Assembly: GCF_020911925.1 (NCBI RefSeq)
Contig: NZ_CP087134.1
Location: forward strand, 1,240,001-1,304,000
Direction of reading: 5' to 3'
Length of the DNA: 64,000 nucleotides
From: Flavobacterium cupriresistens
Lineage (GTDB): Bacteria > Bacteroidota > Bacteroidia > Flavobacteriales > Flavobacteriaceae
Shown: one piece after another, positions 1-64,000 of the stretch
Layout: each line of letters opens with the position of its first letter
Numbering within the stretch: the first letter of the stretch is position 1
Notes under the pieces: model-generated
The model's input: the letters and a program-made list of their open reading frames with translations, nothing else
Database searches by the model: none
What the model was told of the DNA's origin: nothing
Program-made: the position numbers and the translations under genes

Positions 1-237
1 TATTTCTATCGTATTCTCGTCTATAATTTCATAAATTAATCGATGTTCTTGATCAATTCTTCTAGACCAAACTCCTGACAAACTATATTTTAAAGGTTCA
101 GGCTTTCCAATTCCTTCAAAAGGGCTTTCTTGAATAGCCCTCAATAATTCAGAAATTTTCTTTAAAACTTTTTTATTTCCCGATTTAGTCCAAAAAGCAA
201 GATCATTTTTTGCTTTGCTGGAGAAAACTATTTCCAT
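1..237 (-). CDS. Txe/YoeB-family toxin, partial (cut by left edge)
   Basis: The first 79 codons read MEIVFSSKAKNDLAFWTKSG and continue through a GKPEPLKYSLSGVWSRRI stretch and HRLIYEI, the typical pattern of Txe/YoeB mRNA interferases (RelE/ParE fold). In this family the toxin cleaves mRNA at the ribosome and is neutralised by its cognate antitoxin. The last few codons, usually ending near a conserved His-Tyr, lie left of the window. The ATG overlaps the end of the upstream antitoxin gene by 10 bases, so the pair is translationally coupled. The family call rests on motif recognition; the missing C-terminus prevents checking the catalytic residues. Confidence 0.85.
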   Translation of the reverse strand, partial: MEIVFSSKAKNDLAFWTKSGNKKVLKKISELLRAIQESPFEGIGKPEPLKYSLSGVWSRRIDQEHRLIYEIIDENTIEI

Positions 238-434
238 AGCTTGTCTATATCTTCGATCGACATTTTAGTGCCTTTGCCTTGTCTTAATTCTTCTCTTGCG
301 TCCAAAATTTCTTGTACAAATTCTGGATTATATGGCTTTTCTTTTTCTTCAATAATTTCAAAACCAAGAGATTTTGCCAGTGATTTTAAAACCGGAAAAT
401 CTTTTTTCTTTACATTTTTTAAGATGATATCCAT
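228..434 (-). CDS. antitoxin of Txe/YoeB module (DUF2683-like)
   Basis: This 68-residue acidic and basic protein has a short N-terminal strand (MDIILKNVKKKDFPVLKSL) and a charged C-terminal helix (FVQEILDAREELRQGKG). That layout is common in small Bacteroidota antitoxins placed directly before RelE/YoeB toxins. The N-terminus would mediate dimerisation or DNA binding and the C-terminus would wrap the toxin; both roles are inferred from family behaviour. It lies 15 bases downstream of sufB on the same strand and overlaps the toxin start by 10 bases. It has no terminator or obvious promoter of its own, so it may ride on suf transcription. Confidence 0.75.
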   Translation of the reverse strand: MDIILKNVKKKDFPVLKSLAKSLGFEIIEEKEKPYNPEFVQEILDAREELRQGKGTKMSIEDIDKLWK

Positions 435-449
435 ATTGCTTTGTTTTGA

Positions 450-1898
450 TTATCCTACAGATCCTTCCAAAGAAATTTCTAATAATTTTTGAGCTTCAAC
501 AGCAAATTCCATTGGTAATTTGTTCAAGACATCTTTACTGAAACCGTTTACAATTAAGGCAATCGCTTTTTCTGTCGGGATACCTCTTTGGTTGCAATAA
601 AAAACCTGATCTTCTCCAATTTTACTGGTAGTTGCTTCGTGCTCAATTTTTGCAGAAGGATTTTTACTTTCGATATAAGGGAAAGTATGAGCTCCGCAAT
701 TATTACCCATTAACAAAGAGTCACATTGCGAAAAGTTTCTTGCATTTTCAGCTCTTGGGCTAATTTGCACTAATCCTCTATAACTGTTTTGTGATTTTCC
801 GGCAGAGATACCTTTAGAAATAATAGTCGATTTAGTGTTTTTACCTAAATGGATCATTTTAGTTCCGGTATCGGCTTGCTGGTAATTATTGGTAACGGCG
901 ATAGAATAAAATTCTCCAACCGAATTATCTCCTTTTAATACACAAGAAGGATATTTCCAGGTTACAGCAGAACCTGTTTCTACCTGTGTCCATGAAATTT
1001 TAGCATTCGTTTCGCATAAACCTCTTTTGGTTACGAAATTATAAACACCACCTTTTCCTTCTTTGTTTCCAGGGAACCAGTTTTGAACGGTAGAGTATTT
1101 AATTTCTGCATCGTCCATGGCGATTAATTCAACAACAGCAGCGTGTAATTGATTTTCATCACGACTTGGAGCAGTACAGCCTTCCAGGTAAGAAACATAA
1201 CTTCCGGCGTCGGCAATTACAAGAGTTCTTTCGAATTGTCCTGTTCCTGCCTGATTGATTCTGAAATACGTTGAAAGTTCCATTGGGCAACGAACACCTT
1301 TTGGAATATAACAGAAACTTCCGTCAGAGAAAACAGCTGAGTTTAATGCCGCATAGAAGTTGTCTTTTTGAGGTACAACTGTTCCTAAATATTTACGAAC
1401 TAATTCAGGGTGTTCTTTGATCGCTTCTGAAATTGGACAGAAAATAATTCCTTTTTCAGCCAATGTTTTTTTGAAAGTAGTAGCAACAGAAACAGAATCG
1501 ACTACAATATCCATAGCGACATTGTTCATCATTTTTTGTTCGTCAACAGAGATTCCTAACTTTTTGTACATTTCCAAAAGTTCCGGATCTACGTCGTCTA
1601 ATGTTTTGTTTGGATCTACTTGTTTTGGAGCGGAGTAGTAAGAAATAGCTTGAAAATCCGGTTTTGCATAATGAACATTTGCCCATTCCGGTTCAATCAT
1701 TTCTTTCCACGCACGAAAAGCCTCGATGCGCCAATCGGTCATCCATTCCGGTTCTTCTTTTTTAAGAGAAATAGCGCGAACGATGTCTTCGTTTAGGCCA
1801 ATAGGAAACGTTTCCGATTCAATATCAGTGTAAAATCCGTATTCGTATTCTTTGGTTTCGAGTTCGATTTTTAAATCGTCTTCAGTGTATTTTGACAT
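450..1898 (-). CDS. sufB: Fe-S cluster assembly scaffold SufB
   Basis: This 482-residue protein has the usual length of SufB, the scaffold of the SufBCD complex on which Fe-S clusters are built in the cytoplasm. Recognisable stretches are the N-terminal [16 protein letters not shown] segment, the central [19 protein letters not shown] beta-helix core and the C-terminal [19 protein letters not shown]. It follows the SufA-like gene after 78 bases in the same direction. In related Flavobacterium genomes sufC and sufD normally follow; here a toxin-antitoxin pair follows instead. Confidence 0.97.
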
Positions 1899-1976
1899 TT
1901 TTTAGTTTTTTAAAACTTTTTGAAAATGATTTATTCTCAAAAGGTTTAAATTTTTGCTGTTATAAATTCTTTTGAT

Positions 1977-2306
1977 TTATAGTGAAAAAGATTCTCCACA
2001 ACCACAAGTTCTGCTTGCATTTGGATTGTTGAATACAAACCCTTTTCCGTTTAATCCGCCTGAGAACTCCAATATGGTTCCGGCTAAATATAGAAATGAT
2101 TTTTTTTCAACTGCAATTGTTATGTCGTTGTCTACAAATATTTTATCGTCGTCGCCTTTGGTTTTGTCGAATTTTAAATCATAGGACAAACCGGAGCATC
2201 CGCCACTTTTTACACCTACGCGTACGTAGTCATGAGCGGCATCAAAACCATCGTCTTTCATCAAATCGATGATTTTCTTTTTGGCTGTATCAGAAACTTT
2301 TATCAT
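1977..2306 (-). CDS. HesB/IscA/SufA-type iron-sulfur assembly protein
   Basis: This 109-residue A-type carrier protein keeps the three cluster-binding cysteines of the family: one in GVKSGGCSGLSYDL and two in the C-terminal CGCGESF. Members receive Fe-S clusters from the SufBCD scaffold and pass them to apoproteins. It is the first gene of the leftward unit ahead of sufB, and a good -7 element lies about 110 bases upstream. Whether it should be named sufA or iscA cannot be settled from sequence; the suf context favours SufA function. Confidence 0.93.
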   Translation of the reverse strand: MIKVSDTAKKKIIDLMKDDGFDAAHDYVRVGVKSGGCSGLSYDLKFDKTKGDDDKIFVDNDITIAVEKKSFLYLAGTILEFSGGLNGKGFVFNNPNASRTCGCGESFSL

Positions 2307-2415
2307 TGTGTTTATAGTATTTGTTTTTTTATTTCATTTTAAACGAGCTCCGAAATAGTAATGAAATCATTATATTTTAAAGTACTGTATTTCAATGTGA
2401 AAATGAAATTATTTG

Positions 2416-2423
2416 CAAAGATA
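2416..2423 (-). promoter_or_regulatory. Bacteroidota -7 element for the suf unit
   Basis: On the minus strand this reads TATCTTTG, an exact match to the Bacteroidota TAnnTTTG -7 consensus. It lies about 110 bases upstream of the SufA-like start. No clear -33 TTG is seen at the expected spacing. Confidence 0.55.
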
Positions 2424-2563
2424 CGACTTAAAAACCTTTTTCCATAATGGTTCACATTATTATAACAAATGTTAAAATAGACAGAAGTTATTTTAATAGA
2501 GGAAGCCTTTGCTTTGGGATTTTGAGACCAGACTTTTATTTTGATTTAGGGGATGATTTTTTT

Positions 2564-2793
2564 GCCACGAATTTCGCGAATTGGCACGAATTATTTTTTG
2601 CCACAGATTAAAAAGATTTGCACAGATTATTTAATCATTTTAATCCTTTAATCTGTGGCTTTTTTTACTAATAGATGTGCGAGGTTGGGAACTATTTGTC
2701 AAAGTTCTAAAGGCATTTTCTCAAAATCTGTAACAAATAAAAATTTCACTAAATAATGAAAGAATTAGTGTCAATTCGTGTAATTCGTGGCCA
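2564..2793. repeat. nested palindromic repeat of GCCACGAATT / GCCACAGATT type
   Basis: The gene-free stretch 2307-2897 holds a nested inverted repeat. The outer arm GCCACGAATTTCGCGAATT (from 2564) is mirrored by AATTCGTGTAATTCGTGGC, which ends near 2792. The inner arm GCCACAGATT (from 2600) is mirrored by AATCTGTGGC, which ends at 2659. The same arms occur at 13942-14320 and 18373-18510, so this is a dispersed family in this genome. No coding sequence was seen in the stretch. Confidence 0.8.
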
Positions 2794-2897
2794 CTTTTTC
2801 CCATTTCTGCTAATGACATTATATGTTTTTAAATAGATTTTTTAGCATATGGAAATTGGATTTCCTAGCTTTGTTTTTCTAATAGAAACTTACTTTC

Positions 2898-3755
2898 ATG
2901 AAACTATATCCAATAGAATCCGGAAATTTTAAACTAGATGGTGGCGCCATGTTTGGTGTTGTGCCTAAAACAATCTGGAATAAAACCAATCCTGCCGACA
3001 ACAATAACCTGATTGACATTGCGGCACGTTGCCTGCTAATAGAAGACGGAAACCGACTTATTTTGATTGATACCGGAATGGGAAACAAACAATCAGAAAA
3101 GTTTTTTGGTTACTATTCGCTGTGGGGATCACATTCTTTAGATGCTTCTTTGGCAAAATATGGTTTTCACCGGGATGCGATTACGGACGTTTTTATGACG
3201 CATCTTCATTTTGATCATTGTGGAGGAAGTGTCCAATGGAACTCAGGTAAAACGGGCTACGAACCCGCTTTTAAAAATGCCAGATATTGGACAAACGAAA
3301 GTCATTGGGAATGGGCAACAAAGCCTAATGCTCGCGAAAAAGCTTCCTTTTTATCGGAGAATATTTTGCCGATGCAGGAAAGTGGTCAGTTGAATTTTAT
3401 TCAAAGACCAAATGGTGATTTTGGAGTTGCTGAAGAATTAGGTTTCGGAATTTTTTACGTTGATGGTCATACCGAAAAACAGATGATTCCACATATTCAA
3501 TACAAAGATAAAACGATTGTTTTTTGTGCCGATTTGTTGGCGACAGCAGGACACATTCCATTGCCGTATGTTATGGGGTACGATACCAGACCTTTATTGA
3601 CGATGCCTGAGAAATCAAAATTTTTGAATGCAGCTGCAGATCACAATCATTATTTATTTCTGGAACATGATGCACATAATCAGATTATAACAGTAGAACA
3701 CACCGAAAAAGGAGTTCGATTGAAAGACGTTTTTACTTGTGAAGACATTCTTTAG
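2898..3755 (+). CDS. metallo-beta-lactamase-fold hydrolase
   Basis: This 285-residue protein carries the full zinc-binding set of the metallo-beta-lactamase fold: MTHLHFDHCGG (HxHxDH), a later DGHTEKQM histidine, the bridging aspartate in VFCADLLATAGH, and a C-terminal EHDAHN histidine. The layout resembles the lactonase-like branch (AHL lactonase and relatives), but the substrate cannot be told from sequence. There is no signal peptide, so it is likely cytoplasmic. It stands alone between a repeat-rich spacer and a bidirectional terminator. Confidence 0.9.
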   Translation: MKLYPIESGNFKLDGGAMFGVVPKTIWNKTNPADNNNLIDIAARCLLIEDGNRLILIDTGMGNKQSEKFFGYYSLWGSHSLDASLAKYGFHRDAITDVFMTHLHFDHCGGSVQWNSGKTGYEPAFKNARYWTNESHWEWATKPNAREKASFLSENILPMQESGQLNFIQRPNGDFGVAEELGFGIFYVDGHTEKQMIPHIQYKDKTIVFCADLLATAGHIPLPYVMGYDTRPLLTMPEKSKFLNAAADHNHYLFLEHDAHNQIITVEHTEKGVRLKDVFTCEDIL

Positions 3756-3771
3756 AGAAAAACTAAAGGCA

Positions 3772-3814
3772 TAAAAAAAATCCCATTTTCAAATCGATGA
3801 AAATGGGATTTTTT
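3772..3814. terminator. bidirectional terminator between convergent genes
   Basis: A 13-bp perfect stem (AAATCCCATTTTC / GAAAATGGGATTT) has a short loop, A-rich on the left and T-rich on the right. It can end both the metallo-hydrolase gene on the plus strand and the LRR gene on the minus strand. Confidence 0.9.
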
Positions 3815-3833
3815 AGTTTTAGATTAGATCAAC

Positions 3834-6800
3834 TTATTCAAGAATTATCTTCTTAGCCGAAGCCGCATCCTGATTGATTAAATAGACATAATAAATTCCT
3901 TTTGGCAGACCGGACAAATTGATGGTATTGTCGGTGTTTGTTGCATCTAAAGTAAACGTTTTTACTAGTTGCCCCAGTGCGTTGTAAACCGTTGCTTTTT
4001 CTAAACTTACATTTTGGATGTTTAAAATGTTTTTAGTTGGATTTGGATACACAACAGTGTTTTTAAAAACAGAATCTTCGAGGCCTAAGGCATCACAAAC
4101 CGTTTTAAAGTTTGCTGTGGCGTCTTTGAAATTGGCCCAATTTGTATTAGAATAGGAAACATCATCGACCAAAATACAGCTTAATGAAGGATTTTCTATA
4201 AGGTTTATTTGTCTGATGTATTTGTTTCCTCCACTTTTTAAATTTAAAGCCGAAAGATCATTGTTGCTACAGTATATTAAATCCAGAAGGCGATTTTTAG
4301 AAAGATCCAAAATTTTTAATTGATTGGAAGAGCAGCGCAAATCGTATAATTCTTTATTGCTCGAAACATCAAGAGTAGTTAATTGATTGTCCATGCAAAA
4401 CAAATCGTGTAGCTTAAGATTCTTTGCAAGATTAAGACTTGTCAATTTATTATCAGAGATATATAATTCTTCTAAAACAGGATTATTTGAAGTCTCTATA
4501 GTAGTTAGTTTATTATCATTAACATTTAAATAGGTTAAATCTAAGTTTTGAGAAATATTGATTGTAGTCAATAGATTATTTGTACAGAATAAACTGGTCA
4601 ATGCTGTAAAATCCTGAATTCCGGTTAAATCAGAAATAGAGGCTCCATTTAGGTTTAGTTCCGTTACAAAAGAAATTCTTGCGGTTGAAACTTTTCCATC
4701 GGGAACGCCGGAATCAATTTTTAACGCAATTAACTTTTCTTCAAAATTAATATCAGGAATTAAAGTGTTTTGCAAATTACACGCTTCATTGAAACTCGCA
4801 GCTGCATCTTTTTTACCCGACCAGTTTGCATTTGAATAAGCAGGATCATCTACTTCAATGCAGCTTAGATTTAGATTATTCGTAAAATTAGAATTGGCAA
4901 TATCCAGGTTTTTGTTATTTCCGTTTTTCAAATTTAAATACCATAATCGATTCCCATAACAGTCCAGTTTTACAAGAGCTGTATTTTTAGAAGCATCCAA
5001 ATATTCTATACTGTTCGTATTGCAATTGAAAGCAGTTAAGGCTGGATTTTTGGTTAGATCTATAGTTGTTATTTTATTATTTGAAAAATTTAAAGTTGTT
5101 AAAGCTGTATTATTAGAAACGTCTAAGGTTGTAAAATTAGAGTAAAGGGAATTCATACTCAAATTCAAATAAGTCAGCGCTTTATTTTTAGAAACATCGA
5201 GGGTTTTTAATCGGTTTTTGCTACAATCCAAATAGGTCAAATCAGTGTTTTTAGAAACATCTAAAGTCTCCAGGGCATTTTCGGGAGCATATAAAGTAGC
5301 TAAAAATATATTTTTGGATAGATTTAAATACGATATTTTATTCAAGCCGCAATCCAGATACGTCAAAGACAGAAAATCCTGAATTCCGCCTAAATTTGAA
5401 ATATTGGCAGAAGAAGCATCTAAAGAAGTTACCGAAATTATACTGGTGGTCATGATCTTTCCATTTTTGCCATCGGTATCAATTCCTATTGCGATCAATT
5501 TGTCTTCAAAAGCAGGGTCGGGAATCAACGTGTAGGCAATAGAAGTGCCACAACTGGTATTGTAAGAAGCTGCTTTGTCTTTTGAGGAACTCCAAGTCGA
5601 ATTCGAATAAGCGACTTTGTCAACGCTGATACAGGTTAAATTTGGGTTGCTCAGAAACTTAGGTTTTGGCATGTTTAGATTATTGCCATTTTTCACATTC
5701 AGATTAACTAGTTTATTGGTGCTGCAATCAAAATTATTCAGAGACATTGTACTTGAAACATCAAGACTTGTTAATTCATTATTTGAACAATTTAAAGTAA
5801 TCAAACTTTGATGATTAGAAATATTCAGCTCCGGCACTCGATTATAAGAACAGTCCAGAGAAGTCAAATGAATATTTTTTGAAACATCTAAACGAGCCAA
5901 AATATTATAACTGCAATTTAGTTCTTCTAACTTCAAATTTTGGGTCACGTTTAAAGCCCTTAGGTTAGCTGACTTACATTCTAAAACCGTCAAAGCACTA
6001 TTTTTAGAAACCTCTAAGGTAGCCAGTTCAATGTTATTTGAACAGCGTAGAGTTGTCAAAGCACTATTTTTAGTAAAATCGAGTGAACTTAATTGATTTT
6101 TGCTGCAATCTAAATTGGTCAGATTTAGATTTTTTGAAAAATCCGGATTTCTTAAAGTATTTCCGGAACAATTTAGAGTGCTTAATTTGGTAAAATCCTG
6201 AATTCCTGTTAAATCTGCAATAGCACTATTTGAAACGTCTAATGTGGTCTGTGACGAAATACTTGCCGTTAACACTTTCCCATCGGTTGGCCCCGCGTCT
6301 ATCAAAAGGGCAATTAATTTTTTTTCAAAATTTAAGTCTGGGATCGCGGTGTATTGTTGATCGCAGAGCAAGGTATATCTGGCTTGATAATCTTTCTTAT
6401 TGGACCAGTTTTTATTTGAATAAATTACATCATCTACTAAGATGCAGCTCAATCCAGGATTGTCATAAACCTCTATATTATAGAGAGAATTCCAATAAAA
6501 GAGCGTATTCTTTCCGTTTTTTAAGTTTAAACTCGTTAAGGAGTTAGTTCGGCAGGATAAAGCTTTTAGGCTAACATTTTTTGAAACATCAAGACTTGTT
6601 AATGCGTTGATTTCACAATATAAATATTCCAAAGGAACACTTTTTGAAACCGTAAGATTTGTTAGTTTATTGTTTGAGCAATTTAAATAAGTCAGCGCTT
6701 TTTTTTCAGAAACATCAATATTTGTCAATTGATTATCATTGCAATTGATGTAAGTTAAAGCTGTATTTTTAGAAATATCCAGATTCGTTAGTCGATTGCG

Positions 6801-7592
6801 TTGGCAGTATAAAGTTGTCAGAGCACTATTTTTAGTAAGATCCAAGCTCGTGATCAAGTTGCCAAAACAGGACAAAGAAGTTAAGGCTTTAAAATCCTGA
6901 ATCCCGGTCATATTTATAATAGATTGACTTGGAAGATTGCTTTGATTATTACTTACATCTAAAGAATTTAGTGTGGCTATGCTAGAGGTCAGCACTCTTC
7001 CGTCAGTTACCCCCAAGTCAATGCCAAGTCGGATTAGTTTCGTTTCGAAAATCACATCCGGAATAAGGGTATATTGCTCGGTTCCCTGAACATAAACTTG
7101 CAGATTATCAATCGCCACATTAAATCCGATAGCATCATTTGTAAGCAAGGAAATACTTAAATCGTAAGACAGGTTTTGGTCCGGTGTAAAAGTGATTTCA
7201 TTGGTTCCCCAATTATTGTCTGTGGCAAAAGTAGTATTCGAAAGTGTTGTCGAACTTCCATTTTTGCTAATATTCAGGACAATAGGGTGCGCATTATTGT
7301 AGTTACTGCTTAAATATTTGTATTTAAACTTTATTGTATAGGTAATTCCGGCACTCATGGGAACTTGAGTTGTAATTTTCGGAATTAAAGTGTTGTTTAG
7401 AAAGGATAGTTTTATACTGTTAGCGCCCCTCCAGAAGTCGGAAGTGTTCTGACTAACATTGTTTTCGATCGTCCAGCCCGGCAATGTTTTGTTATTTGTC
7501 CAGTTTTCAAATTCCCCATTGGAGACTAAATTTATTTGTGCATAAATAGAAAAATGGGCTAATACCAAGAATAAAAGTAGTTTTGTTTTCAT
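3834..7592 (-). CDS. secreted leucine-rich-repeat protein with T9SS sorting domain
   Basis: This 1252-residue protein begins with a signal peptide (MKTKLLLFLVLAHFSIYAQ). A jelly-roll, carbohydrate-binding-like segment follows at about residues 20-170. Four successive modules then each open with a LIPDxxFExKLI motif, run through 20-23-residue leucine-rich repeats of the LTxLDCSxNxLTxLDVSKN type, and close with a CIxVDDxxYSNxNW cap. The end (VVYPNPTKNILNIQN onward) is a type A T9SS sorting domain, so the protein should be exported by the type IX system and anchored or released at the surface. The ligand is unknown; adhesion or host/polymer binding is a guess. It is monocistronic, with a shared terminator downstream. 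Confidence 0.93.
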   Translation of the reverse strand: MKTKLLLFLVLAHFSIYAQINLVSNGEFENWTNNKTLPGWTIENNVSQNTSDFWRGANSIKLSFLNNTLIPKITTQVPMSAGITYTIKFKYKYLSSNYNNAHPIVLNISKNGSSTTLSNTTFATDNNWGTNEITFTPDQNLSYDLSISLLTNDAIGFNVAIDNLQVYVQGTEQYTLIPDVIFETKLIRLGIDLGVTDGRVLTSSIATLNSLDVSNNQSNLPSQSIINMTGIQDFKALTSLSCFGNLITSLDLTKNSALTTLYCQRNRLTNLDISKNTALTYINCNDNQLTNIDVSEKKALTYLNCSNNKLTNLTVSKSVPLEYLYCEINALTSLDVSKNVSLKALSCRTNSLTSLNLKNGKNTLFYWNSLYNIEVYDNPGLSCILVDDVIYSNKNWSNKKDYQARYTLLCDQQYTAIPDLNFEKKLIALLIDAGPTDGKVLTASISSQTTLDVSNSAIADLTGIQDFTKLSTLNCSGNTLRNPDFSKNLNLTNLDCSKNQLSSLDFTKNSALTTLRCSNNIELATLEVSKNSALTVLECKSANLRALNVTQNLKLEELNCSYNILARLDVSKNIHLTSLDCSYNRVPELNISNHQSLITLNCSNNELTSLDVSSTMSLNNFDCSTNKLVNLNVKNGNNLNMPKPKFLSNPNLTCISVDKVAYSNSTWSSSKDKAASYNTSCGTSIAYTLIPDPAFEDKLIAIGIDTDGKNGKIMTTSIISVTSLDASSANISNLGGIQDFLSLTYLDCGLNKISYLNLSKNIFLATLYAPENALETLDVSKNTDLTYLDCSKNRLKTLDVSKNKALTYLNLSMNSLYSNFTTLDVSNNTALTTLNFSNNKITTIDLTKNPALTAFNCNTNSIEYLDASKNTALVKLDCYGNRLWYLNLKNGNNKNLDIANSNFTNNLNLSCIEVDDPAYSNANWSGKKDAAASFNEACNLQNTLIPDINFEEKLIALKIDSGVPDGKVSTARISFVTELNLNGASISDLTGIQDFTALTSLFCTNNLLTTINISQNLDLTYLNVNDNKLTTIETSNNPVLEELYISDNKLTSLNLAKNLKLHDLFCMDNQLTTLDVSSNKELYDLRCSSNQLKILDLSKNRLLDLIYCSNNDLSALNLKSGGNKYIRQINLIENPSLSCILVDDVSYSNTNWANFKDATANFKTVCDALGLEDSVFKNTVVYPNPTKNILNIQNVSLEKATVYNALGQLVKTFTLDATNTDNTINLSGLPKGIYYVYLINQDAASAKKIILE

Positions 7593-7820
7593 AGATAGGT
7601 TTTAGTATTTTGGAAATGCAAGTATACAAATTAGATTGGGTTTTATTACGGAAACCCGTATTAATTTTTTTTCAAAAAACAATATTAAAACACACGAAAA
7701 GTACACATTTATAAACAGATAACCACTAAAAAATCATAAGGCAGTGTTAATGGTTAGTTTTTTGCAACAAAAAAGCATAATTTAGTCGCAACTTTTAACT
7801 TTTATATTAAAATAGATTAC

Positions 7821-9455
7821 ATGAGTCCTATAAAATCAAATACGTTATCTGCTTTTGCATTACTTGTTTTAGCAGGTTGTAGTGCAACTTTACAAGCACA
7901 AGTTTCTACTCCTAAAGCAGCCATTACAACACCTTTGGTTATTGTAAAAAAAGCTCCGGTTTCTGAGAATGATTTAAAAAGATGGAGCCATCTTGATTTA
8001 GTAAAAGATACTATTGCAGGAATGAGTGTCGACAGAGCTTATGCGGAGTTGCTACAAGGAAAAACTGGTAAAAAAGTAATTGTAGGTATTGTGGATTCCG
8101 GTGTAGACATCGAACATGAAGACCTGAAAGGAATGGTGTGGACCAATCCTAAAGAAATTCCGGGTAATGGAATTGATGATGACAAAAACGGTTTTATTGA
8201 TGATATTAATGGATGGAATTTCCTTGGGGATGCCGTACATGAAAATCTTGAAATGACTCGTGTTGTTAAAAAAGGAGATGACGGATCTGCGGAATACAAA
8301 AATGCATTGGCGCAATACGAAGAAAAATCTAAAAAACTTTTGCAGGACAAACAACAGGTTGATTATTTGTTGGATGTTCATAATACGATAAAAAAAGCTT
8401 TAAATAAGACGACTTACAAGTTGGAAGATTTAAGCACAATTACTTCAACAGACGAAAAAATAGTGTTGAGTAAAAATATCATGACACAGATTTTTACCAA
8501 TGCAGGACCAACTTTTGATCCGGAAGAAGAGTTGGAAGCTTACAGAGAGCAGGTTTACGATCAATTCAATTACAATCTGAATAAAGATTTTGACGGAAGA
8601 AAAGTGGTAGGAGATAATCCGGAAGACATCAAAAACACAAAATATGGTAATAACGTAGTTTTTGGTCCTGATAAAGAAAAAGCCCTTCACGGAACACACG
8701 TTGCGGGTATTATCGCGCAAGTTCGAGGTAATAATTTAGGTGGAGACGGTGTTGCCAACAATGTTGAAATCTTAACCGTTAGAGCCGTTCCTGATGGAGA
8801 TGAGTATGATAAAGATATTGCCTTGGCAATTCGTTATGCTGTTGACAATGGTGCAAAAGTAATTAACGGAAGTTTCGGGAAAAGTTTCTCTCCTCATAAA
8901 GAATGGGTGTACGAGGCTATAAAATATGCCGCTAAAAAAGATGTATTAATTGTTCATGCTGCAGGTAATGACGGTTACAATATTGATGAAACAAAAAACA
9001 TCAATTACCCGAATGACTCGCAAGACAATATAAAAGAATTTGCGGACAATGTTATTACAATTGGTGCGATCAATAAAGAATACGGACAAAATGTAATCGC
9101 AGGATTCTCTAATTTCGGAAAAATAAACGTTGACGTTTTTGCTCCGGGTGAAGAAATCTACGCAACGGTTCCTAATAACAAATACAAGTATCTGCAAGGG
9201 ACTTCAATGGCTTCGCCAAATGCTGCGGGAGTTGCTGCTTTGATCCGTTCTTATTATCCAAAATTAAAAGCTTCACAAGTAAAACATATTTTGATGGAAT
9301 CAGGAGTTGCTCTCCCATCAATGGTAGTTTTAGGTGAAAACCCGGATCCGAGCCAAAAACCGGTGCCGGTTTCGTCTGCTGAATCTTCTAAAACAGCCAA
9401 AATGGTAAACGCTTATAACGCTTTATTAATGGCTGAAAAAATGTCAAAAAAATAA
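7821..9455 (+). CDS. S8 (subtilisin-like) serine peptidase, lipoprotein
   Basis: This 544-residue subtilase has the catalytic triad in order: Asp in GIVDSGVDIEHED (about residue 92), His in HGTHVAG (about 290) and Ser in GTSMASPNAAG (about 462). The interval between Asp and His is unusually long (about 200 residues) and holds a charged, helical insert. The N-terminus has a lipobox (LVLAGC), so the mature enzyme is probably a lipoprotein outside the inner membrane. No T9SS tail is present. It is followed after 61 bases by an M1 peptidase gene, with a terminator hairpin between them. Confidence 0.93.
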   Translation: MSPIKSNTLSAFALLVLAGCSATLQAQVSTPKAAITTPLVIVKKAPVSENDLKRWSHLDLVKDTIAGMSVDRAYAELLQGKTGKKVIVGIVDSGVDIEHEDLKGMVWTNPKEIPGNGIDDDKNGFIDDINGWNFLGDAVHENLEMTRVVKKGDDGSAEYKNALAQYEEKSKKLLQDKQQVDYLLDVHNTIKKALNKTTYKLEDLSTITSTDEKIVLSKNIMTQIFTNAGPTFDPEEELEAYREQVYDQFNYNLNKDFDGRKVVGDNPEDIKNTKYGNNVVFGPDKEKALHGTHVAGIIAQVRGNNLGGDGVANNVEILTVRAVPDGDEYDKDIALAIRYAVDNGAKVINGSFGKSFSPHKEWVYEAIKYAAKKDVLIVHAAGNDGYNIDETKNINYPNDSQDNIKEFADNVITIGAINKEYGQNVIAGFSNFGKINVDVFAPGEEIYATVPNNKYKYLQGTSMASPNAAGVAALIRSYYPKLKASQVKHILMESGVALPSMVVLGENPDPSQKPVPVSSAESSKTAKMVNAYNALLMAEKMSKK

Positions 9456-9475
9456 AAACATAAATTACTAATCCG

Positions 9476-9505
9476 ATGGAAGAGTGAAGACTCTTCCATT
9501 TTCTA
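9476..9505 (+). terminator. terminator after the S8 peptidase gene
   Basis: A 10-bp perfect stem, ATGGAAGAGT / ACTCTTCCAT with loop GAAG, is followed by TTTTC. It also decides the start of the next gene: a GTG at 9484 lies inside the hairpin and is unlikely to be used. Confidence 0.8.
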
Positions 9506-9516
9506 TTTTATTGAAT

Positions 9517-11397
9517 ATGCATAAAATTATTCTATTATCTTTTTTGAGTTTGGGTTTAAACTCAGCTTTTGCACAAAGCGCTCCATACTGGCAACAACAT
9601 GCCGATTATAAAATGGAGGTTTCGATGGATGTAAAAAACTATCAGTACAAAGGGAAGCAAGAATTGGTTTATACCAATAATTCTTCCGATACATTAAAAA
9701 AAGTATTCTATCATTTATTTCTGAATGCATTTCAACCCGGAAGTGAAATGGATGCTCGTTTGCATTTTATTAAAGATCCGGACGGAAGAATGGTGAATAA
9801 AGTAAAAAGTGCCGATGGTAAAGAAACAAAGCAAAGCCGAATTGAAACTTTAAAACCAAACGAAGTAGGGTATTTAAAAGTTACTAATTTTAAACAAGAT
9901 GGTGTTACCGCTCAAACCAGAACTTCCGGAACTATTTTGGAAGTAACACTGGCGAAGCCAATTTTGCCGAATTCTAAATCAACTTTTACGTTAGATTTTG
10001 ACGGACAAGTTCCGGTTCAGGTGCGTCGTACAGGAAGAAATAACACGGAGGGAATCGAATTGTCAATGTCACAATGGTATCCTAAATTAGCCGAATTTGA
10101 TTTCGAAGGCTGGCATGCAGATCCTTATATCGCGAGAGAGTTTCACGGTGTGTGGGGTAATTTTGATGTGAAAATTACAATTGATAAAGAGTATACAGTT
10201 GGAGGTTCCGGATATCTTCAGGACAAAAACCAAATCGGACACGGTTACGAAGATGCAGGTGTAACAGTAGTATACCCTAAAAAAGCAAAAACGTTAACCT
10301 GGCATTTTATTGCACCAAATGTGCATGATTTTACCTGGGCAGCTGATAAAAACTATATTCATGATATCGTAAAAGGACCAAATGATGTTGATTTGCATTT
10401 CTTCTACAAAAACAATCCGAAAGTAGCAGAGAACTGGAAGAAACTGGAGCCGTTAATGGTTAAAGTAATGGATTACTATAATCAGAGAGTTGGAGCTTAT
10501 CCGTACAAACAATATTCCTTTATTCAAGGAGGTGATGGTGGAATGGAGTATGCTATGTGTACTTTAATGTTAGGAAACGGAACTCTTGAAGGAATTCTGG
10601 GAACGGCAACACACGAATTAGGACATTCTTGGTTCCAACATATTTTAGCTTCAAACGAATCAAAACACCCATGGATGGATGAAGGTTTTACAACTTACAT
10701 TGAAGACAGTGCTTTGAATGAATTGGCTGGAGATAAAAAAGAAGTAAATCCGTTTAAAGGAAACTATAATGCGTATTACAGCTTAGTTTCATCAGGAAAA
10801 GAGCAGCCACAAACCACTCATGGTGATCGTTATGATGAGAACAGACCTTACAGTATTTCTTCTTATGTAAAAGGAAGTATCTTTCTTTCTCAGTTGGCTT
10901 ATGTAATTGGTCAGGAGAATTTAGATGCGACTTTAAAGAGATATTACAATGATTTTAAATTCAAACACCCAACGCCAAATGATATCAAAAGAACAGCAGA
11001 GCGAGTTTCCGGTGCTGAGCTGGACTGGTATTTGATTGACTGGGCAGAAACAACAAATACAATTGACTACGGAATAAAAGACGTAGCTGATAATGCTGGT
11101 AAAACAACCGTTTCTTTAGAAAGAATCGGAAGAATGCCAATGCCTCTTGACTTAACAGTTGAATATACTGATGGTACAACAGAGAGTTTCTATATTCCGC
11201 TAAGAATGATGAATTACATTAAACCAAATCCGAATCCAAACGTAAAAAGAACTGTTTTGGAAGATTGGGCTTGGGCAATGTCAAACTATAGTTTTACAAT
11301 AGACAAAAACAAAGCTGCAATTAAAAAAATCACAATTGATCCAAGCGGATTAATGGCCGATGTAAAAGCAGCAAATAATGTTTATGAAGTAAAATAA
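9517..11397 (+). CDS. M1-family zinc metallopeptidase (aminopeptidase-like), secreted
   Basis: About 626 residues from the ATG at 9517. This start gives a clean signal peptide (MHKIILLSFLSLGLNSAFAQ) and lies just after the terminator hairpin of the preceding gene. The zinc site is ATHELGHSWFQH (HExxH), with the third ligand in WMDEGFTTYIED about 19 residues later, the gluzincin arrangement of M1 peptidases. An N-terminal beta-sandwich domain precedes the catalytic domain. It probably works on peptides in the periplasm or outside the cell, next to the subtilase. A longer GTG-start version from 9484 was considered and rejected. Confidence 0.93.
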   Translation: MHKIILLSFLSLGLNSAFAQSAPYWQQHADYKMEVSMDVKNYQYKGKQELVYTNNSSDTLKKVFYHLFLNAFQPGSEMDARLHFIKDPDGRMVNKVKSADGKETKQSRIETLKPNEVGYLKVTNFKQDGVTAQTRTSGTILEVTLAKPILPNSKSTFTLDFDGQVPVQVRRTGRNNTEGIELSMSQWYPKLAEFDFEGWHADPYIAREFHGVWGNFDVKITIDKEYTVGGSGYLQDKNQIGHGYEDAGVTVVYPKKAKTLTWHFIAPNVHDFTWAADKNYIHDIVKGPNDVDLHFFYKNNPKVAENWKKLEPLMVKVMDYYNQRVGAYPYKQYSFIQGGDGGMEYAMCTLMLGNGTLEGILGTATHELGHSWFQHILASNESKHPWMDEGFTTYIEDSALNELAGDKKEVNPFKGNYNAYYSLVSSGKEQPQTTHGDRYDENRPYSISSYVKGSIFLSQLAYVIGQENLDATLKRYYNDFKFKHPTPNDIKRTAERVSGAELDWYLIDWAETTNTIDYGIKDVADNAGKTTVSLERIGRMPMPLDLTVEYTDGTTESFYIPLRMMNYIKPNPNPNVKRTVLEDWAWAMSNYSFTIDKNKAAIKKITIDPSGLMADVKAANNVYEVK

Positions 11398-11416
11398 TTT
11401 ACTGAATTGAATAAAG

Positions 11417-11453
11417 AAAGCCCTTAAAAAATAATTTTTTTAAGGGCTTTTTC
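11417..11453. terminator. terminator between convergent genes
   Basis: The stem AAAGCCCTTAAAAAA pairs with TTTTTTTAAGGGCTTT and is followed by TTCTTTT on the plus strand. It ends the M1 peptidase gene and may also serve the DUF418 gene on the other strand. Confidence 0.85.
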
Positions 11454-11467
11454 TTTTAAGAGTAAAT

Positions 11468-12670
11468 CTATAAAATAGGTTTTACATCTGTTACGATATC
11501 ACTTTGTACTGTCTTTTTTAGCGGAAACATCTTTCTATAGCTCAACACTCTCCACAGCCATTCAACAGGGCCATAATTGTATCTGTCAAGCCACCATTTG
11601 CTTATGAATAACTGAATTGTAAACACAAAAATCGCTAAGAAAAAGTAAAACCAGTACGGTAAAGTGTTGTAAATTTTGAAGCCAGCTCCGGAAAATAGGA
11701 AAAAGGCAATGATATTTTGCATCAGATAATTGGTTAAAGTCATTTTGCCGCTAACCCTGAAATAGTTGAAGACCGTTTTTAGTTTTCCGTTTGCATAGAG
11801 CAAACAAATTCCGGATGCTATAAACAACATTGTACTTATTATGGTCCAAAAAACAGGATTAAAATAAGTAAAAACTACTGTTTGTTTAAGGAAGATTTGG
11901 AAAAGAATACCGGAAGCAATTGCTAAAAAGAACGTGATGATAAGGGTTCTTTTTAAAGATTTCTTTAATTCAGGTAAACGATTAAAAAAGTTGATTTTTT
12001 GGGCATAAAACCCCAAAAGCATCAGGGCAAACATCACAACATGGACGGTAATTGCATAAGGGAGATTAATCATTTCCTGATAATACGTTCCGAGTAAATT
12101 GAATTGGAATACATCGAGCCAATTATCAGAATAAAATAATTTTAAATATTTGGCAGTAGACTGTACATCGGGTAATGTCTGTTTGATACTATTAATGTAG
12201 GCTGTAAGAAACGGAATGAATACTAAAAGAACAATGCTGCTTATAAGAATTGTTCTAGGGGAGCTTCTATAAAAGAGCAAAAGAAATAAACCTAAAAAAG
12301 CATAGTCTTTTAAAATATCGCCAAGCCAGAAAGCAGAATTTACAAAAGCAAAAGCAAAAAGAATAAACATTCGCCAGCAGAAAAAAGAAACAGGATTTTT
12401 GCCTTTTTCTGCAACATTATTTATGAGTATTGCAAAACCGTATCCAAATAAAATACTCAATAAAGTCCAGGATTTGGCAGAAAAAAAGGTTAAATTAAAA
12501 AAGCTTATTACTTCAGAAAAAGCGCCTTTTTTTTGAATAAAACGGTCTAGCCCGATGTAGCGAAAATCGACATAGTTTCCTATGGCAACACCTAGTAAAG
12601 CCCATCCTCTTAAAATATCAACAATAGCGGTTCTTTTGTCTTCCTGAATAGGATTTAACGAATTTGTCAT
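11468..12670 (-). CDS. DUF418-domain multipass membrane protein
   Basis: This 400-residue protein has about ten hydrophobic segments. Its N-terminus reads RTAIVDILRGWALLGVAIGN and its C-terminus WLDRYNYGPVEWLWRVLSY, both hallmarks of the DUF418/YeiB-like family. The C-terminal GPxEWLWR motif is the most conserved part of that family. Function is unknown; a transport or acyl-transfer role has been suggested for relatives but nothing here shows it. It is transcribed alone, with a TACATTTG element about 65 bases upstream at 12733-12740. Confidence 0.88.
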   Translation of the reverse strand: MTNSLNPIQEDKRTAIVDILRGWALLGVAIGNYVDFRYIGLDRFIQKKGAFSEVISFFNLTFFSAKSWTLLSILFGYGFAILINNVAEKGKNPVSFFCWRMFILFAFAFVNSAFWLGDILKDYAFLGLFLLLFYRSSPRTILISSIVLLVFIPFLTAYINSIKQTLPDVQSTAKYLKLFYSDNWLDVFQFNLLGTYYQEMINLPYAITVHVVMFALMLLGFYAQKINFFNRLPELKKSLKRTLIITFFLAIASGILFQIFLKQTVVFTYFNPVFWTIISTMLFIASGICLLYANGKLKTVFNYFRVSGKMTLTNYLMQNIIAFFLFSGAGFKIYNTLPYWFYFFLAIFVFTIQLFISKWWLDRYNYGPVEWLWRVLSYRKMFPLKKTVQSDIVTDVKPIL

Positions 12671-12783
12671 AAATCTAACGGTTTTTTTTCCTTTGTGTAA
12701 GGGTTTGGTTAATTAGTTTGTTAAAAACAGATCAAATGTAAGAAATTCTACAATTCGTATTTTTTAATTAAGAAACATTTTGT

Positions 12784-12838
12784 AAAAAAAAATAAGCATG
12801 TTATTCTAAAAGGATTTTCTTTTAAAATAACATGCTTA
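12784..12838 (-). terminator. terminator of threonine dehydrogenase gene
   Basis: The long stem AAGCATGTTATT / AATAACATGCTT has a partly paired AT-rich inner part. On the minus strand it is followed by a run of T (the A9 tract at about 12784-12792). Confidence 0.85.
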
Positions 12839-12861
12839 TAGAGGTAAAAAAGCGCTTGGGT

Positions 12862-13800
12862 TTATCCCAAATGCTCCAGCATATCTTTTGTCATTGACTC
12901 TAAGTCAAAAGTATGTTTCCAATCCCAGTCTTCTCTGGCAGAGCTGTCATCAATACTCGCAGGCCAACTGTCTGCAATTTTTTGACGGAAATCAGGATTG
13001 TAAGTAATCTCAAATTCCGGAATATGTTTTTTAATTTCAGCAGCGATTTCGGTTGGTGTGAAACTCATCGCAGCTAAATTATAAGACGAATGAATTTTGA
13101 TTTTTTCAACCGGTGCTTTCATAATGTTTATAGTAGCATCAATTGCATCATCCATATACATCATTGGCATTTTTGTTTCTGAAGATAAAAAGCACTCGTA
13201 TTTTTTATCTGAAATCGCTTTGTAAAAAATATCCACTGCATAATCGGTAGTACCACCACCCGGAGGCGTAGACCAACTGATTAAACCCGGATAACGAATA
13301 CTACGAACATCAACACCATAAATGTTATGGTAATATTCGCACCATCTTTCTCCTGCTTGTTTGCTAATTCCGTAAACCGTAGAAGGTTCCATTACGGTAT
13401 ATTGAGGGGTGTTTTCTTTTGGAGTTGTTGGTCCAAAAACAGCAATACTTGATGGCCAGAAAACTTTTTGAATTTTTTTTGCCTTAGCTAAATTTAAAAC
13501 ATGAAATAAAGAGTTCATATTCAAATCCCATGCAAATGCCGGATTCTTCTCAGCTGTAGCCGATAAAAGTGCCGCCATTAAATAAACATCGGTAATTTTA
13601 TGCAACTCAACCAAATGTTCAATTTGATTAAAATCTAAAGCATTGACCACTTCAAAAGGCCCTGAATTAACAACATCAGTATTTAATTTCCGGATGTCAG
13701 AAGCAATTACATTTTCTGTTCCATACAATTTACGTAATTTTTGAGTCAGTTCAGTCCCAATTTGACCGCAAGCGCCAATGATCAAGATTTTTGGATTCAT
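12862..13800 (-). CDS. L-threonine 3-dehydrogenase, SDR/epimerase type
   Basis: This 312-residue extended short-chain dehydrogenase has an N-terminal Rossmann motif (IIGACGQIG), the catalytic YGISK (YxxxK) and the conserved SIRYPGLISW and TDYAVDIFYKA segments. These are characteristic of the UDP-galactose-epimerase-like L-threonine dehydrogenases known from Flavobacterium. It oxidises L-threonine to 2-amino-3-ketobutyrate with NAD+, the first step towards glycine and acetyl-CoA. No 2-amino-3-ketobutyrate CoA-ligase gene is next to it. The name rests on similarity to that subfamily; a nucleotide-sugar epimerase is the less likely alternative. Confidence 0.88.
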   Translation of the reverse strand: MNPKILIIGACGQIGTELTQKLRKLYGTENVIASDIRKLNTDVVNSGPFEVVNALDFNQIEHLVELHKITDVYLMAALLSATAEKNPAFAWDLNMNSLFHVLNLAKAKKIQKVFWPSSIAVFGPTTPKENTPQYTVMEPSTVYGISKQAGERWCEYYHNIYGVDVRSIRYPGLISWSTPPGGGTTDYAVDIFYKAISDKKYECFLSSETKMPMMYMDDAIDATINIMKAPVEKIKIHSSYNLAAMSFTPTEIAAEIKKHIPEFEITYNPDFRQKIADSWPASIDDSSAREDWDWKHTFDLESMTKDMLEHLG

Positions 13801-13821
13801 GTGTTGATTTTTTTAGAGATA

Positions 13822-13829
13822 CAAATATA
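13822..13829 (-). promoter_or_regulatory. -7 element of threonine dehydrogenase gene
   Basis: On the minus strand this reads TATATTTG, an exact TAnnTTTG match about 22 bases upstream of the ATG. No clear -33 element was found. Confidence 0.5.
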
Positions 13830-13941
13830 ACGTTTTCGCAAATAAATATGTTTTTTGACAATGCAAATTATAAATTTAACAATAACGAAGTTTCTTTGTT
13901 GGGTTATTCTCCGTAAAAAAGGTATTGACGAGAAGAAAATC

Positions 13942-14320
13942 GCCACAGATTAAAAAGCCTAGAATGATTTTTTACTTGTGTATTTTTCTTTAAAGAAATC
14001 CGTTTAATCAGTGAAATCTGTGGCAAAAAAGCCCAGTGCCCTATATTGGTTGGGACCAGGTTAGCCGCAGATTAAAAGGATTAGAATGATTTTTACTTGT
14101 GTGTTTTTCTTTAAAGTAATCCGTTTAATCAGTGAAATCTGTGGCAAAAAAGCTCAGTGACCTATATAGATTGGGATTTGGTTAGCCACAGATTAAAAGG
14201 ATTAGAATGATTTTTCACTTGCGTTTTTCATTTCGATTCAGAAATAATCCATTTAATCAGTGAAATCTGTGGCAAAAAAAAATAATTCGTGCCAATTCGT
14301 GAAATTCGTGGCAAAAAAAG
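13942..14320. repeat. three tandem copies of a palindromic repeat unit
   Basis: The 594-base gene-free stretch 13801-14394 carries three direct copies (13942-14024, 14064-14145, 14185-14273) at a period of about 122 bases. Each copy starts GCCACAGATTAAAA (copy 2 has GCCGCAGATT) and ends GTGAAATCTGTGGC, so each can fold into a hairpin. The linkers are also similar (AGCCCAGTGCCCTATAT / AGCTCAGTGACCTATAT). Copy 3 is followed by AATTCGTGCCAATTCGTG and ATTCGTGGC, the other arm type of the family. No coding sequence was seen. Confidence 0.9.
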
Positions 14321-14356
14321 CGCGCAATTTTATATGATTTGAGACGAAAAACAGAG

Positions 14357-14387
14357 TTCGTAATTGTAAATTTACTTTGTAACTTTG
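14357..14387 (+). promoter_or_regulatory. promoter of the lipoprotein-mfd unit
   Basis: TTCG at 14357-14360 and TAACTTTG at 14380-14387 are spaced by 19 bases. This matches the Bacteroidota TTTG-N19-TAnnTTTG pattern with one mismatch in the -33 part. It lies about 20 bases before the lipoprotein ATG. Confidence 0.65.
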
Positions 14388-14406
14388 TAGCTTAATGTTT
14401 TACCAA

Positions 14407-15009
14407 ATGAAATATAAAATATCTCTTTTTCTACTTTTGATTTTTGTACTGAATTCATGTCAGGGTGAAGATGAAAAACGTCGTGCAGCCTATGAAAAAG
14501 AAGCTAAAAAAAAGGAAGCCATATTCAATAACATCAATAAAGGCTGGACTTTTATAGATGAACCCATCAACGAAGTCTCTGAACAAAATAGAGTTGTGTG
14601 GACTGAGTGGCGTGACTTTTTAAAGGAAATCGGAGAAAAACCAAGGAAGACAATTGGAGCGTTTCAGAAAAAATCAGAAGCGATAGCTAAGAAAGCAATG
14701 CTTTTAAACAATAATATTCCCGCACAATTTAATCAACCTCAGATAAAAAGCAGAATTTCAATTTTGATCACTAAAATCAAAATGATGGATTTGTACATTC
14801 ACCTGAGCACGATTCCGGATGATAAAGTGACGTTTCTAATTGGGGATATCAATAAAGAGTTGGTCTCGTTAGAGCGACAAATGGATAAAGTTGTTGAAAA
14901 AGCTAAGATTCCAAAAGAAGAAGGAGAAGCCGATTTTCTGAAAATGTTAGACACAACACGTGCTATCCCGAACGCAATTATAGATCCAAATTTACCTAAA
15001 GTTGAGTAA
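14407..15009 (+). CDS. small lipoprotein of unknown function
   Basis: About 200 residues from the ATG at 14407 (an ATG at 14395 would add four residues). The N-terminus is a lipoprotein signal (FLLLIFVLNSC) with the cysteine at residue 18. The mature part is charged and helical (RRAAYEKEAKKKEAI, then KKSEAIAKKAMLLNN) with no catalytic motif that I recognise. Its last 8 bases overlap the start of mfd, so the two are cotranscribed and probably translationally coupled. Why a lipoprotein should be tied to a transcription-repair factor is not clear. Confidence 0.8.
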   Translation: MKYKISLFLLLIFVLNSCQGEDEKRRAAYEKEAKKKEAIFNNINKGWTFIDEPINEVSEQNRVVWTEWRDFLKEIGEKPRKTIGAFQKKSEAIAKKAMLLNNNIPAQFNQPQIKSRISILITKIKMMDLYIHLSTIPDDKVTFLIGDINKELVSLERQMDKVVEKAKIPKEEGEADFLKMLDTTRAIPNAIIDPNLPKVE

Positions 15010-18000
15010 AAACGCCTTATATACTACGTATGACAATTTGCCTAAAAGTCAGCAGATTGCCACACAATTACTAGAGCAAAATCAAGTAAAAATGCATCTG
15101 AGCGGATTGCTGGGATCGGCAGTTTCATTTGTAGTCCGAAGTGTTTTTAAGAAAACAGAATTGCCTTTTTTGATTGTTTTAGACAACAAAGAAGAAGCGG
15201 CATATTATCTGAACGATTTAGAACAAATGATTGGCGAACAGGATGTTTTGTTCTATCCCGGTTCGTTTCGTCGTCCCTATCAGATTGAAGAGACCGATAA
15301 TGCCAATGTTTTATTGCGTGCTGAGGTTTTAAACCGAATTAATTCGCGTAAAAAACCGGCGGTAATTGTGACTTATCCCGAAGCTCTTTTTGAAAAAGTA
15401 GTAACCAGAAGAGAACTGGATAAAAACACACTCAAAGTCGCTTTGAATGATAAAATTTCTATAGATTTTATTAACGAAGTTTTGTTTGAATACGAATTTA
15501 AAAGAGTCGATTTTATTACCGAGCCCGGTGAATTTTCGGTTCGTGGAGGAATTGTTGATGTATTCTCCTTTTCGAACGATCACCCCTATCGCATTGAGTT
15601 TTTCGGGAATGAAGTAGACAGTATTCGAAGTTTCGATGTGGAAACACAGTTGTCGGTTGAAACCCATAAAAAAATCACGATTATTCCGAATGTGGAAAAC
15701 AAGATTTTTCAGGAGAATCGAGAAAGTTTCCTGGATTATATTGCAGAAAAAACGGTACTTTTTATTCAGAATACAGAAGGACTTTTTTCTCAGTTAGACA
15801 AACAATTTGCCAGGGCAGAAGAAGCTTTCGAAAAACTGTCCGGAGAAATAAAACATGCGACTCCCGAACAACTGTTCTTAAACCAGTCTGCATTTATAAA
15901 AAGAGCTTTAGATTTCTCAATTGTAGAATTGGCTTCAAAACCTGTTTTCAAAACCACAAAGAGTTTCGAATTTCATATACAGCCGCAGCCTTCTTTCAAC
16001 AAACAGTTTGATTTGTTGTTGAATAATCTGAGCGACAATCATTTTAACGGATATAAAAATTATTTATTCTGTTCAAATGAAACGCAGGCCAAACGTTTCC
16101 ATGATATTTTTGAAACCTTAGATGAGGCTAATTCGGAGAACATCAGAAAACAATATCATACCATTGTACTGCCATTATATCAAGGATTTATTGACGAAGA
16201 GAATCAGATTACGGCCTATACAGACCATCAGATTTTTGAGCGTTATCATAAATTCAATATCAAAAACGGCTATTCTAAGAAGCAGAATATCACGCTAAAG
16301 GAACTTACAGCACTTTCTGTTGGAGATTACGTTACACATATCGATCACGGAATTGGAAAGTTTGGTGGTTTACAGAAAATTCAGGTAGAAGGCAAAACGC
16401 AGGAAGCCATAAAGTTGGTTTACGCCGATAATGATATAGTGTATGTCAGCATACATTCACTTCACAAAATTTCAAAATACAACGGAAAAGACGGGACGCC
16501 ACCTAAGATTTATAAATTAGGATCGAACGCCTGGAAGATTTTAAAACAAAAAACCAAGGCGCGCGTCAAACATATAGCATTCAACTTAATCCAGTTGTAT
16601 GCAAAACGACGTTTGGAAAAAGGATTTCAGTTTGCGCCCGACAGTTATCTGCAAAACGAATTAGAGAGTTCTTTTATCTACGAAGACACACCCGATCAAA
16701 CCAAATCAACAGCAGAGGTAAAAGCCGATATGGAAAGCGACAGACCGATGGACCGATTGGTTTGTGGTGACGTTGGTTTCGGTAAAACGGAGGTAGCGAT
16801 TCGTGCTGCTTTTAAAGCCGTTGACAATAGTAAACAAGTCGCTATACTGGTTCCGACCACTATTTTGGCGTACCAGCATTATCGTACTTTTACAGAGCGA
16901 CTAAAAGACATGCCGGTTTCTGTTGGTTATTTAAACCGATTCAGAACTGCCAAACAAAAGGCAGAAACCTTAAAACAATTAGCCGAAGGGAAATTGGATA
17001 TTGTAATCGGAACACATCAGCTGGTCAACAAAAATGTGGTATTTAAAGATCTCGGTTTATTGATTGTAGATGAGGAACAGAAATTTGGAGTTAACGTAAA
17101 AGACAAGCTCAAAACGATAGCGGCAAACGTAGATACATTGACATTAACAGCAACGCCAATTCCGAGAACATTGCAGTTTTCGTTAATGGCAGCACGTGAT
17201 TTGTCAGTAATCACAACACCGCCGCCCAATCGTTATCCGATTGAAACTAATGTGGTTGGTTTTAATGAAGAAATTATTCGTGATGCAATTTCGTATGAAA
17301 TTCAGCGAAACGGACAGGTTTTCTTCATCAACAACAGAATCGAAAACATTAAAGAAGTTGCCGGAATGATTCAGCGTTTGGTTCCAAATGCCAGAGTCGG
17401 AATCGGTCACGGACAAATGGAAGGGGCAAAACTCGAAGAATTGATGTTAGGTTTTATGAATGGAGATTTTGATGTTTTGGTAGCAACTACAATCATTGAA
17501 AGCGGTTTAGATGTACCAAATGCCAATACAATCTTCATCAATAATGCCAACAACTTCGGATTGTCGGATTTGCATCAAATGCGCGGTAGAGTAGGACGAA
17601 GCAATAAAAAAGCATTTTGTTATTTCATCTGTCCGCCTTATTCGTCAATGACGGATGATGCCCGTAAACGTATTCAGGCGCTAGAGCAGTTTAGTGAACT
17701 TGGAAGTGGATTTAATATTGCCATGAAAGATCTTGAAATTCGAGGTGCGGGAGATTTATTAGGTGGGGAACAAAGTGGTTTTATCAATGAAATTGGTTTC
17801 GATACTTATCAGAAAATCATGAACGAAGCCATTGAAGAATTAAAAGAAAACGAATTCAAAGATTTGTATCCGGAAGAAAATGATATCGAAACTAAGGAAT
17901 ATGTAAAAGATTTACAGATTGATACCGATTTTGAGTTGTTGTTCTCGGATGAATATATTAATAATGTTACAGAGCGCTTGAGTTTGTATAACGAGCTTGG

Positions 18001-18367
18001 TGCTGTGAAAAATGAAGCAGAACTGGTTGTCTTTCAAAATAAATTAATTGACCGTTTCGGACCTATGCCTCCGCGTGCCAATGCATTGATGAATAGTATT
18101 CGCATTAAATGGATCGCCACAAGTGTAGGTATAGAGAAACTGGTCATGAAAAAAGGCAAAATGATTGGTTATTTTGTTTCAGACCAACAGTCCGATTATT
18201 ATCAATCCAAACGTTTTCATAAGGTTATAAAATTTGTGCAAACACATAGTAATCTTTGCCAAATGAAAGAAAAGCAAACTCCCAACGGCTTAAGACTTTT
18301 ATTGACTTTTGAAAATGTAAAATCCACCAAAAGGGCTTTGGAATTAATGGAATTGCTTGAAGAGTAA
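15002..18367 (+). CDS. mfd: transcription-repair coupling factor Mfd
   Basis: The 1121-residue protein removes stalled RNA polymerase from DNA lesions and recruits UvrA. The N-terminal third is UvrB-like (FYPGSFRRPYQ, FSVRGGIVDVFSF). A CarD-like RNA-polymerase-interaction domain follows at about 435-500 (SVGDYVTHIDHGIGKFGG). The translocase has Walker A GDVGFGKTE at about 588, the DEEQ box in LLIVDEEQKFGV and TLTATPIPRTL; a TRG motif follows (EIRGAGDLLGGEQSG). The C-terminal domain is complete. The start is a TTG that overlaps the lipoprotein stop by 8 bases; no ATG fits in this frame before conserved sequence begins. Confidence 0.97.
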   Translation: MSKNALYTTYDNLPKSQQIATQLLEQNQVKMHLSGLLGSAVSFVVRSVFKKTELPFLIVLDNKEEAAYYLNDLEQMIGEQDVLFYPGSFRRPYQIEETDNANVLLRAEVLNRINSRKKPAVIVTYPEALFEKVVTRRELDKNTLKVALNDKISIDFINEVLFEYEFKRVDFITEPGEFSVRGGIVDVFSFSNDHPYRIEFFGNEVDSIRSFDVETQLSVETHKKITIIPNVENKIFQENRESFLDYIAEKTVLFIQNTEGLFSQLDKQFARAEEAFEKLSGEIKHATPEQLFLNQSAFIKRALDFSIVELASKPVFKTTKSFEFHIQPQPSFNKQFDLLLNNLSDNHFNGYKNYLFCSNETQAKRFHDIFETLDEANSENIRKQYHTIVLPLYQGFIDEENQITAYTDHQIFERYHKFNIKNGYSKKQNITLKELTALSVGDYVTHIDHGIGKFGGLQKIQVEGKTQEAIKLVYADNDIVYVSIHSLHKISKYNGKDGTPPKIYKLGSNAWKILKQKTKARVKHIAFNLIQLYAKRRLEKGFQFAPDSYLQNELESSFIYEDTPDQTKSTAEVKADMESDRPMDRLVCGDVGFGKTEVAIRAAFKAVDNSKQVAILVPTTILAYQHYRTFTERLKDMPVSVGYLNRFRTAKQKAETLKQLAEGKLDIVIGTHQLVNKNVVFKDLGLLIVDEEQKFGVNVKDKLKTIAANVDTLTLTATPIPRTLQFSLMAARDLSVITTPPPNRYPIETNVVGFNEEIIRDAISYEIQRNGQVFFINNRIENIKEVAGMIQRLVPNARVGIGHGQMEGAKLEELMLGFMNGDFDVLVATTIIESGLDVPNANTIFINNANNFGLSDLHQMRGRVGRSNKKAFCYFICPPYSSMTDDARKRIQALEQFSELGSGFNIAMKDLEIRGAGDLLGGEQSGFINEIGFDTYQKIMNEAIEELKENEFKDLYPEENDIETKEYVKDLQIDTDFELLFSDEYINNVTERLSLYNELGAVKNEAELVVFQNKLIDRFGPMPPRANALMNSIRIKWIATSVGIEKLVMKKGKMIGYFVSDQQSDYYQSKRFHKVIKFVQTHSNLCQMKEKQTPNGLRLLLTFENVKSTKRALELMELLEE

Positions 18368-18372
18368 AGTTT

Positions 18373-18510
18373 GCCACGAATTCCACGAGTTGCCACAAAT
18401 TTTATTCAAAGCATCAAGTTAATTCGTGCTAATTTGTGAGATTCGTGGTGAGAAAAATTTTGCCACGAATTCCACGAATTGGCACAAATTTTATTCAAAG
18501 CACCAAGTTA
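18373..18510. repeat. direct repeat of the GCCACGAATT family after mfd
   Basis: Two near-identical copies begin GCCACGAATTCCACGA at 18373 and 18462 and run to CAAGTTA. Between them lies the inverted arm (AATTCGTGCT, then GAGATTCGTGG). A weak hairpin AAATCAC / GTGATTT follows at 18525-18548 and may end mfd transcription. The whole stretch 18368-19082 (715 bases) has no convincing gene; a 62-codon ORF at 18561-18749 lacks coding character. Confidence 0.8.
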
Positions 18511-19007
18511 TCAGTAGCGAAAAAAAATCACCCCGAAAAGAGTGATTTGATTGGTTAAAAGTGGTTTTTTGGTCTAGACAGTTTGATCAGAAGCCTGAAG
18601 TATACTACTTTGTCTGTTTGACTTCTGATTGTATTTATAGCGATACCGGGTTTCTGAATAGGGTAATCCTGATATTCGTACGATTTCCGGTTCTTAAAAA
18701 AATCTTCTTTATACTGCTATTCAAAAACGAACATTTTTTTTCGTTGTAGTTTTTGAATAATTAATTCTGTTAACGCATTAACAAATATATAAAAATATTA
18801 TTCTTAAAAAATTGTGCGTAAAAAAATATAATTCTTCTTTTTTTTAATGTTTTTGTATGGAGTGTCGCTAAAACTAAGGGCAAACCCGTTTTTTGATCGA
18901 TGAGTTTAGGAATTGTGTTTCTAAAAATTAACAATTACAAAGTAGGTTTTTGAGAATATTCTTATTAGAGTTCTTTAAAATACGGGCTTTGTAGTACTGT
19001 TTGGGAA

Positions 19008-19053
19008 TAAAAAAATCCTTTTATCTTTCGTTTAGATGGAAAGATAAAAGGAT
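19008..19053 (-). terminator. terminator of the ACT-like gene
   Basis: A 14-bp stem, ATCCTTTTATCTTT / AAAGATAAAAGGAT, is followed on the minus strand by a T-rich tract (ATTTTTTATT). Confidence 0.88.
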
Positions 19054-19082
19054 GTATAAAAAGAATCGGAGATTCTATGGGA

Positions 19083-19739
19083 TTAATTTTTAAGATCTTT
19101 AATTACTTTAAAAGCAACATCAACCTGATCTTCTCCAACTAAAATAGTAAATTCATTTGAAGTTGAGATTACCTCATTAATGATGATTCCTTCCCAAGCC
19201 AAGCGTTGAAAAATAAAGTAATAAATACCTGGAACAACAATATTTTCTTTAGGAAGCTTTACTGTAATTGAAGCTAAATTATCTAATTTCTGAATCAGCT
19301 TTTCACGTATGAAGTGTTTTTCAACCAAATGATTAACACTGCTGCTTACTACAATATTAGTTTCGTTTACACCACGAGATGAAGTATAAAAAATATCAGA
19401 CAACACATTAATATCAGAAATCAGATCCGCTTGTTTGTTTAAAACAGTTTCTGAGGCTGCAAAAGTATAGTCCGTTAATTCGGAACGAACTGTAATTTCG
19501 CCAATATTCTTGATGACTTTGTTGATTTTATGATTCAGTTTAAAATCTAATTCTTCGGTAAGTCGTTTAAGTGACATTACAACAGCGCCTTGTTTTACTT
19601 CCTTGCCAAACTCACTCTCCAACTCGGTCATGATATTCCGTGAAAGCGAAGTAAGATTAATAATTCCCAGCGATAAAGCGTTCAATAAAAAAGGTTTTGT
19701 TTTAATGTAATTTTCGACAATTGAAGAAACGGTTTTCAT
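19083..19739 (-). CDS. conserved Bacteroidota protein with ACT-like C-terminus
   Basis: This 218-residue protein is conserved among flavobacteria, where it is sometimes labelled aspartate kinase because of a C-terminal ACT-like region (about 145-218: ASITVKLPKENIVVPGIYYF to VGEDQVDVAFKVIKDL). No kinase catalytic domain is present, so that label is not supported. The N-terminal half looks like a small winged-helix or regulatory domain (FLLNALSLGIINLTSLSRNI, then GAVVMSLKRL). An amino-acid-sensing regulatory role is plausible but inferred. It has its own strong terminator. Confidence 0.75.
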   Translation of the reverse strand: MKTVSSIVENYIKTKPFLLNALSLGIINLTSLSRNIMTELESEFGKEVKQGAVVMSLKRLTEELDFKLNHKINKVIKNIGEITVRSELTDYTFAASETVLNKQADLISDINVLSDIFYTSSRGVNETNIVVSSSVNHLVEKHFIREKLIQKLDNLASITVKLPKENIVVPGIYYFIFQRLAWEGIIINEVISTSNEFTILVGEDQVDVAFKVIKDLKN

Positions 19740-19859
19740 AATTTTTTAATTGTTTTTGGGTAACTTAATTGGGTTGGTTTAGTTAATTGTGGTGTTATAA
19801 ATCTGCGCAAATATAAATAAAAAAACAATTTGTTACAATTATAACAAGTAAAAATTATG

Positions 19860-20219
19860 TTAAAAATGATAAAAAGCGTCTGTAAGATGTTCAATTGCAA
19901 ATGATTCCCCTTTTTTATGGATTGCGATGATGTCAAAACGAACTTCAAAATCTATTTCCCTATCGTTTATGTAGGCATTTACTGCTTTTACGAGCAGCTG
20001 AACTTTTTTTGGTTTGACAAATTCTTGCGGTAAACCAAAATCTATACTCGATCTTGTTTTGACTTCAATTATGGCTAAAATGTTTTCTTTTTGAGCAATT
20101 ATATCTATTTCGGCCTTTTGAAATGTCCAATTTCGGTCGAGGATTTCATAGCCGTTTTCCAAGAGAAACGCTACGGCAAGTTCTTCCCCTTTTTTTCCAA
20201 GTTCGTTGTGTTTTGCCAT
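19860..20219 (-). CDS. YraN/UPF0102 family nuclease-like protein
   Basis: This 119-residue protein has the family pattern: GKKGEELAVAFLLENGYEIL, then AEIDIIAQ and IIEVKTRSS, the D-ExK core of the restriction-endonuclease-like fold. The function of the family is not well established; relatives are thought to act on branched DNA or in recombination. It lies about 120 bases upstream of the ACT-like gene, same strand. Its own upstream region is filled by the tandem duplicated repeat. Confidence 0.9.
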   Translation of the reverse strand: MAKHNELGKKGEELAVAFLLENGYEILDRNWTFQKAEIDIIAQKENILAIIEVKTRSSIDFGLPQEFVKPKKVQLLVKAVNAYINDREIDFEVRFDIIAIHKKGESFAIEHLTDAFYHF

Positions 20220-20225
20220 TTTTGA

Positions 20226-20556
20226 ATCTCTTGTTTTTTTTAAACCATATAAGTAATGTAAGAAAATATAAGTTTAGCTTAAATGCACTTACATTACTTA
20301 TATGTTTTAAACTTTGCTAGTTTTACACAGTGCTATGTTTATGAAACTTATTTGTTAAAAACCACAGTACTTCCGGACGCATTGACATCATTCTATCTCT
20401 TGTTTTTTAAACCATGTAAGTAAGGTGAGAAAATATAAGTTTAGTTAAATGAACTTACATCACTTATATGGTTTAAACTTTGCTGGTTTGACACCGATAC
20501 GTGTTTGTCTAACTTATTTGTCAAAAACAACAGTACTTCCGGACGCATTGACATCA
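20226..20556. repeat. tandem duplication spanning the 3' end of the LD-carboxypeptidase gene
   Basis: Copy A (20226-20390) and copy B (20395-20556) align along their length, from ATCTCTTGTTTTTT to GCATTGACATCA. Copy B contains the true last codons of the LD-carboxypeptidase gene. Copy A holds a relic of the same codons, still reading DVNASGSTVVFNK-stop on the minus strand. Each copy has an inverted repeat (CCATATAAGTAATGTAAG against CTTACATTACTTATATG) that could act as a terminator. A third example of this palindrome arm occurs at 49956-49986. Confidence 0.9.
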
Positions 20557-21518
20557 ATTGTTATGGTACTTCCCATAATCAAAGCCCTATTGTCGCGAAT
20601 ATGACCGGCCGGGAAATTAAAAATTACCGGGATATTGTATTTTTTAGTAACATCATCTACTATTTCTAAGGCATTTTTCCCCCATGGAACTTCATTGTCT
20701 TTCATTTTGGTCATGGCTCCAACAATAATTCCTTTCAGGTTTTCAATACAACCGTTGCGTCTTAGGTTCATCATCATGCGATCGATATGATAAAGATATT
20801 CGTCTAAGTCTTCAATAAACAAAATTTTGTCTTTGCAGTCTATAGCAGATTGTGAACCTAATAAACTGTATAGAATAGAGAGATTGCCGCCTACTAATTC
20901 TCCTGTTGCTTTTCCGAAACGATTCATTACATCAGGAGCAACAGTATAGGAAAGAGGTTCACCAAACAAAGCTGATTTCATTGAACTAATCGCATCAGGA
21001 GTAGCACGCGGAATAGTTACAGGCATCACGCCGTGAATCGATTTATATCCCATTGTATTCAAATGATTGTGTAAGACCGTAACGTCGCTAAAACCAACAA
21101 TCCATTTGGGGTGTTGTTTGAATTTGGTAAAATCTAAAAGATCAATCATTCTGACAGTTCCATATCCACCACGAACGCACCAGATTGCCTTAATGTTAGG
21201 ATTGTCCAATTGTTTTTGAAAATCGGCAGCACGTTGCTCATCAGTTCCGGCCAATTGATTGACATCAAGACCAATGGTACTTCCTATTACAGCCTCTAAA
21301 CCCCAACTATGTAATAAATCTATAGTAGGTTTAAGATTGTCATCTATGTTTTTTCGGGCAGTTGCCAGAATAGCTATGGTATCTCCTTTTTGTAGATAAG
21401 GTGGTGTGATCATGTTTTGTTGGGATTGACAGGTGAATGATTGTAAAGCAAAAGTAAGAATTACGATTTTACAAATAACAAAACGCCTCTTTGTGTATTG
21501 AAAGCTCTTTAAGTTCAT
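20514..21518 (-). CDS. S66-family LD-carboxypeptidase
   Basis: This 334-residue peptidase trims the terminal D-amino acid from murein tetrapeptides in recycling; the role is known for the family. The nucleophile serine lies in IVGFSDVTVLHNHL, after the conserved WCVRGGYGTVRMIDLL. The glutamate is in LFIEDLDEYLYHIDRMM and the histidine in PAGHIRDNRALIMG. The N-terminus is hydrophobic (VILTFALQSFTC), suggesting export, perhaps as a lipoprotein, unlike the cytoplasmic LdcA of E. coli. Its 3' end is duplicated downstream. Confidence 0.92.
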   Translation of the reverse strand: MNLKSFQYTKRRFVICKIVILTFALQSFTCQSQQNMITPPYLQKGDTIAILATARKNIDDNLKPTIDLLHSWGLEAVIGSTIGLDVNQLAGTDEQRAADFQKQLDNPNIKAIWCVRGGYGTVRMIDLLDFTKFKQHPKWIVGFSDVTVLHNHLNTMGYKSIHGVMPVTIPRATPDAISSMKSALFGEPLSYTVAPDVMNRFGKATGELVGGNLSILYSLLGSQSAIDCKDKILFIEDLDEYLYHIDRMMMNLRRNGCIENLKGIIVGAMTKMKDNEVPWGKNALEIVDDVTKKYNIPVIFNFPAGHIRDNRALIMGSTITIDVNASGSTVVFDK

Positions 21519-21615
21519 AGTTTACTTTGCTTGGTGTATTAATGCGATTGACAAATATAAGTATTTTAGAAAACATAAATACAAGAAATTACTCACAAAT
21601 AATGATTTTATTTTG

Positions 21616-21623
21616 TAGTTTTG
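21616..21623 (+). promoter_or_regulatory. -7 element upstream of the EEP gene
   Basis: TAGTTTTG matches TAnnTTTG and sits 27 bases upstream of the ATG at 21651. The -33 part is not clear. Confidence 0.45.
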
Positions 21624-21650
21624 AAGTTCTGAAAAAGTATATAAATAATA

Positions 21651-22742
21651 ATGGGTAAATCTTTTTTGATTCTTTTTTTCTGTATCCTTACGTTATTCGG
21701 TCAATCTAAAAAGTATAGGATCCATACGGTAGCTTTTTATAATTTGGAAAATCTTTTCGATACGATAAATGATTTGGAAAGAAATGATGATGAGTGGACT
21801 CCAAACGGAATTCAAAATTGGACAAATGAAAAGTACCGCCAAAAGCTAAAAAATCTGGCGAGGGTTTTATCTGAAATCGGAACACCGGAGAATACAAATG
21901 CGCCAACCTTAATAGGAGCGGCTGAAATTGAAAACAGGGGAGTTCTGGAGGATTTAATAAAGGAATCAAAATTACAACAGTATGATTACGGAATCATTCA
22001 TTTTGATTCGCCGGACAGACGCGGAATCGATGTTGCTTTATTGTTTCAGAAGAAGTATTTCAGACCAACTTCATTTTCCAGTATTCCGTTGTATATCTAT
22101 GGGGATAGTACTGCTGAGAAAAAAGAAGAGAATAAGGAGTCAGAAGAAGAAATAAACACAACAGTCGGCAACAATCGTGTTTTTACAAGAGACCAGCTTT
22201 TAGTTACAGGATTTTTAGAACAGGAAGAAGTAAGTATTATTGTCAATCATTGGCCATCCCGTTGGGGTGGAGAAGAAGTTTCCGGTAAATATAGGGAAGC
22301 AGCCGGAAGACTTAATCGGAAAATTATCGATTCACTACAGCAAATAAACCCAAATGCCAAGATTATAACAATGGGGGATTTTAACGATGGGCCATACAAC
22401 AAAAGCATAAAAGTTGCCTTGGGTGCAAAGGCAAAAAAAGGGGAGGTTCCTGAATTTGGAGTCTTTAACCCATTTGAAGAAATGTTTAATAAAGGGATGG
22501 GCACACTTGCCTTCAGAGACTCTTGGGATATTTTCGATCAGATTATAATTTCAGAACCTTTGATACGGCCTGATTTCTCCTCTTTTAAATTCTGGAAAGC
22601 AGGTATTTTTAGAAGGTCGTATATCGTTCAAAGCTCGGGAAAATATAAAGGATATCCATTGCGGCATTCCTTGAGAGAGGTAGGTTTTAGTGATCATTTT
22701 CCGGTTTATATTTATTTGATTAAAGAGATAAATTCGAGGTAG
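21651..22742 (+). CDS. endonuclease/exonuclease/phosphatase family protein
   Basis: A 363-residue EEP-fold phosphodiesterase. Conserved elements are TVAFYNLENLFD (Asn), GAAEIENRGVLEDL (metal-binding Glu), VNHWPSRWGG, TMGDFNDGPYNKS (catalytic Asp/Asn) and VGFSDHFPVYIY (final Asp-His). A hydrophobic N-terminus (FLILFFCILTLFGQ) suggests export. The substrate (nucleic acid, phospholipid or sugar phosphate) cannot be told from sequence. A perfect hairpin lies 22 bases after the stop. Confidence 0.9.
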   Translation: MGKSFLILFFCILTLFGQSKKYRIHTVAFYNLENLFDTINDLERNDDEWTPNGIQNWTNEKYRQKLKNLARVLSEIGTPENTNAPTLIGAAEIENRGVLEDLIKESKLQQYDYGIIHFDSPDRRGIDVALLFQKKYFRPTSFSSIPLYIYGDSTAEKKEENKESEEEINTTVGNNRVFTRDQLLVTGFLEQEEVSIIVNHWPSRWGGEEVSGKYREAAGRLNRKIIDSLQQINPNAKIITMGDFNDGPYNKSIKVALGAKAKKGEVPEFGVFNPFEEMFNKGMGTLAFRDSWDIFDQIIISEPLIRPDFSSFKFWKAGIFRRSYIVQSSGKYKGYPLRHSLREVGFSDHFPVYIYLIKEINSR

Positions 22743-22764
22743 TGGTGGACAGTAGAGATGGACA

Positions 22765-22792
22765 GTAGAGATGGACTGCTGTCCATCTCTAC
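22765..22792. terminator. 12-bp perfect hairpin after the EEP gene
   Basis: GTAGAGATGGAC, loop TGCT, GTCCATCTCTAC. The left arm is itself part of a short direct repeat (GGACAGTAGAGAT occurs twice from 22748). There is no T-run after it, so it may be a factor-dependent stop or a repeat rather than a classical terminator. Confidence 0.5.
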
Positions 22793-22855
22793 CGGCACCG
22801 CGAACTGAAAACTTTTCCCTAACTTAGCATCTTAGAAACTTAGTACCTCAAAAAA

Positions 22856-23395
22856 ATGGCAATAGCAAAACCTTTCAACCTCACAAAATGGATTGAAGAA
22901 AATCGTCAATTATTGAAACCACCAGTTGGAAACAAAAATCTTTATGTTGATTCCGGTGATTATATCGTTATGGTTGTTGCAGGGCCAAATGCCCGAAAAG
23001 ATTATCATTACAATGAAACGGAAGAACTTTTTTACCAGCTGGAAGGCAGTATAAAAGTGGTGATTCAGGAAGATGGCGAGCGCAAAGAAATGGTTTTGAA
23101 TGCCGGTGATATGTATCTGCATCCCGCAAAGATTCCGCATTCTCCTGTTCGTTCAGAAGGTTCTATAGGTCTGGTGATCGAGCGCAAACGTGCCGGAAAA
23201 GGGTATACAGACGGTTTGCTTTGGCATTGTGATAACTGCAATCATAAATTGTATGAAGTACATTTTGAATTGCATAATATAGAGAAAGATTTCCTGCCTC
23301 ATTTTGAGCATTTTTATAATTCAGAATCATTAAGAACCTGCGATAAATGTGGGACTGTAATGGAGTCCGATCCCAGATTTATAGCTAAAAAATAA
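22856..23395 (+). CDS. nbaC: 3-hydroxyanthranilate 3,4-dioxygenase
   Basis: This 179-residue cupin opens the ring of 3-hydroxyanthranilate in tryptophan breakdown by the kynurenine route (the gene is also called haaO). Iron ligands are visible in KDYHYNETEELFYQLEG (His, Glu) and HPAKIPHSPVR (His). The C-terminal CDNC and CDKC pairs form the rubredoxin-like site typical of the bacterial enzyme. Other kynurenine genes are not adjacent, though an ALDH gene lies 1.9 kb downstream. A terminator follows directly. Confidence 0.95.
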   Translation: MAIAKPFNLTKWIEENRQLLKPPVGNKNLYVDSGDYIVMVVAGPNARKDYHYNETEELFYQLEGSIKVVIQEDGERKEMVLNAGDMYLHPAKIPHSPVRSEGSIGLVIERKRAGKGYTDGLLWHCDNCNHKLYEVHFELHNIEKDFLPHFEHFYNSESLRTCDKCGTVMESDPRFIAKK

Positions 23396-23404
23396 ATTTA
23401 CTTT

Positions 23405-23436
23405 AACCTAACAGGTTTAAAAAACCTGTTGGGTTT
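23405..23436 (+). terminator. terminator of the dioxygenase gene
   Basis: The stem AACAGGTTT / AAACCTGTT is extended by AACC / GGGTT, with a small A loop and a short T-run. Confidence 0.8.
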
Positions 23437-23499
23437 ATGATACAGTGTATTATTTTTGAGTATATTTACATTATAAAATGAGATACTAAACAATCAAAA

Positions 23500-23811
23500 A
23501 TGATACAAGAAATTATCACATATAAAAGCATCGTTGCTAATCTGGAAGATGTATTGAATAATTCTCCCTTCAAAAAGAATTATGTTATTGAACAGATTGG
23601 TATTCCTAGCCCAACATTTTATCGAAAATTAAAAACGCAGACGTTTACCCCGGATGAAATGTTATCGATAGCAAAGATTCTTTCGCCAGAGGAAAATTTT
23701 AGGTTAGAATTAATAGCTGACATAGAACAAGGGAAGCGTGATTTAAAGAATGGAAACTTTATAACACATGAAGAAATGTTGGAAGAATTGAGAAGTAAAA
23801 AATTAATTTAA
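23500..23811 (+). CDS. putative antitoxin with helix-turn-helix-like region
   Basis: This 103-residue protein has a central helix-turn-helix-like part (YVIEQIGIPSPTFYRKLKT, about 26-45). Its acidic C-terminal tail (GKRDLKNGNFITHEEMLEEL) resembles the toxin-wrapping tails of Bacteroidota antitoxins. It faces a ParE/RelE-like toxin gene tail to tail, with 2 bases between the stop codons, instead of the usual same-strand operon. The pairing is inferred from adjacency and sequence style. Confidence 0.7.
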   Translation: MIQEIITYKSIVANLEDVLNNSPFKKNYVIEQIGIPSPTFYRKLKTQTFTPDEMLSIAKILSPEENFRLELIADIEQGKRDLKNGNFITHEEMLEELRSKKLI

Positions 23812-23813
23812 AC

Positions 23814-24104
23814 CTACAAATCCAGAATTTCTATCGGCTGTTGACGATTATTCCAAAAGGTAATTAATTGAATATAACCTTCTTGTATTTCATAATACAA
23901 AGTAACTTGTTTGGAAATTACTATTTCGCGACATTCTAAATCTGCTCTGTACTTTCCTAAGTGAGGATTTTTTTCTAGTAAGTTGTTTACACGCAAAACA
24001 TCATTGGTGAATTTTTTTGCAATCAAAGGAGACCAGCATATCTCAATATAATTTCGAATACTATGAAAGCTGTATTTTGCTTTTTCAGACCAAATAATTT
24101 TCAT
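23814..24104 (-). CDS. RelE/ParE-family toxin
   Basis: A 96-residue protein with the ParE pattern: IIWSEKAKYSFHSIRNYIE at the N-terminus, then NPHLGKYR, and the C-terminal VTLYYEIQEGYIQLITFWNNRQQP (the ITFWNNRQ motif is typical). Family members poison DNA gyrase or cleave mRNA; which applies here is unknown. It is encoded opposite to its likely antitoxin, so any read-through from either gene would produce antisense RNA to the other. Confidence 0.85.
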   Translation of the reverse strand: MKIIWSEKAKYSFHSIRNYIEICWSPLIAKKFTNDVLRVNNLLEKNPHLGKYRADLECREIVISKQVTLYYEIQEGYIQLITFWNNRQQPIEILDL

Positions 24105-24141
24105 TGAGAATAATTTATTTGGCTAATTTATAAAAATAAAC

Positions 24142-25101
24142 TTACAAAATAATCTTTTTCCCTTGCTCCGGATAAATAAGTTGAAGACCTAAATCATTCT
24201 GAATTTTAAGTTGTTCTTTAATTTTAGTAATATTCTTTGTCGGTGGTTTTAAATGGGTAATGATAATTTTAAAACCTTTCAAGGTACCTTTTCCGGATAA
24301 TTCTTCTAGTAGATGAAGTTCTTTCATCAAATGATTCGGGGTCAGATGTCCAAATAAAAATTGGTCCGGTTGTTCATTCGGAAAAGAAACTTCAATGAGA
24401 ATACCTTTTAGTTGTTTGTTTTTGACTAATGGCGCTATAGCTGTCCATAAATCATGTAAATTATTGCTTTTTTCGACAGCATCCGGTCCGGTATCTCCTA
24501 AATATAAAGCATAGTGGTCTTCATTTTTGATTAAAAAGGCAGTGCTTTCAAAAGGATTAACATGACTTAACGGAAAAGTTTTTACCGTCATTGAGGTATT
24601 GGTAAGTGGTGTTTCCTCGCCAATTGATAAAGTTTGAAAGTGGTATTTTTTTAAAGGAAATCCGGGACCTTCATCCCCAAAATTTGCCCAGGTCTGGTCG
24701 TTGAAATAATGATTTTCCATCATTTCCATGCATTTTTTTGTTGCGTAAACCGTTTTAGAGGAATCCGCAGGTGAATTGATGATTAAACCCGAGACATGAT
24801 CCAAATGTGCATGAGAAATAAGATATCCTTTGATGTATTTTCGCAATACTTCGCTAGTCGAAATTTTAAACGTTTTCTTTTCAATTGCCTTCTCAATTCC
24901 GGCATTTATCGTTCCGGCATCCAGACAGATAAAATCGTTTGTGCTTGCTGGCGCCAATAAATAGGCAGAAAGGTTTTTTTCGTCAATACCACCTTTTACT
25001 CCTAAAGGCACAATTTGAAAAGAAGGTTTTTGCTCCTTCTGAGAAAATGCACTGGTAGAAATTAAAATGAGGAAAATATAAAGCGGATGAAGAAATCTCA
25101 T
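24142..25101 (-). CDS. class II 3',5'-cyclic-nucleotide phosphodiesterase
   Basis: This 319-residue metallo-beta-lactamase-fold protein has the class II cyclic phosphodiesterase marks: YLISHAHLDHVSGLIINSP (HxHLDHxxGLxxNSP), later ALYLGDTGPDAVE and FGHLTPNHLMKEL, plus FPLSHVNPFESTAFLI. These enzymes hydrolyse cAMP or cGMP. A signal peptide (FLHPLYIFLILISTSAFSQ) places it outside the inner membrane, as for the Vibrio fischeri CpdP type, so extracellular or periplasmic cyclic nucleotide is the likely substrate. It is transcribed alone. Confidence 0.9.
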   Translation of the reverse strand: MRFLHPLYIFLILISTSAFSQKEQKPSFQIVPLGVKGGIDEKNLSAYLLAPASTNDFICLDAGTINAGIEKAIEKKTFKISTSEVLRKYIKGYLISHAHLDHVSGLIINSPADSSKTVYATKKCMEMMENHYFNDQTWANFGDEGPGFPLKKYHFQTLSIGEETPLTNTSMTVKTFPLSHVNPFESTAFLIKNEDHYALYLGDTGPDAVEKSNNLHDLWTAIAPLVKNKQLKGILIEVSFPNEQPDQFLFGHLTPNHLMKELHLLEELSGKGTLKGFKIIITHLKPPTKNITKIKEQLKIQNDLGLQLIYPEQGKKIIL

Positions 25102-25284
25102 AAGTAGAATAATTTTATTGTTGCAAATTTCATGAATTATAAGGAATAAATTGCTTTGTATTTCTGTTATTGATCGTAATTAACCCTAAATTTACTTTCA
25201 TTTTAACAATTGAATTGAATAAAAATTCAACTCGAAATAATATCTTTACATAAAAATATAACAATTTTAACTAAAAAAGTTACA

Positions 25285-26838
25285 ATGACAACAATAGCAT
25301 CACAATTTGGAATGAATGAAGCTCTGGAAAAATTGGGCATCAAAGCGATAAATGAAGGAACATCGACAGGTTTACAAAACTTTTCATCAGGAGAGATTTT
25401 AGAAAGTTATTCTCCGGTGGACGGAAAGTTAATTGCTTCAGTAAAAATGTCAACGCCTGCAGATTACGAAAAAGTAATGCAAGCTGCAACAACAGCCTTC
25501 AAGACTTTTAAATTAATTCCGGCTCCACAACGTGGCGAGATTGTGCGTCAGTTTGGAGAAAAATTGCGTGCGAATAAGGAAGCTCTTGGTAAATTGGTTT
25601 CTTATGAGATGGGTAAATCACTTCAAGAAGGTTATGGGGAGGTACAGGAAATGATCGACATCTGTGATTTTGCAGTGGGATTATCACGTCAGCTTCACGG
25701 ATTGACTATGCATTCTGAAAGACCGGGACACCGTATGTACGAACAATATCATTCGTTAGGAGTTGTCGGTATTATTTCAGCCTTTAACTTTCCGGTTGCC
25801 GTTTGGGCATGGAATACAGCTCTGGCTTGGATCTCCGGTGATGTTTGCGTTTGGAAACCTTCAGAAAAAACACCTCTTTGTGGTATCGCTTGTCAAAACA
25901 TTATGGCACAGGTTATCAAAGAAAATAATTTACCGGAAGGAATTTCATGCCTGATCAACGGTGATTATAAAATTGGAGAATTACTAACTTCTGATACACG
26001 TATTCCTTTAATTTCTGCTACAGGTTCAACCAGAATGGGAAAAATCGTAGCACAAACCGTTGCCGGACGTTTAGGAAAATCATTATTGGAATTAGGAGGA
26101 AACAATGCAATTATTGTAACTCCGGATGCTGATATCAAGATGACTGTTATAGGTGCCGTTTTTGGTGCAGTTGGTACAGCAGGACAACGTTGTACATCAA
26201 CCAGAAGATTGATTATTCACGAAAGTATTTACGATAAAGTTAGAGATGCGTTAGTTGCTGCTTACAAACAATTACGTATCGGGAATCCACTTGACGAAAA
26301 CAATCACGTTGGTCCACTAATCGACACACATGCTGTTGAAATGTATGCAAAGGCTTTGAATAAAGTAGTTGCCGAAGGCGGTACTGTTTTGGTAGAAGGT
26401 GGTGTACTTTCGGGAGAAGGTTACGAAAGCGGTTGTTATGTAAAACCTGCTATTGCCGAGGCACAAAATTCATTTGAAATAGTACAACACGAAACATTTG
26501 CTCCGGTTTTATATCTGGTAAAATACTCGGGAGAAGTAGACAATGCAATTGATCTTCAAAACGGAGTAGCTCAAGGATTGTCCTCAGCCATTATGACTAA
26601 TAATTTACGTGAAGCCGAAAGATTTTTATCTGTAGTAGGTTCTGACTGTGGTATTGCCAATGTAAACATCGGAACTTCAGGAGCTGAAATCGGAGGTGCT
26701 TTTGGTGGAGAAAAAGAAACCGGAGGCGGACGTGAATCAGGATCTGATGCCTGGAAAATTTACATGAGACGTCAAACCAATACAATCAATTATACAACGA
26801 GCCTTCCATTAGCTCAGGGAATAAAATTTGATTTGTAA
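25285..26838 (+). CDS. ALDH7-like aldehyde dehydrogenase
   Basis: A 517-residue NAD(P)-dependent aldehyde dehydrogenase. It has the fold motifs GIISAFNFPVAVWAWN and VWKPSEKTPL. The active-site Glu is in LELGGNNAIIV, and the catalytic Cys in GAVGTAGQRCTSTRRL. The GQRCTSTRR motif and overall sequence fit the antiquitin (ALDH7/alpha-aminoadipic semialdehyde) branch, acting in lysine breakdown or pipecolate metabolism; substrate assignment is by family. A candidate -7 element TATCTTTA lies at 25241. A strong terminator follows. Confidence 0.9.
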   Translation: MTTIASQFGMNEALEKLGIKAINEGTSTGLQNFSSGEILESYSPVDGKLIASVKMSTPADYEKVMQAATTAFKTFKLIPAPQRGEIVRQFGEKLRANKEALGKLVSYEMGKSLQEGYGEVQEMIDICDFAVGLSRQLHGLTMHSERPGHRMYEQYHSLGVVGIISAFNFPVAVWAWNTALAWISGDVCVWKPSEKTPLCGIACQNIMAQVIKENNLPEGISCLINGDYKIGELLTSDTRIPLISATGSTRMGKIVAQTVAGRLGKSLLELGGNNAIIVTPDADIKMTVIGAVFGAVGTAGQRCTSTRRLIIHESIYDKVRDALVAAYKQLRIGNPLDENNHVGPLIDTHAVEMYAKALNKVVAEGGTVLVEGGVLSGEGYESGCYVKPAIAEAQNSFEIVQHETFAPVLYLVKYSGEVDNAIDLQNGVAQGLSSAIMTNNLREAERFLSVVGSDCGIANVNIGTSGAEIGGAFGGEKETGGGRESGSDAWKIYMRRQTNTINYTTSLPLAQGIKFDL

Positions 26839-26863
26839 GATCATTTATCTCATATAGTGTTAG

Positions 26864-26897
26864 AAAAACCGTCTCGTTAAGTTGAGACGGTTTTTTT
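26864..26897 (+). terminator. terminator of the ALDH gene
   Basis: The stem AAACCGTCTC / GAGACGGTTT is followed by seven T. The rest of the gene-free interval 26839-27221 holds a GTTTCAGGTTTCAAGTTTCAGG repeat-family segment (26916-26937) and the opposite-strand terminator below, but no gene. Confidence 0.92.
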
Positions 26898-27156
26898 GTT
26901 TCTTTTATTTCTTTTGTTTCAGGTTTCAAGTTTCAGGTTTTGCCGATATGTTTTATTTGTGATAGTAAAGCTAAGGTGTGCTATTGGTTTGTAGTAAGTT
27001 TTTTAAAAATGTTCAAGGTTTGTAATACGCTTGATCATATTACAAAAGGGTATATTTAAGCGATATCCTTATATGATCTTATAGTACTCATATGGTTTAA
27101 GTACGCAGCGGATTCACTAAAACTTTGTGTTAGATAATTTTGAGTTTTTCTTCAGT

Positions 27157-27189
27157 CAAAAAAAAGCCGTCTCAATGGTGAGACAGCTT
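27157..27189 (-). terminator. terminator of the pectate lyase gene
   Basis: On the minus strand AAGCTGTCTCA pairs with TGAGACGGCTT (one G-U) and is followed by a T8 run. Confidence 0.9.
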
Positions 27190-27221
27190 CTTGTTTGTTC
27201 TGAAAAATATACGTTTAGTAT

Positions 27222-29807
27222 TTATTTTTTTAGAATCGTTTGATTAAATATACCAGTCGACGTATGTATTTTGGCCAGATAAGTTCCGGGCACGAGATGG
27301 CTCATGTCAATACTTTCGGTCTCTTTTCCGGTGGTGCTTATTAGAACTCCTGCCATATTATAAATCAAAACTTTTTCTACGTTTTCATTTGATAAGTACA
27401 ACGTAGAGGATACAGGGTTTGGATATAAAACTACTTTTGTGTGCTCTATGTTTAAGTTCTGTTCTTCAGTAGAAGTTTTAGTGTTTTTCACCATTTTTAG
27501 TGTACCACCGTTATAAGTGGTGCTGATATAATATAAATTAGCTACTGATCCTTTGCTTATGGTTATAGCCCCTGCTGGAATTGTAGTAGTAACGATTCCT
27601 GCAGTTGCAGTGTAGGATACATTGTTTATCTTCACTGTTCCTGTGAAATTCGAATCAAATACTAAAGTCAGAGTAGAAGGACTTGTTGTGGTATAGGCTA
27701 TTGAAGTGCTGGATTCAATTTTTAAGCGTCCTGTTAGCGTTAGTCCATTATAAATTACAGATCCGGAAGTTGAATTCATGTTTCCGATGATGGTATAAAA
27801 TGAACTTGTTTTTCCGGAGGTTGTAAAATTATGGATTTCATTTCCGGTACTTCCACCCGTACTTACCGTAATTGTTCCGGATCCCGTTACCGGAGAACCT
27901 GAAGTCCCCGTTGTTGCAATAGAGTAGGATAGTGTCGCAGTTGGAGTTCCTGTAATCGTTATGGTTTTTGCGGCGGTGTTTTTCACAAAACTAATTCCGG
28001 AAGCCGGTAAACCAGTCACAGTGGCGTCTGTTGCAGTTCCGCCCCAAGTGAATACAATTGATGCAATTGCTGCACCAGTTGTTACTGTTTGATTGTTATT
28101 TGCAGTTGAGGTTAGTGTTTGTGATCCGGCTGGTGGAGTTCCTTCTCCCTGCACAGCAACTAAAGAACCGGTGTAATTTGTAAGAGCAGATTTTAATGCT
28201 GTGATGACTAGAGAAGAGGTATCATCAGTTGCATTGTTGAATGTCCATTTTAAATCTCCACCGGAAATACGACCTGCGTACTGAACCGTTTTTGTTCTTG
28301 CGGTTGCTGGTTGGTCTATTGCCAGGTTCTTCACATAAAAAGCAGCATTAGTATCAAAGTTGTTGTACGTATTTCCGCCTGACTTAGAAACTACGCTACT
28401 GCTTACTGTTTGTGCTCTTGTTGTCGCAACAAAAGCATCAAAATCTGTTGTAGAACTGATTTTTCCTGAAATATTGTATAATGGATTTGTATCGCCATAA
28501 GCAACAAAACGCATATTGTTAGTGGCATTATCCGCATCAAAAGTATTGTTGAATGCTTTAATAGAACCCCCGGCTTCACCAGAGAACGTTCCCATTGTTC
28601 CGGCATTGTTGACCTGATTGGCTTCGTCCCAAATATCGGTACCTTGAAGGGAAGTTAACATGGGATGTTTACTGTTTCTGAAATAATTGCCTTCTACAAA
28701 TAAAGAAGAGCCTAAAGTAGAGCCCGATCCATACTTGGCAACCCCATCAAAATAATTGTTGTAAATGTGGGCTGAATAATAGCGAACACGTGGATGACGG
28801 GAATCAGAGTGGTCAAACCAGTTGTGATGGTAAGTGATGTACAGACCAGCTGTGGTTCCTTCGCTTAATCCTAATAAACTTGCTTTTCCATTGTCCCAAA
28901 AGTGATTGTAGGATAGCGTAATATAGGTTGATGTTTTATTGTCTAAAGCTCCATCGCCTTTTATCTGATCAGCATCGCTGCCCGCATTTCCGTAAAACAA
29001 GTCACAATTGTGCACCCAAATGTGGTCATTATCTTGCTGCATTCCAACGTTGTCTCCGGCTGTGCTGTTGCAATTCATAAAGCCCAGATTGTTGACTTCA
29101 ATGTTCGAAGCCGCTTTTAGACGAACTCCCCATCCATTAGCAACAGCATCTGTTCCAACACCTTCAAAAGTTAGATAACTAGAGGCATTATTAGCGTTTT
29201 CGATTACCACATCGCCTCCTTCCATTACAGTCATATCGGTAATGTTTCCGATCAGTCGAAAGATAAAGGGACGTGTATCTTGTCCTTTTTTTATGGCGTA
29301 CAATATATTTTGCAACCCAACACAAGGATTGGTACTGGCTCCCGTGATGTTCATAGAAACGGTATTTTTTGTGTTCTGTGTGATATAAACGATGACAGCA
29401 TTATCTTTTGGAGTTCCATCAATTTTATAGCCTCCGGGAACTCTTCCGCTGTCGAAAGCAAATCCATTTCGGTCTTGAGCAAGTACTGTTAAACTGGCTG
29501 TTGTACTACCAGTTCCTTCAACTCCGGAAATTACAGGTTTTACTTTCAAGGTGTATGATCCTGCTTTAAGTCCGGGAACGTCAGCACGGAAATAACTGCC
29601 ATAACTTCTAATAAGCTGATCGTCGATTTTCTGATCGGTGATTCCTTGACCGCTGTAGTAGACATTGTAGCTTTGGGCATTGCTAACAGGTTGCCATTTT
29701 ACAAAAGCAGATTCGAGCCATCCGGATGATTCGATAATTTGAACTTGTTGAGCCCAAGTCTGAATTGTTGCAAAAAAGACGGCCAGAAATAGTAGGTTTT
29801 TTTTCAT
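27222..29807 (-). CDS. secreted pectate lyase (PL1-like) with T9SS sorting domain
   Basis: This 861-residue protein starts with a signal peptide ([19 protein letters not shown]). A fibronectin-III-like domain follows (about 20-110: [18 protein letters not shown]). The right-handed beta-helix lyase domain spans about 130-460, with the PL1 signature [15 protein letters not shown] and [11 protein letters not shown]. Two beta-rich accessory domains come next (about 550-790), then a T9SS type A tail ([19 protein letters not shown]). It should cleave pectate outside the cell by beta-elimination, with calcium. It is transcribed alone; operator-like palindromes lie upstream. Confidence 0.93.
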
Positions 29808-29871
29808 AATGGTTTATTTAATAGTTAGTAAATAGTAAAATGTGGTTTCTAGTATCGGTTAGAATTTTAAT

Positions 29872-29885
29872 TGTAATCGATTACA
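29872..29885. promoter_or_regulatory. perfect palindrome TGTAATCGATTACA, likely operator
   Basis: This 14-bp perfect palindrome has the CG-centred form typical of LacI-family operators and lies 65 bases upstream of the pectate lyase ATG. A repressor controlled by pectin breakdown products is the simplest reading; the regulator gene is not in this window. Confidence 0.55.
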
Positions 29886-29971
29886 CAAAAATATATAAAA
29901 TTTTGATATTCAAAATAATTTTGCTTAAAAAAAGAAAATAATTAAAAGAATTACTGTTTTAAATGAGTAAT

Positions 29972-30006
29972 ATGTAATAAATTGCATTAATTGTAATTTA
30001 TTACAT
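29972..30006. promoter_or_regulatory. second dyad related to the TGTAAT..ATTACA operator
   Basis: The 12-bp perfect arms ATGTAATAAATT and AATTTATTACAT are separated by 11 bases. The right part also reads TGTAATTTATTACA (29992-30005), the same half-sites as the palindrome 107 bases closer to the gene. It may be a second binding site allowing looping. Confidence 0.4.
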
Positions 30007-30544
30007 GTTGGTTTGAATGTACGCTGAAGTATTATTTTTACTACTTTTTTATTCTTTAGTGAAAATGCTTTTTGAAAAAAACGGCACGATTTTGTGTCAT
30101 TTCTACTAGACAGCTAGGTATTTTTAAAAATAAGAAAAAACGTACTAATTGTAAATCTGAAATGGACTAAATAGCTATAATCTGAGTCGAATTGATGAAA
30201 TCTTGGCTAAGAAATAGGTGATGAAATGCCGATCAATCGCTAGCCTATTGATTTCGTTTAGGTTATATAGGACTGTCTTTTTCAATTTTACGAATGTGAT
30301 TTTTCGTTTTTGAAGGAGAAGAGGGTGGATAACGGACTTAAAATGATCGATGTCACAAATGTCTCGCTTGTGAAGGCATGCCAATTGAAAAGTCCTTGCA
30401 AGAGAGCTAAAATATTTAAAAAATCTGGGACTTAATAATCGAACTCAGGTTTATAGTTTTGGGTGGGATGTTCGTACTGGTATCGGTTTAAAGACAGAAG
30501 AAAACATGCGGTACAAATGGATTTTATAAAATTGAGAAGGGAGC
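30007..30544. other. gene-free spacer
   Basis: No supported gene was seen here. A 69-codon reading frame on the minus strand at 30175-30384 has no start context, no recognisable domain and atypical residue use, so it is not called. Confidence 0.6.
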
Positions 30545-30593
30545 AAAAAAAAGGCCTTTTTGAAAACTCAAAAAGGCCTTTTTATATGTTAGG
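30545..30593. terminator. strong bidirectional terminator
   Basis: The near-perfect stem AAAAAGGCCTTTTTGA / TCAAAAAGGCCTTTTT has a short loop. It ends the Bax-inhibitor gene on the minus strand. Confidence 0.9.
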
Positions 30594-30601
30594 TAAGTAA
30601 A

Positions 30602-31375
30602 TTAGTTTTTACTGGACATTTTTGTTAGTAATCTTAAGAATTCAACATACAACCAAACCAATGTGATCATTAATCCCATAGCGCCGTACCATTCCATAAA
30701 TTTTGGCATTTTTTGCTCAACTCCTTTTTCGATTAAGTCAAAATCTAAGAAAAGATTTAAAGCAGCGATGATGATTACAAAAACACTAATTCCGATGCTC
30801 ATCATAGAATTTCCTTGGTGTACAGGAGTGAAGCTTGTAAACATAGAGACCACCCATGAAATTAAATAGTAAGTTGCAATGGCTAATGTTGCAGCGATAA
30901 CTACTGATTTAAATTGCTCTGTTACTTTGACGATTTTAAATTTATATAAACCCAGACATACTAAAAAGGTGACTAATGTAGCACCAACAGCATTAATTAC
31001 AATTCCAGGATACATTGCTTCAAAAATAGCAGAGATTCCTCCGATAAAAAGACCTTCAAAAAGGGCATAACCAGGGGCTAAATAAGGAGAGGCTTGTGGT
31101 TTGAATGCTGAAACTACTACTAAAATAAGGGCAACAATTGCACCTCCAATAGTAGGTAACATCGCGTTCATTCCGTTAAAAGCCATCCACCAGGTTACCA
31201 TAGCGGCTCCGCATAATATTAGAAATAAAATAGCTGTCTTATTAATTGTACCTGACAAAGTCATATCCTGATTGTAGTCAATGATTTGTGCCTGATTTAC
31301 TCCTTCAGCTTTTGAAACAGCATTTGATGAAAAACGCTTGTTGCTTAAAAATGGATTATTTGAGTTGAAGTTCAT
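30602..31375 (-). CDS. Bax inhibitor-1/YccA family membrane protein
   Basis: A 257-residue protein with seven hydrophobic segments after a hydrophilic Asn/Ser-rich N-terminus (FNSNNPFLSNKRFSSNAVS). It shows the family pattern GYALFEGLFIGGISAIFE, ALNLFLDFDLIE and the C-terminal MEWYGAMGLMITLVWLYVEFLRLL. Bacterial relatives are pH-sensitive calcium leak channels or modulators of membrane proteases; the role here is inferred. It lies 165 bases downstream of the nuo operon but is separated from it by a terminator. Confidence 0.92.
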   Translation of the reverse strand: MNFNSNNPFLSNKRFSSNAVSKAEGVNQAQIIDYNQDMTLSGTINKTAILFLILCGAAMVTWWMAFNGMNAMLPTIGGAIVALILVVVSAFKPQASPYLAPGYALFEGLFIGGISAIFEAMYPGIVINAVGATLVTFLVCLGLYKFKIVKVTEQFKSVVIAATLAIATYYLISWVVSMFTSFTPVHQGNSMMSIGISVFVIIIAALNLFLDFDLIEKGVEQKMPKFMEWYGAMGLMITLVWLYVEFLRLLTKMSSKN

Positions 31376-31482
31376 GTTTTATTGCATTTAATTGACTTCA
31401 AATATAGGGAGTTTTTTTGAGGAGAACTTGTTTCCGTTAAATTTTTAACATGAATTTTTCTGTGGCAGAAGTGGCCTTAAAA

Positions 31483-31516
31483 CAAAAAATCCATCAAAAA
31501 ATAATCTTGATGGATT
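31483..31516 (-). terminator. terminator of the nuo operon
   Basis: On the minus strand AATCCATCAAG, loop, TTGATGGATT is followed by a T6 run, 24 bases after the nuoN stop. Confidence 0.88.
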
Positions 31517-31539
31517 GGTCTGTATTTGGACTGATTTTT

Positions 31540-32931
31540 TTATTTCAATAAATCTAAAACTAAAGATGGGAATAAACCTAAAACGATGTTTAAAGTGATC
31601 GAAACGATCGCAACCGCATAAATAAGGAATGGTTTTCCGGTACGCTCTTCATTTGGTTCTTTTGAGTACATGGCTAAAATTAGTTTGAAATAATAACCAA
31701 CACTGATAATTGAATTTATAACGGCAACAATTACCAAAGCAATATGACCTGACTGAATAGTTTGATTGAATAAAAATAGCTTAGCGAAAAATCCTGAGAA
31801 AATCGGAATCCCTGCCATTGATAATAAAGAACCTGTAAGGATAGCAGCCAATAACGGATTTGTTTTTCCTAAACCGTGGAAGTTTGTAATGTCTTCATTA
31901 TCCTGATTTTTACAAACGTATAAAATAACACTGAAAGCAGCGATTCCTGCTAAAGCATAAGCTGCTGTGTAGTATAATAAAACGCCTGCAGAAGTAGCAA
32001 TCGTTAATAAAGTCATCAACATAAATCCGGCATGCGAAATACCAGAGAAAGCCAACATACGTTTTACATTTACCTGACGCAATGCCATGATATTACCCAC
32101 AGTCATAGAAGCCATTGATATAACGACTACAATAGTTTCAAAGGTTGGTAAAAGATCTTGATTGTCAAGTGATGGGATCAGGTTTAAAGCGCTGATTAAT
32201 TTGTATAAAGTAGCAACAGCAATGACCTTTGCCAAAGTACTCATTAAAGCGGTTGTTAAAGCCGGAGAACCTTCGTAAACGTCAGGAGCCCAGAAATGAA
32301 AAGGTACAGCTGCTATTTTAAACAACATTCCAATTACCATCAAAACCATTCCGATTGGGAACCAGATTGGTAATTCGGCAGATAAAGAGCTGTCGTGTAT
32401 TTCGGCAACGTCAAAACTTCCCATTGCTCCGTAAATCAAACAGATTCCGAATAAAATAATTCCTGATGCGAATGAACCCATTAAGAAGTATTTCATTCCC
32501 GCTTCGTTACTTTTTAAATTCAAACGTTCGCTTGCAGCAAGGATGTATAAAGCGATGGATAAGATTTCAATTCCAAGGAAGAACATAGCTAAGTTTCCAA
32601 AAGAAACCATTGCTACACCACCGGCCAATAAAAATATTTTTATAGCAATAAAATCAGAGATTTTTGTTGGATGATTTTCGTAAAAATTGTGACTTAAAGC
32701 GACAAGGAAAATGGTTAAAACAATAAACAATGATGAAAACGAAGTAGAGAATTTACTCACTGTAATCATATTATTGTAATAACTTTCTGTTGATCCGAAT
32801 TCTGAAAAATTAAGTGCCAAAACAGCCAAAAGTCCAAGAATGGTAAATGGAACAATGGCTTTTCTGAAATTAAGAATTTCAAATAATAGGCAGAAAATAC
32901 CCAACCCTGTAATTGCTATTAATGTATTCAT
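31540..32931 (-). CDS. nuoN: NADH-quinone oxidoreductase subunit N
   Basis: This 463-residue antiporter-like membrane subunit of complex I is the last gene of the nuo operon. Fourteen or so hydrophobic segments are visible. Key conserved charged residues are in MLFKIAAVPFHFWAPDVYEGSPA (Lys) and VNVKRMLAFSGISHAGFML (Lys), elements of the proton path in the NuoL/M/N family. It follows nuoM after 64 bases and is followed by the operon terminator. Confidence 0.96.
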   Translation of the reverse strand: MNTLIAITGLGIFCLLFEILNFRKAIVPFTILGLLAVLALNFSEFGSTESYYNNMITVSKFSTSFSSLFIVLTIFLVALSHNFYENHPTKISDFIAIKIFLLAGGVAMVSFGNLAMFFLGIEILSIALYILAASERLNLKSNEAGMKYFLMGSFASGIILFGICLIYGAMGSFDVAEIHDSSLSAELPIWFPIGMVLMVIGMLFKIAAVPFHFWAPDVYEGSPALTTALMSTLAKVIAVATLYKLISALNLIPSLDNQDLLPTFETIVVVISMASMTVGNIMALRQVNVKRMLAFSGISHAGFMLMTLLTIATSAGVLLYYTAAYALAGIAAFSVILYVCKNQDNEDITNFHGLGKTNPLLAAILTGSLLSMAGIPIFSGFFAKLFLFNQTIQSGHIALVIVAVINSIISVGYYFKLILAMYSKEPNEERTGKPFLIYAVAIVSITLNIVLGLFPSLVLDLLK

Positions 32932-32995
32932 TTTTGCTTTTTTGATTTAGGATATCGAATGCTGATACTACCCTAATTTATTTTTATTTAAAATA

Positions 32996-34438
32996 TTAGT
33001 TCTTGTTGATAACGCTCAGTATGGTCTCTAAACTTGGTGTAATCAAATCAGTAATTGGTTTTGGATAAAATCCGAAGAACAATAATACAGCTATGATTAC
33101 AACTAATGAAATTCCTTCATTAAGAGTAACATCTTTGAATGTTTTTGAATTGGTTTCTCCCAACATTACATTCTGAAACATTTTAAGCATATAATACGCT
33201 CCCAATATAATGGTTGTTCCACCTAAAACGGCAAACCAAACATTTACTTGAGAAAGACTGTACAAAACAGTAAACTCTCCAACGAAGTTAAAAGTACCCG
33301 GCAACGCAACCGAAGCCAATAGTAAGATTAAAAACATAGAGGTAAATTTCGGAGATTGTGTACGGATTCCGCCCATCTCTGCAATATTTCTTGTTTCGTA
33401 TCTTCTGAAAATTATTTCAGCAGCGTAGAATAATCCAACCACAACAAAACCGTGAGCGATCATTTGCAAAACAGCTCCGCGTAAACCATCAATAGTTAAG
33501 GTATACGATCCTGCAGCAATTAATCCAACGTGTGCCAAAGAAGAATAAGCTAATAATTTCTTTAAGTCTTTTTGTCTTAAAGCTACAATAGATCCGTAGA
33601 TTACACCGGCAATTCCTAATACGATAAAGATGTTCATGTATTCTTTTGCAGCAAGTGGTGCAATTGGCAATTGCCAACGGATAACACTGTACAATCCCAT
33701 TTTTAGCATGATACCGGATAAAAGCATAGTTCCAACTGTTGGTGCTTTTTGGTACACATTTGCCTGCCAAGTGTGGAATGGAATTATTGGAATCTTGATA
33801 GCGTATGCTAAGAAGAAAGCCAAGAAGATCCAAAGTTGCTCTGTAGCAGATAAGTTTAATTTGTAGAAATCTTCGATAAGGAAACTTCCATTTGCTTTTT
33901 GCGATAAATAAATAAAGGCAACTAACATAAACAACGAACCGGCAAGGGTGTAAATAAAGAATTTCACCACTGCTTTTCTGCGCTCATCTGCGTCACCATT
34001 ACCCCAAATAAGAGCAATAAAGTAAATTGGAATAAGAGATAATTCCCAAAAAATATAATATAAAAGTCCATCTGCAGCAAGAAAAGTTCCTGTCATTGCA
34101 AAGGCCATAAATAAAATTAAAGCGTAAAAACCTTTTGCATTTTTATAGTCATTCCCGAAAGAAGAGAATATAATGATTGGGGTTAAAGACAAAGTCAGTA
34201 AAACCATTGCCAGAGCCAATCCATCCGCATTTAAGGCAAATGAAATTTTTGGTTCTGTGATCCAAGCGTTGATTAAGCTAATATTTTCGCCTGCACAAAA
34301 ATGATTTAACAACACTAAAGAACATCCTAAAGCAGCTAAGCTAAAGAACAAGGCTACTTTTGAAGCTAGTTTGTCACCAACAAAATAAGTGGCAAATGCA
34401 CCGATTAAAAGGATAATTAATAGAATAGAAACGTTCAT
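32996..34438 (-). CDS. nuoM: NADH-quinone oxidoreductase subunit M
   Basis: A 480-residue antiporter-like proton-pumping subunit. Conserved marks are LLYYIFWELSLIPIYFIALIWG (functional Glu in TM5), IKIPIIPFHTWQANVYQKAP and KDLKKLLAYSSLAHVG. It lies in the inner membrane between NuoL and NuoN in the complex. The gene starts 10 bases after nuoL ends. Confidence 0.97.
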   Translation of the reverse strand: MNVSILLIILLIGAFATYFVGDKLASKVALFFSLAALGCSLVLLNHFCAGENISLINAWITEPKISFALNADGLALAMVLLTLSLTPIIIFSSFGNDYKNAKGFYALILFMAFAMTGTFLAADGLLYYIFWELSLIPIYFIALIWGNGDADERRKAVVKFFIYTLAGSLFMLVAFIYLSQKANGSFLIEDFYKLNLSATEQLWIFLAFFLAYAIKIPIIPFHTWQANVYQKAPTVGTMLLSGIMLKMGLYSVIRWQLPIAPLAAKEYMNIFIVLGIAGVIYGSIVALRQKDLKKLLAYSSLAHVGLIAAGSYTLTIDGLRGAVLQMIAHGFVVVGLFYAAEIIFRRYETRNIAEMGGIRTQSPKFTSMFLILLLASVALPGTFNFVGEFTVLYSLSQVNVWFAVLGGTTIILGAYYMLKMFQNVMLGETNSKTFKDVTLNEGISLVVIIAVLLFFGFYPKPITDLITPSLETILSVINKN

Positions 34439-34448
34439 AGTTATTAAA

Positions 34449-36338
34449 TTATTGAGCTAAAAATATATACGAAACAATGGCGCAAAGACCCAAAACAAAA
34501 GCAAAAAGATATAATCCGATACTTCCACTTTGTAATTTTTTACCTTGAAAAGCTAATTCGTTGGTGATTTTACCAAATCCGAAAACAACTGTTGTTAAAC
34601 CGGTTTCGATATAATCTCTAAAGAATCTTGATAATGCATTTATAGTGCGAACAAATACAACATCGTAAATTTCGTCTACATAATATTTGTTGTATAATAC
34701 TTTAGTTAAACCTGTAATGTTTTCGTCTGCTTCAGGAACATTATCTTGTTTGAAATATTTGATGTAAGCAATTAAGATTCCAAGGAATCCTCCCAGAACT
34801 GCAACTCCCATCAAAATATATTCGGTTGTGCCTAAATGGTGCTCTTCACCCGCTACTTTTGTAAATAAAGGAGCCATATATTCGTTCAACCAACTGTGAC
34901 CCGGTAAACTGATTAATCCTCCAAAAGTCGCTAAAATGGCTAAAATGATTAGAGGGAAAGTAATTAAACCGTCACTTTCATGTAAATGATGTTTTTGTTC
35001 TTCAGTTCCTCTAAAGTCTTTGAAGAAAGTTAAAAACATTAATCTGAACATATAAAAAGCAGTCATTATAGAAGCTATAGATCCAACAACATAAAGTGGA
35101 ATGTTGTGATGGAAAGCCGTTAGTAAGATTTCGTCTTTCGAGAAGAAACCAGAAAGAGGAGGTATACCGGAAATGGCCAATGATGAAATCAACATCGTCC
35201 AGAATGTAATTGGCATTGCTTTACGCAAACCACCCATTTTACGCATATCCTGCTCTCCGTGTAATCCGTGAATTACAGAACCTGATCCTAAGAATAAACA
35301 AGCTTTGAAGAAAGCGTGTGTGATTACGTGAAAAACAGCTACTTCGTAAGCACCGAATCCTAAGGCTAAAAACATTAAACCTAATTGAGAAACGGTAGAG
35401 TAAGCCAATACTTTTTTGATATCAGTCTGAACCAAACCAATTGTTGCAGCAACTAAGGAAGTGATTGCTCCAATAACCGCAATGATACTTTGAACGTCCG
35501 GTGCTAAATCAAAAACAAAATTTAATCTTGTTACCATAAAGATACCGGCTGTAACCATCGTTGCAGCGTGAATCAATGCAGAAACAGGAGTTGGTCCTGC
35601 CATTGCATCCGGTAACCAAGTGTATAACGGGATTTGTGCAGATTTACCACAAGCACCGATAAATAAACACAAAGCCGCTAATGAAAGCAATGGAATATTT
35701 AAGTTAGTAGCTCCGGCAATTGCTGTTTTTAAAGTAGCGTAATCTAAAGTAGAGAACATAGAACCAATAATGAACATTCCGATCAAAAGACCTAAATCTC
35801 CAATTCTGTTCATAATGAAAGCTTTTTTTGCCGCATCATTGTAATCCTGGTTTTTATGCCAGAATCCAATTAATAAGTACGAACAAAGTCCAACACCTTC
35901 CCAACCAATAAATAAAACCAATAAGTTACTACCAATTACAAGCGTTATCATGAAGAATACGAACAAGTTTAAGTAAGAGAAAAACTTGTGTATGTTTTCG
36001 TCATCATGCATGTAGCTGATCGAATATAAATGAATCAATGACCCGATTCCGGTTACAAAAAGCAACCAAAGCAATGATAATTGATCTAATAAAAATCCAA
36101 GATTGATGTGTAGATTACTAATCTGAATCCAGTCAAATAAAGTGACCTGAATGGGTTGTTGATTTTGGGTAATCTGATTAAAAAAGAATAAGGTCACAGC
36201 AAACGAAACTACAACAGCAGCTGTTCCGATAATACCGGAAACGGTTTTGCCTAAGCTTTTTCCAAAGAAAACATTGATTAAAAATCCTAAGAAAGGAGCT
36301 AATACTAAAACTAAAGCTAAATTGGTATTCATTTCCAT
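34449..36338 (-). CDS. nuoL: NADH-quinone oxidoreductase subunit L
   Basis: A 629-residue distal antiporter-like subunit of complex I, of normal length for the family with the long C-terminal lateral helix region. Visible marks include LFIGWEGVGLCSYLLIGFW (Glu), AQIPLYTWLPDAMAGPTPVSALIHAATMV and DIKKVLAYSTVSQLGLM. It begins at the base after the nuoK stop, so translation is coupled. A second ATG two codons in is an equally good start. Confidence 0.97.
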   Translation of the reverse strand: MEMNTNLALVLVLAPFLGFLINVFFGKSLGKTVSGIIGTAAVVVSFAVTLFFFNQITQNQQPIQVTLFDWIQISNLHINLGFLLDQLSLLWLLFVTGIGSLIHLYSISYMHDDENIHKFFSYLNLFVFFMITLVIGSNLLVLFIGWEGVGLCSYLLIGFWHKNQDYNDAAKKAFIMNRIGDLGLLIGMFIIGSMFSTLDYATLKTAIAGATNLNIPLLSLAALCLFIGACGKSAQIPLYTWLPDAMAGPTPVSALIHAATMVTAGIFMVTRLNFVFDLAPDVQSIIAVIGAITSLVAATIGLVQTDIKKVLAYSTVSQLGLMFLALGFGAYEVAVFHVITHAFFKACLFLGSGSVIHGLHGEQDMRKMGGLRKAMPITFWTMLISSLAISGIPPLSGFFSKDEILLTAFHHNIPLYVVGSIASIMTAFYMFRLMFLTFFKDFRGTEEQKHHLHESDGLITFPLIILAILATFGGLISLPGHSWLNEYMAPLFTKVAGEEHHLGTTEYILMGVAVLGGFLGILIAYIKYFKQDNVPEADENITGLTKVLYNKYYVDEIYDVVFVRTINALSRFFRDYIETGLTTVVFGFGKITNELAFQGKKLQSGSIGLYLFAFVLGLCAIVSYIFLAQ

Positions 36339-36659
36339 TTATCCTTTTAAATTTTTTAAATTATCGATACTAATCGAACCTAAATTTCTAAAGATCGAAA
36401 CTAAAATAGCCAATCCTACTGCAACTTCCGCTGCAGCAACAGCCATCGAAAAGAAGACAAAAACTTGTCCTTGTGCATCTTGATGATAGGTTGAAAAAGC
36501 AACAAATAAAAGGTTAACTGCATTCAACATGATTTCGATAGACATGAAAACGATAATAGCATTTCGTCTGTACAATACACCAAAAATACCAATACAGAAA
36601 AGTACAACACTTAAAAAGATGTAGTTTTCAATACCTATTTGATTTAATATATTACCCAT
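36339..36659 (-). CDS. nuoK: NADH-quinone oxidoreductase subunit K
   Basis: A 106-residue, three-helix membrane subunit. The conserved glutamates of the proton path are in [19 protein letters not shown] and [13 protein letters not shown]. It overlaps the end of nuoJ by one base. Confidence 0.97.
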
Positions 36660-37198
36660 TATTTATTTAGTTTTTCTTTTTTAGACAATAATACAGTTCC
36701 AATCATCGCTACTAAAAGTAGAATCGATGCAAATTCAAACGGAACCATATATTCGTTCAGTAATATTTTACCCAATACTTTGATAGATTGAAAATCTTCA
36801 CCGGTTGAGTCGTAATCCCCCATAATTGGTTTCGAGTTGATAAAGATTGCGATCAAAACAATACAAATCAAACAAAAAGAAACAATAGCACCTAAACGTG
36901 TAATTCTTGGTCGGTGGACTTCTTTTTGTTCGTTCAGGTTCATCAACATGATGGTAAACAGGAACAGAATCATAATCGCTCCCGAGTAGACTATAATATG
37001 TACGATAGCCAAAAATTGAGAGTTAAGCAATAAATAGTGACCTGCAATCGAGAAGAAACAAATAACCAAATAAATGGCACTGTGAATCGGGTTTCTGCTA
37101 AAAATAGTTAAGAATGCAGTAATTACTGTGATAAACGCCAGGAAACAAAATATAACTTGTATAGTAGTTGCGTGGGCAAAATCAGGAATATGTATCAT
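36659..37198 (-). CDS. nuoJ: NADH-quinone oxidoreductase subunit J
   Basis: A 179-residue membrane subunit with five hydrophobic helices and the conserved [19 protein letters not shown] segment (TM3, the pi-bulge helix). It overlaps nuoI and nuoK by one base each, so I-J-K-L form a tightly coupled block. Confidence 0.95.
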
Positions 37199-37743
37199 TA
37201 GTTGGCGTTTTTAAGTTGAGTGTTTTTCATCGCCATTTCTAAAGGCATTACTAATTTGTCTTTTCCAAAAATGAAATCTTCTCTTTCGTAACTTGCAGGA
37301 ACCAAAACCTTAGAAGTCGTTAAGTAAATAGCATCTTTTGGACAAGCTTCTTCACACAAACCGCAAAAAATACAACGAAGCATATTGATTTCGTAAATCG
37401 AAGCATATTTTTCTTCTCTGTACAAGTGTTTTTCATCCGCTTTACGCTCAGCAGCTTTCATTGTGATCGCTTCTGCTGGGCAGGATAAAGCACATAGTCC
37501 ACAGGCAGTACAGTTTTCACGACCTTGCTCGTCGCGTTTCAACATATGCTGACCACGATAAACCGGGCTCATTTCACGTACTTGTTCAGGATAGTGAATC
37601 GTCACTTTTTTTCTGAATAAGTGTTTAAGCGTAATGAATAATCCTTTTACAATCGCTACAAGATACAATCGTTCCCAAAAGGTCATCTCTTTGTTAGAGA
37701 CCATCTTTTTTCTACCCGATAATGATATAGTTTCTATTGACAT
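37198..37743 (-). CDS. nuoI: NADH-quinone oxidoreductase subunit I
   Basis: A 181-residue ferredoxin-like subunit with two 4Fe-4S motifs, CTACGLCALSCPAEA and CIFCGLCEEACPKDA, which carry electrons towards the quinone site. It should follow nuoH directly; here 683 bases holding an ORF6N-domain gene separate the two. Confidence 0.97.
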   Translation of the reverse strand: MSIETISLSGRKKMVSNKEMTFWERLYLVAIVKGLFITLKHLFRKKVTIHYPEQVREMSPVYRGQHMLKRDEQGRENCTACGLCALSCPAEAITMKAAERKADEKHLYREEKYASIYEINMLRCIFCGLCEEACPKDAIYLTTSKVLVPASYEREDFIFGKDKLVMPLEMAMKNTQLKNAN

Positions 37744-37855
37744 TTTTAATTTTTATTTAGAGCTAATCCTGTTATTCACTTTATCTTTTATTCGTTGTGA
37801 TGAGTAAAAGTATGCTGCTTTTATCAGGCCAGATCATTTTGTATGTTAATGAAAT

Positions 37856-38404
37856 TTATTTTTTATAACCAATTTTAGTTCGTTCAACTTTGTTTTCCTG
37901 TTTGTCCATTAATTCATCTAAATAGGAAAAGACTAACTCGATATTTTTATTCTGATTGGATAATTTCTTTTTTATCTCTTCAATTTCTAACTTCATGTCT
38001 AAAGTATCTGAAATTGATTGCCGTATTTTTGTAAAAACACGTATAATCTGAATATTAACTTTAATCGCAGTCGCACTATTTAGAACACTGGATAACATGG
38101 CAACACCTTGTTCTGTAAATACCAAAGGAATATATCGGTTTCCTCCTCTATTTGAGGTGCCAAATTGGCTCCTCAAAATTTCATTCTCAATTTCAGTCAG
38201 TTCAAACATGAAATCTTCGGGAAAACGTTCCATATTTCTACGGACTTGTCTTTTGAGCTGTTTCGTTTCTACTCCGTAAAGTGTCGCTAACTCTGAATCA
38301 AGCATTACTTTCTGACCTCTTATGAGTAAAATTTTACTCATTATGAATTCTTCGGTAATCATTAATTCATCACTCATTTTTTTATTTTTCTGATAAGCTA
38401 CCAC
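37856..38404 (-). CDS. ORF6N-domain DNA-binding protein inside the nuo operon
   Basis: A 182-residue protein whose N-terminal half is an ORF6N domain: IMSKILLIRGQKVMLDSELA, LYGVETKQLKRQVRRNMERFP, then FMFELT and YIPLVFTEQGVAMLSSVLNS. A coiled-coil-like tail follows (about 125-170). An internal ATG at 38377 (MSDELMITEEF) is a likely alternative start. ORF6N/KilA-N proteins are common in phages and mobile regions and presumably bind DNA. The gene runs in the same direction as nuo, 22 bases after nuoH and 112 before nuoI, so it must be cotranscribed or it interrupts the operon. Confidence 0.88.
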   Translation of the reverse strand: MVAYQKNKKMSDELMITEEFIMSKILLIRGQKVMLDSELATLYGVETKQLKRQVRRNMERFPEDFMFELTEIENEILRSQFGTSNRGGNRYIPLVFTEQGVAMLSSVLNSATAIKVNIQIIRVFTKIRQSISDTLDMKLEIEEIKKKLSNQNKNIELVFSYLDELMDKQENKVERTKIGYKK

Positions 38405-38426
38405 AAAAGTGGCGTCTTACTATTTA

Positions 38427-39482
38427 TTAGAATCCTAAAAAGGTTGCAATTTCACTTCTTAAAATAACAGCACCCGTAATCATGATGTTGATAATGGAAA
38501 GCGGAATTAAAATCTTCCATCCTAAATTCATCAACTGATCGTATCTGAATCTTGGTATTGTCCAACGAACCCACATATAGAAAAAGATCCAGAAACAGAT
38601 TTTAGCAAACAATACTGCGATTCCTAAAATGTTTGCGGTATTGATACCTACATTATCTACCATCCATTGCATTCCCGGATAGTTGTAACCTCCAAAGAAT
38701 AAAACGGATATAATCGTAGCAGAGATAAACATATTCGCATATTCAGCAAATAAGTAGAATCCCATTTTCATAGACGAATATTCAGTGTGGTAACCGCCAA
38801 TTAACTCAGATTCACATTCTGCCAAGTCAAAAGGAGTTCTGTTGGTTTCAGCAAAAGCACAGATTAAGAAAATTAAGAAAGATAAGGGCTGATAAAAAAC
38901 ATTCCAGTTCATTCCGGCTTGTTGCTCAGAAATTTCTTTTAAGCTTAAAGTTCCGGTCATCATCAACAAAGCAATCATGGATAATCCCATGGCAACTTCA
39001 TAAGAAACCATTTGAGAGGCTGCACGAACAGCTCCCATCAAAGAGAATTTATTGTTAGAAGCCCATCCACCAATCATGATACCGTAAACTCCAACAGAAA
39101 CAACTCCGAAGAAATACAATAAACCGATATTAATGTCCGTAGCTTGCAGGAGAACATCACGTCCGAAAACATGTAATCGATCCCCCCACGGAATTACAGC
39201 ACTGGTCATTAAAGCAGTACTCATGGCAATTGCCGGACCTACAACGAATAAAAATTTGTTTGGAGTGTTAGGTTCAAATTCTTCTTTAGAGAACAATTTC
39301 ATACCATCGGCAAGTGGTTGTAATAAACCTCCCCAACCTGCACGGTTAGGTCCTACACGGTCTTGCAAGAAAGCAGCAACTTTACGTTCTGCCCAGGTAG
39401 AATACATGGCCATAATCATTGTTATGGCAAAAACTACCACAATAACAACACTTTTTTCTATTATAAATGCACTATCCACCAT
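38427..39482 (-). CDS. nuoH: NADH-quinone oxidoreductase subunit H
   Basis: A 351-residue membrane subunit forming the base of the quinone chamber. Marks are ERKVAAFLQDRVGPNRAGWGG, AFAETNRTPFDLAECESELIGGYHTEYSS and FLWVRWTIPRFRYDQ-like FYMWVRWTIPRFRYDQLM. It starts one base after the nuoG stop, so the two are translationally coupled. Confidence 0.97.
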   Translation of the reverse strand: MVDSAFIIEKSVVIVVVFAITMIMAMYSTWAERKVAAFLQDRVGPNRAGWGGLLQPLADGMKLFSKEEFEPNTPNKFLFVVGPAIAMSTALMTSAVIPWGDRLHVFGRDVLLQATDINIGLLYFFGVVSVGVYGIMIGGWASNNKFSLMGAVRAASQMVSYEVAMGLSMIALLMMTGTLSLKEISEQQAGMNWNVFYQPLSFLIFLICAFAETNRTPFDLAECESELIGGYHTEYSSMKMGFYLFAEYANMFISATIISVLFFGGYNYPGMQWMVDNVGINTANILGIAVLFAKICFWIFFYMWVRWTIPRFRYDQLMNLGWKILIPLSIINIMITGAVILRSEIATFLGF

Positions 39483-39483
39483 T

Positions 39484-40515
39484 TTAAGAATTTTTATTGT
39501 TAGTGGTTAATGGAATTTCAGCCATACTAATTTTTTTACGGTCTTCATCTCTTCCTAAAAGAATGTTCTTCTCCGTAGCGATTTCTACTTTCTCTAATTT
39601 TTGAGTATAGTTATTTTGATTGATAACAGAATCTTTTTCAAATTCTCTTGGTCCTTCAATAACCCAGTCGTTTACATCTTTGTGATCAAAACGACAGCTG
39701 TTGCAGATAAATTCTTCTACTTCATGGTACTCGTCTTTACGACCTGTAACACGTTGAATCTCTCCTCCAAACATCCAAACAGTTGTCTTACCACAACATC
39801 CCGGAGTAGTACATTCTCTGTGTGCATTGTAAGGTTTGTTGAACCAAACTCTTGATTTGAAACGGAAAGTTTTGTCTGTTAAAGCTCCAACCGGACAAAC
39901 GTCGATCATGTTTCCGGAGAATTCATTGTCGATTGCTTTGGAGATTCCGGTAGAAATATTAGCGTGATCACCACGATCTAATACTCCGTGAACTCTGTTG
40001 TCTGTCAATTGATCTGCTACTTGCACACATCTTTGACATAAAATACAACGGTTCATATGCAGTTGAATATTTGGACCGATATCTTCCGGTTCAAATGTTC
40101 TTTTTTCTTCGATAAAACGGGATTTTGGATTTCCGTGTTCGAAACTTAAATTTTGTAAATCGCACTCACCAGCCTGATCACAAACCGGACAGTCTAATGG
40201 GTGATTGATCAATAAAAATTCTGTTACAGATTTACGGGCTTCCGTTACTCTGTCAGAAGATTTACTGTTTACTTCCATACCGTCCATACATCCTGTTACA
40301 CAAGAAGCCATTAATTTTGGCATTGGTCTTGGGTCAGCCTCGCTTCCTTTGGCAACTTCAACTAAACAACAACGACATTTACCGCCGCTGCCTTTTAATT
40401 TTGAGTAATAGCACATGGCTGGCGGTACTAAATCTCCACCAATCATACGTGCAGCCTGCAGGATCGTTGTTCCTGGTTCTACGTCTATACTTTGACCGTC
40501 TATGGTTACTTTCAT
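39484..40515 (-). CDS. nuoG: NADH-quinone oxidoreductase subunit G, short form
   Basis: A 343-residue protein carrying the iron-sulfur part of NuoG: a 2Fe-2S motif (MCYYSKLKGSGGKCRCC), the His-ligated DCPVCDQAGECDLQNL cluster, a further NRCILCQRCVQV site, and cysteines in RECTTPGCCGK and FICNSCRFD. The large molybdopterin-oxidoreductase-like domain of typical NuoG (about 500 more residues) is absent. Short NuoG of this kind is common in Bacteroidota, so it is probably functional rather than truncated. Confidence 0.92.
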   Translation of the reverse strand: MKVTIDGQSIDVEPGTTILQAARMIGGDLVPPAMCYYSKLKGSGGKCRCCLVEVAKGSEADPRPMPKLMASCVTGCMDGMEVNSKSSDRVTEARKSVTEFLLINHPLDCPVCDQAGECDLQNLSFEHGNPKSRFIEEKRTFEPEDIGPNIQLHMNRCILCQRCVQVADQLTDNRVHGVLDRGDHANISTGISKAIDNEFSGNMIDVCPVGALTDKTFRFKSRVWFNKPYNAHRECTTPGCCGKTTVWMFGGEIQRVTGRKDEYHEVEEFICNSCRFDHKDVNDWVIEGPREFEKDSVINQNNYTQKLEKVEIATEKNILLGRDEDRKKISMAEIPLTTNNKNS

Positions 40516-40531
40516 TTCTTTTTTGTTTTTT

Positions 40532-40597
40532 TTAGTTTCAGGTTTAAAGTTTCAGGTGTTGTGGTTGAAACTGAAATAACATGAAACTTGAAACTTT
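40532..40597. repeat. GTTTCAGGTTTAAAG-family palindromic repeat between nuoG and nuoF
   Basis: GTTTCAGGTTTAAAGTTTCAGG is mirrored by GAAACTTGAAAC, with ATGAAACTTGAAACTTTTTTAAAC reaching the nuoF stop. The same words occur at 26916-26940 and between odhA and odhB at 56797-56862. Confidence 0.7.
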
Positions 40598-40598
40598 T

Positions 40599-41966
40599 TT
40601 AAACTGTTTGTTTTCCTACTAAATGTTTCACTTGCGAGAAAGGTTCAGCAACAAAATGCTCTCTGTGTTTTATTTTTTCGGGGAAACGAACGTGGTATTC
40701 AAATTCATCTCTAAAGTGACGAATCGCTGCTGCTACAGGCCAAGAAGCGGCGTCACCTAATGGACAAATAGTATTTCCTTCGATTTTACTTTGAATACTC
40801 CATAACAATTCGATATCCTCTTCACGGCCTTGACCGTTTTCGATTCTCCATAAGATTTTTTCCAACCATCCTGTTCCTTCACGACAAGGGGTACATTGTC
40901 CGCAAGATTCGTGGTGGTAGAAACGAGCAAAATTCCAAGTGTTTCTAACCACACAGGCTGTGTCATTATAAACGATAAATCCTCCTGAACCTAACATAGA
41001 TCCGGTAGCAAAACCACCATCACTTAAAGATTCGTAAGTCATTAATCGGTCTTCACCATTTGCTGTTTTGAAAATTAATTCAGCTGGTAAAATAGGCACA
41101 GAAGAACCTCCGGGAACAAACGCTTTCAAAGGTCTGCTCGAAGACATTCCGCCTAAATACTCGTCAGAATTCATGAATTCGTCAACACTTAAACCCAATT
41201 CAATTTCGTAAACTCCAGGGTTTTTGATGTGACCTGAAGCAGAAATTAATTTAGTTCCGGTAGAACGACCAATTCCAATTTTTGCATAATCATCTCCAGA
41301 GTTGTTGATGATCCATGGCACAGTTGCGATAGTTTCTACGTTGTTTACTACTGTTGGATTAGCCCAAAGTCCCGAAACTGCCGGGAACGGTGGTTTGATA
41401 CGAGGATTTCCTCTTTTACCTTCCAATGATTCAATCAATGCAGTTTCTTCTCCGCAGATGTAAGCACCGGCTCCACAGTGAACGTATAACTCTAAATCGT
41501 AACCTGTACCTAATATATTTTTTCCTAACCAACCGGCAGCTTTTGCTTCGGCGATTGCTCTTTCTAAGATTTTGTAAACCCACATATATTCTCCACGAAT
41601 GTAGATATACGAAAGGTTAGCGCCTAAGGCAAAACTTGAAGTAATCATTCCTTCGATCAATAAGTGAGGAATGTATTCCATCAAAAAACGATCTTTGAAA
41701 GTTCCCGGCTCAGATTCGTCGGCGTTACAAACTAAATGTCTTGGTTTTCCTGATTTTTTATCAATAAAACTCCATTTCATTCCCGCAGGGAAACCAGCTC
41801 CACCACGACCACGTAATCCAGATTTTTTTACTTCTTCAACAACTTCGTCCGGAGTAAGTGTTTTTAATGCTTTTTCTACAGAAGCATAACCTCCGTTTTG
41901 GCGGTATACTTCGTAGGTTTTAATTCCCGGTACGTTGATTTTATCTAATAATATTTTCTGTGACAT
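40599..41966 (-). CDS. nuoF: NADH-quinone oxidoreductase subunit F
   Basis: A 455-residue NADH-oxidising subunit. The FMN/NADH site is in SGLRGRGGAGFPAGMKWSF and CNADESEPGTFKDR. The glycine-rich HCGAGAYICGEETALIESLEG follows, and the 4Fe-4S motif is HESCGQCTPCREGTGWL with a distant NTICPLGDAA cysteine. It follows nuoE by one base, and a repeat element separates it from nuoG. Confidence 0.97.
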   Translation of the reverse strand: MSQKILLDKINVPGIKTYEVYRQNGGYASVEKALKTLTPDEVVEEVKKSGLRGRGGAGFPAGMKWSFIDKKSGKPRHLVCNADESEPGTFKDRFLMEYIPHLLIEGMITSSFALGANLSYIYIRGEYMWVYKILERAIAEAKAAGWLGKNILGTGYDLELYVHCGAGAYICGEETALIESLEGKRGNPRIKPPFPAVSGLWANPTVVNNVETIATVPWIINNSGDDYAKIGIGRSTGTKLISASGHIKNPGVYEIELGLSVDEFMNSDEYLGGMSSSRPLKAFVPGGSSVPILPAELIFKTANGEDRLMTYESLSDGGFATGSMLGSGGFIVYNDTACVVRNTWNFARFYHHESCGQCTPCREGTGWLEKILWRIENGQGREEDIELLWSIQSKIEGNTICPLGDAASWPVAAAIRHFRDEFEYHVRFPEKIKHREHFVAEPFSQVKHLVGKQTV

Positions 41967-41967
41967 C

Positions 41968-42498
41968 TTATTTATCGTGTAATATTATTTTATCATCTCT
42001 ACAATCAGCGATTAACTGATCGATTTTTTCTTCTGTCAATTTTTCTTTGTAGAAATCACCTAACTGCATCATCGGAGCGTATCCGCAAGCACCCAAACAT
42101 TCTACACCGGCAATGGTAAACATACCGTCTGGAGTTGTTTCTCCCATTTTGATACCCAATTTCTCAGACGTATAGTCCATTAAATTTTCGGCACCATTCA
42201 AACAACAACAAGAAGTCTGGCAGAACTCGAACATATATTTTCCAATTGGTTTTTGGTTGTACATGGTATAAAAAGTAACCACTTCGTAAACCTCAATTGG
42301 TTTTATGTGCAAAATTTCAGCAACTTTATCCTGCAACTCAGTACTCAACCAGTTGTCATGCGCATCTTGTACTTCGTGCAAAACAGGCAATAAAGCTGAT
42401 TTTCTTTTGTCTTCCGGATAATGACTGATCAATTCATTGATGCGATTCATCAATGCCTCAGTCATATTTATTTCTTGTTTGTAATGTTTACGTTCCAT
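41968..42498 (-). CDS. nuoE: NADH-quinone oxidoreductase subunit E
   Basis: A 176-residue thioredoxin-fold subunit binding a 2Fe-2S cluster. The ligands are in FCQTSCCCLNGAENL and ECLGACGYAPMMQL. The N-terminus before MTEALMNRINELI may be 11 residues too long, since an internal ATG exists at 42465. A TTTTAGATT repeat element fills the gap to nuoD. Confidence 0.95.
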   Translation of the reverse strand: MERKHYKQEINMTEALMNRINELISHYPEDKRKSALLPVLHEVQDAHDNWLSTELQDKVAEILHIKPIEVYEVVTFYTMYNQKPIGKYMFEFCQTSCCCLNGAENLMDYTSEKLGIKMGETTPDGMFTIAGVECLGACGYAPMMQLGDFYKEKLTEEKIDQLIADCRDDKIILHDK

Positions 42499-42501
42499 TT
42501 T

Positions 42502-42640
42502 TTATTTTAGATTTTAGATTTTAGATTTTAGATTTTTTCAAATCTTTGTCCACTATCTATATTCTGCAATCTTTTAAATTTTTGATTCTAGATTTCTGAT
42601 TTTAGATTTTTCAATCTGCAATCTACCCTCTAAAATCTAC
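42502..42640. repeat. TTTTAGATT repeat element between nuoE and nuoD
   Basis: Four or more tandem TTTTAGA units start at 42505. They are followed by ATTCTAGATTTCTGATTTTAG and then inverted words (CAATCTACCCTCTAAAATC), so the element is partly palindromic. A similar one lies between nuoB and nuoA. Confidence 0.7.
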
Positions 42641-42647
42641 AATATCT

Positions 42648-43886
42648 TTACGCGTCTAATTCTCCGGCAATTACATTTAAACTGGATAAGATTACAATCG
42701 CATCCGATAATAAAGCACCTTTAATCATTTCCGGATACGCTTGGTAATAAATAAAACAAGGTCTTCTGAAATGCAATCTGTATGGTGTTCTGCTTCCGTC
42801 TGTCACTAAGTAAAATCCTAGTTCTCCGTTTCCGCCTTCAACCGGGTGGTAAATTTCTGCAACCGGTACAGGAACTTCTCCCATTACAATCTTAAAGTGA
42901 TAAATTAAAGATTCCATAGAAGTGTAAACATCTTCTTTTGGAGGAAGGTAATAATCCGGAACTTCGGCATGATATTCATTTCCGGCTGGCATTTTATCTA
43001 AAGCCTGACGGATAATGCTTAAACTTTCCCAAACTTCGGCATTACGAACGCAGAAACGATCGTAAGTGTCACCTGATTTTCCAACAGGAACAATGAAGTC
43101 AAAATCTTCATAAGAAGAATAAGGGTGTGCTACACGAACATCGTAATCAATACCGGCAGCACGTAAGTTTGGACCTGTAAATCCGTAAGCCATTGCTTGT
43201 TCAGCGCTAATGGCACCTACGTTTACAGTTCTGTCAATAAAAATTCTGTTTCTTTCGAATAAGTTTTCGAATTCTTTCCAGGCAACTGGGAATTCTTCTA
43301 AAAATACGTCAAGTTTGCGGAAAGCTTCCGGTGACCAATCTCTTTCGAATCCACCAATTCTTCCCATATTAGTTGTTAAACGAGCCCCACAAATTTCTTC
43401 GTAGATTTCGTAAACTTTTTCTCTAAATTGGAAAACATATAAGAAACCGGTATAAGCACCAGTGTCAACCCCTAAGATCGAGTTACAGATTAAGTGATCT
43501 GTAATACGAGCCAACTCCATAATGATAACTCTTAAATATTGTGCTCTTTTAGGAACTTCAATATTTAATAATTTTTCTAAAGTCATCCACCATCCCATAT
43601 TGTTGATAGGAGAGGAGCAATAGTTCATACGGTCTGTAAGCGGTGTAATTTGATAAAAAGGACGATTTTCGGCAATTTTTTCGAATGCTCTGTGGATGTA
43701 ACCAATTGTAGGTTCAGCCTCCAAAATTCTTTCACCATCCATCAATAAGATATTTTGAAAAATACCGTGTGTAGCTGGGTGAGTTGGACCTAAATTCAGT
43801 ACAGAAAGCTCGCTTCCGTCTTCGTTTAGTTTCTCTTTAATTATTTTAGCATATCGATGCTCTGGTGGTAATAATAGTTCTGACAT
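42648..43886 (-). CDS. nuoD: NADH-quinone oxidoreductase subunit D
   Basis: A 412-residue 49-kDa-type subunit lining the quinone site. Marks are NLGPTHPATHGIFQNILLM, IGYIHRAFEK, TPLTDRMNYCSS and the C-terminal SDAIVILSSLNVIAGELDA. It follows nuoC after 25 bases; C and D are separate genes here rather than fused. Confidence 0.97.
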   Translation of the reverse strand: MSELLLPPEHRYAKIIKEKLNEDGSELSVLNLGPTHPATHGIFQNILLMDGERILEAEPTIGYIHRAFEKIAENRPFYQITPLTDRMNYCSSPINNMGWWMTLEKLLNIEVPKRAQYLRVIIMELARITDHLICNSILGVDTGAYTGFLYVFQFREKVYEIYEEICGARLTTNMGRIGGFERDWSPEAFRKLDVFLEEFPVAWKEFENLFERNRIFIDRTVNVGAISAEQAMAYGFTGPNLRAAGIDYDVRVAHPYSSYEDFDFIVPVGKSGDTYDRFCVRNAEVWESLSIIRQALDKMPAGNEYHAEVPDYYLPPKEDVYTSMESLIYHFKIVMGEVPVPVAEIYHPVEGGNGELGFYLVTDGSRTPYRLHFRRPCFIYYQAYPEMIKGALLSDAIVILSSLNVIAGELDA

Positions 43887-43911
43887 TTTATAATGTTGAA
43901 TTATTTATTTT

Positions 43912-44433
43912 TTAGCAATTTGTTGTTGTTCTTCCAAAGAATCTGTCGTCTTTATCAGTTCTTCCGCTGTCTTCCATTGGGAATTCTTTTCGCATTGGAA
44001 AAGAGATCATTTCATCCATATTCAAAATACGTTTCAATTGAGGATGACCAATAAAGTTAACACCGTAGAAATCGTATGTTTCTCTTTCCATCCAGTTTGA
44101 ACTTAAAAAGATGTTTGAAATCGTTTTGATCTCCGGTTTTTCACCGTTGATGAAAACTTTGATTCTGATACGTTTGTTTTCGTACCAGTTATGCAGATGA
44201 TATACGATTGCAAATTGACTTTCAACTTCGTTATCCGGATAATGAACACCACATAAGTCAGTTAAAAAATGAAAACGTAAATCTTGATCATTTTTAAGAA
44301 ATAAAATCAACGCTGTAATTTTATCAGCTGAAGTTTCTAAAGTAAAAACATCTCTTTCTTCTCGGAAGTTAAAAACACTTGAATCAAATGTTTCTGTAAG
44401 TTTATCTTGGATCAGGGTATTGTCTAAAGCCAT
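43912..44433 (-). CDS. nuoC: NADH-quinone oxidoreductase subunit C
   Basis: A 173-residue 30-kDa-type peripheral subunit with the signature WMERETYDFYGVNFIGHPQL and the C-terminal FPMRKEFPMED. It starts one base after nuoB ends. Confidence 0.96.
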   Translation of the reverse strand: MALDNTLIQDKLTETFDSSVFNFREERDVFTLETSADKITALILFLKNDQDLRFHFLTDLCGVHYPDNEVESQFAIVYHLHNWYENKRIRIKVFINGEKPEIKTISNIFLSSNWMERETYDFYGVNFIGHPQLKRILNMDEMISFPMRKEFPMEDSGRTDKDDRFFGRTTTNC

Positions 44434-44434
44434 C

Positions 44435-44983
44435 TTATGAAATGTTATATGAAGCTAATAATTCTTGGTATTCAGGAGAACTTCTGCGTCTTACAGATTC
44501 TGATTTTACCAAATCTTGAAGTCTCATAACTCCATCTACAATTTGTTCCGGTCTTGGAGGACAACCCGGTACGTAAACGTCAACCGGAATTATTTTGTCA
44601 ATTCCTTGTAAAACAGAATAAGTATCAAAGATTCCTCCGGATGAAGCACAAGCTCCAACAGCAATTACCCAACGAGGTTCCGCCATTTGTTCGTAAACCT
44701 GTCTTAAAATAGGACCCATTTTTTTAGAAATAGTTCCCATTACTAATAACATATCTGCTTGACGAGGAGAGAAACTCACACGCTCAGAACCAAATCGTGC
44801 TAAATCGTAATGTGAAGCCATTGTCGCCATAAATTCGATACCACAGCAAGAAGTCGCGAAAGGAAGTGGCCATAAAGAATTGGCTCTTGCCAAACCTACA
44901 ACATCATTTAGTTTTGTAGCGAAGAAACCTTCTCCTACAACTCCTTCTGGCGGTGCAACCATATTTACTTTTGAATCGCTCAT
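44435..44983 (-). CDS. nuoB: NADH-quinone oxidoreductase subunit B
   Basis: A 182-residue subunit binding cluster N2, the last electron carrier before quinone. Ligands are in [28 protein letters not shown] and [17 protein letters not shown] repeat element separates it from nuoA upstream. Confidence 0.97.
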
Positions 44984-44989
44984 TTTATT

Positions 44990-45119
44990 TTAGATTTTAG
45001 ATTTTAGATTTCTGATTTTAGATTCTTTCGAATCGTGAAAATCGAAATCAATATTTTAAAAAGTCAATATTTTATTTTGGGATTTTTTTTCAAATCTAAA
45101 ATCTAAGATCTGAAATCAA
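44990..45119. repeat. TTTTAGATT repeat element between nuoB and nuoA
   Basis: The left part has ATTTTAGATTTTAGATTTC. The right part has the inverted words AAATCTAAAATCTAAGATC, so the roughly 130-base spacer can form a long AU-rich hairpin in the nuo transcript. It is related to the element between nuoE and nuoD. Confidence 0.7.
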
Positions 45120-45128
45120 AAATTCCTC

Positions 45129-45494
45129 TTATTCCCATTCTAACGCTTTCTTTTTGATGATGTAGAAAAAACCAACTAAAAGCAAAGACATGAAAATGAT
45201 CATTTTTAACATTCCTTCTATTCCAAGTTCTTTGAAGTTTACTGCCCAAGGATAAAGGAAAATTACCTCTACGTCGAACAAAACAAATAAGATGGCAACT
45301 AAGAAATATTTTACAGAGAATGGAATACGGGCATTACCAACAGATTCAACTCCACATTCGAAATTTTTATCTTTTATGTCAGAGGTTCTTTTTGGGCCTA
45401 ATTTTCCGGAAACGATGATAGTTCCTACTACAAAACCAACAGCAAGGATTAGCTGCATTAAAATAGGAAGATAGCTGTATTGATCAGATTGCAT
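45129..45494 (-). CDS. nuoA: NADH-quinone oxidoreductase subunit A
   Basis: A 121-residue three-helix membrane subunit, first gene of the operon. The conserved NFECGVESVGNARIPFSVKYF and DVEVIFLYPWAVNF segments are present. A good promoter lies 34-64 bases upstream. Confidence 0.96.
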   Translation of the reverse strand: MQSDQYSYLPILMQLILAVGFVVGTIIVSGKLGPKRTSDIKDKNFECGVESVGNARIPFSVKYFLVAILFVLFDVEVIFLYPWAVNFKELGIEGMLKMIIFMSLLLVGFFYIIKKKALEWE

Positions 45495-45527
45495 AAACTT
45501 AGGGATTTTTACTTAAAAAATAAGCCA

Positions 45528-45558
45528 CAAAGATAGTTCCGAACTCTGTAAATCACAA
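45528..45558 (-). promoter_or_regulatory. promoter of the nuo operon
   Basis: On the minus strand TTG (45556-45558) is followed after 20 bases by TATCTTTG (45528-45535), close to the Bacteroidota -33/-7 pattern. It is 34 bases upstream of the nuoA ATG. Confidence 0.7.
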
Positions 45559-45657
45559 GCTAAAAAAGGATTTAAGTAGGGGTGCAGCGAGTGATTTCGT
45601 CTAATTTTTATTCATTATAAATAACTTTCCGAAATTTTAATATTTTTTTAAGATTTG

Positions 45658-45694
45658 AGCAAAAAAAAACGTCTCGAAATGAATCGAAACGTTT
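45658..45694 (-). terminator. terminator of the cold-shock gene
   Basis: The minus-strand stem AAACGTTTCGATTC pairs with the facing ATTTCGAGACGTTT and is followed by a T9 run. Confidence 0.85.
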
Positions 45695-45739
45695 CTTTAA
45701 ACCATTCAGAGGCAAAAAAAATAAATTGCTATATTTTTC

Positions 45740-45934
45740 TTAGATTACTGCTACTTTAGCAGCAACTTTCCCTTTTCTTCCTTCTTCTTCTTCGTAGCTA
45801 ACACGGTCACCTTCGCGTAATTCTTCCGCGTTAATTCCTGAAGCGTGAACGAAGATATCCTTTCCTGTTTCTTCGTCTGTAATGAATCCATAACCTTTAG
45901 ATTCATTGAAAAATTTTACTGTACCTGTACGCAT
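45740..45934 (-). CDS. cold-shock-domain protein
   Basis: A 64-residue single cold-shock domain with RNP1 (ESKGYGFIT) and RNP2 (DIFVHAS), binding single-stranded nucleic acid, probably as an RNA chaperone. A TACATTTG -7 element lies at 45964-45971 on the minus strand. The gene is monocistronic with its own terminator. Confidence 0.95.
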   Translation of the reverse strand: MRTGTVKFFNESKGYGFITDEETGKDIFVHASGINAEELREGDRVSYEEEEGRKGKVAAKVAVI

Positions 45935-45963
45935 TGTAATTGTAATAATAATTTATAATGAAG

Positions 45964-45971
45964 CAAATGTA
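45964..45971 (-). promoter_or_regulatory. -7 element of the cold-shock gene
   Basis: It reads TACATTTG on the minus strand, an exact TAnnTTTG match about 30 bases before the ATG. Confidence 0.5.
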
Positions 45972-46233
45972 ATATATATATTCATATAAAAGACAGTATG
46001 CTGTTAATTTTTTGTAAAAATTATTGATTTACAGTGTTTTTGCTATTTATTTAGTGTCTTGTTTGATATGTCGTAACTTAAAACTAAAATTCTTAAGGAT
46101 ATGTTAAAAAGTAGGAGCTTTTTTACTTTATTAAAAATCTTATTTTCGTCGAAAAACAGTTTATGTACGTATTGTTTTACTTTTTAACTGTGTTTTTCCC
46201 AGTTCAGCTACTTCTATCAGTTTTACCTAAAAT

Positions 46234-47985
46234 TTATACCAAATCGACCTTAATGTGTAATTCTTTTAATTGTGCATCATCAATTGTAGCCGGTGCATCG
46301 ATCATTACGTCACGTCCGGAATTGTTTTTAGGGAATGCAATAAAGTCTCTAATGGTTTCCTGACCACCTAAAATAGCAACCAAACGATCCAGTCCAAAAG
46401 CTAATCCTCCATGAGGTGGCGCTCCAAATTGGAAAGCGTCCATTAAGAAACCAAATTGTGCTTTCGCTTCTTCTTCTGTAAAACCTAAATATTTAAACAT
46501 TAATTGTTGTGTAGCCTTATCGTGTATACGAATAGAACCTCCTCCAATTTCGTTTCCGTTTAAAACCATATCGTAGGCGTTTGCGCGAACTTTTCCCGGT
46601 TCGGTTTCCAGCAATTGCATGTCTTCCGGTTTTGGAGAGGTAAATGGATGGTGCATCGCGTGGTAACGACCGCTTTCTTCGTCTAATTCCAATAAAGGAA
46701 AATCTACTACCCAAAGCGGAGCAAATTCTTCCGGTTTACGCAATCCTAAACGAGTGGCTAATTCCATACGAAGAGCAGAAAGCTGCGCGCGTGTTTTGTT
46801 AGCCGGACCTGAAAGTACAAAAATCATATCGCCAGGTTTTGCGCCTGTGATTTTTGCCCATTGTCCTAAATCATCCTGATCGTAAAATTTATCTACAGAT
46901 GATTTGTAAGTTCCATCGTCATTGCATTTGGCGTACACCATTCCTGAAGCTCCAACTTGCGGACGTTTAACCCAGTCAATTAAGGCGTCAATTTCTTTAC
47001 GTGTATAATTTCCTGCTCCCGGAACTGCAATACCTACAACCAACTCGGCTGCATTAAATACAGGGAAATCTTTGTGCTGTGCAAATTCGTTCAATTCGCC
47101 AAACTCCATTCCGAAACGAATGTCCGGTTTGTCATTTCCGTATGTTTTCATGGCATAGTCGTAGGTAATTCTTGGGAATTTAGCTACTTCAACACCTTTG
47201 ATTTCTTTTAGTAAATGTCTTGTCAATCCTTCAAAAACATTCAAAATGTCTTCTTGTTCTACAAATGCCATTTCGCAGTCAATTTGAGTAAACTCAGGCT
47301 GACGGTCTGCACGTAAATCTTCGTCACGGAAACATTTTACGATTTGGAAGTATTTGTCCATTCCTCCAACCATCAACAATTGCTTGAAAGTTTGTGGAGA
47401 TTGTGGTAAGGCATAAAATTGTCCTTCGTTCATACGACTTGGTACAACGAAATCTCTCGCGCCTTCCGGAGTTGATTTGATTAAGTAAGGTGTCTCCACT
47501 TCACAGAAATCCAAATCAGATAAATATTTACGAACTTCCATCGCTACTTTGTGACGGAATAATAAACTGTTTTTTACAGGATTTCTTCTGATGTCTAAGT
47601 AACGGTATTTCATTCTGATGTCTTCTCCACCATCCGTCTCATCTTCAATTGTAAATGGAGGCGTTAAAGCAGCGTTTAAGATCGTTAGTTCAGTAACTAA
47701 AATTTCGATATCACCGGTTGGAATGTTTTTGTTTTTGGCTTCACGCTCAATAACAGTTCCTTTTACCTGAATTACAAATTCTCTTCCAAGTGTTTTTGCC
47801 AGTTCAAAAACCGTTTTGTCGGTACGAACTTCGTCGAAAATAAGTTGTGTAATTCCATAACGGTCGCGTAAATCAACCCAGTTCATAAACCCTTTATCGC
47901 GTGATTTTTGAACCCAACCCGCTAGTGTAACTTCCGTATTAATATTTGAGGCGTTTAACTCGCCACAATTATGACTTCTATACAT
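46234..47985 (-). CDS. aspS: aspartyl-tRNA synthetase
   Basis: About 583 residues from the ATG at 47985 ([10 protein letters not shown]), the conserved start; an in-frame ATG 33 bases further upstream falls in promoter sequence. It is a class II synthetase of bacterial type. An OB-fold anticodon-binding domain is followed by motif 2 ([18 protein letters not shown]), a GAD insertion domain (about 290-410) and motif 3 ([15 protein letters not shown]). It charges tRNA-Asp in the cytoplasm. Confidence 0.96.
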
Positions 47986-48003
47986 GATCAAAATTTTAGA
48001 TTG

Positions 48004-48011
48004 CAAAAGTA
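48004..48011 (-). promoter_or_regulatory. -7 element of aspS
   Basis: It reads TACTTTTG on the minus strand (TAnnTTTG), 19 bases upstream of the preferred ATG at 47985. It would leave only a short leader and argues against the longer upstream start. Confidence 0.55.
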
Positions 48012-48107
48012 AACACAAAATTCAAATTAATATAGTAAAGTGATAACTTGCTGCTTATAAATTTGAAATATTTTGTTAATTGATAAATTTTAGATAAGTA
48101 AATTCTT

Positions 48108-48115
48108 TAGATTTG
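48108..48115 (+). promoter_or_regulatory. -7 element of the TlpA-like gene
   Basis: TAGATTTG matches TAnnTTTG, 28 bases upstream of the ATG at 48144. Confidence 0.5.
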
Positions 48116-48143
48116 GTATACTAAAAACTAACTTTAAATATTT

Positions 48144-49139
48144 ATGAAAAAACTTTTTGTTACCGGTTTATTGGTTCTTACCGCTTTGAATGGTATAGGT
48201 CAGACCAAAAGTCAAGTTAAATTTACGGCTAAAATTACAAATAGAAATAGTGATACATTAGTTATTAAAGGGGCGAACAATTTCAAACAAGTTATTCCGA
48301 TTAACAAGAAAGAAATTTTTGTTGCTTCTTTTACTGCTCCAAAGGGATTTTATCGTTTTTCTGACGGTGTTGAATCTTCGAGTTTGTTTTTGAAACCGGG
48401 TTCTGAAGTAAATCTGACAATGAATGCCAAAGAATTTGATGAAACTATTGTTTATAAAGGAAAAGGAACTAATGAAAGTAATTTTCTGGCACAACAAGCT
48501 TTAAGAGACGAGAAATTTGAAAACGAAGCTTTCGCTAAAGAGGCTGCAGAATTTGCGTCCTTATTGCAAGAAAAGAAAAAGACAGACTTAGACAATATCG
48601 AGAAAGGAGATTTTGATCCTGAATTTAAAACAGGTTTGAAAAAATCAGTTGAAAAATTTCATGAATATGCCGCTCAGCAGTATAAAAGTGAGGCTGATAT
48701 GAAAAAGTTAAAAGGTGCTGTTTCTGCCGATTTTGATTATGAAAACCACAAAGGAGGTAAAACAAAACTCTCTGATTTGAAAGGAAAATATGTTTATATA
48801 GATCTTTGGGCAACCTGGTGTGGACCATGTAGGGCTGAGATTCCATTTTTGCAGAAGATTGAAGAGAAGTATCATGGAAAGAACATTGAGTTTGTGAGTG
48901 TTTCTGTTGATGCTGTAAAAGATCATGATAAATGGCAGAAATTTGTAACGGATAAACAGTTGGGAGGTATTCAGTTGTTTTCTGATAATGAATGGAATTC
49001 TGCGTTTGTAACGAGTTATAATGTAACAGGAATTCCAAGGTTTATTCTTATTGATCCAAAAGGTAATATATTGGAGCCCAATGCAGAAAGACCCTCTTCT
49101 CCAGAGCTTCAAAAGCAATTAGATGCTTTATTGAACTAA
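48144..49139 (+). CDS. TlpA-like thioredoxin-family protein
   Basis: A 331-residue exported protein. It has a signal peptide (KKLFVTGLLVLTALNGIGQ), then a DUF4369-like beta domain (about 25-120), a helical linker and a C-terminal thioredoxin fold. The active site is DLWATWCGPCRAEIPFLQK and the cis-proline is in VTGIPRFILID. It probably reduces disulfides in the periplasm, for example in cytochrome c maturation. It is transcribed alone and followed by a terminator. Confidence 0.93.
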   Translation: MKKLFVTGLLVLTALNGIGQTKSQVKFTAKITNRNSDTLVIKGANNFKQVIPINKKEIFVASFTAPKGFYRFSDGVESSSLFLKPGSEVNLTMNAKEFDETIVYKGKGTNESNFLAQQALRDEKFENEAFAKEAAEFASLLQEKKKTDLDNIEKGDFDPEFKTGLKKSVEKFHEYAAQQYKSEADMKKLKGAVSADFDYENHKGGKTKLSDLKGKYVYIDLWATWCGPCRAEIPFLQKIEEKYHGKNIEFVSVSVDAVKDHDKWQKFVTDKQLGGIQLFSDNEWNSAFVTSYNVTGIPRFILIDPKGNILEPNAERPSSPELQKQLDALLN

Positions 49140-49198
49140 TTTCTTTGCAAAATTTATAACGTTATAGTAAATCAAGTCTTCGACTGAAATACCAGTAA

Positions 49199-49226
49199 AA
49201 CCAGTGCGTGAGCGCTGGTTTTTTTG
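49199..49226 (+). terminator. terminator of the TlpA-like gene
   Basis: AACCAGTGC, loop GTGA, GCGCTGGTT, then a T-run. Confidence 0.88.
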
Positions 49227-49286
49227 TTACACGCTGATTTCCAATGTTAAGTTTTTATCCAATGTTACCAAATTGTTAAGTAAAAG

Positions 49287-49317
49287 TTTTTTTAATGTAA
49301 ACAATTAACTATATTTG
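49287..49317 (+). promoter_or_regulatory. promoter of the YwqK-like gene
   Basis: TATATTTG at 49310-49317 is an exact -7 match. A TTTT at 49287-49290, 19 bases before it, is close to the TTTG -33 element. Confidence 0.55.
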
Positions 49318-49350
49318 GTAAAGATTTGATAACATTAATACCTACTAGAT

Positions 49351-49698
49351 ATGAAAAAGTGTGTAATTTTAGTTGCAATATTGTTCTCTGGAATTTTAGT
49401 TGCACAAGAGGTAAAACCAGAATTAGAAGCTGTTGGAAACAAAGTAAAAGCTACTTATTACTATGAAAATGGTAATGTACAACAAGAGGGTTTCTTTAAG
49501 GATGGTAAGTTAGATGGAGTTTGGGTATCCTATGACGAAAAAGGTAATAAAAAAGCAGTTGGAGAGTATACTGATGGAGTAAAAACCGGAAAATGGATTT
49601 TCTTCAATGAGAATAATCTTTGTGAAGTGGCGTATGAAAACAGCAAAGTGAGTTCCGTTAAAAACTTGCAAAAAAATGCTTTAGCAAATAGAAATTAA
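49351..49698 (+). CDS. YwqK/MORN-repeat-like exported protein
   Basis: A 115-residue protein with a signal peptide (CVILVAILFSGILVAQ) and three MORN-like repeats (YYYENGNVQQEGFFKDGKLD, VSYDEKGNKKAVGEYTDGVK, GKWIFFNENNLCEVAYENSK). Such proteins are often labelled antitoxin YwqK-like, but nothing here supports an antitoxin role. The repeats suggest membrane or protein binding. It is transcribed alone with its own promoter and terminator. Confidence 0.85.
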   Translation: MKKCVILVAILFSGILVAQEVKPELEAVGNKVKATYYYENGNVQQEGFFKDGKLDGVWVSYDEKGNKKAVGEYTDGVKTGKWIFFNENNLCEVAYENSKVSSVKNLQKNALANRN

Positions 49699-49719
49699 GA
49701 AGATTTCGAATATTTTAGA

Positions 49720-49755
49720 AAGGCCGTTTCAATTTCGAGACGGCTTTTTTTTTTA
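49720..49755 (+). terminator. terminator of the YwqK-like gene
   Basis: GGCCGTTTC / GAGACGGCT (one G-U) is followed by a T10 tract. Confidence 0.88.
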
Positions 49756-49762
49756 TTTTTAA

Positions 49763-49830
49763 ATGTCAGGCTGAGCGAAGTCGAAGCCCCTCTTAATTCA
49801 ACTAGCCCTCGACTTCGCTTAGGTTGACAT
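49763..49830. repeat. GCGAAGTCGA palindromic repeat
   Basis: Two 22-base arms, ATGTCAGGCTGAGCGAAGTC+GA and TCGACTTCGCTTAGGTTGAC+AT, are complementary at 19 positions with a 24-base loop. The unusually high GC content against this background marks it as a repeat element. A second motif (TCGCAAAGTCGCGAAGTCGC, about 49880-49900) follows. No gene was seen in 49699-50017. Confidence 0.75.
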
Positions 49831-49955
49831 CGACGCAAAGTGTTTTTGTTAATCTTTGTCACCTGGACCTTGGGAATATCTCTCGCAAAGTCGCGAAGTC
49901 GCAAAGTTTTTAGGTCATTTAAAAAGATAAAACTTTAAAATTAAGCGCATTTCTT

Positions 49956-49986
49956 AAATGAACTTACATTACTTATATGTTTTAAA
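49956..49986. repeat. copy of the CTTACATTACTTATATG repeat arm
   Basis: AAATGAACTTACATTACTTA and the following TATGTTTTAAA match the right arm of the palindrome in the duplicated unit at 20226-20556. Here only one arm is clear, just after the PepSY gene. Confidence 0.65.
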
Positions 49987-50017
49987 AACGCTATTCCCTT
50001 TTACCACAAACTCTTTA

Positions 50018-51130
50018 TTAGATCTTAGTTTTTTTAGCTTTTTTTCTTCTTCCAAACCAAATTATAAAACCGGTAACCGGCAAAGCCGCTGCAATTAAGC
50101 TAACAGTAAAAGCAATGATTTTTCCGGGTAGATCTAAAATTTGTCCGGTGTGTATGCCGTAATTCATTTCGACCACTTGTAAACCGAGACTTTTTTTATC
50201 ATACGGATCGCTTTGAATTAGTTTTCCGTCACTTGGATGAAAATAATAATTACTCTGATGATCGAATCGCAAAGTATGTGGATAAGCTCCTGTGTTTATA
50301 ATATCTCCTTTGTTTTGTGGAAACATAACATAAAACATTTCGGCTTTTGGCTGTAGTCGCATCGTTTCGACAAAAGCGTTGTCTACGGCGAGTAGATTGT
50401 TTTGCTTAAATTTTGTGGTGTCAATTGTCGGGGCTTTTGTTTCTAAAGCTTTGTCTCCACCAAAATTGAACGTTTTGTAAATACCGTCGCCAACCCATTC
50501 ATAGGTAAAAGTTAATCCGGTAATAGCTATGATCACTGCAATAATTGAAATATAAAATCCGGAAGTATTGTGCCAGTCATAGTTGACACGACGCCATTTG
50601 GCAGACCACTTTACGGTAAAACTTCTTTTGATATCACTTTTTCTTTTGGGCCACCATTGAATTAACCCTGAAATGACTAACAGTATAAAGATGATCGTGG
50701 CACCGCCAATAATATGTTTTCCGATATAATCGGGTAAAAGAAGATACAAATGAATGTATTCGACGATTATAAAAAAGTCTGTTTTGGGATTTTCTGTTTT
50801 TAAATATTTACCGGTGTAAGGGTTGAAATACAGGTATTCGTTTTCGGTATCGGTAAAGGTGTAGGCAATTGCTGATCGGTTTTTACCGTAATAAGAAACC
50901 ATGGATACTTTGTTTTTAGGGGCGATTAGCTTCGCTTTTTCCTGTAAAACAGATGGCAAAAGAAATGGTTTGTTCTGCGGTTCAACAATACGCCATTCTT
51001 TTCGGGTAATATCTTTGATTTCGTCATGAAAACAAAATATGCAACCGGTAACACTGACAATAAAAACAATAAGCCCGGAAATTAGTCCGAGCCATTTGTG
51101 TATAAAACGTATTTGTTTTGTAAATCCCAT
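50018..51130 (-). CDS. PepSY-associated membrane protein (smaller)
   Basis: A 370-residue PepSY-TM protein with four membrane helices, the first in FIHKWLGLISGLIVFIVSVTG. Conserved segments are VNYDWHNTSGFYISIIAVI and MNYGIHTGQILDLPGKIIAF, which hold histidines. Relatives reduce ferric siderophores or help iron import at the inner membrane. It is the last gene of a leftward module, 253 bases after the larger PepSY gene. Confidence 0.85.
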   Translation of the reverse strand: MGFTKQIRFIHKWLGLISGLIVFIVSVTGCIFCFHDEIKDITRKEWRIVEPQNKPFLLPSVLQEKAKLIAPKNKVSMVSYYGKNRSAIAYTFTDTENEYLYFNPYTGKYLKTENPKTDFFIIVEYIHLYLLLPDYIGKHIIGGATIIFILLVISGLIQWWPKRKSDIKRSFTVKWSAKWRRVNYDWHNTSGFYISIIAVIIAITGLTFTYEWVGDGIYKTFNFGGDKALETKAPTIDTTKFKQNNLLAVDNAFVETMRLQPKAEMFYVMFPQNKGDIINTGAYPHTLRFDHQSNYYFHPSDGKLIQSDPYDKKSLGLQVVEMNYGIHTGQILDLPGKIIAFTVSLIAAALPVTGFIIWFGRRKKAKKTKI

Positions 51131-51383
51131 TTGATGAATTGCGAAATACTTGATTTCTCTTTAAGAATTAGTTGCAAAAGGCAAAAGTAATTCTTAATGT
51201 GCAATTCACAAATTTTAGGCGTTTATTTTAGACCGTTGGGGTAATTCGGTAAAATGTTATTTAATACATAGAAACATAGTATTCTGTAATTTGTTTTAAG
51301 TGAAACATCTTTTCTGAACTATGTTTCTATTTGTTAAAAATGATTGCGCCCAGCGGGTTATTTTTTTAGAGTCGTTGGACGAT

Positions 51384-52958
51384 TTATTCGCTCTTTACCT
51401 TTTTTAATTTAAAAGAAACATAAAGTGTAATCGCTGCTAAAACAATCCAGAAAATATCAATAAAGAAAATCTGAATCTGATCGTTGACAAACGTTTTCCA
51501 AAACCAGTTTCCGGTGCAAATTCCATTAGCAATCGGAATTAAAAAGCCTAAAATACTTCCGGAAATCAGACACCATTTGTTGGTGAAATTAATGTCTTTT
51601 TTGAGCAGGAAAAAGATCGTCAATAGTAACCAGGTGATAAAATATACGCTGTAAATATTAGCTCGACTTAGGGGATAAAATACTTTATTAGCAATAAAAA
51701 TGAAGGCAGTAACAGGATACATGCTTAGGCAAACTGCTAAATAAATGCGTACAACCGAGTTGTTAAAACGACGTTTTTTCTCGGGCATATTTTTTTTGTC
51801 TCTGGCAACCAGCCAAATCATAACTCCCGATATAATAACAAAACAAGTAATAATACCGAGTACAAAACTGATTATTTTAAGCGCATATCCGCCGTAATCC
51901 CCAAAGTGCACTCTGTACAAAACGTTTTTTACACCATCTAGATATTTGTTGTCCGTTTCAGGATTCTTTTTGGCTATGATTTTACCGTCAGCAACTTTGT
52001 AGATTATTTTTCCGAATGCGGTGAATTTTTTGTCATGAGGTATTTTTCCATCAACGATTATGTGCATGTTGGTATCGCCATAGTTTTGAATTTGTACCTC
52101 GGTGATTTCAAAATCTTTCCAGCTGCTTTTGGTTTTTTCTACAAACTCGTTGATGCTAAAAGGCGTTGCCAGTTTCTTATTCTCAAATTTAAATTCCGGA
52201 TTGTTATATTCTAAATCACTGTACAGTTTGTTCTGATCGCCCTTGTATAAAGCCATTACGCTTGGTGCTACAATTAGTAGTTTGATCATAAAAAAAGCTC
52301 CTGTAACTGCGTATACAAATTGAAAAGGCAAACCAATCATTCCTAATGCGGTGTGCGCATCTGTCCATAATGTTTTTAATTTTTCTTTTGGACGGAAAAT
52401 GTAGAAGTTGGAAACAATTTTGTTCCAGTGTAATAAAACTCCGGTAATAATAGCAAATAAAAAAAACAGTGCTACAAAACCCGAAAGATAATAACCAACA
52501 GGATAAGGAACCTGGGCCAGAAAATGAAGACGATACAAAAATTCTCCTATTGAATATGATTCATCGTAAGTCTGAGCTTTGAAGTTTTTAGTATTTAAGT
52601 AAAAGTAGTGGCCGGATTTTAATTTAGCGACTTCCAGAGTGTCTTTTAATTTATTGGCTGCTACGGTATCTTTAGTGCCTTCCATGCGAATGAAAACACG
52701 TCTTTCGTGGGGAGATACGGAAAGTGAAACGTCTCTTCCAGCTAAAGTGTAGTTTTTATTTATTGAGTCGAAAGTAGTATCGTAGTTAATCTGTTCTTTC
52801 TTATGGATTGCAACAGTTTCTCCGCGTTCCCAGTTGTTGATTTCACTTTTAAAGAAAGAAAAAGATCCTGCAAAGAAAATGACAAACAACACCACGCTTA
52901 TTACAATACCACTTACGGTATGCGTGTGAAAATAAATGTTATAGTTCCTGTTATTCAT
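51384..52958 (-). CDS. PepSY-associated membrane protein (larger)
   Basis: A 524-residue PepSY-TM protein with the start YFHTHTVSGIVISVVLFVIF and the middle TLWTDAHTALGMIGLPFQFVYAVTG. A further membrane block with RVHFGDYGGYALKIISF follows, and about four extra C-terminal helices. In other bacteria such proteins sit with TonB-dependent siderophore receptors and are linked to ferric-siderophore reduction. It begins 3 bases after the 100-residue membrane gene, so they form an operon. Confidence 0.88.
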   Translation of the reverse strand: MNNRNYNIYFHTHTVSGIVISVVLFVIFFAGSFSFFKSEINNWERGETVAIHKKEQINYDTTFDSINKNYTLAGRDVSLSVSPHERRVFIRMEGTKDTVAANKLKDTLEVAKLKSGHYFYLNTKNFKAQTYDESYSIGEFLYRLHFLAQVPYPVGYYLSGFVALFFLFAIITGVLLHWNKIVSNFYIFRPKEKLKTLWTDAHTALGMIGLPFQFVYAVTGAFFMIKLLIVAPSVMALYKGDQNKLYSDLEYNNPEFKFENKKLATPFSINEFVEKTKSSWKDFEITEVQIQNYGDTNMHIIVDGKIPHDKKFTAFGKIIYKVADGKIIAKKNPETDNKYLDGVKNVLYRVHFGDYGGYALKIISFVLGIITCFVIISGVMIWLVARDKKNMPEKKRRFNNSVVRIYLAVCLSMYPVTAFIFIANKVFYPLSRANIYSVYFITWLLLTIFFLLKKDINFTNKWCLISGSILGFLIPIANGICTGNWFWKTFVNDQIQIFFIDIFWIVLAAITLYVSFKLKKVKSE

Positions 52959-52961
52959 GAA

Positions 52962-53264
52962 TTATTGGGTAATAGGGTTATAGGTTTGTCCGAGATACAT
53001 AATACCGAGAAACAGCAAAGTCAGCAGTATATAGATTCCCCATATTTTCCATGCGCTTTTTGCTAAAAAAGCCAAAATCATTAAGACTACCCAAAGGATA
53101 AATCCTGAAAAAGCCATTGTTATGACGACATTGGTACGATCTAACCAAGAAGCTAAGGCTAAATGGAAACTTACAGAAACGAAATAGCCGCCAAGTATAG
53201 CAGCTGTTATTTTTAGGAAACGCTGCCACTTGGACTGCGTCAGGTATTTAGGATTTGCGGGCAT
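52962..53264 (-). CDS. small membrane protein of PepSY operon (DUF3649-like)
   Basis: A 100-residue protein with three hydrophobic helices (ITAAILGGYFVSVSFHLALA, VVITMAFSGFILWVVLMILA, WGIYILLTLLFLGIMYL). Size and position before a PepSY gene match the DUF3649-type partner of siderophore-uptake loci. That assignment is by synteny and style only. It lies 3 bases before the PepSY gene and 3 bases after the next small gene. Confidence 0.75.
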   Translation of the reverse strand: MPANPKYLTQSKWQRFLKITAAILGGYFVSVSFHLALASWLDRTNVVITMAFSGFILWVVLMILAFLAKSAWKIWGIYILLTLLFLGIMYLGQTYNPITQ

Positions 53265-53267
53265 AAT

Positions 53268-53600
53268 TTAATAGTAATAAAATTCTATAACTCCTGTTAG
53301 AATAAAAAGGACAGCAATCGTTTTACTGTTTATAATTTTTAGAGGGGACAGTATAATTATTAAACTTCCAATTGTCATTAACTGAATAAGAAATAATAAA
53401 GTTCCGGAGCATAATGCTTTGGTAAATAACCATAAAGTATAGGCGGAAAGAAGGAAAACTAATCCGGTAATTTTGGTTTGTTTCGGATTATTGTTCATCC
53501 ATTTTTCGAAGCTGTAATTGTACGACAGCGCCGCTCTCTTGGAGGTATAATAAAACATATAAAAAGAGATAAAAACGAAAAGGCTGGCTATTGTTATCAT
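53268..53600 (-). CDS. small membrane protein of PepSY operon (DUF3325-like)
   Basis: A 110-residue protein with three to four hydrophobic helices and little else; first gene of the leftward module. Its size and place fit the DUF3325-type partner seen in siderophore loci, but no diagnostic motif is visible. A weak dyad lies about 95-105 bases upstream of the ATG. Confidence 0.7.
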   Translation of the reverse strand: MITIASLFVFISFYMFYYTSKRAALSYNYSFEKWMNNNPKQTKITGLVFLLSAYTLWLFTKALCSGTLLFLIQLMTIGSLIIILSPLKIINSKTIAVLFILTGVIEFYYY

Positions 53601-53693
53601 GATTTTATAAATTTAATTTTCATGTTTTGTTTGGAATTATTTTCAGTAGCGCAAATTTAGGTGCAGAATTCCAATAAGCCAAATTATTTTTAC

Positions 53694-53706
53694 TTATTCT
53701 AAATAA
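53694..53706. promoter_or_regulatory. possible iron-type dyad TTATTCTAAATAA
   Basis: This short imperfect palindrome (TTATT-CTA-AATAA) sits upstream of the PepSY module. AT-rich dyads of this kind occur before iron-regulated genes, but in such AT-rich DNA chance is a serious alternative. Confidence 0.25.
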
Positions 53707-53780
53707 ATTATTTTTTAAAGTGTAAAATTTCTGTTTGATTAAAAAAATATCAGATTAATCGGTGTTTGTTTCTGGGGAAT

Positions 53781-53826
53781 AAAAAAAAAGAAGCCGTCTC
53801 AATACAAATTTGAGACGGTTTTTTTA
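53781..53826. terminator. terminator downstream of the transposase gene
   Basis: GAAGCCGTCTCAA / TTGAGACGGTTTTTT is flanked by A9 and T7, so it can act in both directions. Confidence 0.88.
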
Positions 53827-55481
53827 TTGGATAATATTTTGATATTTATTGTCTTAATTCTGAGTACAGAAAAAAATTGCCCTTATGCTGCAATTTTCTT
53901 TCTTAAGTTGTGACCTAAAGCCATTAATCCGAACTCTAATTCAACTTTTTGAAGTCCTTTTAAAGAAAATCGTCTAAATCCATTATTATGTTTGAGTTGA
54001 GCAAATACAGGCTCTACATCGGCAGAGCGTTGTTTTCTTCTTTGTATCCCTATTTCGCTGAGCAGTAATTCTCTTGCTTGTTGTTTATGCCTTTCAAGGT
54101 TGTGGTTTCGCTCTATGCTTCTGTTGCCTTTGGCTTTAAAACATTGTCCTCGCAAGAGACAGCCTTCACAGTTTTTGGCTTGATAATGGGATAAGGTCTG
54201 AGTATATCCCGCTGCCGTTTTTTTCTCATTCTCATGGGTTTTATGCATTTTCTGTCCCATTGGACATATATAATAGTCTTCTTCCTGATTGTAATATAGA
54301 TTCTCCTTGCTAAAAGTCTTGTGTTTCTTTTGGTAGTTTTGATCCTGTTCTTTTTCAAAAGTATTATATTTCACAAAAGCCGTTAGCTTTTTTTTCTCCA
54401 GATAATCGTAGTTTTCTTCACTTCCATAACCTGCGTCTGTAGTGATCTCTTGTATCTTTTTAAACACTTTTTTGCCGAAGGTCTGCTCCAAATTTTCCAA
54501 GTGGGGCTTGAGTGTTTTGGTATCGGTTGGATTTTGATGGATGGTATAGTGAACGATGATCTGGTTTTGTGTAGATATCTGAGTATTATAAGCTGGCTTG
54601 AGCTGTCCGTTTAACATATGGTCTTCTTTCATACGCATAAAAGTAGCCTGGGTATCGGTTTTGCTGTAACTGTTTCTTTCTCCTAGAATAGCTTGCTGCT
54701 TTTCATATTTTTCTAAGTTAGCAGTAAAATTATTTTTAATATAACGCAATTTGGCTTTTGCTTTGGAGCTAGCCTTTCCATTGCCAGAGAGTTTGGCATC
54801 TATTTCAGCTACAGTTTTCTCGATTACTTCTTTGCTGATTTCCTTGAACTCAGTTGGTTCCGGGTTGGGGCCGTCTTCATTATCAATACTTTGGGCATAG
54901 TTCCATAATTCTTCCAGCTGAGTCAGCATTTTGGCTTTGTTGGTTTTGATACTGTTGCCCCAGACAAAAGTGTACCTGCCGGCCTGAGCTTCTATCTTTG
55001 TTCCGTCTGTATAGATTTGTTTTAGATTGATGAGTCCTTCTGATGCTAACATCAAAACGACCTGTTTGAAGATCTCTTTAAAATTCTCTTTAAGCTTATC
55101 ACTTCTAAAACGGTTAATAGTATTGTGATCTACAATAGTCATCGAAGTTAGCCACATAAAATTAATATTCTCGCGAAGTGCCAGTTCTATCTTTCGAGAA
55201 GAGTATACATTGGTCATATAGGCATACAACATCACTTTGAGAAGCATCTTTGGATGATAACCTGGATTGCCTTCTTTGCTGTAGGCTTTTAAAAGAGGCT
55301 GGATGTTAATTGATTCCACAACCTGATCCACTATTCGAACAGGATGTTTCTCTGGAATTAAATCGTCAAACGAATAAGGTAAAAGTATCGTTTGCTGTTG
55401 GTCATAATGTTTAAATCTCATCTTTAATCAGCTATTAATCACTGATTAAATTTACAAAATTGCTCCTAAAAAAACAAACTG
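53827..55481 (-). mobile_element. probable IS1182-like insertion sequence, ends unresolved
   Basis: One transposase gene is bounded by two host-like terminators (53781-53826 and 55482-55520). I could not identify convincing terminal inverted repeats or a target-site duplication, so the limits given are only the outer bounds. Confidence 0.5.
53883..55421 (-). CDS. IS1182-family transposase
   Basis: A full-length, apparently intact 512-residue transposase. An N-terminal DUF772-type domain (YHPKMLLKVMLYAYMTNVYS, then NTINRFRSD) is followed by a DDE domain, with first Asp in QIYTDGTKIEAQAGR, second in EITTDAGYGSEENYDYL and Glu in SADVEPVFAQLKHNNGFRRF. A cysteine cluster (CEGCLLRGQCFKAKG) lies between them, as is usual in this family. 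It sits between odhB and the PepSY module. Confidence 0.93.
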   Translation of the reverse strand: MRFKHYDQQQTILLPYSFDDLIPEKHPVRIVDQVVESINIQPLLKAYSKEGNPGYHPKMLLKVMLYAYMTNVYSSRKIELALRENINFMWLTSMTIVDHNTINRFRSDKLKENFKEIFKQVVLMLASEGLINLKQIYTDGTKIEAQAGRYTFVWGNSIKTNKAKMLTQLEELWNYAQSIDNEDGPNPEPTEFKEISKEVIEKTVAEIDAKLSGNGKASSKAKAKLRYIKNNFTANLEKYEKQQAILGERNSYSKTDTQATFMRMKEDHMLNGQLKPAYNTQISTQNQIIVHYTIHQNPTDTKTLKPHLENLEQTFGKKVFKKIQEITTDAGYGSEENYDYLEKKKLTAFVKYNTFEKEQDQNYQKKHKTFSKENLYYNQEEDYYICPMGQKMHKTHENEKKTAAGYTQTLSHYQAKNCEGCLLRGQCFKAKGNRSIERNHNLERHKQQARELLLSEIGIQRRKQRSADVEPVFAQLKHNNGFRRFSLKGLQKVELEFGLMALGHNLRKKIAA

Positions 55482-55520
55482 CAAAAAAAGCTGCCTCTAG
55501 TATTGAGACAGCTTCTTTTT
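55482..55520 (-). terminator. terminator of odhAB
   Basis: On the minus strand AAGCTGTCTC pairs with GAGGCAGCTT (one G-U), followed by a T7 run. Confidence 0.88.
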
Positions 55521-55541
55521 GTATTTATGAAATTAATTGAA

Positions 55542-56786
55542 TTACAATTCTAAAGCACGTTTAGCATCGCCATTCATTAATAATTCTACCGGATTTTCTA
55601 AAGCTTCTTTCACAGCAACCAAGAAACCAACAGACTCACGACCGTCGATAATTCTGTGGTCATAAGAAAGAGCAACATACATCATTGGGTGAATCTCTAC
55701 TTTACCGTTTACAGCAATCGGACGTTCAATAATATTGTGCATTCCTAAGATTCCTGATTGAGGAGGGTTGATAATTGGAGTACTCAACATACTTCCAAAA
55801 ACACCACCATTAGTAATCGTAAAAGTACCACCAGTCATATCGTCAACAGTAATTTGACCGTCACGAGCTCTAAGTGCTAATCTTTTGATGTCCGCTTCGA
55901 TTCCACGGAAAGTTAAGTTTTCAGCATTGCGAACAACAGGAACCATTAAACCTTTTGGTCCTGAAACTGCGATAGAGATATCACAGAAATCGTAAGCGAT
56001 TTTATAATCACCGTCCATCATTGAGTTTACATCAGGATACAATTGTAAAGCTCTTGTAACTGCTTTTGTAAAGAATGACATGAAACCTAAACCAAGACCA
56101 CCATGTTTTGCTTTGAAAGCATCTTTGTACTCGTTACGGATTAAGTTAATTGGTGTCATGTTAACTTCATTGAAAGTAGTTAACATTGCTGTTTCGTTTT
56201 TAGCCGCTACTAATCTCTCCGCTACTTTACGACGTAACATTGATAATTTGGTACGCTCAGTTCCACGGCTTCCTCCTGTTGGAGTTCCCATAGAAGGTAC
56301 TGCGTTTAAAGCATCTTCTTTAGTGATTCTTCCGTCTTTACCAGTTCCTGAAACTGCTGCCGGAGCGATATTTTTTTCGTCTAATATTTTTCTTGCTGCC
56401 GGAGATGGAGTTCCTGAAGCATAAGTTGTTGGAGCAGGTGCTGCTTTTGGAGCTTCTGCTTTTACTTCTGCTTTTACTTCTGTTTTAGGAGCCTCTGCTT
56501 TTGGAGCTTCAGCTGCCGGTGCAGCCGGAGCGTCACCTGCCGGTTTTGCTGCGCCTGTATCAATTAAACAAACAACAGCTCCTACCGCTACTGCATCACC
56601 TTCTTCTGCTTTTAACGTAATTATTCCGCTTGCTTCAGCTGGTAATTCAAGAGTTGCTTTGTCTGAATCAACTTCGGCAATAGCCTGATCTTTCTCTACA
56701 TAATCACCGTCTTTTACTAACCAAGTTGCAATTTCAACTTCTTTAATTGATTCCCCTGGTGATGGGACTTTCATTTCTAAAATCAT
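55542..56786 (-). CDS. odhB: dihydrolipoamide succinyltransferase (2-oxoglutarate dehydrogenase E2)
   Basis: A 414-residue E2 (sucB in other naming). The N-terminal lipoyl domain has the modified lysine in [13 protein letters not shown] (about 44). An Ala/Pro/Glu/Lys-rich linker follows (about 80-120). The peripheral subunit-binding domain is [20 protein letters not shown], and the catalytic domain ends with [20 protein letters not shown]. It transfers succinyl groups to CoA in the TCA cycle. It follows odhA after 88 bases that carry a repeat element. Confidence 0.97.
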
Positions 56787-56796
56787 CTTATTTCTT

Positions 56797-56862
56797 TGTT
56801 TAAAGTTTAATTTGTTTAAAGTTTCAAATGTCTTACTGAACCTGAAACTTTAAACTTGAAAC
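56797..56862. repeat. GTTTCAGGTTTAAAG-family repeat between odhA and odhB
   Basis: GTTTAAAGTTTAATTTG and GTTTAAAGTTTCAAATG face CCTGAAACTTTAAACTTG, giving an inverted repeat in the intercistronic space. The same words are seen between nuoG and nuoF. Confidence 0.65.
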
Positions 56863-56874
56863 AATTATTTTTAA

Positions 56875-59646
56875 TTATCTAAATAAATTTTTATCAAATA
56901 CCATTCTGATCGCATCTGCATGGCGACGTTTTGCACGTGTGTAACTTCCTGATGCCGGTGCAGCGTAAGCTTTTAACGAAGCCAATCTCCATTTTACAAG
57001 ATCAAAATTCATCAGCATAAAGCTGTAAGCTCCCATGTTTTTAGGCTCTTCCTGTGCCCAAACATAATCATCAGCATTTGGATATTGTGCGATGATTTCT
57101 TTGATTTGATCTGCCGGGAAAGGGAACAATTGCTCGATACGAACTACTGCAACGTCATTTCTTCCGTTGTTTTCTCTTTCGGCAACAATATCATAGTAGA
57201 ATTTACCGGTACAGAAAACCAAAGTTTTCACTTCTTTTTTGTTTACAGTTGTATCATCAATTGTTTCCTGGAAACTTCCGCTAGCTAAGTCTTCTACTGT
57301 AGACACACATCTTGGGTCACGTAATAAACTTTTTGGAGAGAAAACCACCAATGGTTTACGGAAATTCGTTTTCATTTGTCTTCTCAACAAGTGGAAGAAG
57401 TTGGCTGGTGTTGTACAATCTGCTACATACATATTGTGTCTCGCACATAATTGTAAGTAACGTTCCATTCTTGCAGAAGAGTGCTCAGCACCTTGTCCTT
57501 CGTATCCGTGTGGCAATAATAAAACAATACCGTTTTGGTTGTTCCATTTGTCTTCACCACAAGAGATGTATTGGTCGATCATGATTTGAGCACCGTTAGA
57601 GAAATCTCCAAATTGTGCTTCCCAGATCGTTAATGCTTTTGGATTTGCCAATGCATATCCGTAATCAAAACCTAGAACTCCGTATTCAGATAAAAGGGAA
57701 TTGAATACTCCGAATTTTCCTTTTTTGTTTTCGATAGCATCCAAAAGAATTACTTCTTCTTCTGAATCTTCTACCTTAACAACGGCATGACGGTGAGAGA
57801 ATGTACCACGCTCCACATCCTGTCCTGAAATTCTAACATCAAAACCTTCTGTTAGAAGTGAACCGTAAGCTAATGCTTCTGCAGTTCCCCAGTCTAGGGT
57901 ATTGTTATCGTATCCGGTTTTTCTGTCGGCTACAATTTTTGATATTTTATTGATAAACTTTTTATCTGATGGTAAGGTCGAGATGGTATTGATGATAGAA
58001 TCCAATCCTTTTTTATCAAAAGTAGTATCAACTTTTTGAAGCATTTGTGTGTCAGTTACCTGAACAAATCCTTCCCATTCGTTTTTCATGAATGGTGTGA
58101 TAATGGTCAAATCTTTTTTACGGGAAGCTTCTAAATTCTCCTCCATGTCTGATTTGTATTCTTTTTCTAAACCATTCACATAAGTAGCATCAATTACGCC
58201 GTCAGACAATAATTTTTCTGCATAAATATCTCTTGGATTTTTATGTTTAGCGATGATTTTATATAAAACCGGTTGTGTAAAACGAGGTTCGTCACCTTCG
58301 TTATGTCCGTATTTTCTATATCCTAATAAGTCAATAAATACGTCACGTCCGAATTGCATTCTGTAGTCTAAAGCAAAAGATACCGCATGTACAACCGCTT
58401 CAGCATCGTCAGCATTTACGTGTAATACAGGTGAAAGAGTTACTTTAGCAACATCTGTACAATAAGTAGAAGAACGCGCGTCTAAATAGTTGGTTGTAAA
58501 TCCAACCTGATTGTTGATTACGATATGGATTGTTCCTCCGGTTTTGTAACCGTCAAGTTGTGCCATTTGAATAATTTCATACAAAATTCCCTGACCTGCA
58601 ATTGCAGCATCACCGTGAACGGCAATAGGAAGTACTTTTGAGAAATCGTCTGCGTAATATTTATCTTGTTTTGCTCTGGTAATTCCTTCAATTACAGCTC
58701 CAACAGTCTCTAAGTGAGAAGGGTTTGGTGCTAAATTGATGTTGATGTTTTTTCCAGATCTTGTTTTCTTATCGGCAGTAAGACCTAAGTGGTATTTTAC
58801 GTCACCGTCAAAATATTCCTGATCGTAATCTTTACCATCAAATTCACCAAAGATATCCTGAGTTGATTTTCCGAAGATGTTGGCCAAAACGTTCAAACGA
58901 CCACGGTGAGCCATTCCCATTACGAATTGTTCAACTCCTTTTTCAGCTGCTTTTTCGATTAAAGCATCAAGTGCAGGAATAATAGTTTCTCCACCTTCCA
59001 ATGAGAATCTTTTTTGACCTACATATTTTGTATGTAAAAAGTTCTCGAAAGAAACGGCTTCGTTTAATTTTTCTAATATGATTTTCTTTTCATCACCTGA
59101 AAAACTCGGCTGATTGACATTTACAGCCAATTTGTCCTGAATCCATTTTACAACATTAGGATTTCTGATATACATGTATTCAATACCAATGTGTTGGCAG
59201 TAAATAGACTGAAGACGTGTAATAATGTCTTGTAAAGAACACGGAGCTACTCCGATAACTTTTGCAGCATCAAAAACTAGAGATAAATCAGCAGTTGATA
59301 ATCCAAAATTTTCGATATCTAAAGAAGGAGAAGAAACTCTACGGTCACGAACCGGATTTGTTTTGGTAAACAAATGGCCACGAGTGCGGTATCCGTCAAT
59401 TAATTTTAATACGTTAAATTCTTTTTGTAATTTTTCAGAAATCTGACTGTAATCGGTGTTGTTCGCAGCGAATTCAACGATTTGTTGAACAGGATTTTCG
59501 TCATTATAAGTTGTCATTCCAAAGTCAAAACCTTGAAAGAAGCTTCTCCAGCTTGGCTCAACGCTGTCTGGATTTACTAAATATTGATCATATAGTTGTG
59601 CGAAAAACTCTGTATGCGCTGCATTTAAAAATGAAAACCTATCCAT
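56875..59646 (-). CDS. odhA: 2-oxoglutarate dehydrogenase E1
   Basis: About 923 residues from the ATG at 59646 (MDRFSFLNAAHTEFFAQLYD), the conserved start; a longer frame begins 39 bases upstream. It is a thiamine-diphosphate-dependent E1 (also named sucA). Motifs include GMAHRGRLNVLANI, HGDAAIAGQGILYEI, LGYRKYGHNEGDEP, GQDVERGTFSHRHAV and LLPHGYEGQGAEHSSARMER. With OdhB it converts 2-oxoglutarate to succinyl-CoA. It is divergent from the outer-membrane-like protein gene. Confidence 0.97.
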   Translation of the reverse strand: MDRFSFLNAAHTEFFAQLYDQYLVNPDSVEPSWRSFFQGFDFGMTTYNDENPVQQIVEFAANNTDYSQISEKLQKEFNVLKLIDGYRTRGHLFTKTNPVRDRRVSSPSLDIENFGLSTADLSLVFDAAKVIGVAPCSLQDIITRLQSIYCQHIGIEYMYIRNPNVVKWIQDKLAVNVNQPSFSGDEKKIILEKLNEAVSFENFLHTKYVGQKRFSLEGGETIIPALDALIEKAAEKGVEQFVMGMAHRGRLNVLANIFGKSTQDIFGEFDGKDYDQEYFDGDVKYHLGLTADKKTRSGKNININLAPNPSHLETVGAVIEGITRAKQDKYYADDFSKVLPIAVHGDAAIAGQGILYEIIQMAQLDGYKTGGTIHIVINNQVGFTTNYLDARSSTYCTDVAKVTLSPVLHVNADDAEAVVHAVSFALDYRMQFGRDVFIDLLGYRKYGHNEGDEPRFTQPVLYKIIAKHKNPRDIYAEKLLSDGVIDATYVNGLEKEYKSDMEENLEASRKKDLTIITPFMKNEWEGFVQVTDTQMLQKVDTTFDKKGLDSIINTISTLPSDKKFINKISKIVADRKTGYDNNTLDWGTAEALAYGSLLTEGFDVRISGQDVERGTFSHRHAVVKVEDSEEEVILLDAIENKKGKFGVFNSLLSEYGVLGFDYGYALANPKALTIWEAQFGDFSNGAQIMIDQYISCGEDKWNNQNGIVLLLPHGYEGQGAEHSSARMERYLQLCARHNMYVADCTTPANFFHLLRRQMKTNFRKPLVVFSPKSLLRDPRCVSTVEDLASGSFQETIDDTTVNKKEVKTLVFCTGKFYYDIVAERENNGRNDVAVVRIEQLFPFPADQIKEIIAQYPNADDYVWAQEEPKNMGAYSFMLMNFDLVKWRLASLKAYAAPASGSYTRAKRRHADAIRMVFDKNLFR

Positions 59647-59682
59647 AATATTAGTGAATATACTTTTTGTTAAATAGAATGG

Positions 59683-59690
59683 CAAAAGTA
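59683..59690 (-). promoter_or_regulatory. -7 element of odhAB
   Basis: It reads TACTTTTG on the minus strand, an exact TAnnTTTG match 37 bases upstream of the ATG at 59646. It lies close to the start of the longer frame, which supports the internal ATG. Confidence 0.55.
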
Positions 59691-59762
59691 CAACAATCGC
59701 ATTTATTTAGATTCTTTTTTTGCGTACTTTTACGTAAAAATTTGTTAAAAATGGACCAAGCT

Positions 59763-60320
59763 ATGAGGAAAAATCATTTTTCAATCGTTTTCAAATCAAT
59801 TTTTGTGATTTTGATGTTCTTATTTTCAAATCTTACAATTGCGCAGCAGCGGCCAAATTATGTTATAGACAATAGTAGTGTCTTTTGGGATAAAGTTCAG
59901 TTTGGTGGTGGTGTCGGTCTTGGAATTGGTTCCGGATATACAGATATTTCGGTTATGCCAAGTGCCATTTATAATGTTAATCCAATTGTTTCTGTGGGTG
60001 TAGGACTGCAGTTTGGCTACTTGTATTCAAAAAACTATTATGAGTCTTTTGTTTATGGCGGAAGCCTTGTGGGTTTGGTGAATCCGATTCCGGAAATTCA
60101 GTTATCGGCAGAATTAGAACAGGTAAGAGTAAACACAGATTATAAATCGAATAATTTCAGACCATCTTATTCCGATAATTATTGGAATACTGCTTTATAT
60201 CTCGGTGCAGGTTACAGAACGGGAAGCGTAACCATTGGTGCACGCTACGATGTTTTGTACGATCCGGATAGAAGTTTGTATGGATCCGGCTTTATGCCCT
60301 TTGTGCGAGTTTATTTTTAA
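59763..60320 (+). CDS. exported beta-barrel-like protein of unknown function
   Basis: About 185 residues from ATG 59763 (MRKNHFSIVFKS), or four more from ATG 59751. A signal peptide ends near FSNLTIAQQ. The mature part is rich in alternating Gly/Tyr strands (FGGGVGLGIGSGYTDISVMP, VSVGVGLQFGYLYS, TALYLGAGYRTGSVTIGARYD) and ends in an aromatic residue (FVRVYF), suggesting a small outer-membrane barrel. Homologues next to odhA are sometimes labelled alpha-ketoglutarate decarboxylase; that label is not supported by the sequence. Confidence 0.8.
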   Translation: MRKNHFSIVFKSIFVILMFLFSNLTIAQQRPNYVIDNSSVFWDKVQFGGGVGLGIGSGYTDISVMPSAIYNVNPIVSVGVGLQFGYLYSKNYYESFVYGGSLVGLVNPIPEIQLSAELEQVRVNTDYKSNNFRPSYSDNYWNTALYLGAGYRTGSVTIGARYDVLYDPDRSLYGSGFMPFVRVYF

Positions 60321-60492
60321 TTTAAAGCAATTAAGGTCTTTAAACGCTGATATTCTTAGTTTTAGGTGCAAAGTATGCTGTTTAAGAATTTGATCCAGCA
60401 TTACGCCTGTAAAAGGGTTGATTCAATCGAAAGTAAGAAACAGGAGGAATCTGAAATGAAATCTTAGAAAAGGAATAAGTATTACTGTAAAC

Positions 60493-60524
60493 AAAAAGAG
60501 CGACTCCATCGAGTCGCTCTTTTT
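60493..60524. terminator. perfect bidirectional terminator
   Basis: AAAAAGAGCGACTC, loop CATC, GAGTCGCTCTTTTT. It ends the small leader-peptide gene on the minus strand and can also stop read-through from the left. Confidence 0.93.
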
Positions 60525-60540
60525 GTTTGGTTGCTGTATC

Positions 60541-60705
60541 TTAACCACAAAACATGGAATACATACTTCTTGGATCTGTTTGGTTTGGAGCAGGCACTAC
60601 ATTTTCTGTACTGTTACCACCTATAATTAATCTAGCCTCTTCTGAGCTTAGTTCTATAATACTAGTTTTTTTTAATGCTAATTTTTTTAAGTTAAATTTT
60701 TTCAT
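60541..60705 (-). CDS. double-glycine leader peptide, putative RiPP precursor
   Basis: A 54-residue peptide. The leader MKKFNLKKLALKKTSIIELS runs on to SEEARLIIGG, the classic shape of Bacteroidota class I lanthipeptide and related precursor leaders (basic start, LS.EE...I.GG). The predicted core after GG is 24 residues (NSTENVVPAPNQTDPRSMYS plus MFCG) with several Ser/Thr and one Cys near the end. It has its own perfect terminator 16 bases downstream. It is divergent from the TPR-AraC regulator, with about 150 bases between them. No modification enzyme is adjacent. Its core is unlike those of the array at 63401. Confidence 0.75.
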   Translation of the reverse strand: MKKFNLKKLALKKTSIIELSSEEARLIIGGNSTENVVPAPNQTDPRSMYSMFCG

Positions 60706-60855
60706 AATCTTTGGTTTTTAAATTGGTTTTTGAATTGATTGTGAAATTATCTCAAAAAAGCCACTGAAAAAAGTCATAAATCCCCAGATTTATAAAAATA
60801 GCCTATAATCACACAACTGTAATTGATTGATTATTAATGCTTTACTTTAAAATAA

Positions 60856-62694
60856 ATGAATATGAATAGACTAAATAAGATGCTTGTCTTAATTTTATTA
60901 TTTATAGTCAATTTTACCTTTTCCCAAAATAAAATTGAAACTTATAAAGATTCGGTTAAAAGCCTTTTGTACAATAATCCGAGTAAAGCAAAATACTACT
61001 GCCATAAGTTATTAAAGTACGCTAAAACCAATGATTTAGTGGTTGAAGAGGCAAAATCGTATTGTTTCCTGGCCGACTTAAGTGGCGCTTTAACTCAAAA
61101 AGACAGCGCTTTTTATTATTTTGACAAAGCAATTCAGAAAGCTGGTGCCATTGATAACGAAAAGCTGGAAATGGTTTTCAAAATCAATAAAGCGAACTAT
61201 TTATTTAATGAATTTGATTTCCAGGAAGCTTTAACTCTTTATGAAGAATGTGTTACTTTATCTAAAAAACTCAATGATGTCGGGGCTTACAATTACATTT
61301 CGATAAAAAGAGGCAGCATTGCGTATGAATTAGAAAGGTATCAGGAGGCTTTAAAAATATATAAAGAAAATTTAAACAAGGAAGGTTTTAGTAACGTAAG
61401 TAAACTAGATATAAAACTGGGTTTAGTAAAAACGTATATTAATTTAAATAAGCAGGACTCCGCCTATGTTTTTATAAAAAGTGGTATTCAGGAATCGCAA
61501 AAAAACCATCTAAAAGAGCATGAAATCCACTTTTTGTCCCAATTGGGCTTAATTTACATCGATAAAAAGGACTTTGTAAATGCTAAATTAACCTTCGATA
61601 AGGCCCTAAATATTGCTCAGAAAATTGAGAGCAATAATTTGATTACAGAAACAAATATCAGGATCTCTAAATTGTATTCGCTTCAGAAAGATTACGATAA
61701 AGCGATAATGCTCTTAAAATCGATTCTTAGTACGGAGCAAACATCAAAAATACCCACAGAAAACCTGTCTGAAATATATTACTTATTGGCAGAGAACTAT
61801 AAATTCATCGAAAATTTTTCAGAATCCAATTATTATTATGGTCAGTTTATTGAAAAGTCGAAGAAAATAGGGGAAAAAAGAATTGAAGCTGTCGATCATT
61901 TGCATAAAATAGACATCTCAGAAAGTAAAGAGAGAGAGAAAACACAAGAGCATCAAAAATGGATACTGCTTGGTTCAACAACCTTTTTAATTCTTCTGTT
62001 TATTGGTTATTATATGAAACGAAGAAAAGAGGGCATACAAAATCAAGTCAAATTTGAGGAGTTACTACTCAAAATCAAAGACTTCGAGCATCAAAATCCA
62101 AAAACGGCTGATGAAAGCCAGCAAAAACACACTTTGGCAGGTGATGATGAAATCACAGAGCCGGATCTTTTAGAAGAAGAATCTGAAACAGAATTCATTC
62201 CAAGCAACATTGTTACTATAAATACTACTTCTAATGATGATTTAATAGCAGAGGATGAATCCATCGCAGACCACAATGGCTCTGACATAGAAGAACCAAC
62301 GGGAAGTAATTTTATTATCAAAGATGAAACAAGAGTAGAAATTTTAGATAAGCTAATTAAACTCGAAGAGAAGAGATTGTTCCTGAGACAAGACTTTACT
62401 CTGCATAATGTTGCGAAACGATTAAAGACAAACACCGCTTATTTGTCTAAAATTGTCAATAGTGAATTGGACAAAAACTTCAGTTCGTATGTAAATGAGT
62501 TAAGGATTAACTATATTATTATTGAATTAAAGAATAATGCTAAGCTAAGATCGTATTCAATTAATGCAATTGCGGAAGAAATTGGGTATAAAAGTCCGGA
62601 GTCTTTTACTAAATATTTTAAGGTTGCAACCGGAATTAGCCCCTCTATTTATATAAAAAAGATAAATCAGATGAAAGAAAGTGAAAACAAGTAG
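60856..62694 (+). CDS. membrane-anchored TPR regulator with AraC-type DNA-binding domain
   Basis: A 612-residue protein. A signal or anchor segment (MLVLILLFIVNFTFSQ) is followed by about eight TPR-like helical pairs (about 25-350; for example FDFQEALTLYEECVTLSKKL and KDYDKAIMLLKSIL). One membrane helix (WILLGSTTFLILLFIGYYM, about 367-386) precedes an acidic linker (about 400-470). The AraC helix-turn-helix pair is at about 505-605 (LHNVAKRLKTNTAYLSKIVN and SINAIAEEIGYKSPESFTKY). TPRs would face the periplasm and the DNA-binding domain the cytoplasm. Its place between two precursor loci suggests it regulates them; that is inference. Confidence 0.85.
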   Translation: MNMNRLNKMLVLILLFIVNFTFSQNKIETYKDSVKSLLYNNPSKAKYYCHKLLKYAKTNDLVVEEAKSYCFLADLSGALTQKDSAFYYFDKAIQKAGAIDNEKLEMVFKINKANYLFNEFDFQEALTLYEECVTLSKKLNDVGAYNYISIKRGSIAYELERYQEALKIYKENLNKEGFSNVSKLDIKLGLVKTYINLNKQDSAYVFIKSGIQESQKNHLKEHEIHFLSQLGLIYIDKKDFVNAKLTFDKALNIAQKIESNNLITETNIRISKLYSLQKDYDKAIMLLKSILSTEQTSKIPTENLSEIYYLLAENYKFIENFSESNYYYGQFIEKSKKIGEKRIEAVDHLHKIDISESKEREKTQEHQKWILLGSTTFLILLFIGYYMKRRKEGIQNQVKFEELLLKIKDFEHQNPKTADESQQKHTLAGDDEITEPDLLEEESETEFIPSNIVTINTTSNDDLIAEDESIADHNGSDIEEPTGSNFIIKDETRVEILDKLIKLEEKRLFLRQDFTLHNVAKRLKTNTAYLSKIVNSELDKNFSSYVNELRINYIIIELKNNAKLRSYSINAIAEEIGYKSPESFTKYFKVATGISPSIYIKKINQMKESENK

Positions 62695-62737
62695 ATCGCT
62701 TGTAAGTTCCTGAAAAGCAATAAATTACAACAAAAAA

Positions 62738-62775
62738 AGAACCCCCTTATTTTATAAATATGGGGGTTTTTGATT
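62738..62775 (+). terminator. terminator of the TPR-AraC gene
   Basis: The AACCCCC / GGGGGTT stem has an AU-rich loop, followed by TTTTGATTTTTTT. Confidence 0.88.
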
Positions 62776-62834
62776 TTTTTTACAGGAAAAAAAGATTTTA
62801 CTTTGTCTCAGAATTAATCCGAATATCAGATTAA

Positions 62835-62930
62835 CTTCTACTTTGGTTTTGAAGGGTGGCGAAAATGAAAATGAGTAGCCACTTCAAACCAAAAAAATAA
62901 AACAGAGTGTGGAGACTCTGTTTTATAAGG
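62835..62930 (+). other. hairpin plus orphan terminator, possible small RNA
   Basis: TTTGGTTTTGAAGGGTGGC pairs imperfectly with GCCACTTCAAACCAAA (62841-62892). It is followed by a separate terminator-like stem AAAACAGAGT / ACTCTGTTTT (62899-62924) although the gene to the left already has its own terminator. An unlinked terminator implies a transcript starting in 62775-62840. No sizeable ORF is present. Confidence 0.4.
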
Positions 62931-62950
62931 TGTTTTAACAAAAACGTAAT

Positions 62951-63061
62951 ACCTAACAAGTTGCCAGAAATTACTTCTACAAAAGTAGAAAAAAAGTGTC
63001 TTTAATTAAAACTTTTTTTCACTATTTCTAAAAGTACTTCTACACTGCATACTTGTTAGCT
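62951..63061. repeat. palindromic element with 9-12-bp inverted ends (MITE-like)
   Basis: CTAACAAGT (62953-62961) and ACTTGTTAG (63051-63059) are perfect inverted ends, extended inward by TGC / GCA with one bulge. Inside are TTCTAC-AAAA-GTAGAA and AAAAAAAGT / ACTTTTTTT hairpins. A target-site duplication is not clear. Confidence 0.5.
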
Positions 63062-63074
63062 TAAAAAAAAAATT

Positions 63075-63212
63075 ATGACTAACAGTAATCGACCGAGCGA
63101 AAAACGGCTCAGCAAAAATTCAATTTTCAAGATTGAAGATAATGATGATGGTAAACCATCCAAATCGTTATTCTTTAAATTAAAAAAACGAATTTCAAAA
63201 CTTTTTAAATAA
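63075..63212 (+). CDS. 45-residue basic peptide, hypothetical
   Basis: The ORF reads MTNSNRPSEKRLSKNSIFKI and continues through an acidic EDNDDG patch to a basic, amphipathic end (SLFFKLKKRISKLFK). There is no GG leader motif and no match that I recognise. It starts 13 bases after the palindromic element and precedes the precursor array by 188 bases. Residue use (Lys/Ser/Phe) fits local genes, but with 45 codons chance cannot be excluded. Confidence 0.4.
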   Translation: MTNSNRPSEKRLSKNSIFKIEDNDDGKPSKSLFFKLKKRISKLFK

Positions 63213-63400
63213 GCCAGAATTTTTTCCGGACTAATTTACGATTGCCTATTTAGGATACAATCAGGAATTCAGGTTGCAATAACTGATATCGAAATTCTTG
63301 TTGTTCCGTAAAGCGAGCTGTAATTTTTTGGACAATTCGATGTGCCTTTATTTTAATCAGTGATTTTAAAAAGACTATTAATTATTAAATCTTAACAAAA

Positions 63401-63586
63401 ATGAAAAAGCAAAACCAAACCAAATTGGCTTTCAACAAAGCTAATGTTACAGAATTAAACGTTCAACAATTAAGAAGTGTGAACGGTGGCGTAAAAGATG
63501 ACCTTGATCTTGATACCAAACCTGGTTCCGGTTGTATCTGTGATCCTATTTTGACAAAATTAACGGTTATTAAAAATCAATTCTAA
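63401..63586 (+). CDS. GG-leader RiPP precursor 1 (class I lanthipeptide-like)
   Basis: A 61-residue peptide. The leader is MKKQNQTKLAFNKANVTELN followed by VQQLRSVNGG; the AFNKA.V.ELN..QL..VNGG pattern is that of Bacteroidota class I lanthipeptide precursors. The core (31-61) is VKDDLDLDTKPGSGCICDPI plus LTKLTVIKNQF, with Cys 45 and 47, Ser 43 and Thr 39, 52 and 55 as possible ring partners. The stop overlaps the next ATG by one base (TAATG). No modification enzyme is in the window; it would lie to the right. Confidence 0.85.
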   Translation: MKKQNQTKLAFNKANVTELNVQQLRSVNGGVKDDLDLDTKPGSGCICDPILTKLTVIKNQF

Positions 63587-63777
63587 TGAAAAACGCAAAC
63601 CTAACGAACAAACTGTATTTTAAAAAATCGGATGTTACAGAATTAAACGTTCAACAATTAAGAAATGTGAATGGCGGTGTAATAACGGGACAAGATACCG
63701 ATACCAACCCAAATTCGGGCTGTATCTGTGATCCTATCTTAACAAAACTAACCGTTATTAAACCCTATCAATTCTAA
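63586..63777 (+). CDS. GG-leader RiPP precursor 2
   Basis: A 63-residue peptide. The leader ends LNVQQLRNVNGG (GG at 30-31). The core is VITGQDTDTNPNSGCICDPI plus LTKLTVIKPYQF, with Cys 46 and 48, Ser 44, and Thr 34, 38, 40, 53 and 56. It differs from precursor 1 mainly in the first ten core residues, while SGCICDPILTK is unchanged. One-base overlaps with both neighbours indicate translation by re-initiation along the array. Confidence 0.85.
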   Translation: MKNANLTNKLYFKKSDVTELNVQQLRNVNGGVITGQDTDTNPNSGCICDPILTKLTVIKPYQF

Positions 63778-63965
63778 TGAAAAACGTAAACCTAACGAAC
63801 AAACTGTATTTTAAAAAATCAGATGTTACAGAATTAAACGCTCAACAATTAAGAAGTGTTAACGGTGGCGTAATAACGGGACAAGATACCGATACGAACC
63901 CAAATTCGGGCTGTATTTGTGATCCTATCTTAACAAAAATAACAATCATTAAAAATCAATTCTAA
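63777..63965 (+). CDS. GG-leader RiPP precursor 3
   Basis: A 62-residue peptide nearly identical to precursor 2. Differences are in the leader (NVNLT, LNAQQLRSVNGG) and the core end (LTKITIIKNQF). The SGCICDP block is kept at Cys 46 and 48. Near identity at the DNA level with precursor 2 points to recent tandem duplication. Confidence 0.85.
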   Translation: MKNVNLTNKLYFKKSDVTELNAQQLRSVNGGVITGQDTDTNPNSGCICDPILTKITIIKNQF

Positions 63966-64000
63966 TGAAAAACATAAACCTAAACAACAAACTGTATTTT
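63965..64000 (+). CDS. GG-leader RiPP precursor 4, cut by right edge
   Basis: It starts with the same TAATG overlap and reads MKNINLNNKLYF, the beginning of the same leader, before the window ends. The array therefore has at least four members. Confidence 0.75.
   Translation, partial: MKNINLNNKLYF

Follow-up and report, generated by a model that had tools for sequence, protein, structure and literature searches.

A LanB and LtnJ-like dehydrogenase locus without LanC accompanies a large lanthipeptide-type precursor array in Flavobacterium cupriresistens

What is made from the run of small GG-leader genes at the right edge of the window, the 64,000-nucleotide stretch analysed here (C1:1240001-1304000 of the single 5.74-Mb contig of the Flavobacterium cupriresistens genome)? 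Three of these genes are complete within the window and a fourth begins there:

63401..63586, plus strand: precursor 1, 61 aa, core VKDDLDLDTKPGSGCICDPILTKLTVIKNQF, NF038153 32.5 bits
63586..63777, plus strand: precursor 2, 63 aa, core VITGQDTDTNPNSGCICDPILTKLTVIKPYQF, NF038153 32.8 bits, relatives found
63777..63965, plus strand: precursor 3, 62 aa, core VITGQDTDTNPNSGCICDPILTKITIIKNQF
63965..64000, plus strand: precursor 4, start only in the window (whole gene C1:1303965-1304135), core STILGGETCSGCCCGQTSITVLQQM

Open reading frame analysis confirmed three complete genes with TAATG junctions, as given in the first-pass annotation; stop and ATG overlap by one base between precursors 1 and 2, 2 and 3, and 3 and 4. 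The array is not a chance arrangement. The annotation had described at least four genes whose SGCICDP core does not vary. A fourth overlapping ATG is present, but the motif is carried by three genes, not four, because the core of precursor 4 reads SGCCCGQTS. Precursors 1-3 have leaders ending in VNGG and share the core segment SGCICDPILTK[LI]T[VI]IK, which is not invariant in relatives: SGCICDPIL occurs in poyangense and G183, but SGCFCVPVS in G179. Variation at the start of the core distinguishes gene 1 from genes 2 and 3 as described, but genes 2 and 3 are identical there. The leader had been likened to the class I lanthipeptide type, and this is supported: the two scanned window precursors exceed the curated cut-off of NF038153 (lant_leader_L1a, NCBIfam; 22 bits), as do all eight precursors scanned from the full set of 44. 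A search of precursor 2 against 5.8 billion proteins returned eight clusters, two of them marked as the window's own proteins; four of the other six are named, all as 'class I lanthipeptide' of Flavobacterium.

Beyond the window the array extends over 8.1 kb and comprises 44 intact GG-leader precursors, the last ending at C1:1311503 (a pattern count that agrees with the open reading frame list). These encode 20 distinct cores. The SGCICDP peptides are a minority (3/44) of a mixed set, in which the TSPTCLLVISYLLAKALD precursor stands beside Cys-free and SGCICDP precursors. Twenty-six precursors form near-identical tandem repeats of 157 bp each (C1:1307429-1311503) with the core TSPTCLLVIS[Y/F]LLAKALD, Tyr occupying the variable site in 18 copies and Phe in eight. 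Differences between copies fall on 22 of the 157 columns. Coding columns vary synonymously at 14 positions and non-synonymously at three; within the core the figures are nine and one, the latter being the Y/F site. The variation is mostly synonymous, so the copies are old enough to have diverged while the peptide was kept. An assembly artefact is unlikely, given the one-contig genome, the differences between copies and the tandem arrays found in relatives. Degenerate leaders also lie among intact precursors at C1:1305950-1306770 (by eye, for example after 1305951, 1306257 and 1306593) and may be signs of array birth and death.

The annotation had proposed reading the DNA to the right of the window for modification and export genes. 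Four genes of this kind follow the array:

C1:1311905-1313059: HlyD, after the array
C1:1313052-1315211: C39-peptidase ABC exporter, after HlyD
C1:1315230-1318364: LanB, full length, with both dehydratase domains (Lant_dehydr_N and Lant_dehydr_C)
C1:1318369-1319481: LtnJ-like dehydrogenase (LanJ), last gene of the locus

The annotation would have been refuted had the next 15 kb held no such gene; the exporter and LanB both start less than 12 kb past the right edge of the window. The 719-aa exporter combines PF03412, PF00664 and PF00005 in one protein, the PCAT architecture. No radical SAM protein is present among the four enzyme and export genes scanned, and the precursor leaders reach at best 19.7 bits on TIGR04149, the model for radical-SAM-modified RiPPs (cut-off 25). 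LanC-made rings are not borne out, the locus being without LanC. None was seen in the open reading frame list (by eye) downstream to about C1:1346000, in agreement with the genome-wide PF05147 search. The locus is real and broader than first noted; it is of lanthipeptide type and lacks LanC, one of the features by which that type is defined.

We examined LanC in 41 genomes, including 35 of the 50 LanB-positive genomes of the genus. Eleven carry the locus (the source genome G000, G183, G179, G186, G098, G299-G303 and G869), and in none of them does LanC lie within it. Four (G183, G179, G302 and G869) have no match anywhere in the genome, with completeness values of 100 for G183 and 99 for both G179 and G869. 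A LanC near the poyangense locus (G299:C1:671120) was ruled out: it lies on a contig of 1,214,728 bases, the locus on one of 697,101 bases. Among other LanB genomes of the genus, 18 have a LanC no more than about 4 kb from a LanB (G289, G103, G232, G125, G218, G042, G004, G195, G278, G061, G076, G217, G063, G175, G225, G121, G185 and G207), and LtnJ-like matches are absent from all of them.

The dehydratase of the locus is a LanB, not a LanM, and matches both PF04738 (406.9 bits) and PF14028 (215 bits), the glutamylation and elimination domains. Residues R793, R803, R805, E845, R848 and H998, whose catalytic roles we assume from work on NisB, are kept in 11/11 rows of its clade and in 10/10 LanC-adjacent rows. 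Dehydration is likely because the elimination-domain residues are kept. In a LanB tree of 38 rows (G869 left out), all 11 rows from loci of this type fall into one clade (100/100), which groups with the LanC-adjacent L021-L023 at 85/82 only. Loss of LanC would be the simple reading of this topology, short of proof. Another LanB of the source genome (L014/L016) falls in a second group (13 rows, 100/100), in most of which a stop separates the two LanB domains; eight of these 13 rows come from genomes without LanC and three from genomes with LanC elsewhere, and LanC lies about 10 kb off in L028 and 18 kb off in L043. This other LanB of the source genome (C1:5479066-5482661; L016:9066-12661) is split into 734 and 285 aa, has no LanC and stands behind another regulator-like gene.

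The dehydrogenase aligns end to end with LtnJ of lacticin 3147 (pMRC01; 34% identity, 165 bits). We take the pMRC01 protein to be LtnJ from its position; it is annotated there as a medium-chain dehydrogenase. LtnJ makes D-Ala. Across 11 sequences (nine cassette members, G049 and LtnJ) 50 of 400 columns are invariant, and the motifs GS-x-F-x-G, P(8x)G-x-P-x-N-x-x-S and I-x-N-C-x-G are common to the dehydrogenases and LtnJ. The best PDB match is partial, at 30 bits, and among NCBIfam models the highest score, 42 bits and far under the cut-off, is for a general alcohol dehydrogenase. Matches to the gene number five among 299 genus genomes (E<=1e-20), all five beside a LanB; two among 395 phylum genomes (G000 and G049); and two among 359 family genomes (G000 and G869, the latter of another genus). 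In G049, which has no LanC, the gene is next to a distant split LanB. The dehydrogenase is a LanJA homologue and probably a maker of D-amino acids.

From these genes, their order, homology and conservation, and from the absence of LanC from the locus, we infer a class I dehydratase-type RiPP locus that works without a cyclase and yields dehydrated or reduced, mostly linear D-residue peptides. We assign this reading a probability of roughly 0.6. The shared leader would bring the 44 precursors to one LanB, which would dehydrate core Ser and Thr; the LtnJ-like enzyme would then reduce some Dha and Dhb to D-Ala and D-Abu. The C39 domain of the exporter would cut after GG, the peptides leaving with the help of the HlyD adaptor. 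With no LanC encoded, the outcome would mostly be linear, hydrophobic peptides with D- or dehydro-residues, and the 26 tandem copies would boost TSPTCLLVIS[Y/F]LLAKALD, a dosage amplification of one core. Their role would probably be inter-bacterial antagonism. By analogy the locus may work like a D-residue lantibiotic pathway; we do not place it among class I lanthipeptides proper.

Core composition bears on this chemistry. Thr is more frequent than Ser across loci, which counts against the D-residue reading in that characterized LanJA enzymes mostly reduce Dha only, RodJA reducing both Dha and Dhb, according to the available part of PMC11519912. Alternating L/D, gramicidin-like cores were considered and dropped, as the 34 non-redundant cores without Cys show no excess of Ser/Thr pairs at a spacing of two (z 0.88). 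In these cores, spacings of 4, 5, 6 and 8 are mildly raised (z 2.0-2.5), and spacing 8 is raised across all 76 cores (z 3.46, 0.001 of 2000 shuffles); 20 such tests were made in total, and we deduce no structure from them.

Cysteine is the weakest point of the linear reading. It occurs in 32 of the 44 own precursors (26 with one, six with two or more, 12 with none) and in 42 of 76 non-redundant cores across relatives. Because it is kept in many cores, including those of the LanC-free G183, G179 and L050, it must have some role; enzyme-free thioethers, disulfides or metal binding are possible. The first of these leads to the strongest rival, in which the Cys-bearing peptides, including those of the window with CxC, are lanthipeptides formed without LanC, the thiol adding spontaneously or within LanB, and only the Cys-free peptides are simply dehydrated or reduced. 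The recurrence of Cys beside Ser/Thr (SGCxC, CTGCxC and TSPxC), again also in G183, G179 and L050, speaks for such rings. Against them, 12 of the 20 distinct own cores are without Cys, so no (methyl)lanthionine is possible within those peptides, and we regard this rival as unlikely.

A second rival keeps an ordinary class I lanthipeptide and has a distant LanC act in trans on the array. One or two LanC matches do lie elsewhere in 7/11 locus-bearing genomes (G000, G186, G098, G299, G300, G301 and G303), which also counts against the linear reading. The only PF05147 match of the source genome, however, lies 2.5 Mb from the locus in another cluster, fits the LanM C-terminus best and has as neighbour an LxmK-like kinase (below the LxmK model cut-off). 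With four of the 11 genomes free of any LanC match and many cores free of Cys, action in trans is improbable. The distant cluster itself (C1:3792051-3796856; L015:6051-10856) comprises the LanM-type LanC, the LxmK-like kinase and a 477-aa protein with C[VI]PT repeats at its end, and appears class V-like.

Export of largely unmodified peptides as class II-type bacteriocins or signals, with LanB and LanJ acting on few, is very improbable: a GG leader and a C39 exporter do suffice for class II bacteriocins, one of the eight precursors scanned scores narrowly above the cut-off of the double-glycine model TIGR01847 (15.9 versus 15.7 bits) and several match class II models below cut-off, but all eight scanned leaders exceed the lanthipeptide model cut-off and LanB directly follows the exporter in 12/12 loci.

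Four features precede the array:

60541..60705, minus strand: divergent 54-aa GG-leader peptide, tail TDPRSMYSMFCG, leader matches below cut-off
60856..62694, plus strand: 612-aa TPR - transmembrane - AraC-type (HTH_18) regulator, with Pfam TPR and HTH_18
62897..62926, no strand assigned: palindrome ATAAAACAGAGTGTGGAGACTCTGTTTTAT, upstream of the array
63075..63212, plus strand: conserved 45-aa open reading frame ahead of the array, C-terminus basic

The regulator has an N-terminal hydrophobic stretch, TPRs, one inner transmembrane stretch (both stretches by eye) and a C-terminal HTH. Homologues at E<=1e-40 occur in 5/299 genus genomes, the same five that have a close LanB. The divergent peptide is a candidate signal peptide or pheromone. 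Its tail type is found in 6/6 loci whose DNA covers this flank (the window, L046, L053, L056, L068 and L069; L054, with different flanks, is not counted), as PRSMYSMFC in four and as PRSIFTGRYC and PRTIFTTC in two, behind a linker of 8-21 aa. Two findings argue against a pheromone: a second regulator copy in G186 is accompanied by divergent GG peptides lacking a PRSMYSMFC-type tail, and so is the regulator of the source genome's second LanB locus. The TPR-AraC receptor would switch the array on, perhaps on sensing the divergent peptide.

By blastn the palindrome recurs in relatives and, within the source genome, ahead of the second precursor group (C1:1304327); roughly 150 bp of its flank is conserved upstream of both own groups. 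Among eight picked stretches, one pair is changed on both sides (terrae) and two have an arm mismatch. The palindrome is possibly an operator, or a structured leader RNA or RNA hairpin. No Rfam family reached gathering score over 62600-64000, and a known RNA upstream of the array was rejected on this ground. The 45-aa open reading frame, at the same place in L046, L053, L056, L068 and L069 (by eye), has no Pfam or NCBIfam match.

How general is this arrangement? We compared 12 loci: that of the source genome, G183, G179/L051, G186/L052, G098/L053, L046, L047, L048, L049, L050, L054 and L077 (L051 and L069 come from one genome, as do L052 and L068). The order HlyD-exporter-LanB is the same in all 12. 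An LtnJ-like gene follows LanB in nine; its absence from G183, L049 and L050, where only dehydrated peptides would therefore result, counts against the D-residue reading. The second genus (G869) has all four cassette genes, with a LanB identity of 60%. Tandem amplification recurs with other cores: SSPACYLVIS[F/Y]LIAKL in 12 copies (L047), TTPVCVGVIIGL... in 15 copies (L054) and TSPLC[IV]GVIIG... in G183; the Y/F alternation of the own repeat core reappears in L047 and L048. Six of nine named contigs stop no further than 5.6 kb upstream of LanB, which is what assemblies interrupted by repeats should show. NF038153 matches occur in 23/299 genus genomes, with at least 25 each in G000 and G186, 22 in G179, 19 in G183, five in G098 and at most nine in each of the remaining 18. 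By pattern the 12 stretches hold 104 distinct cores, a few of which are not precursors; the regular expression includes a few divergent GG peptides outside the source genome and omits degenerate leaders and some long-core open reading frames.

Together these loci would tentatively define a cyclase-free class I branch of the Flavobacteriaceae, in which LanB and LanJ edit Ser/Thr to D-Ala/D-Abu in large mixed sets of linear hydrophobic peptides with one core amplified up to 26-fold, and in which a secreted GG pheromone with a PRSMYSMFC tail is read by a periplasmic TPR-AraC receptor; we consider this fuller picture possible rather than probable. If such a branch is real, genome mining that is anchored on LanC and requires Cys would miss it. 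The 2020 survey PMC7268733, as described in its available part, found clusters through LanC and discarded Cys-free cores, and by that method would have missed this locus type. A search of open literature by title and start of abstract, a weak one with subscription papers outside its scope, found neither a LanC-less LanB-LanJ locus nor this array. If the reading is right, the locus offers LanB and LanJ as a compact system for making D-residue peptides, together with some 100 natural substrates.

The closest chemical parallels are lacticin 3147 (LtnM/LtnJ), rodencin (RodJA) and bicereucin, in which a dehydratase is followed by a LanJ reductase to give D-Ala or D-Abu; the lacticin locus also shares a peptidase-domain ABC exporter. 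Those systems use a class II LanM with a cyclase domain, whereas here a LanB without cyclase faces 44 precursors. Dehydration followed by reduction as a route to D-amino acids is ascribed primarily to class II, with one class V case, in the accessible text of PMC11519912, and a class I route to D-residues is only suggested in that of PMC7268733. The class I lanthipeptides of Bacteroidota (pinensins and the NF038153 set) share the leader family and LanB. The pinensin LanB is split (PMC7268733, available part), whereas that of this locus is unsplit; moreover, this locus is without LanC, four of 11 genomes having none anywhere, and adds an LtnJ-like reductase.

In breadth the array resembles the prochlorosins and synechococsins, in which one enzyme serves many precursors with diverse cores, ProcM having 29 substrates and SyncM 79 (from the part of PMC9872173 at hand). 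Those are class II systems that include a cyclase, whereas most precursors here are near-identical tandem copies and Cys is missing from many cores. The locus raises the question of what purpose 26 copies of one peptide gene serve. Identical precursor gene copies within one locus are also found for thurincin H, although that is a radical-SAM sactipeptide with three copies (PMC8172795, in the portion available), compared with 26 here.
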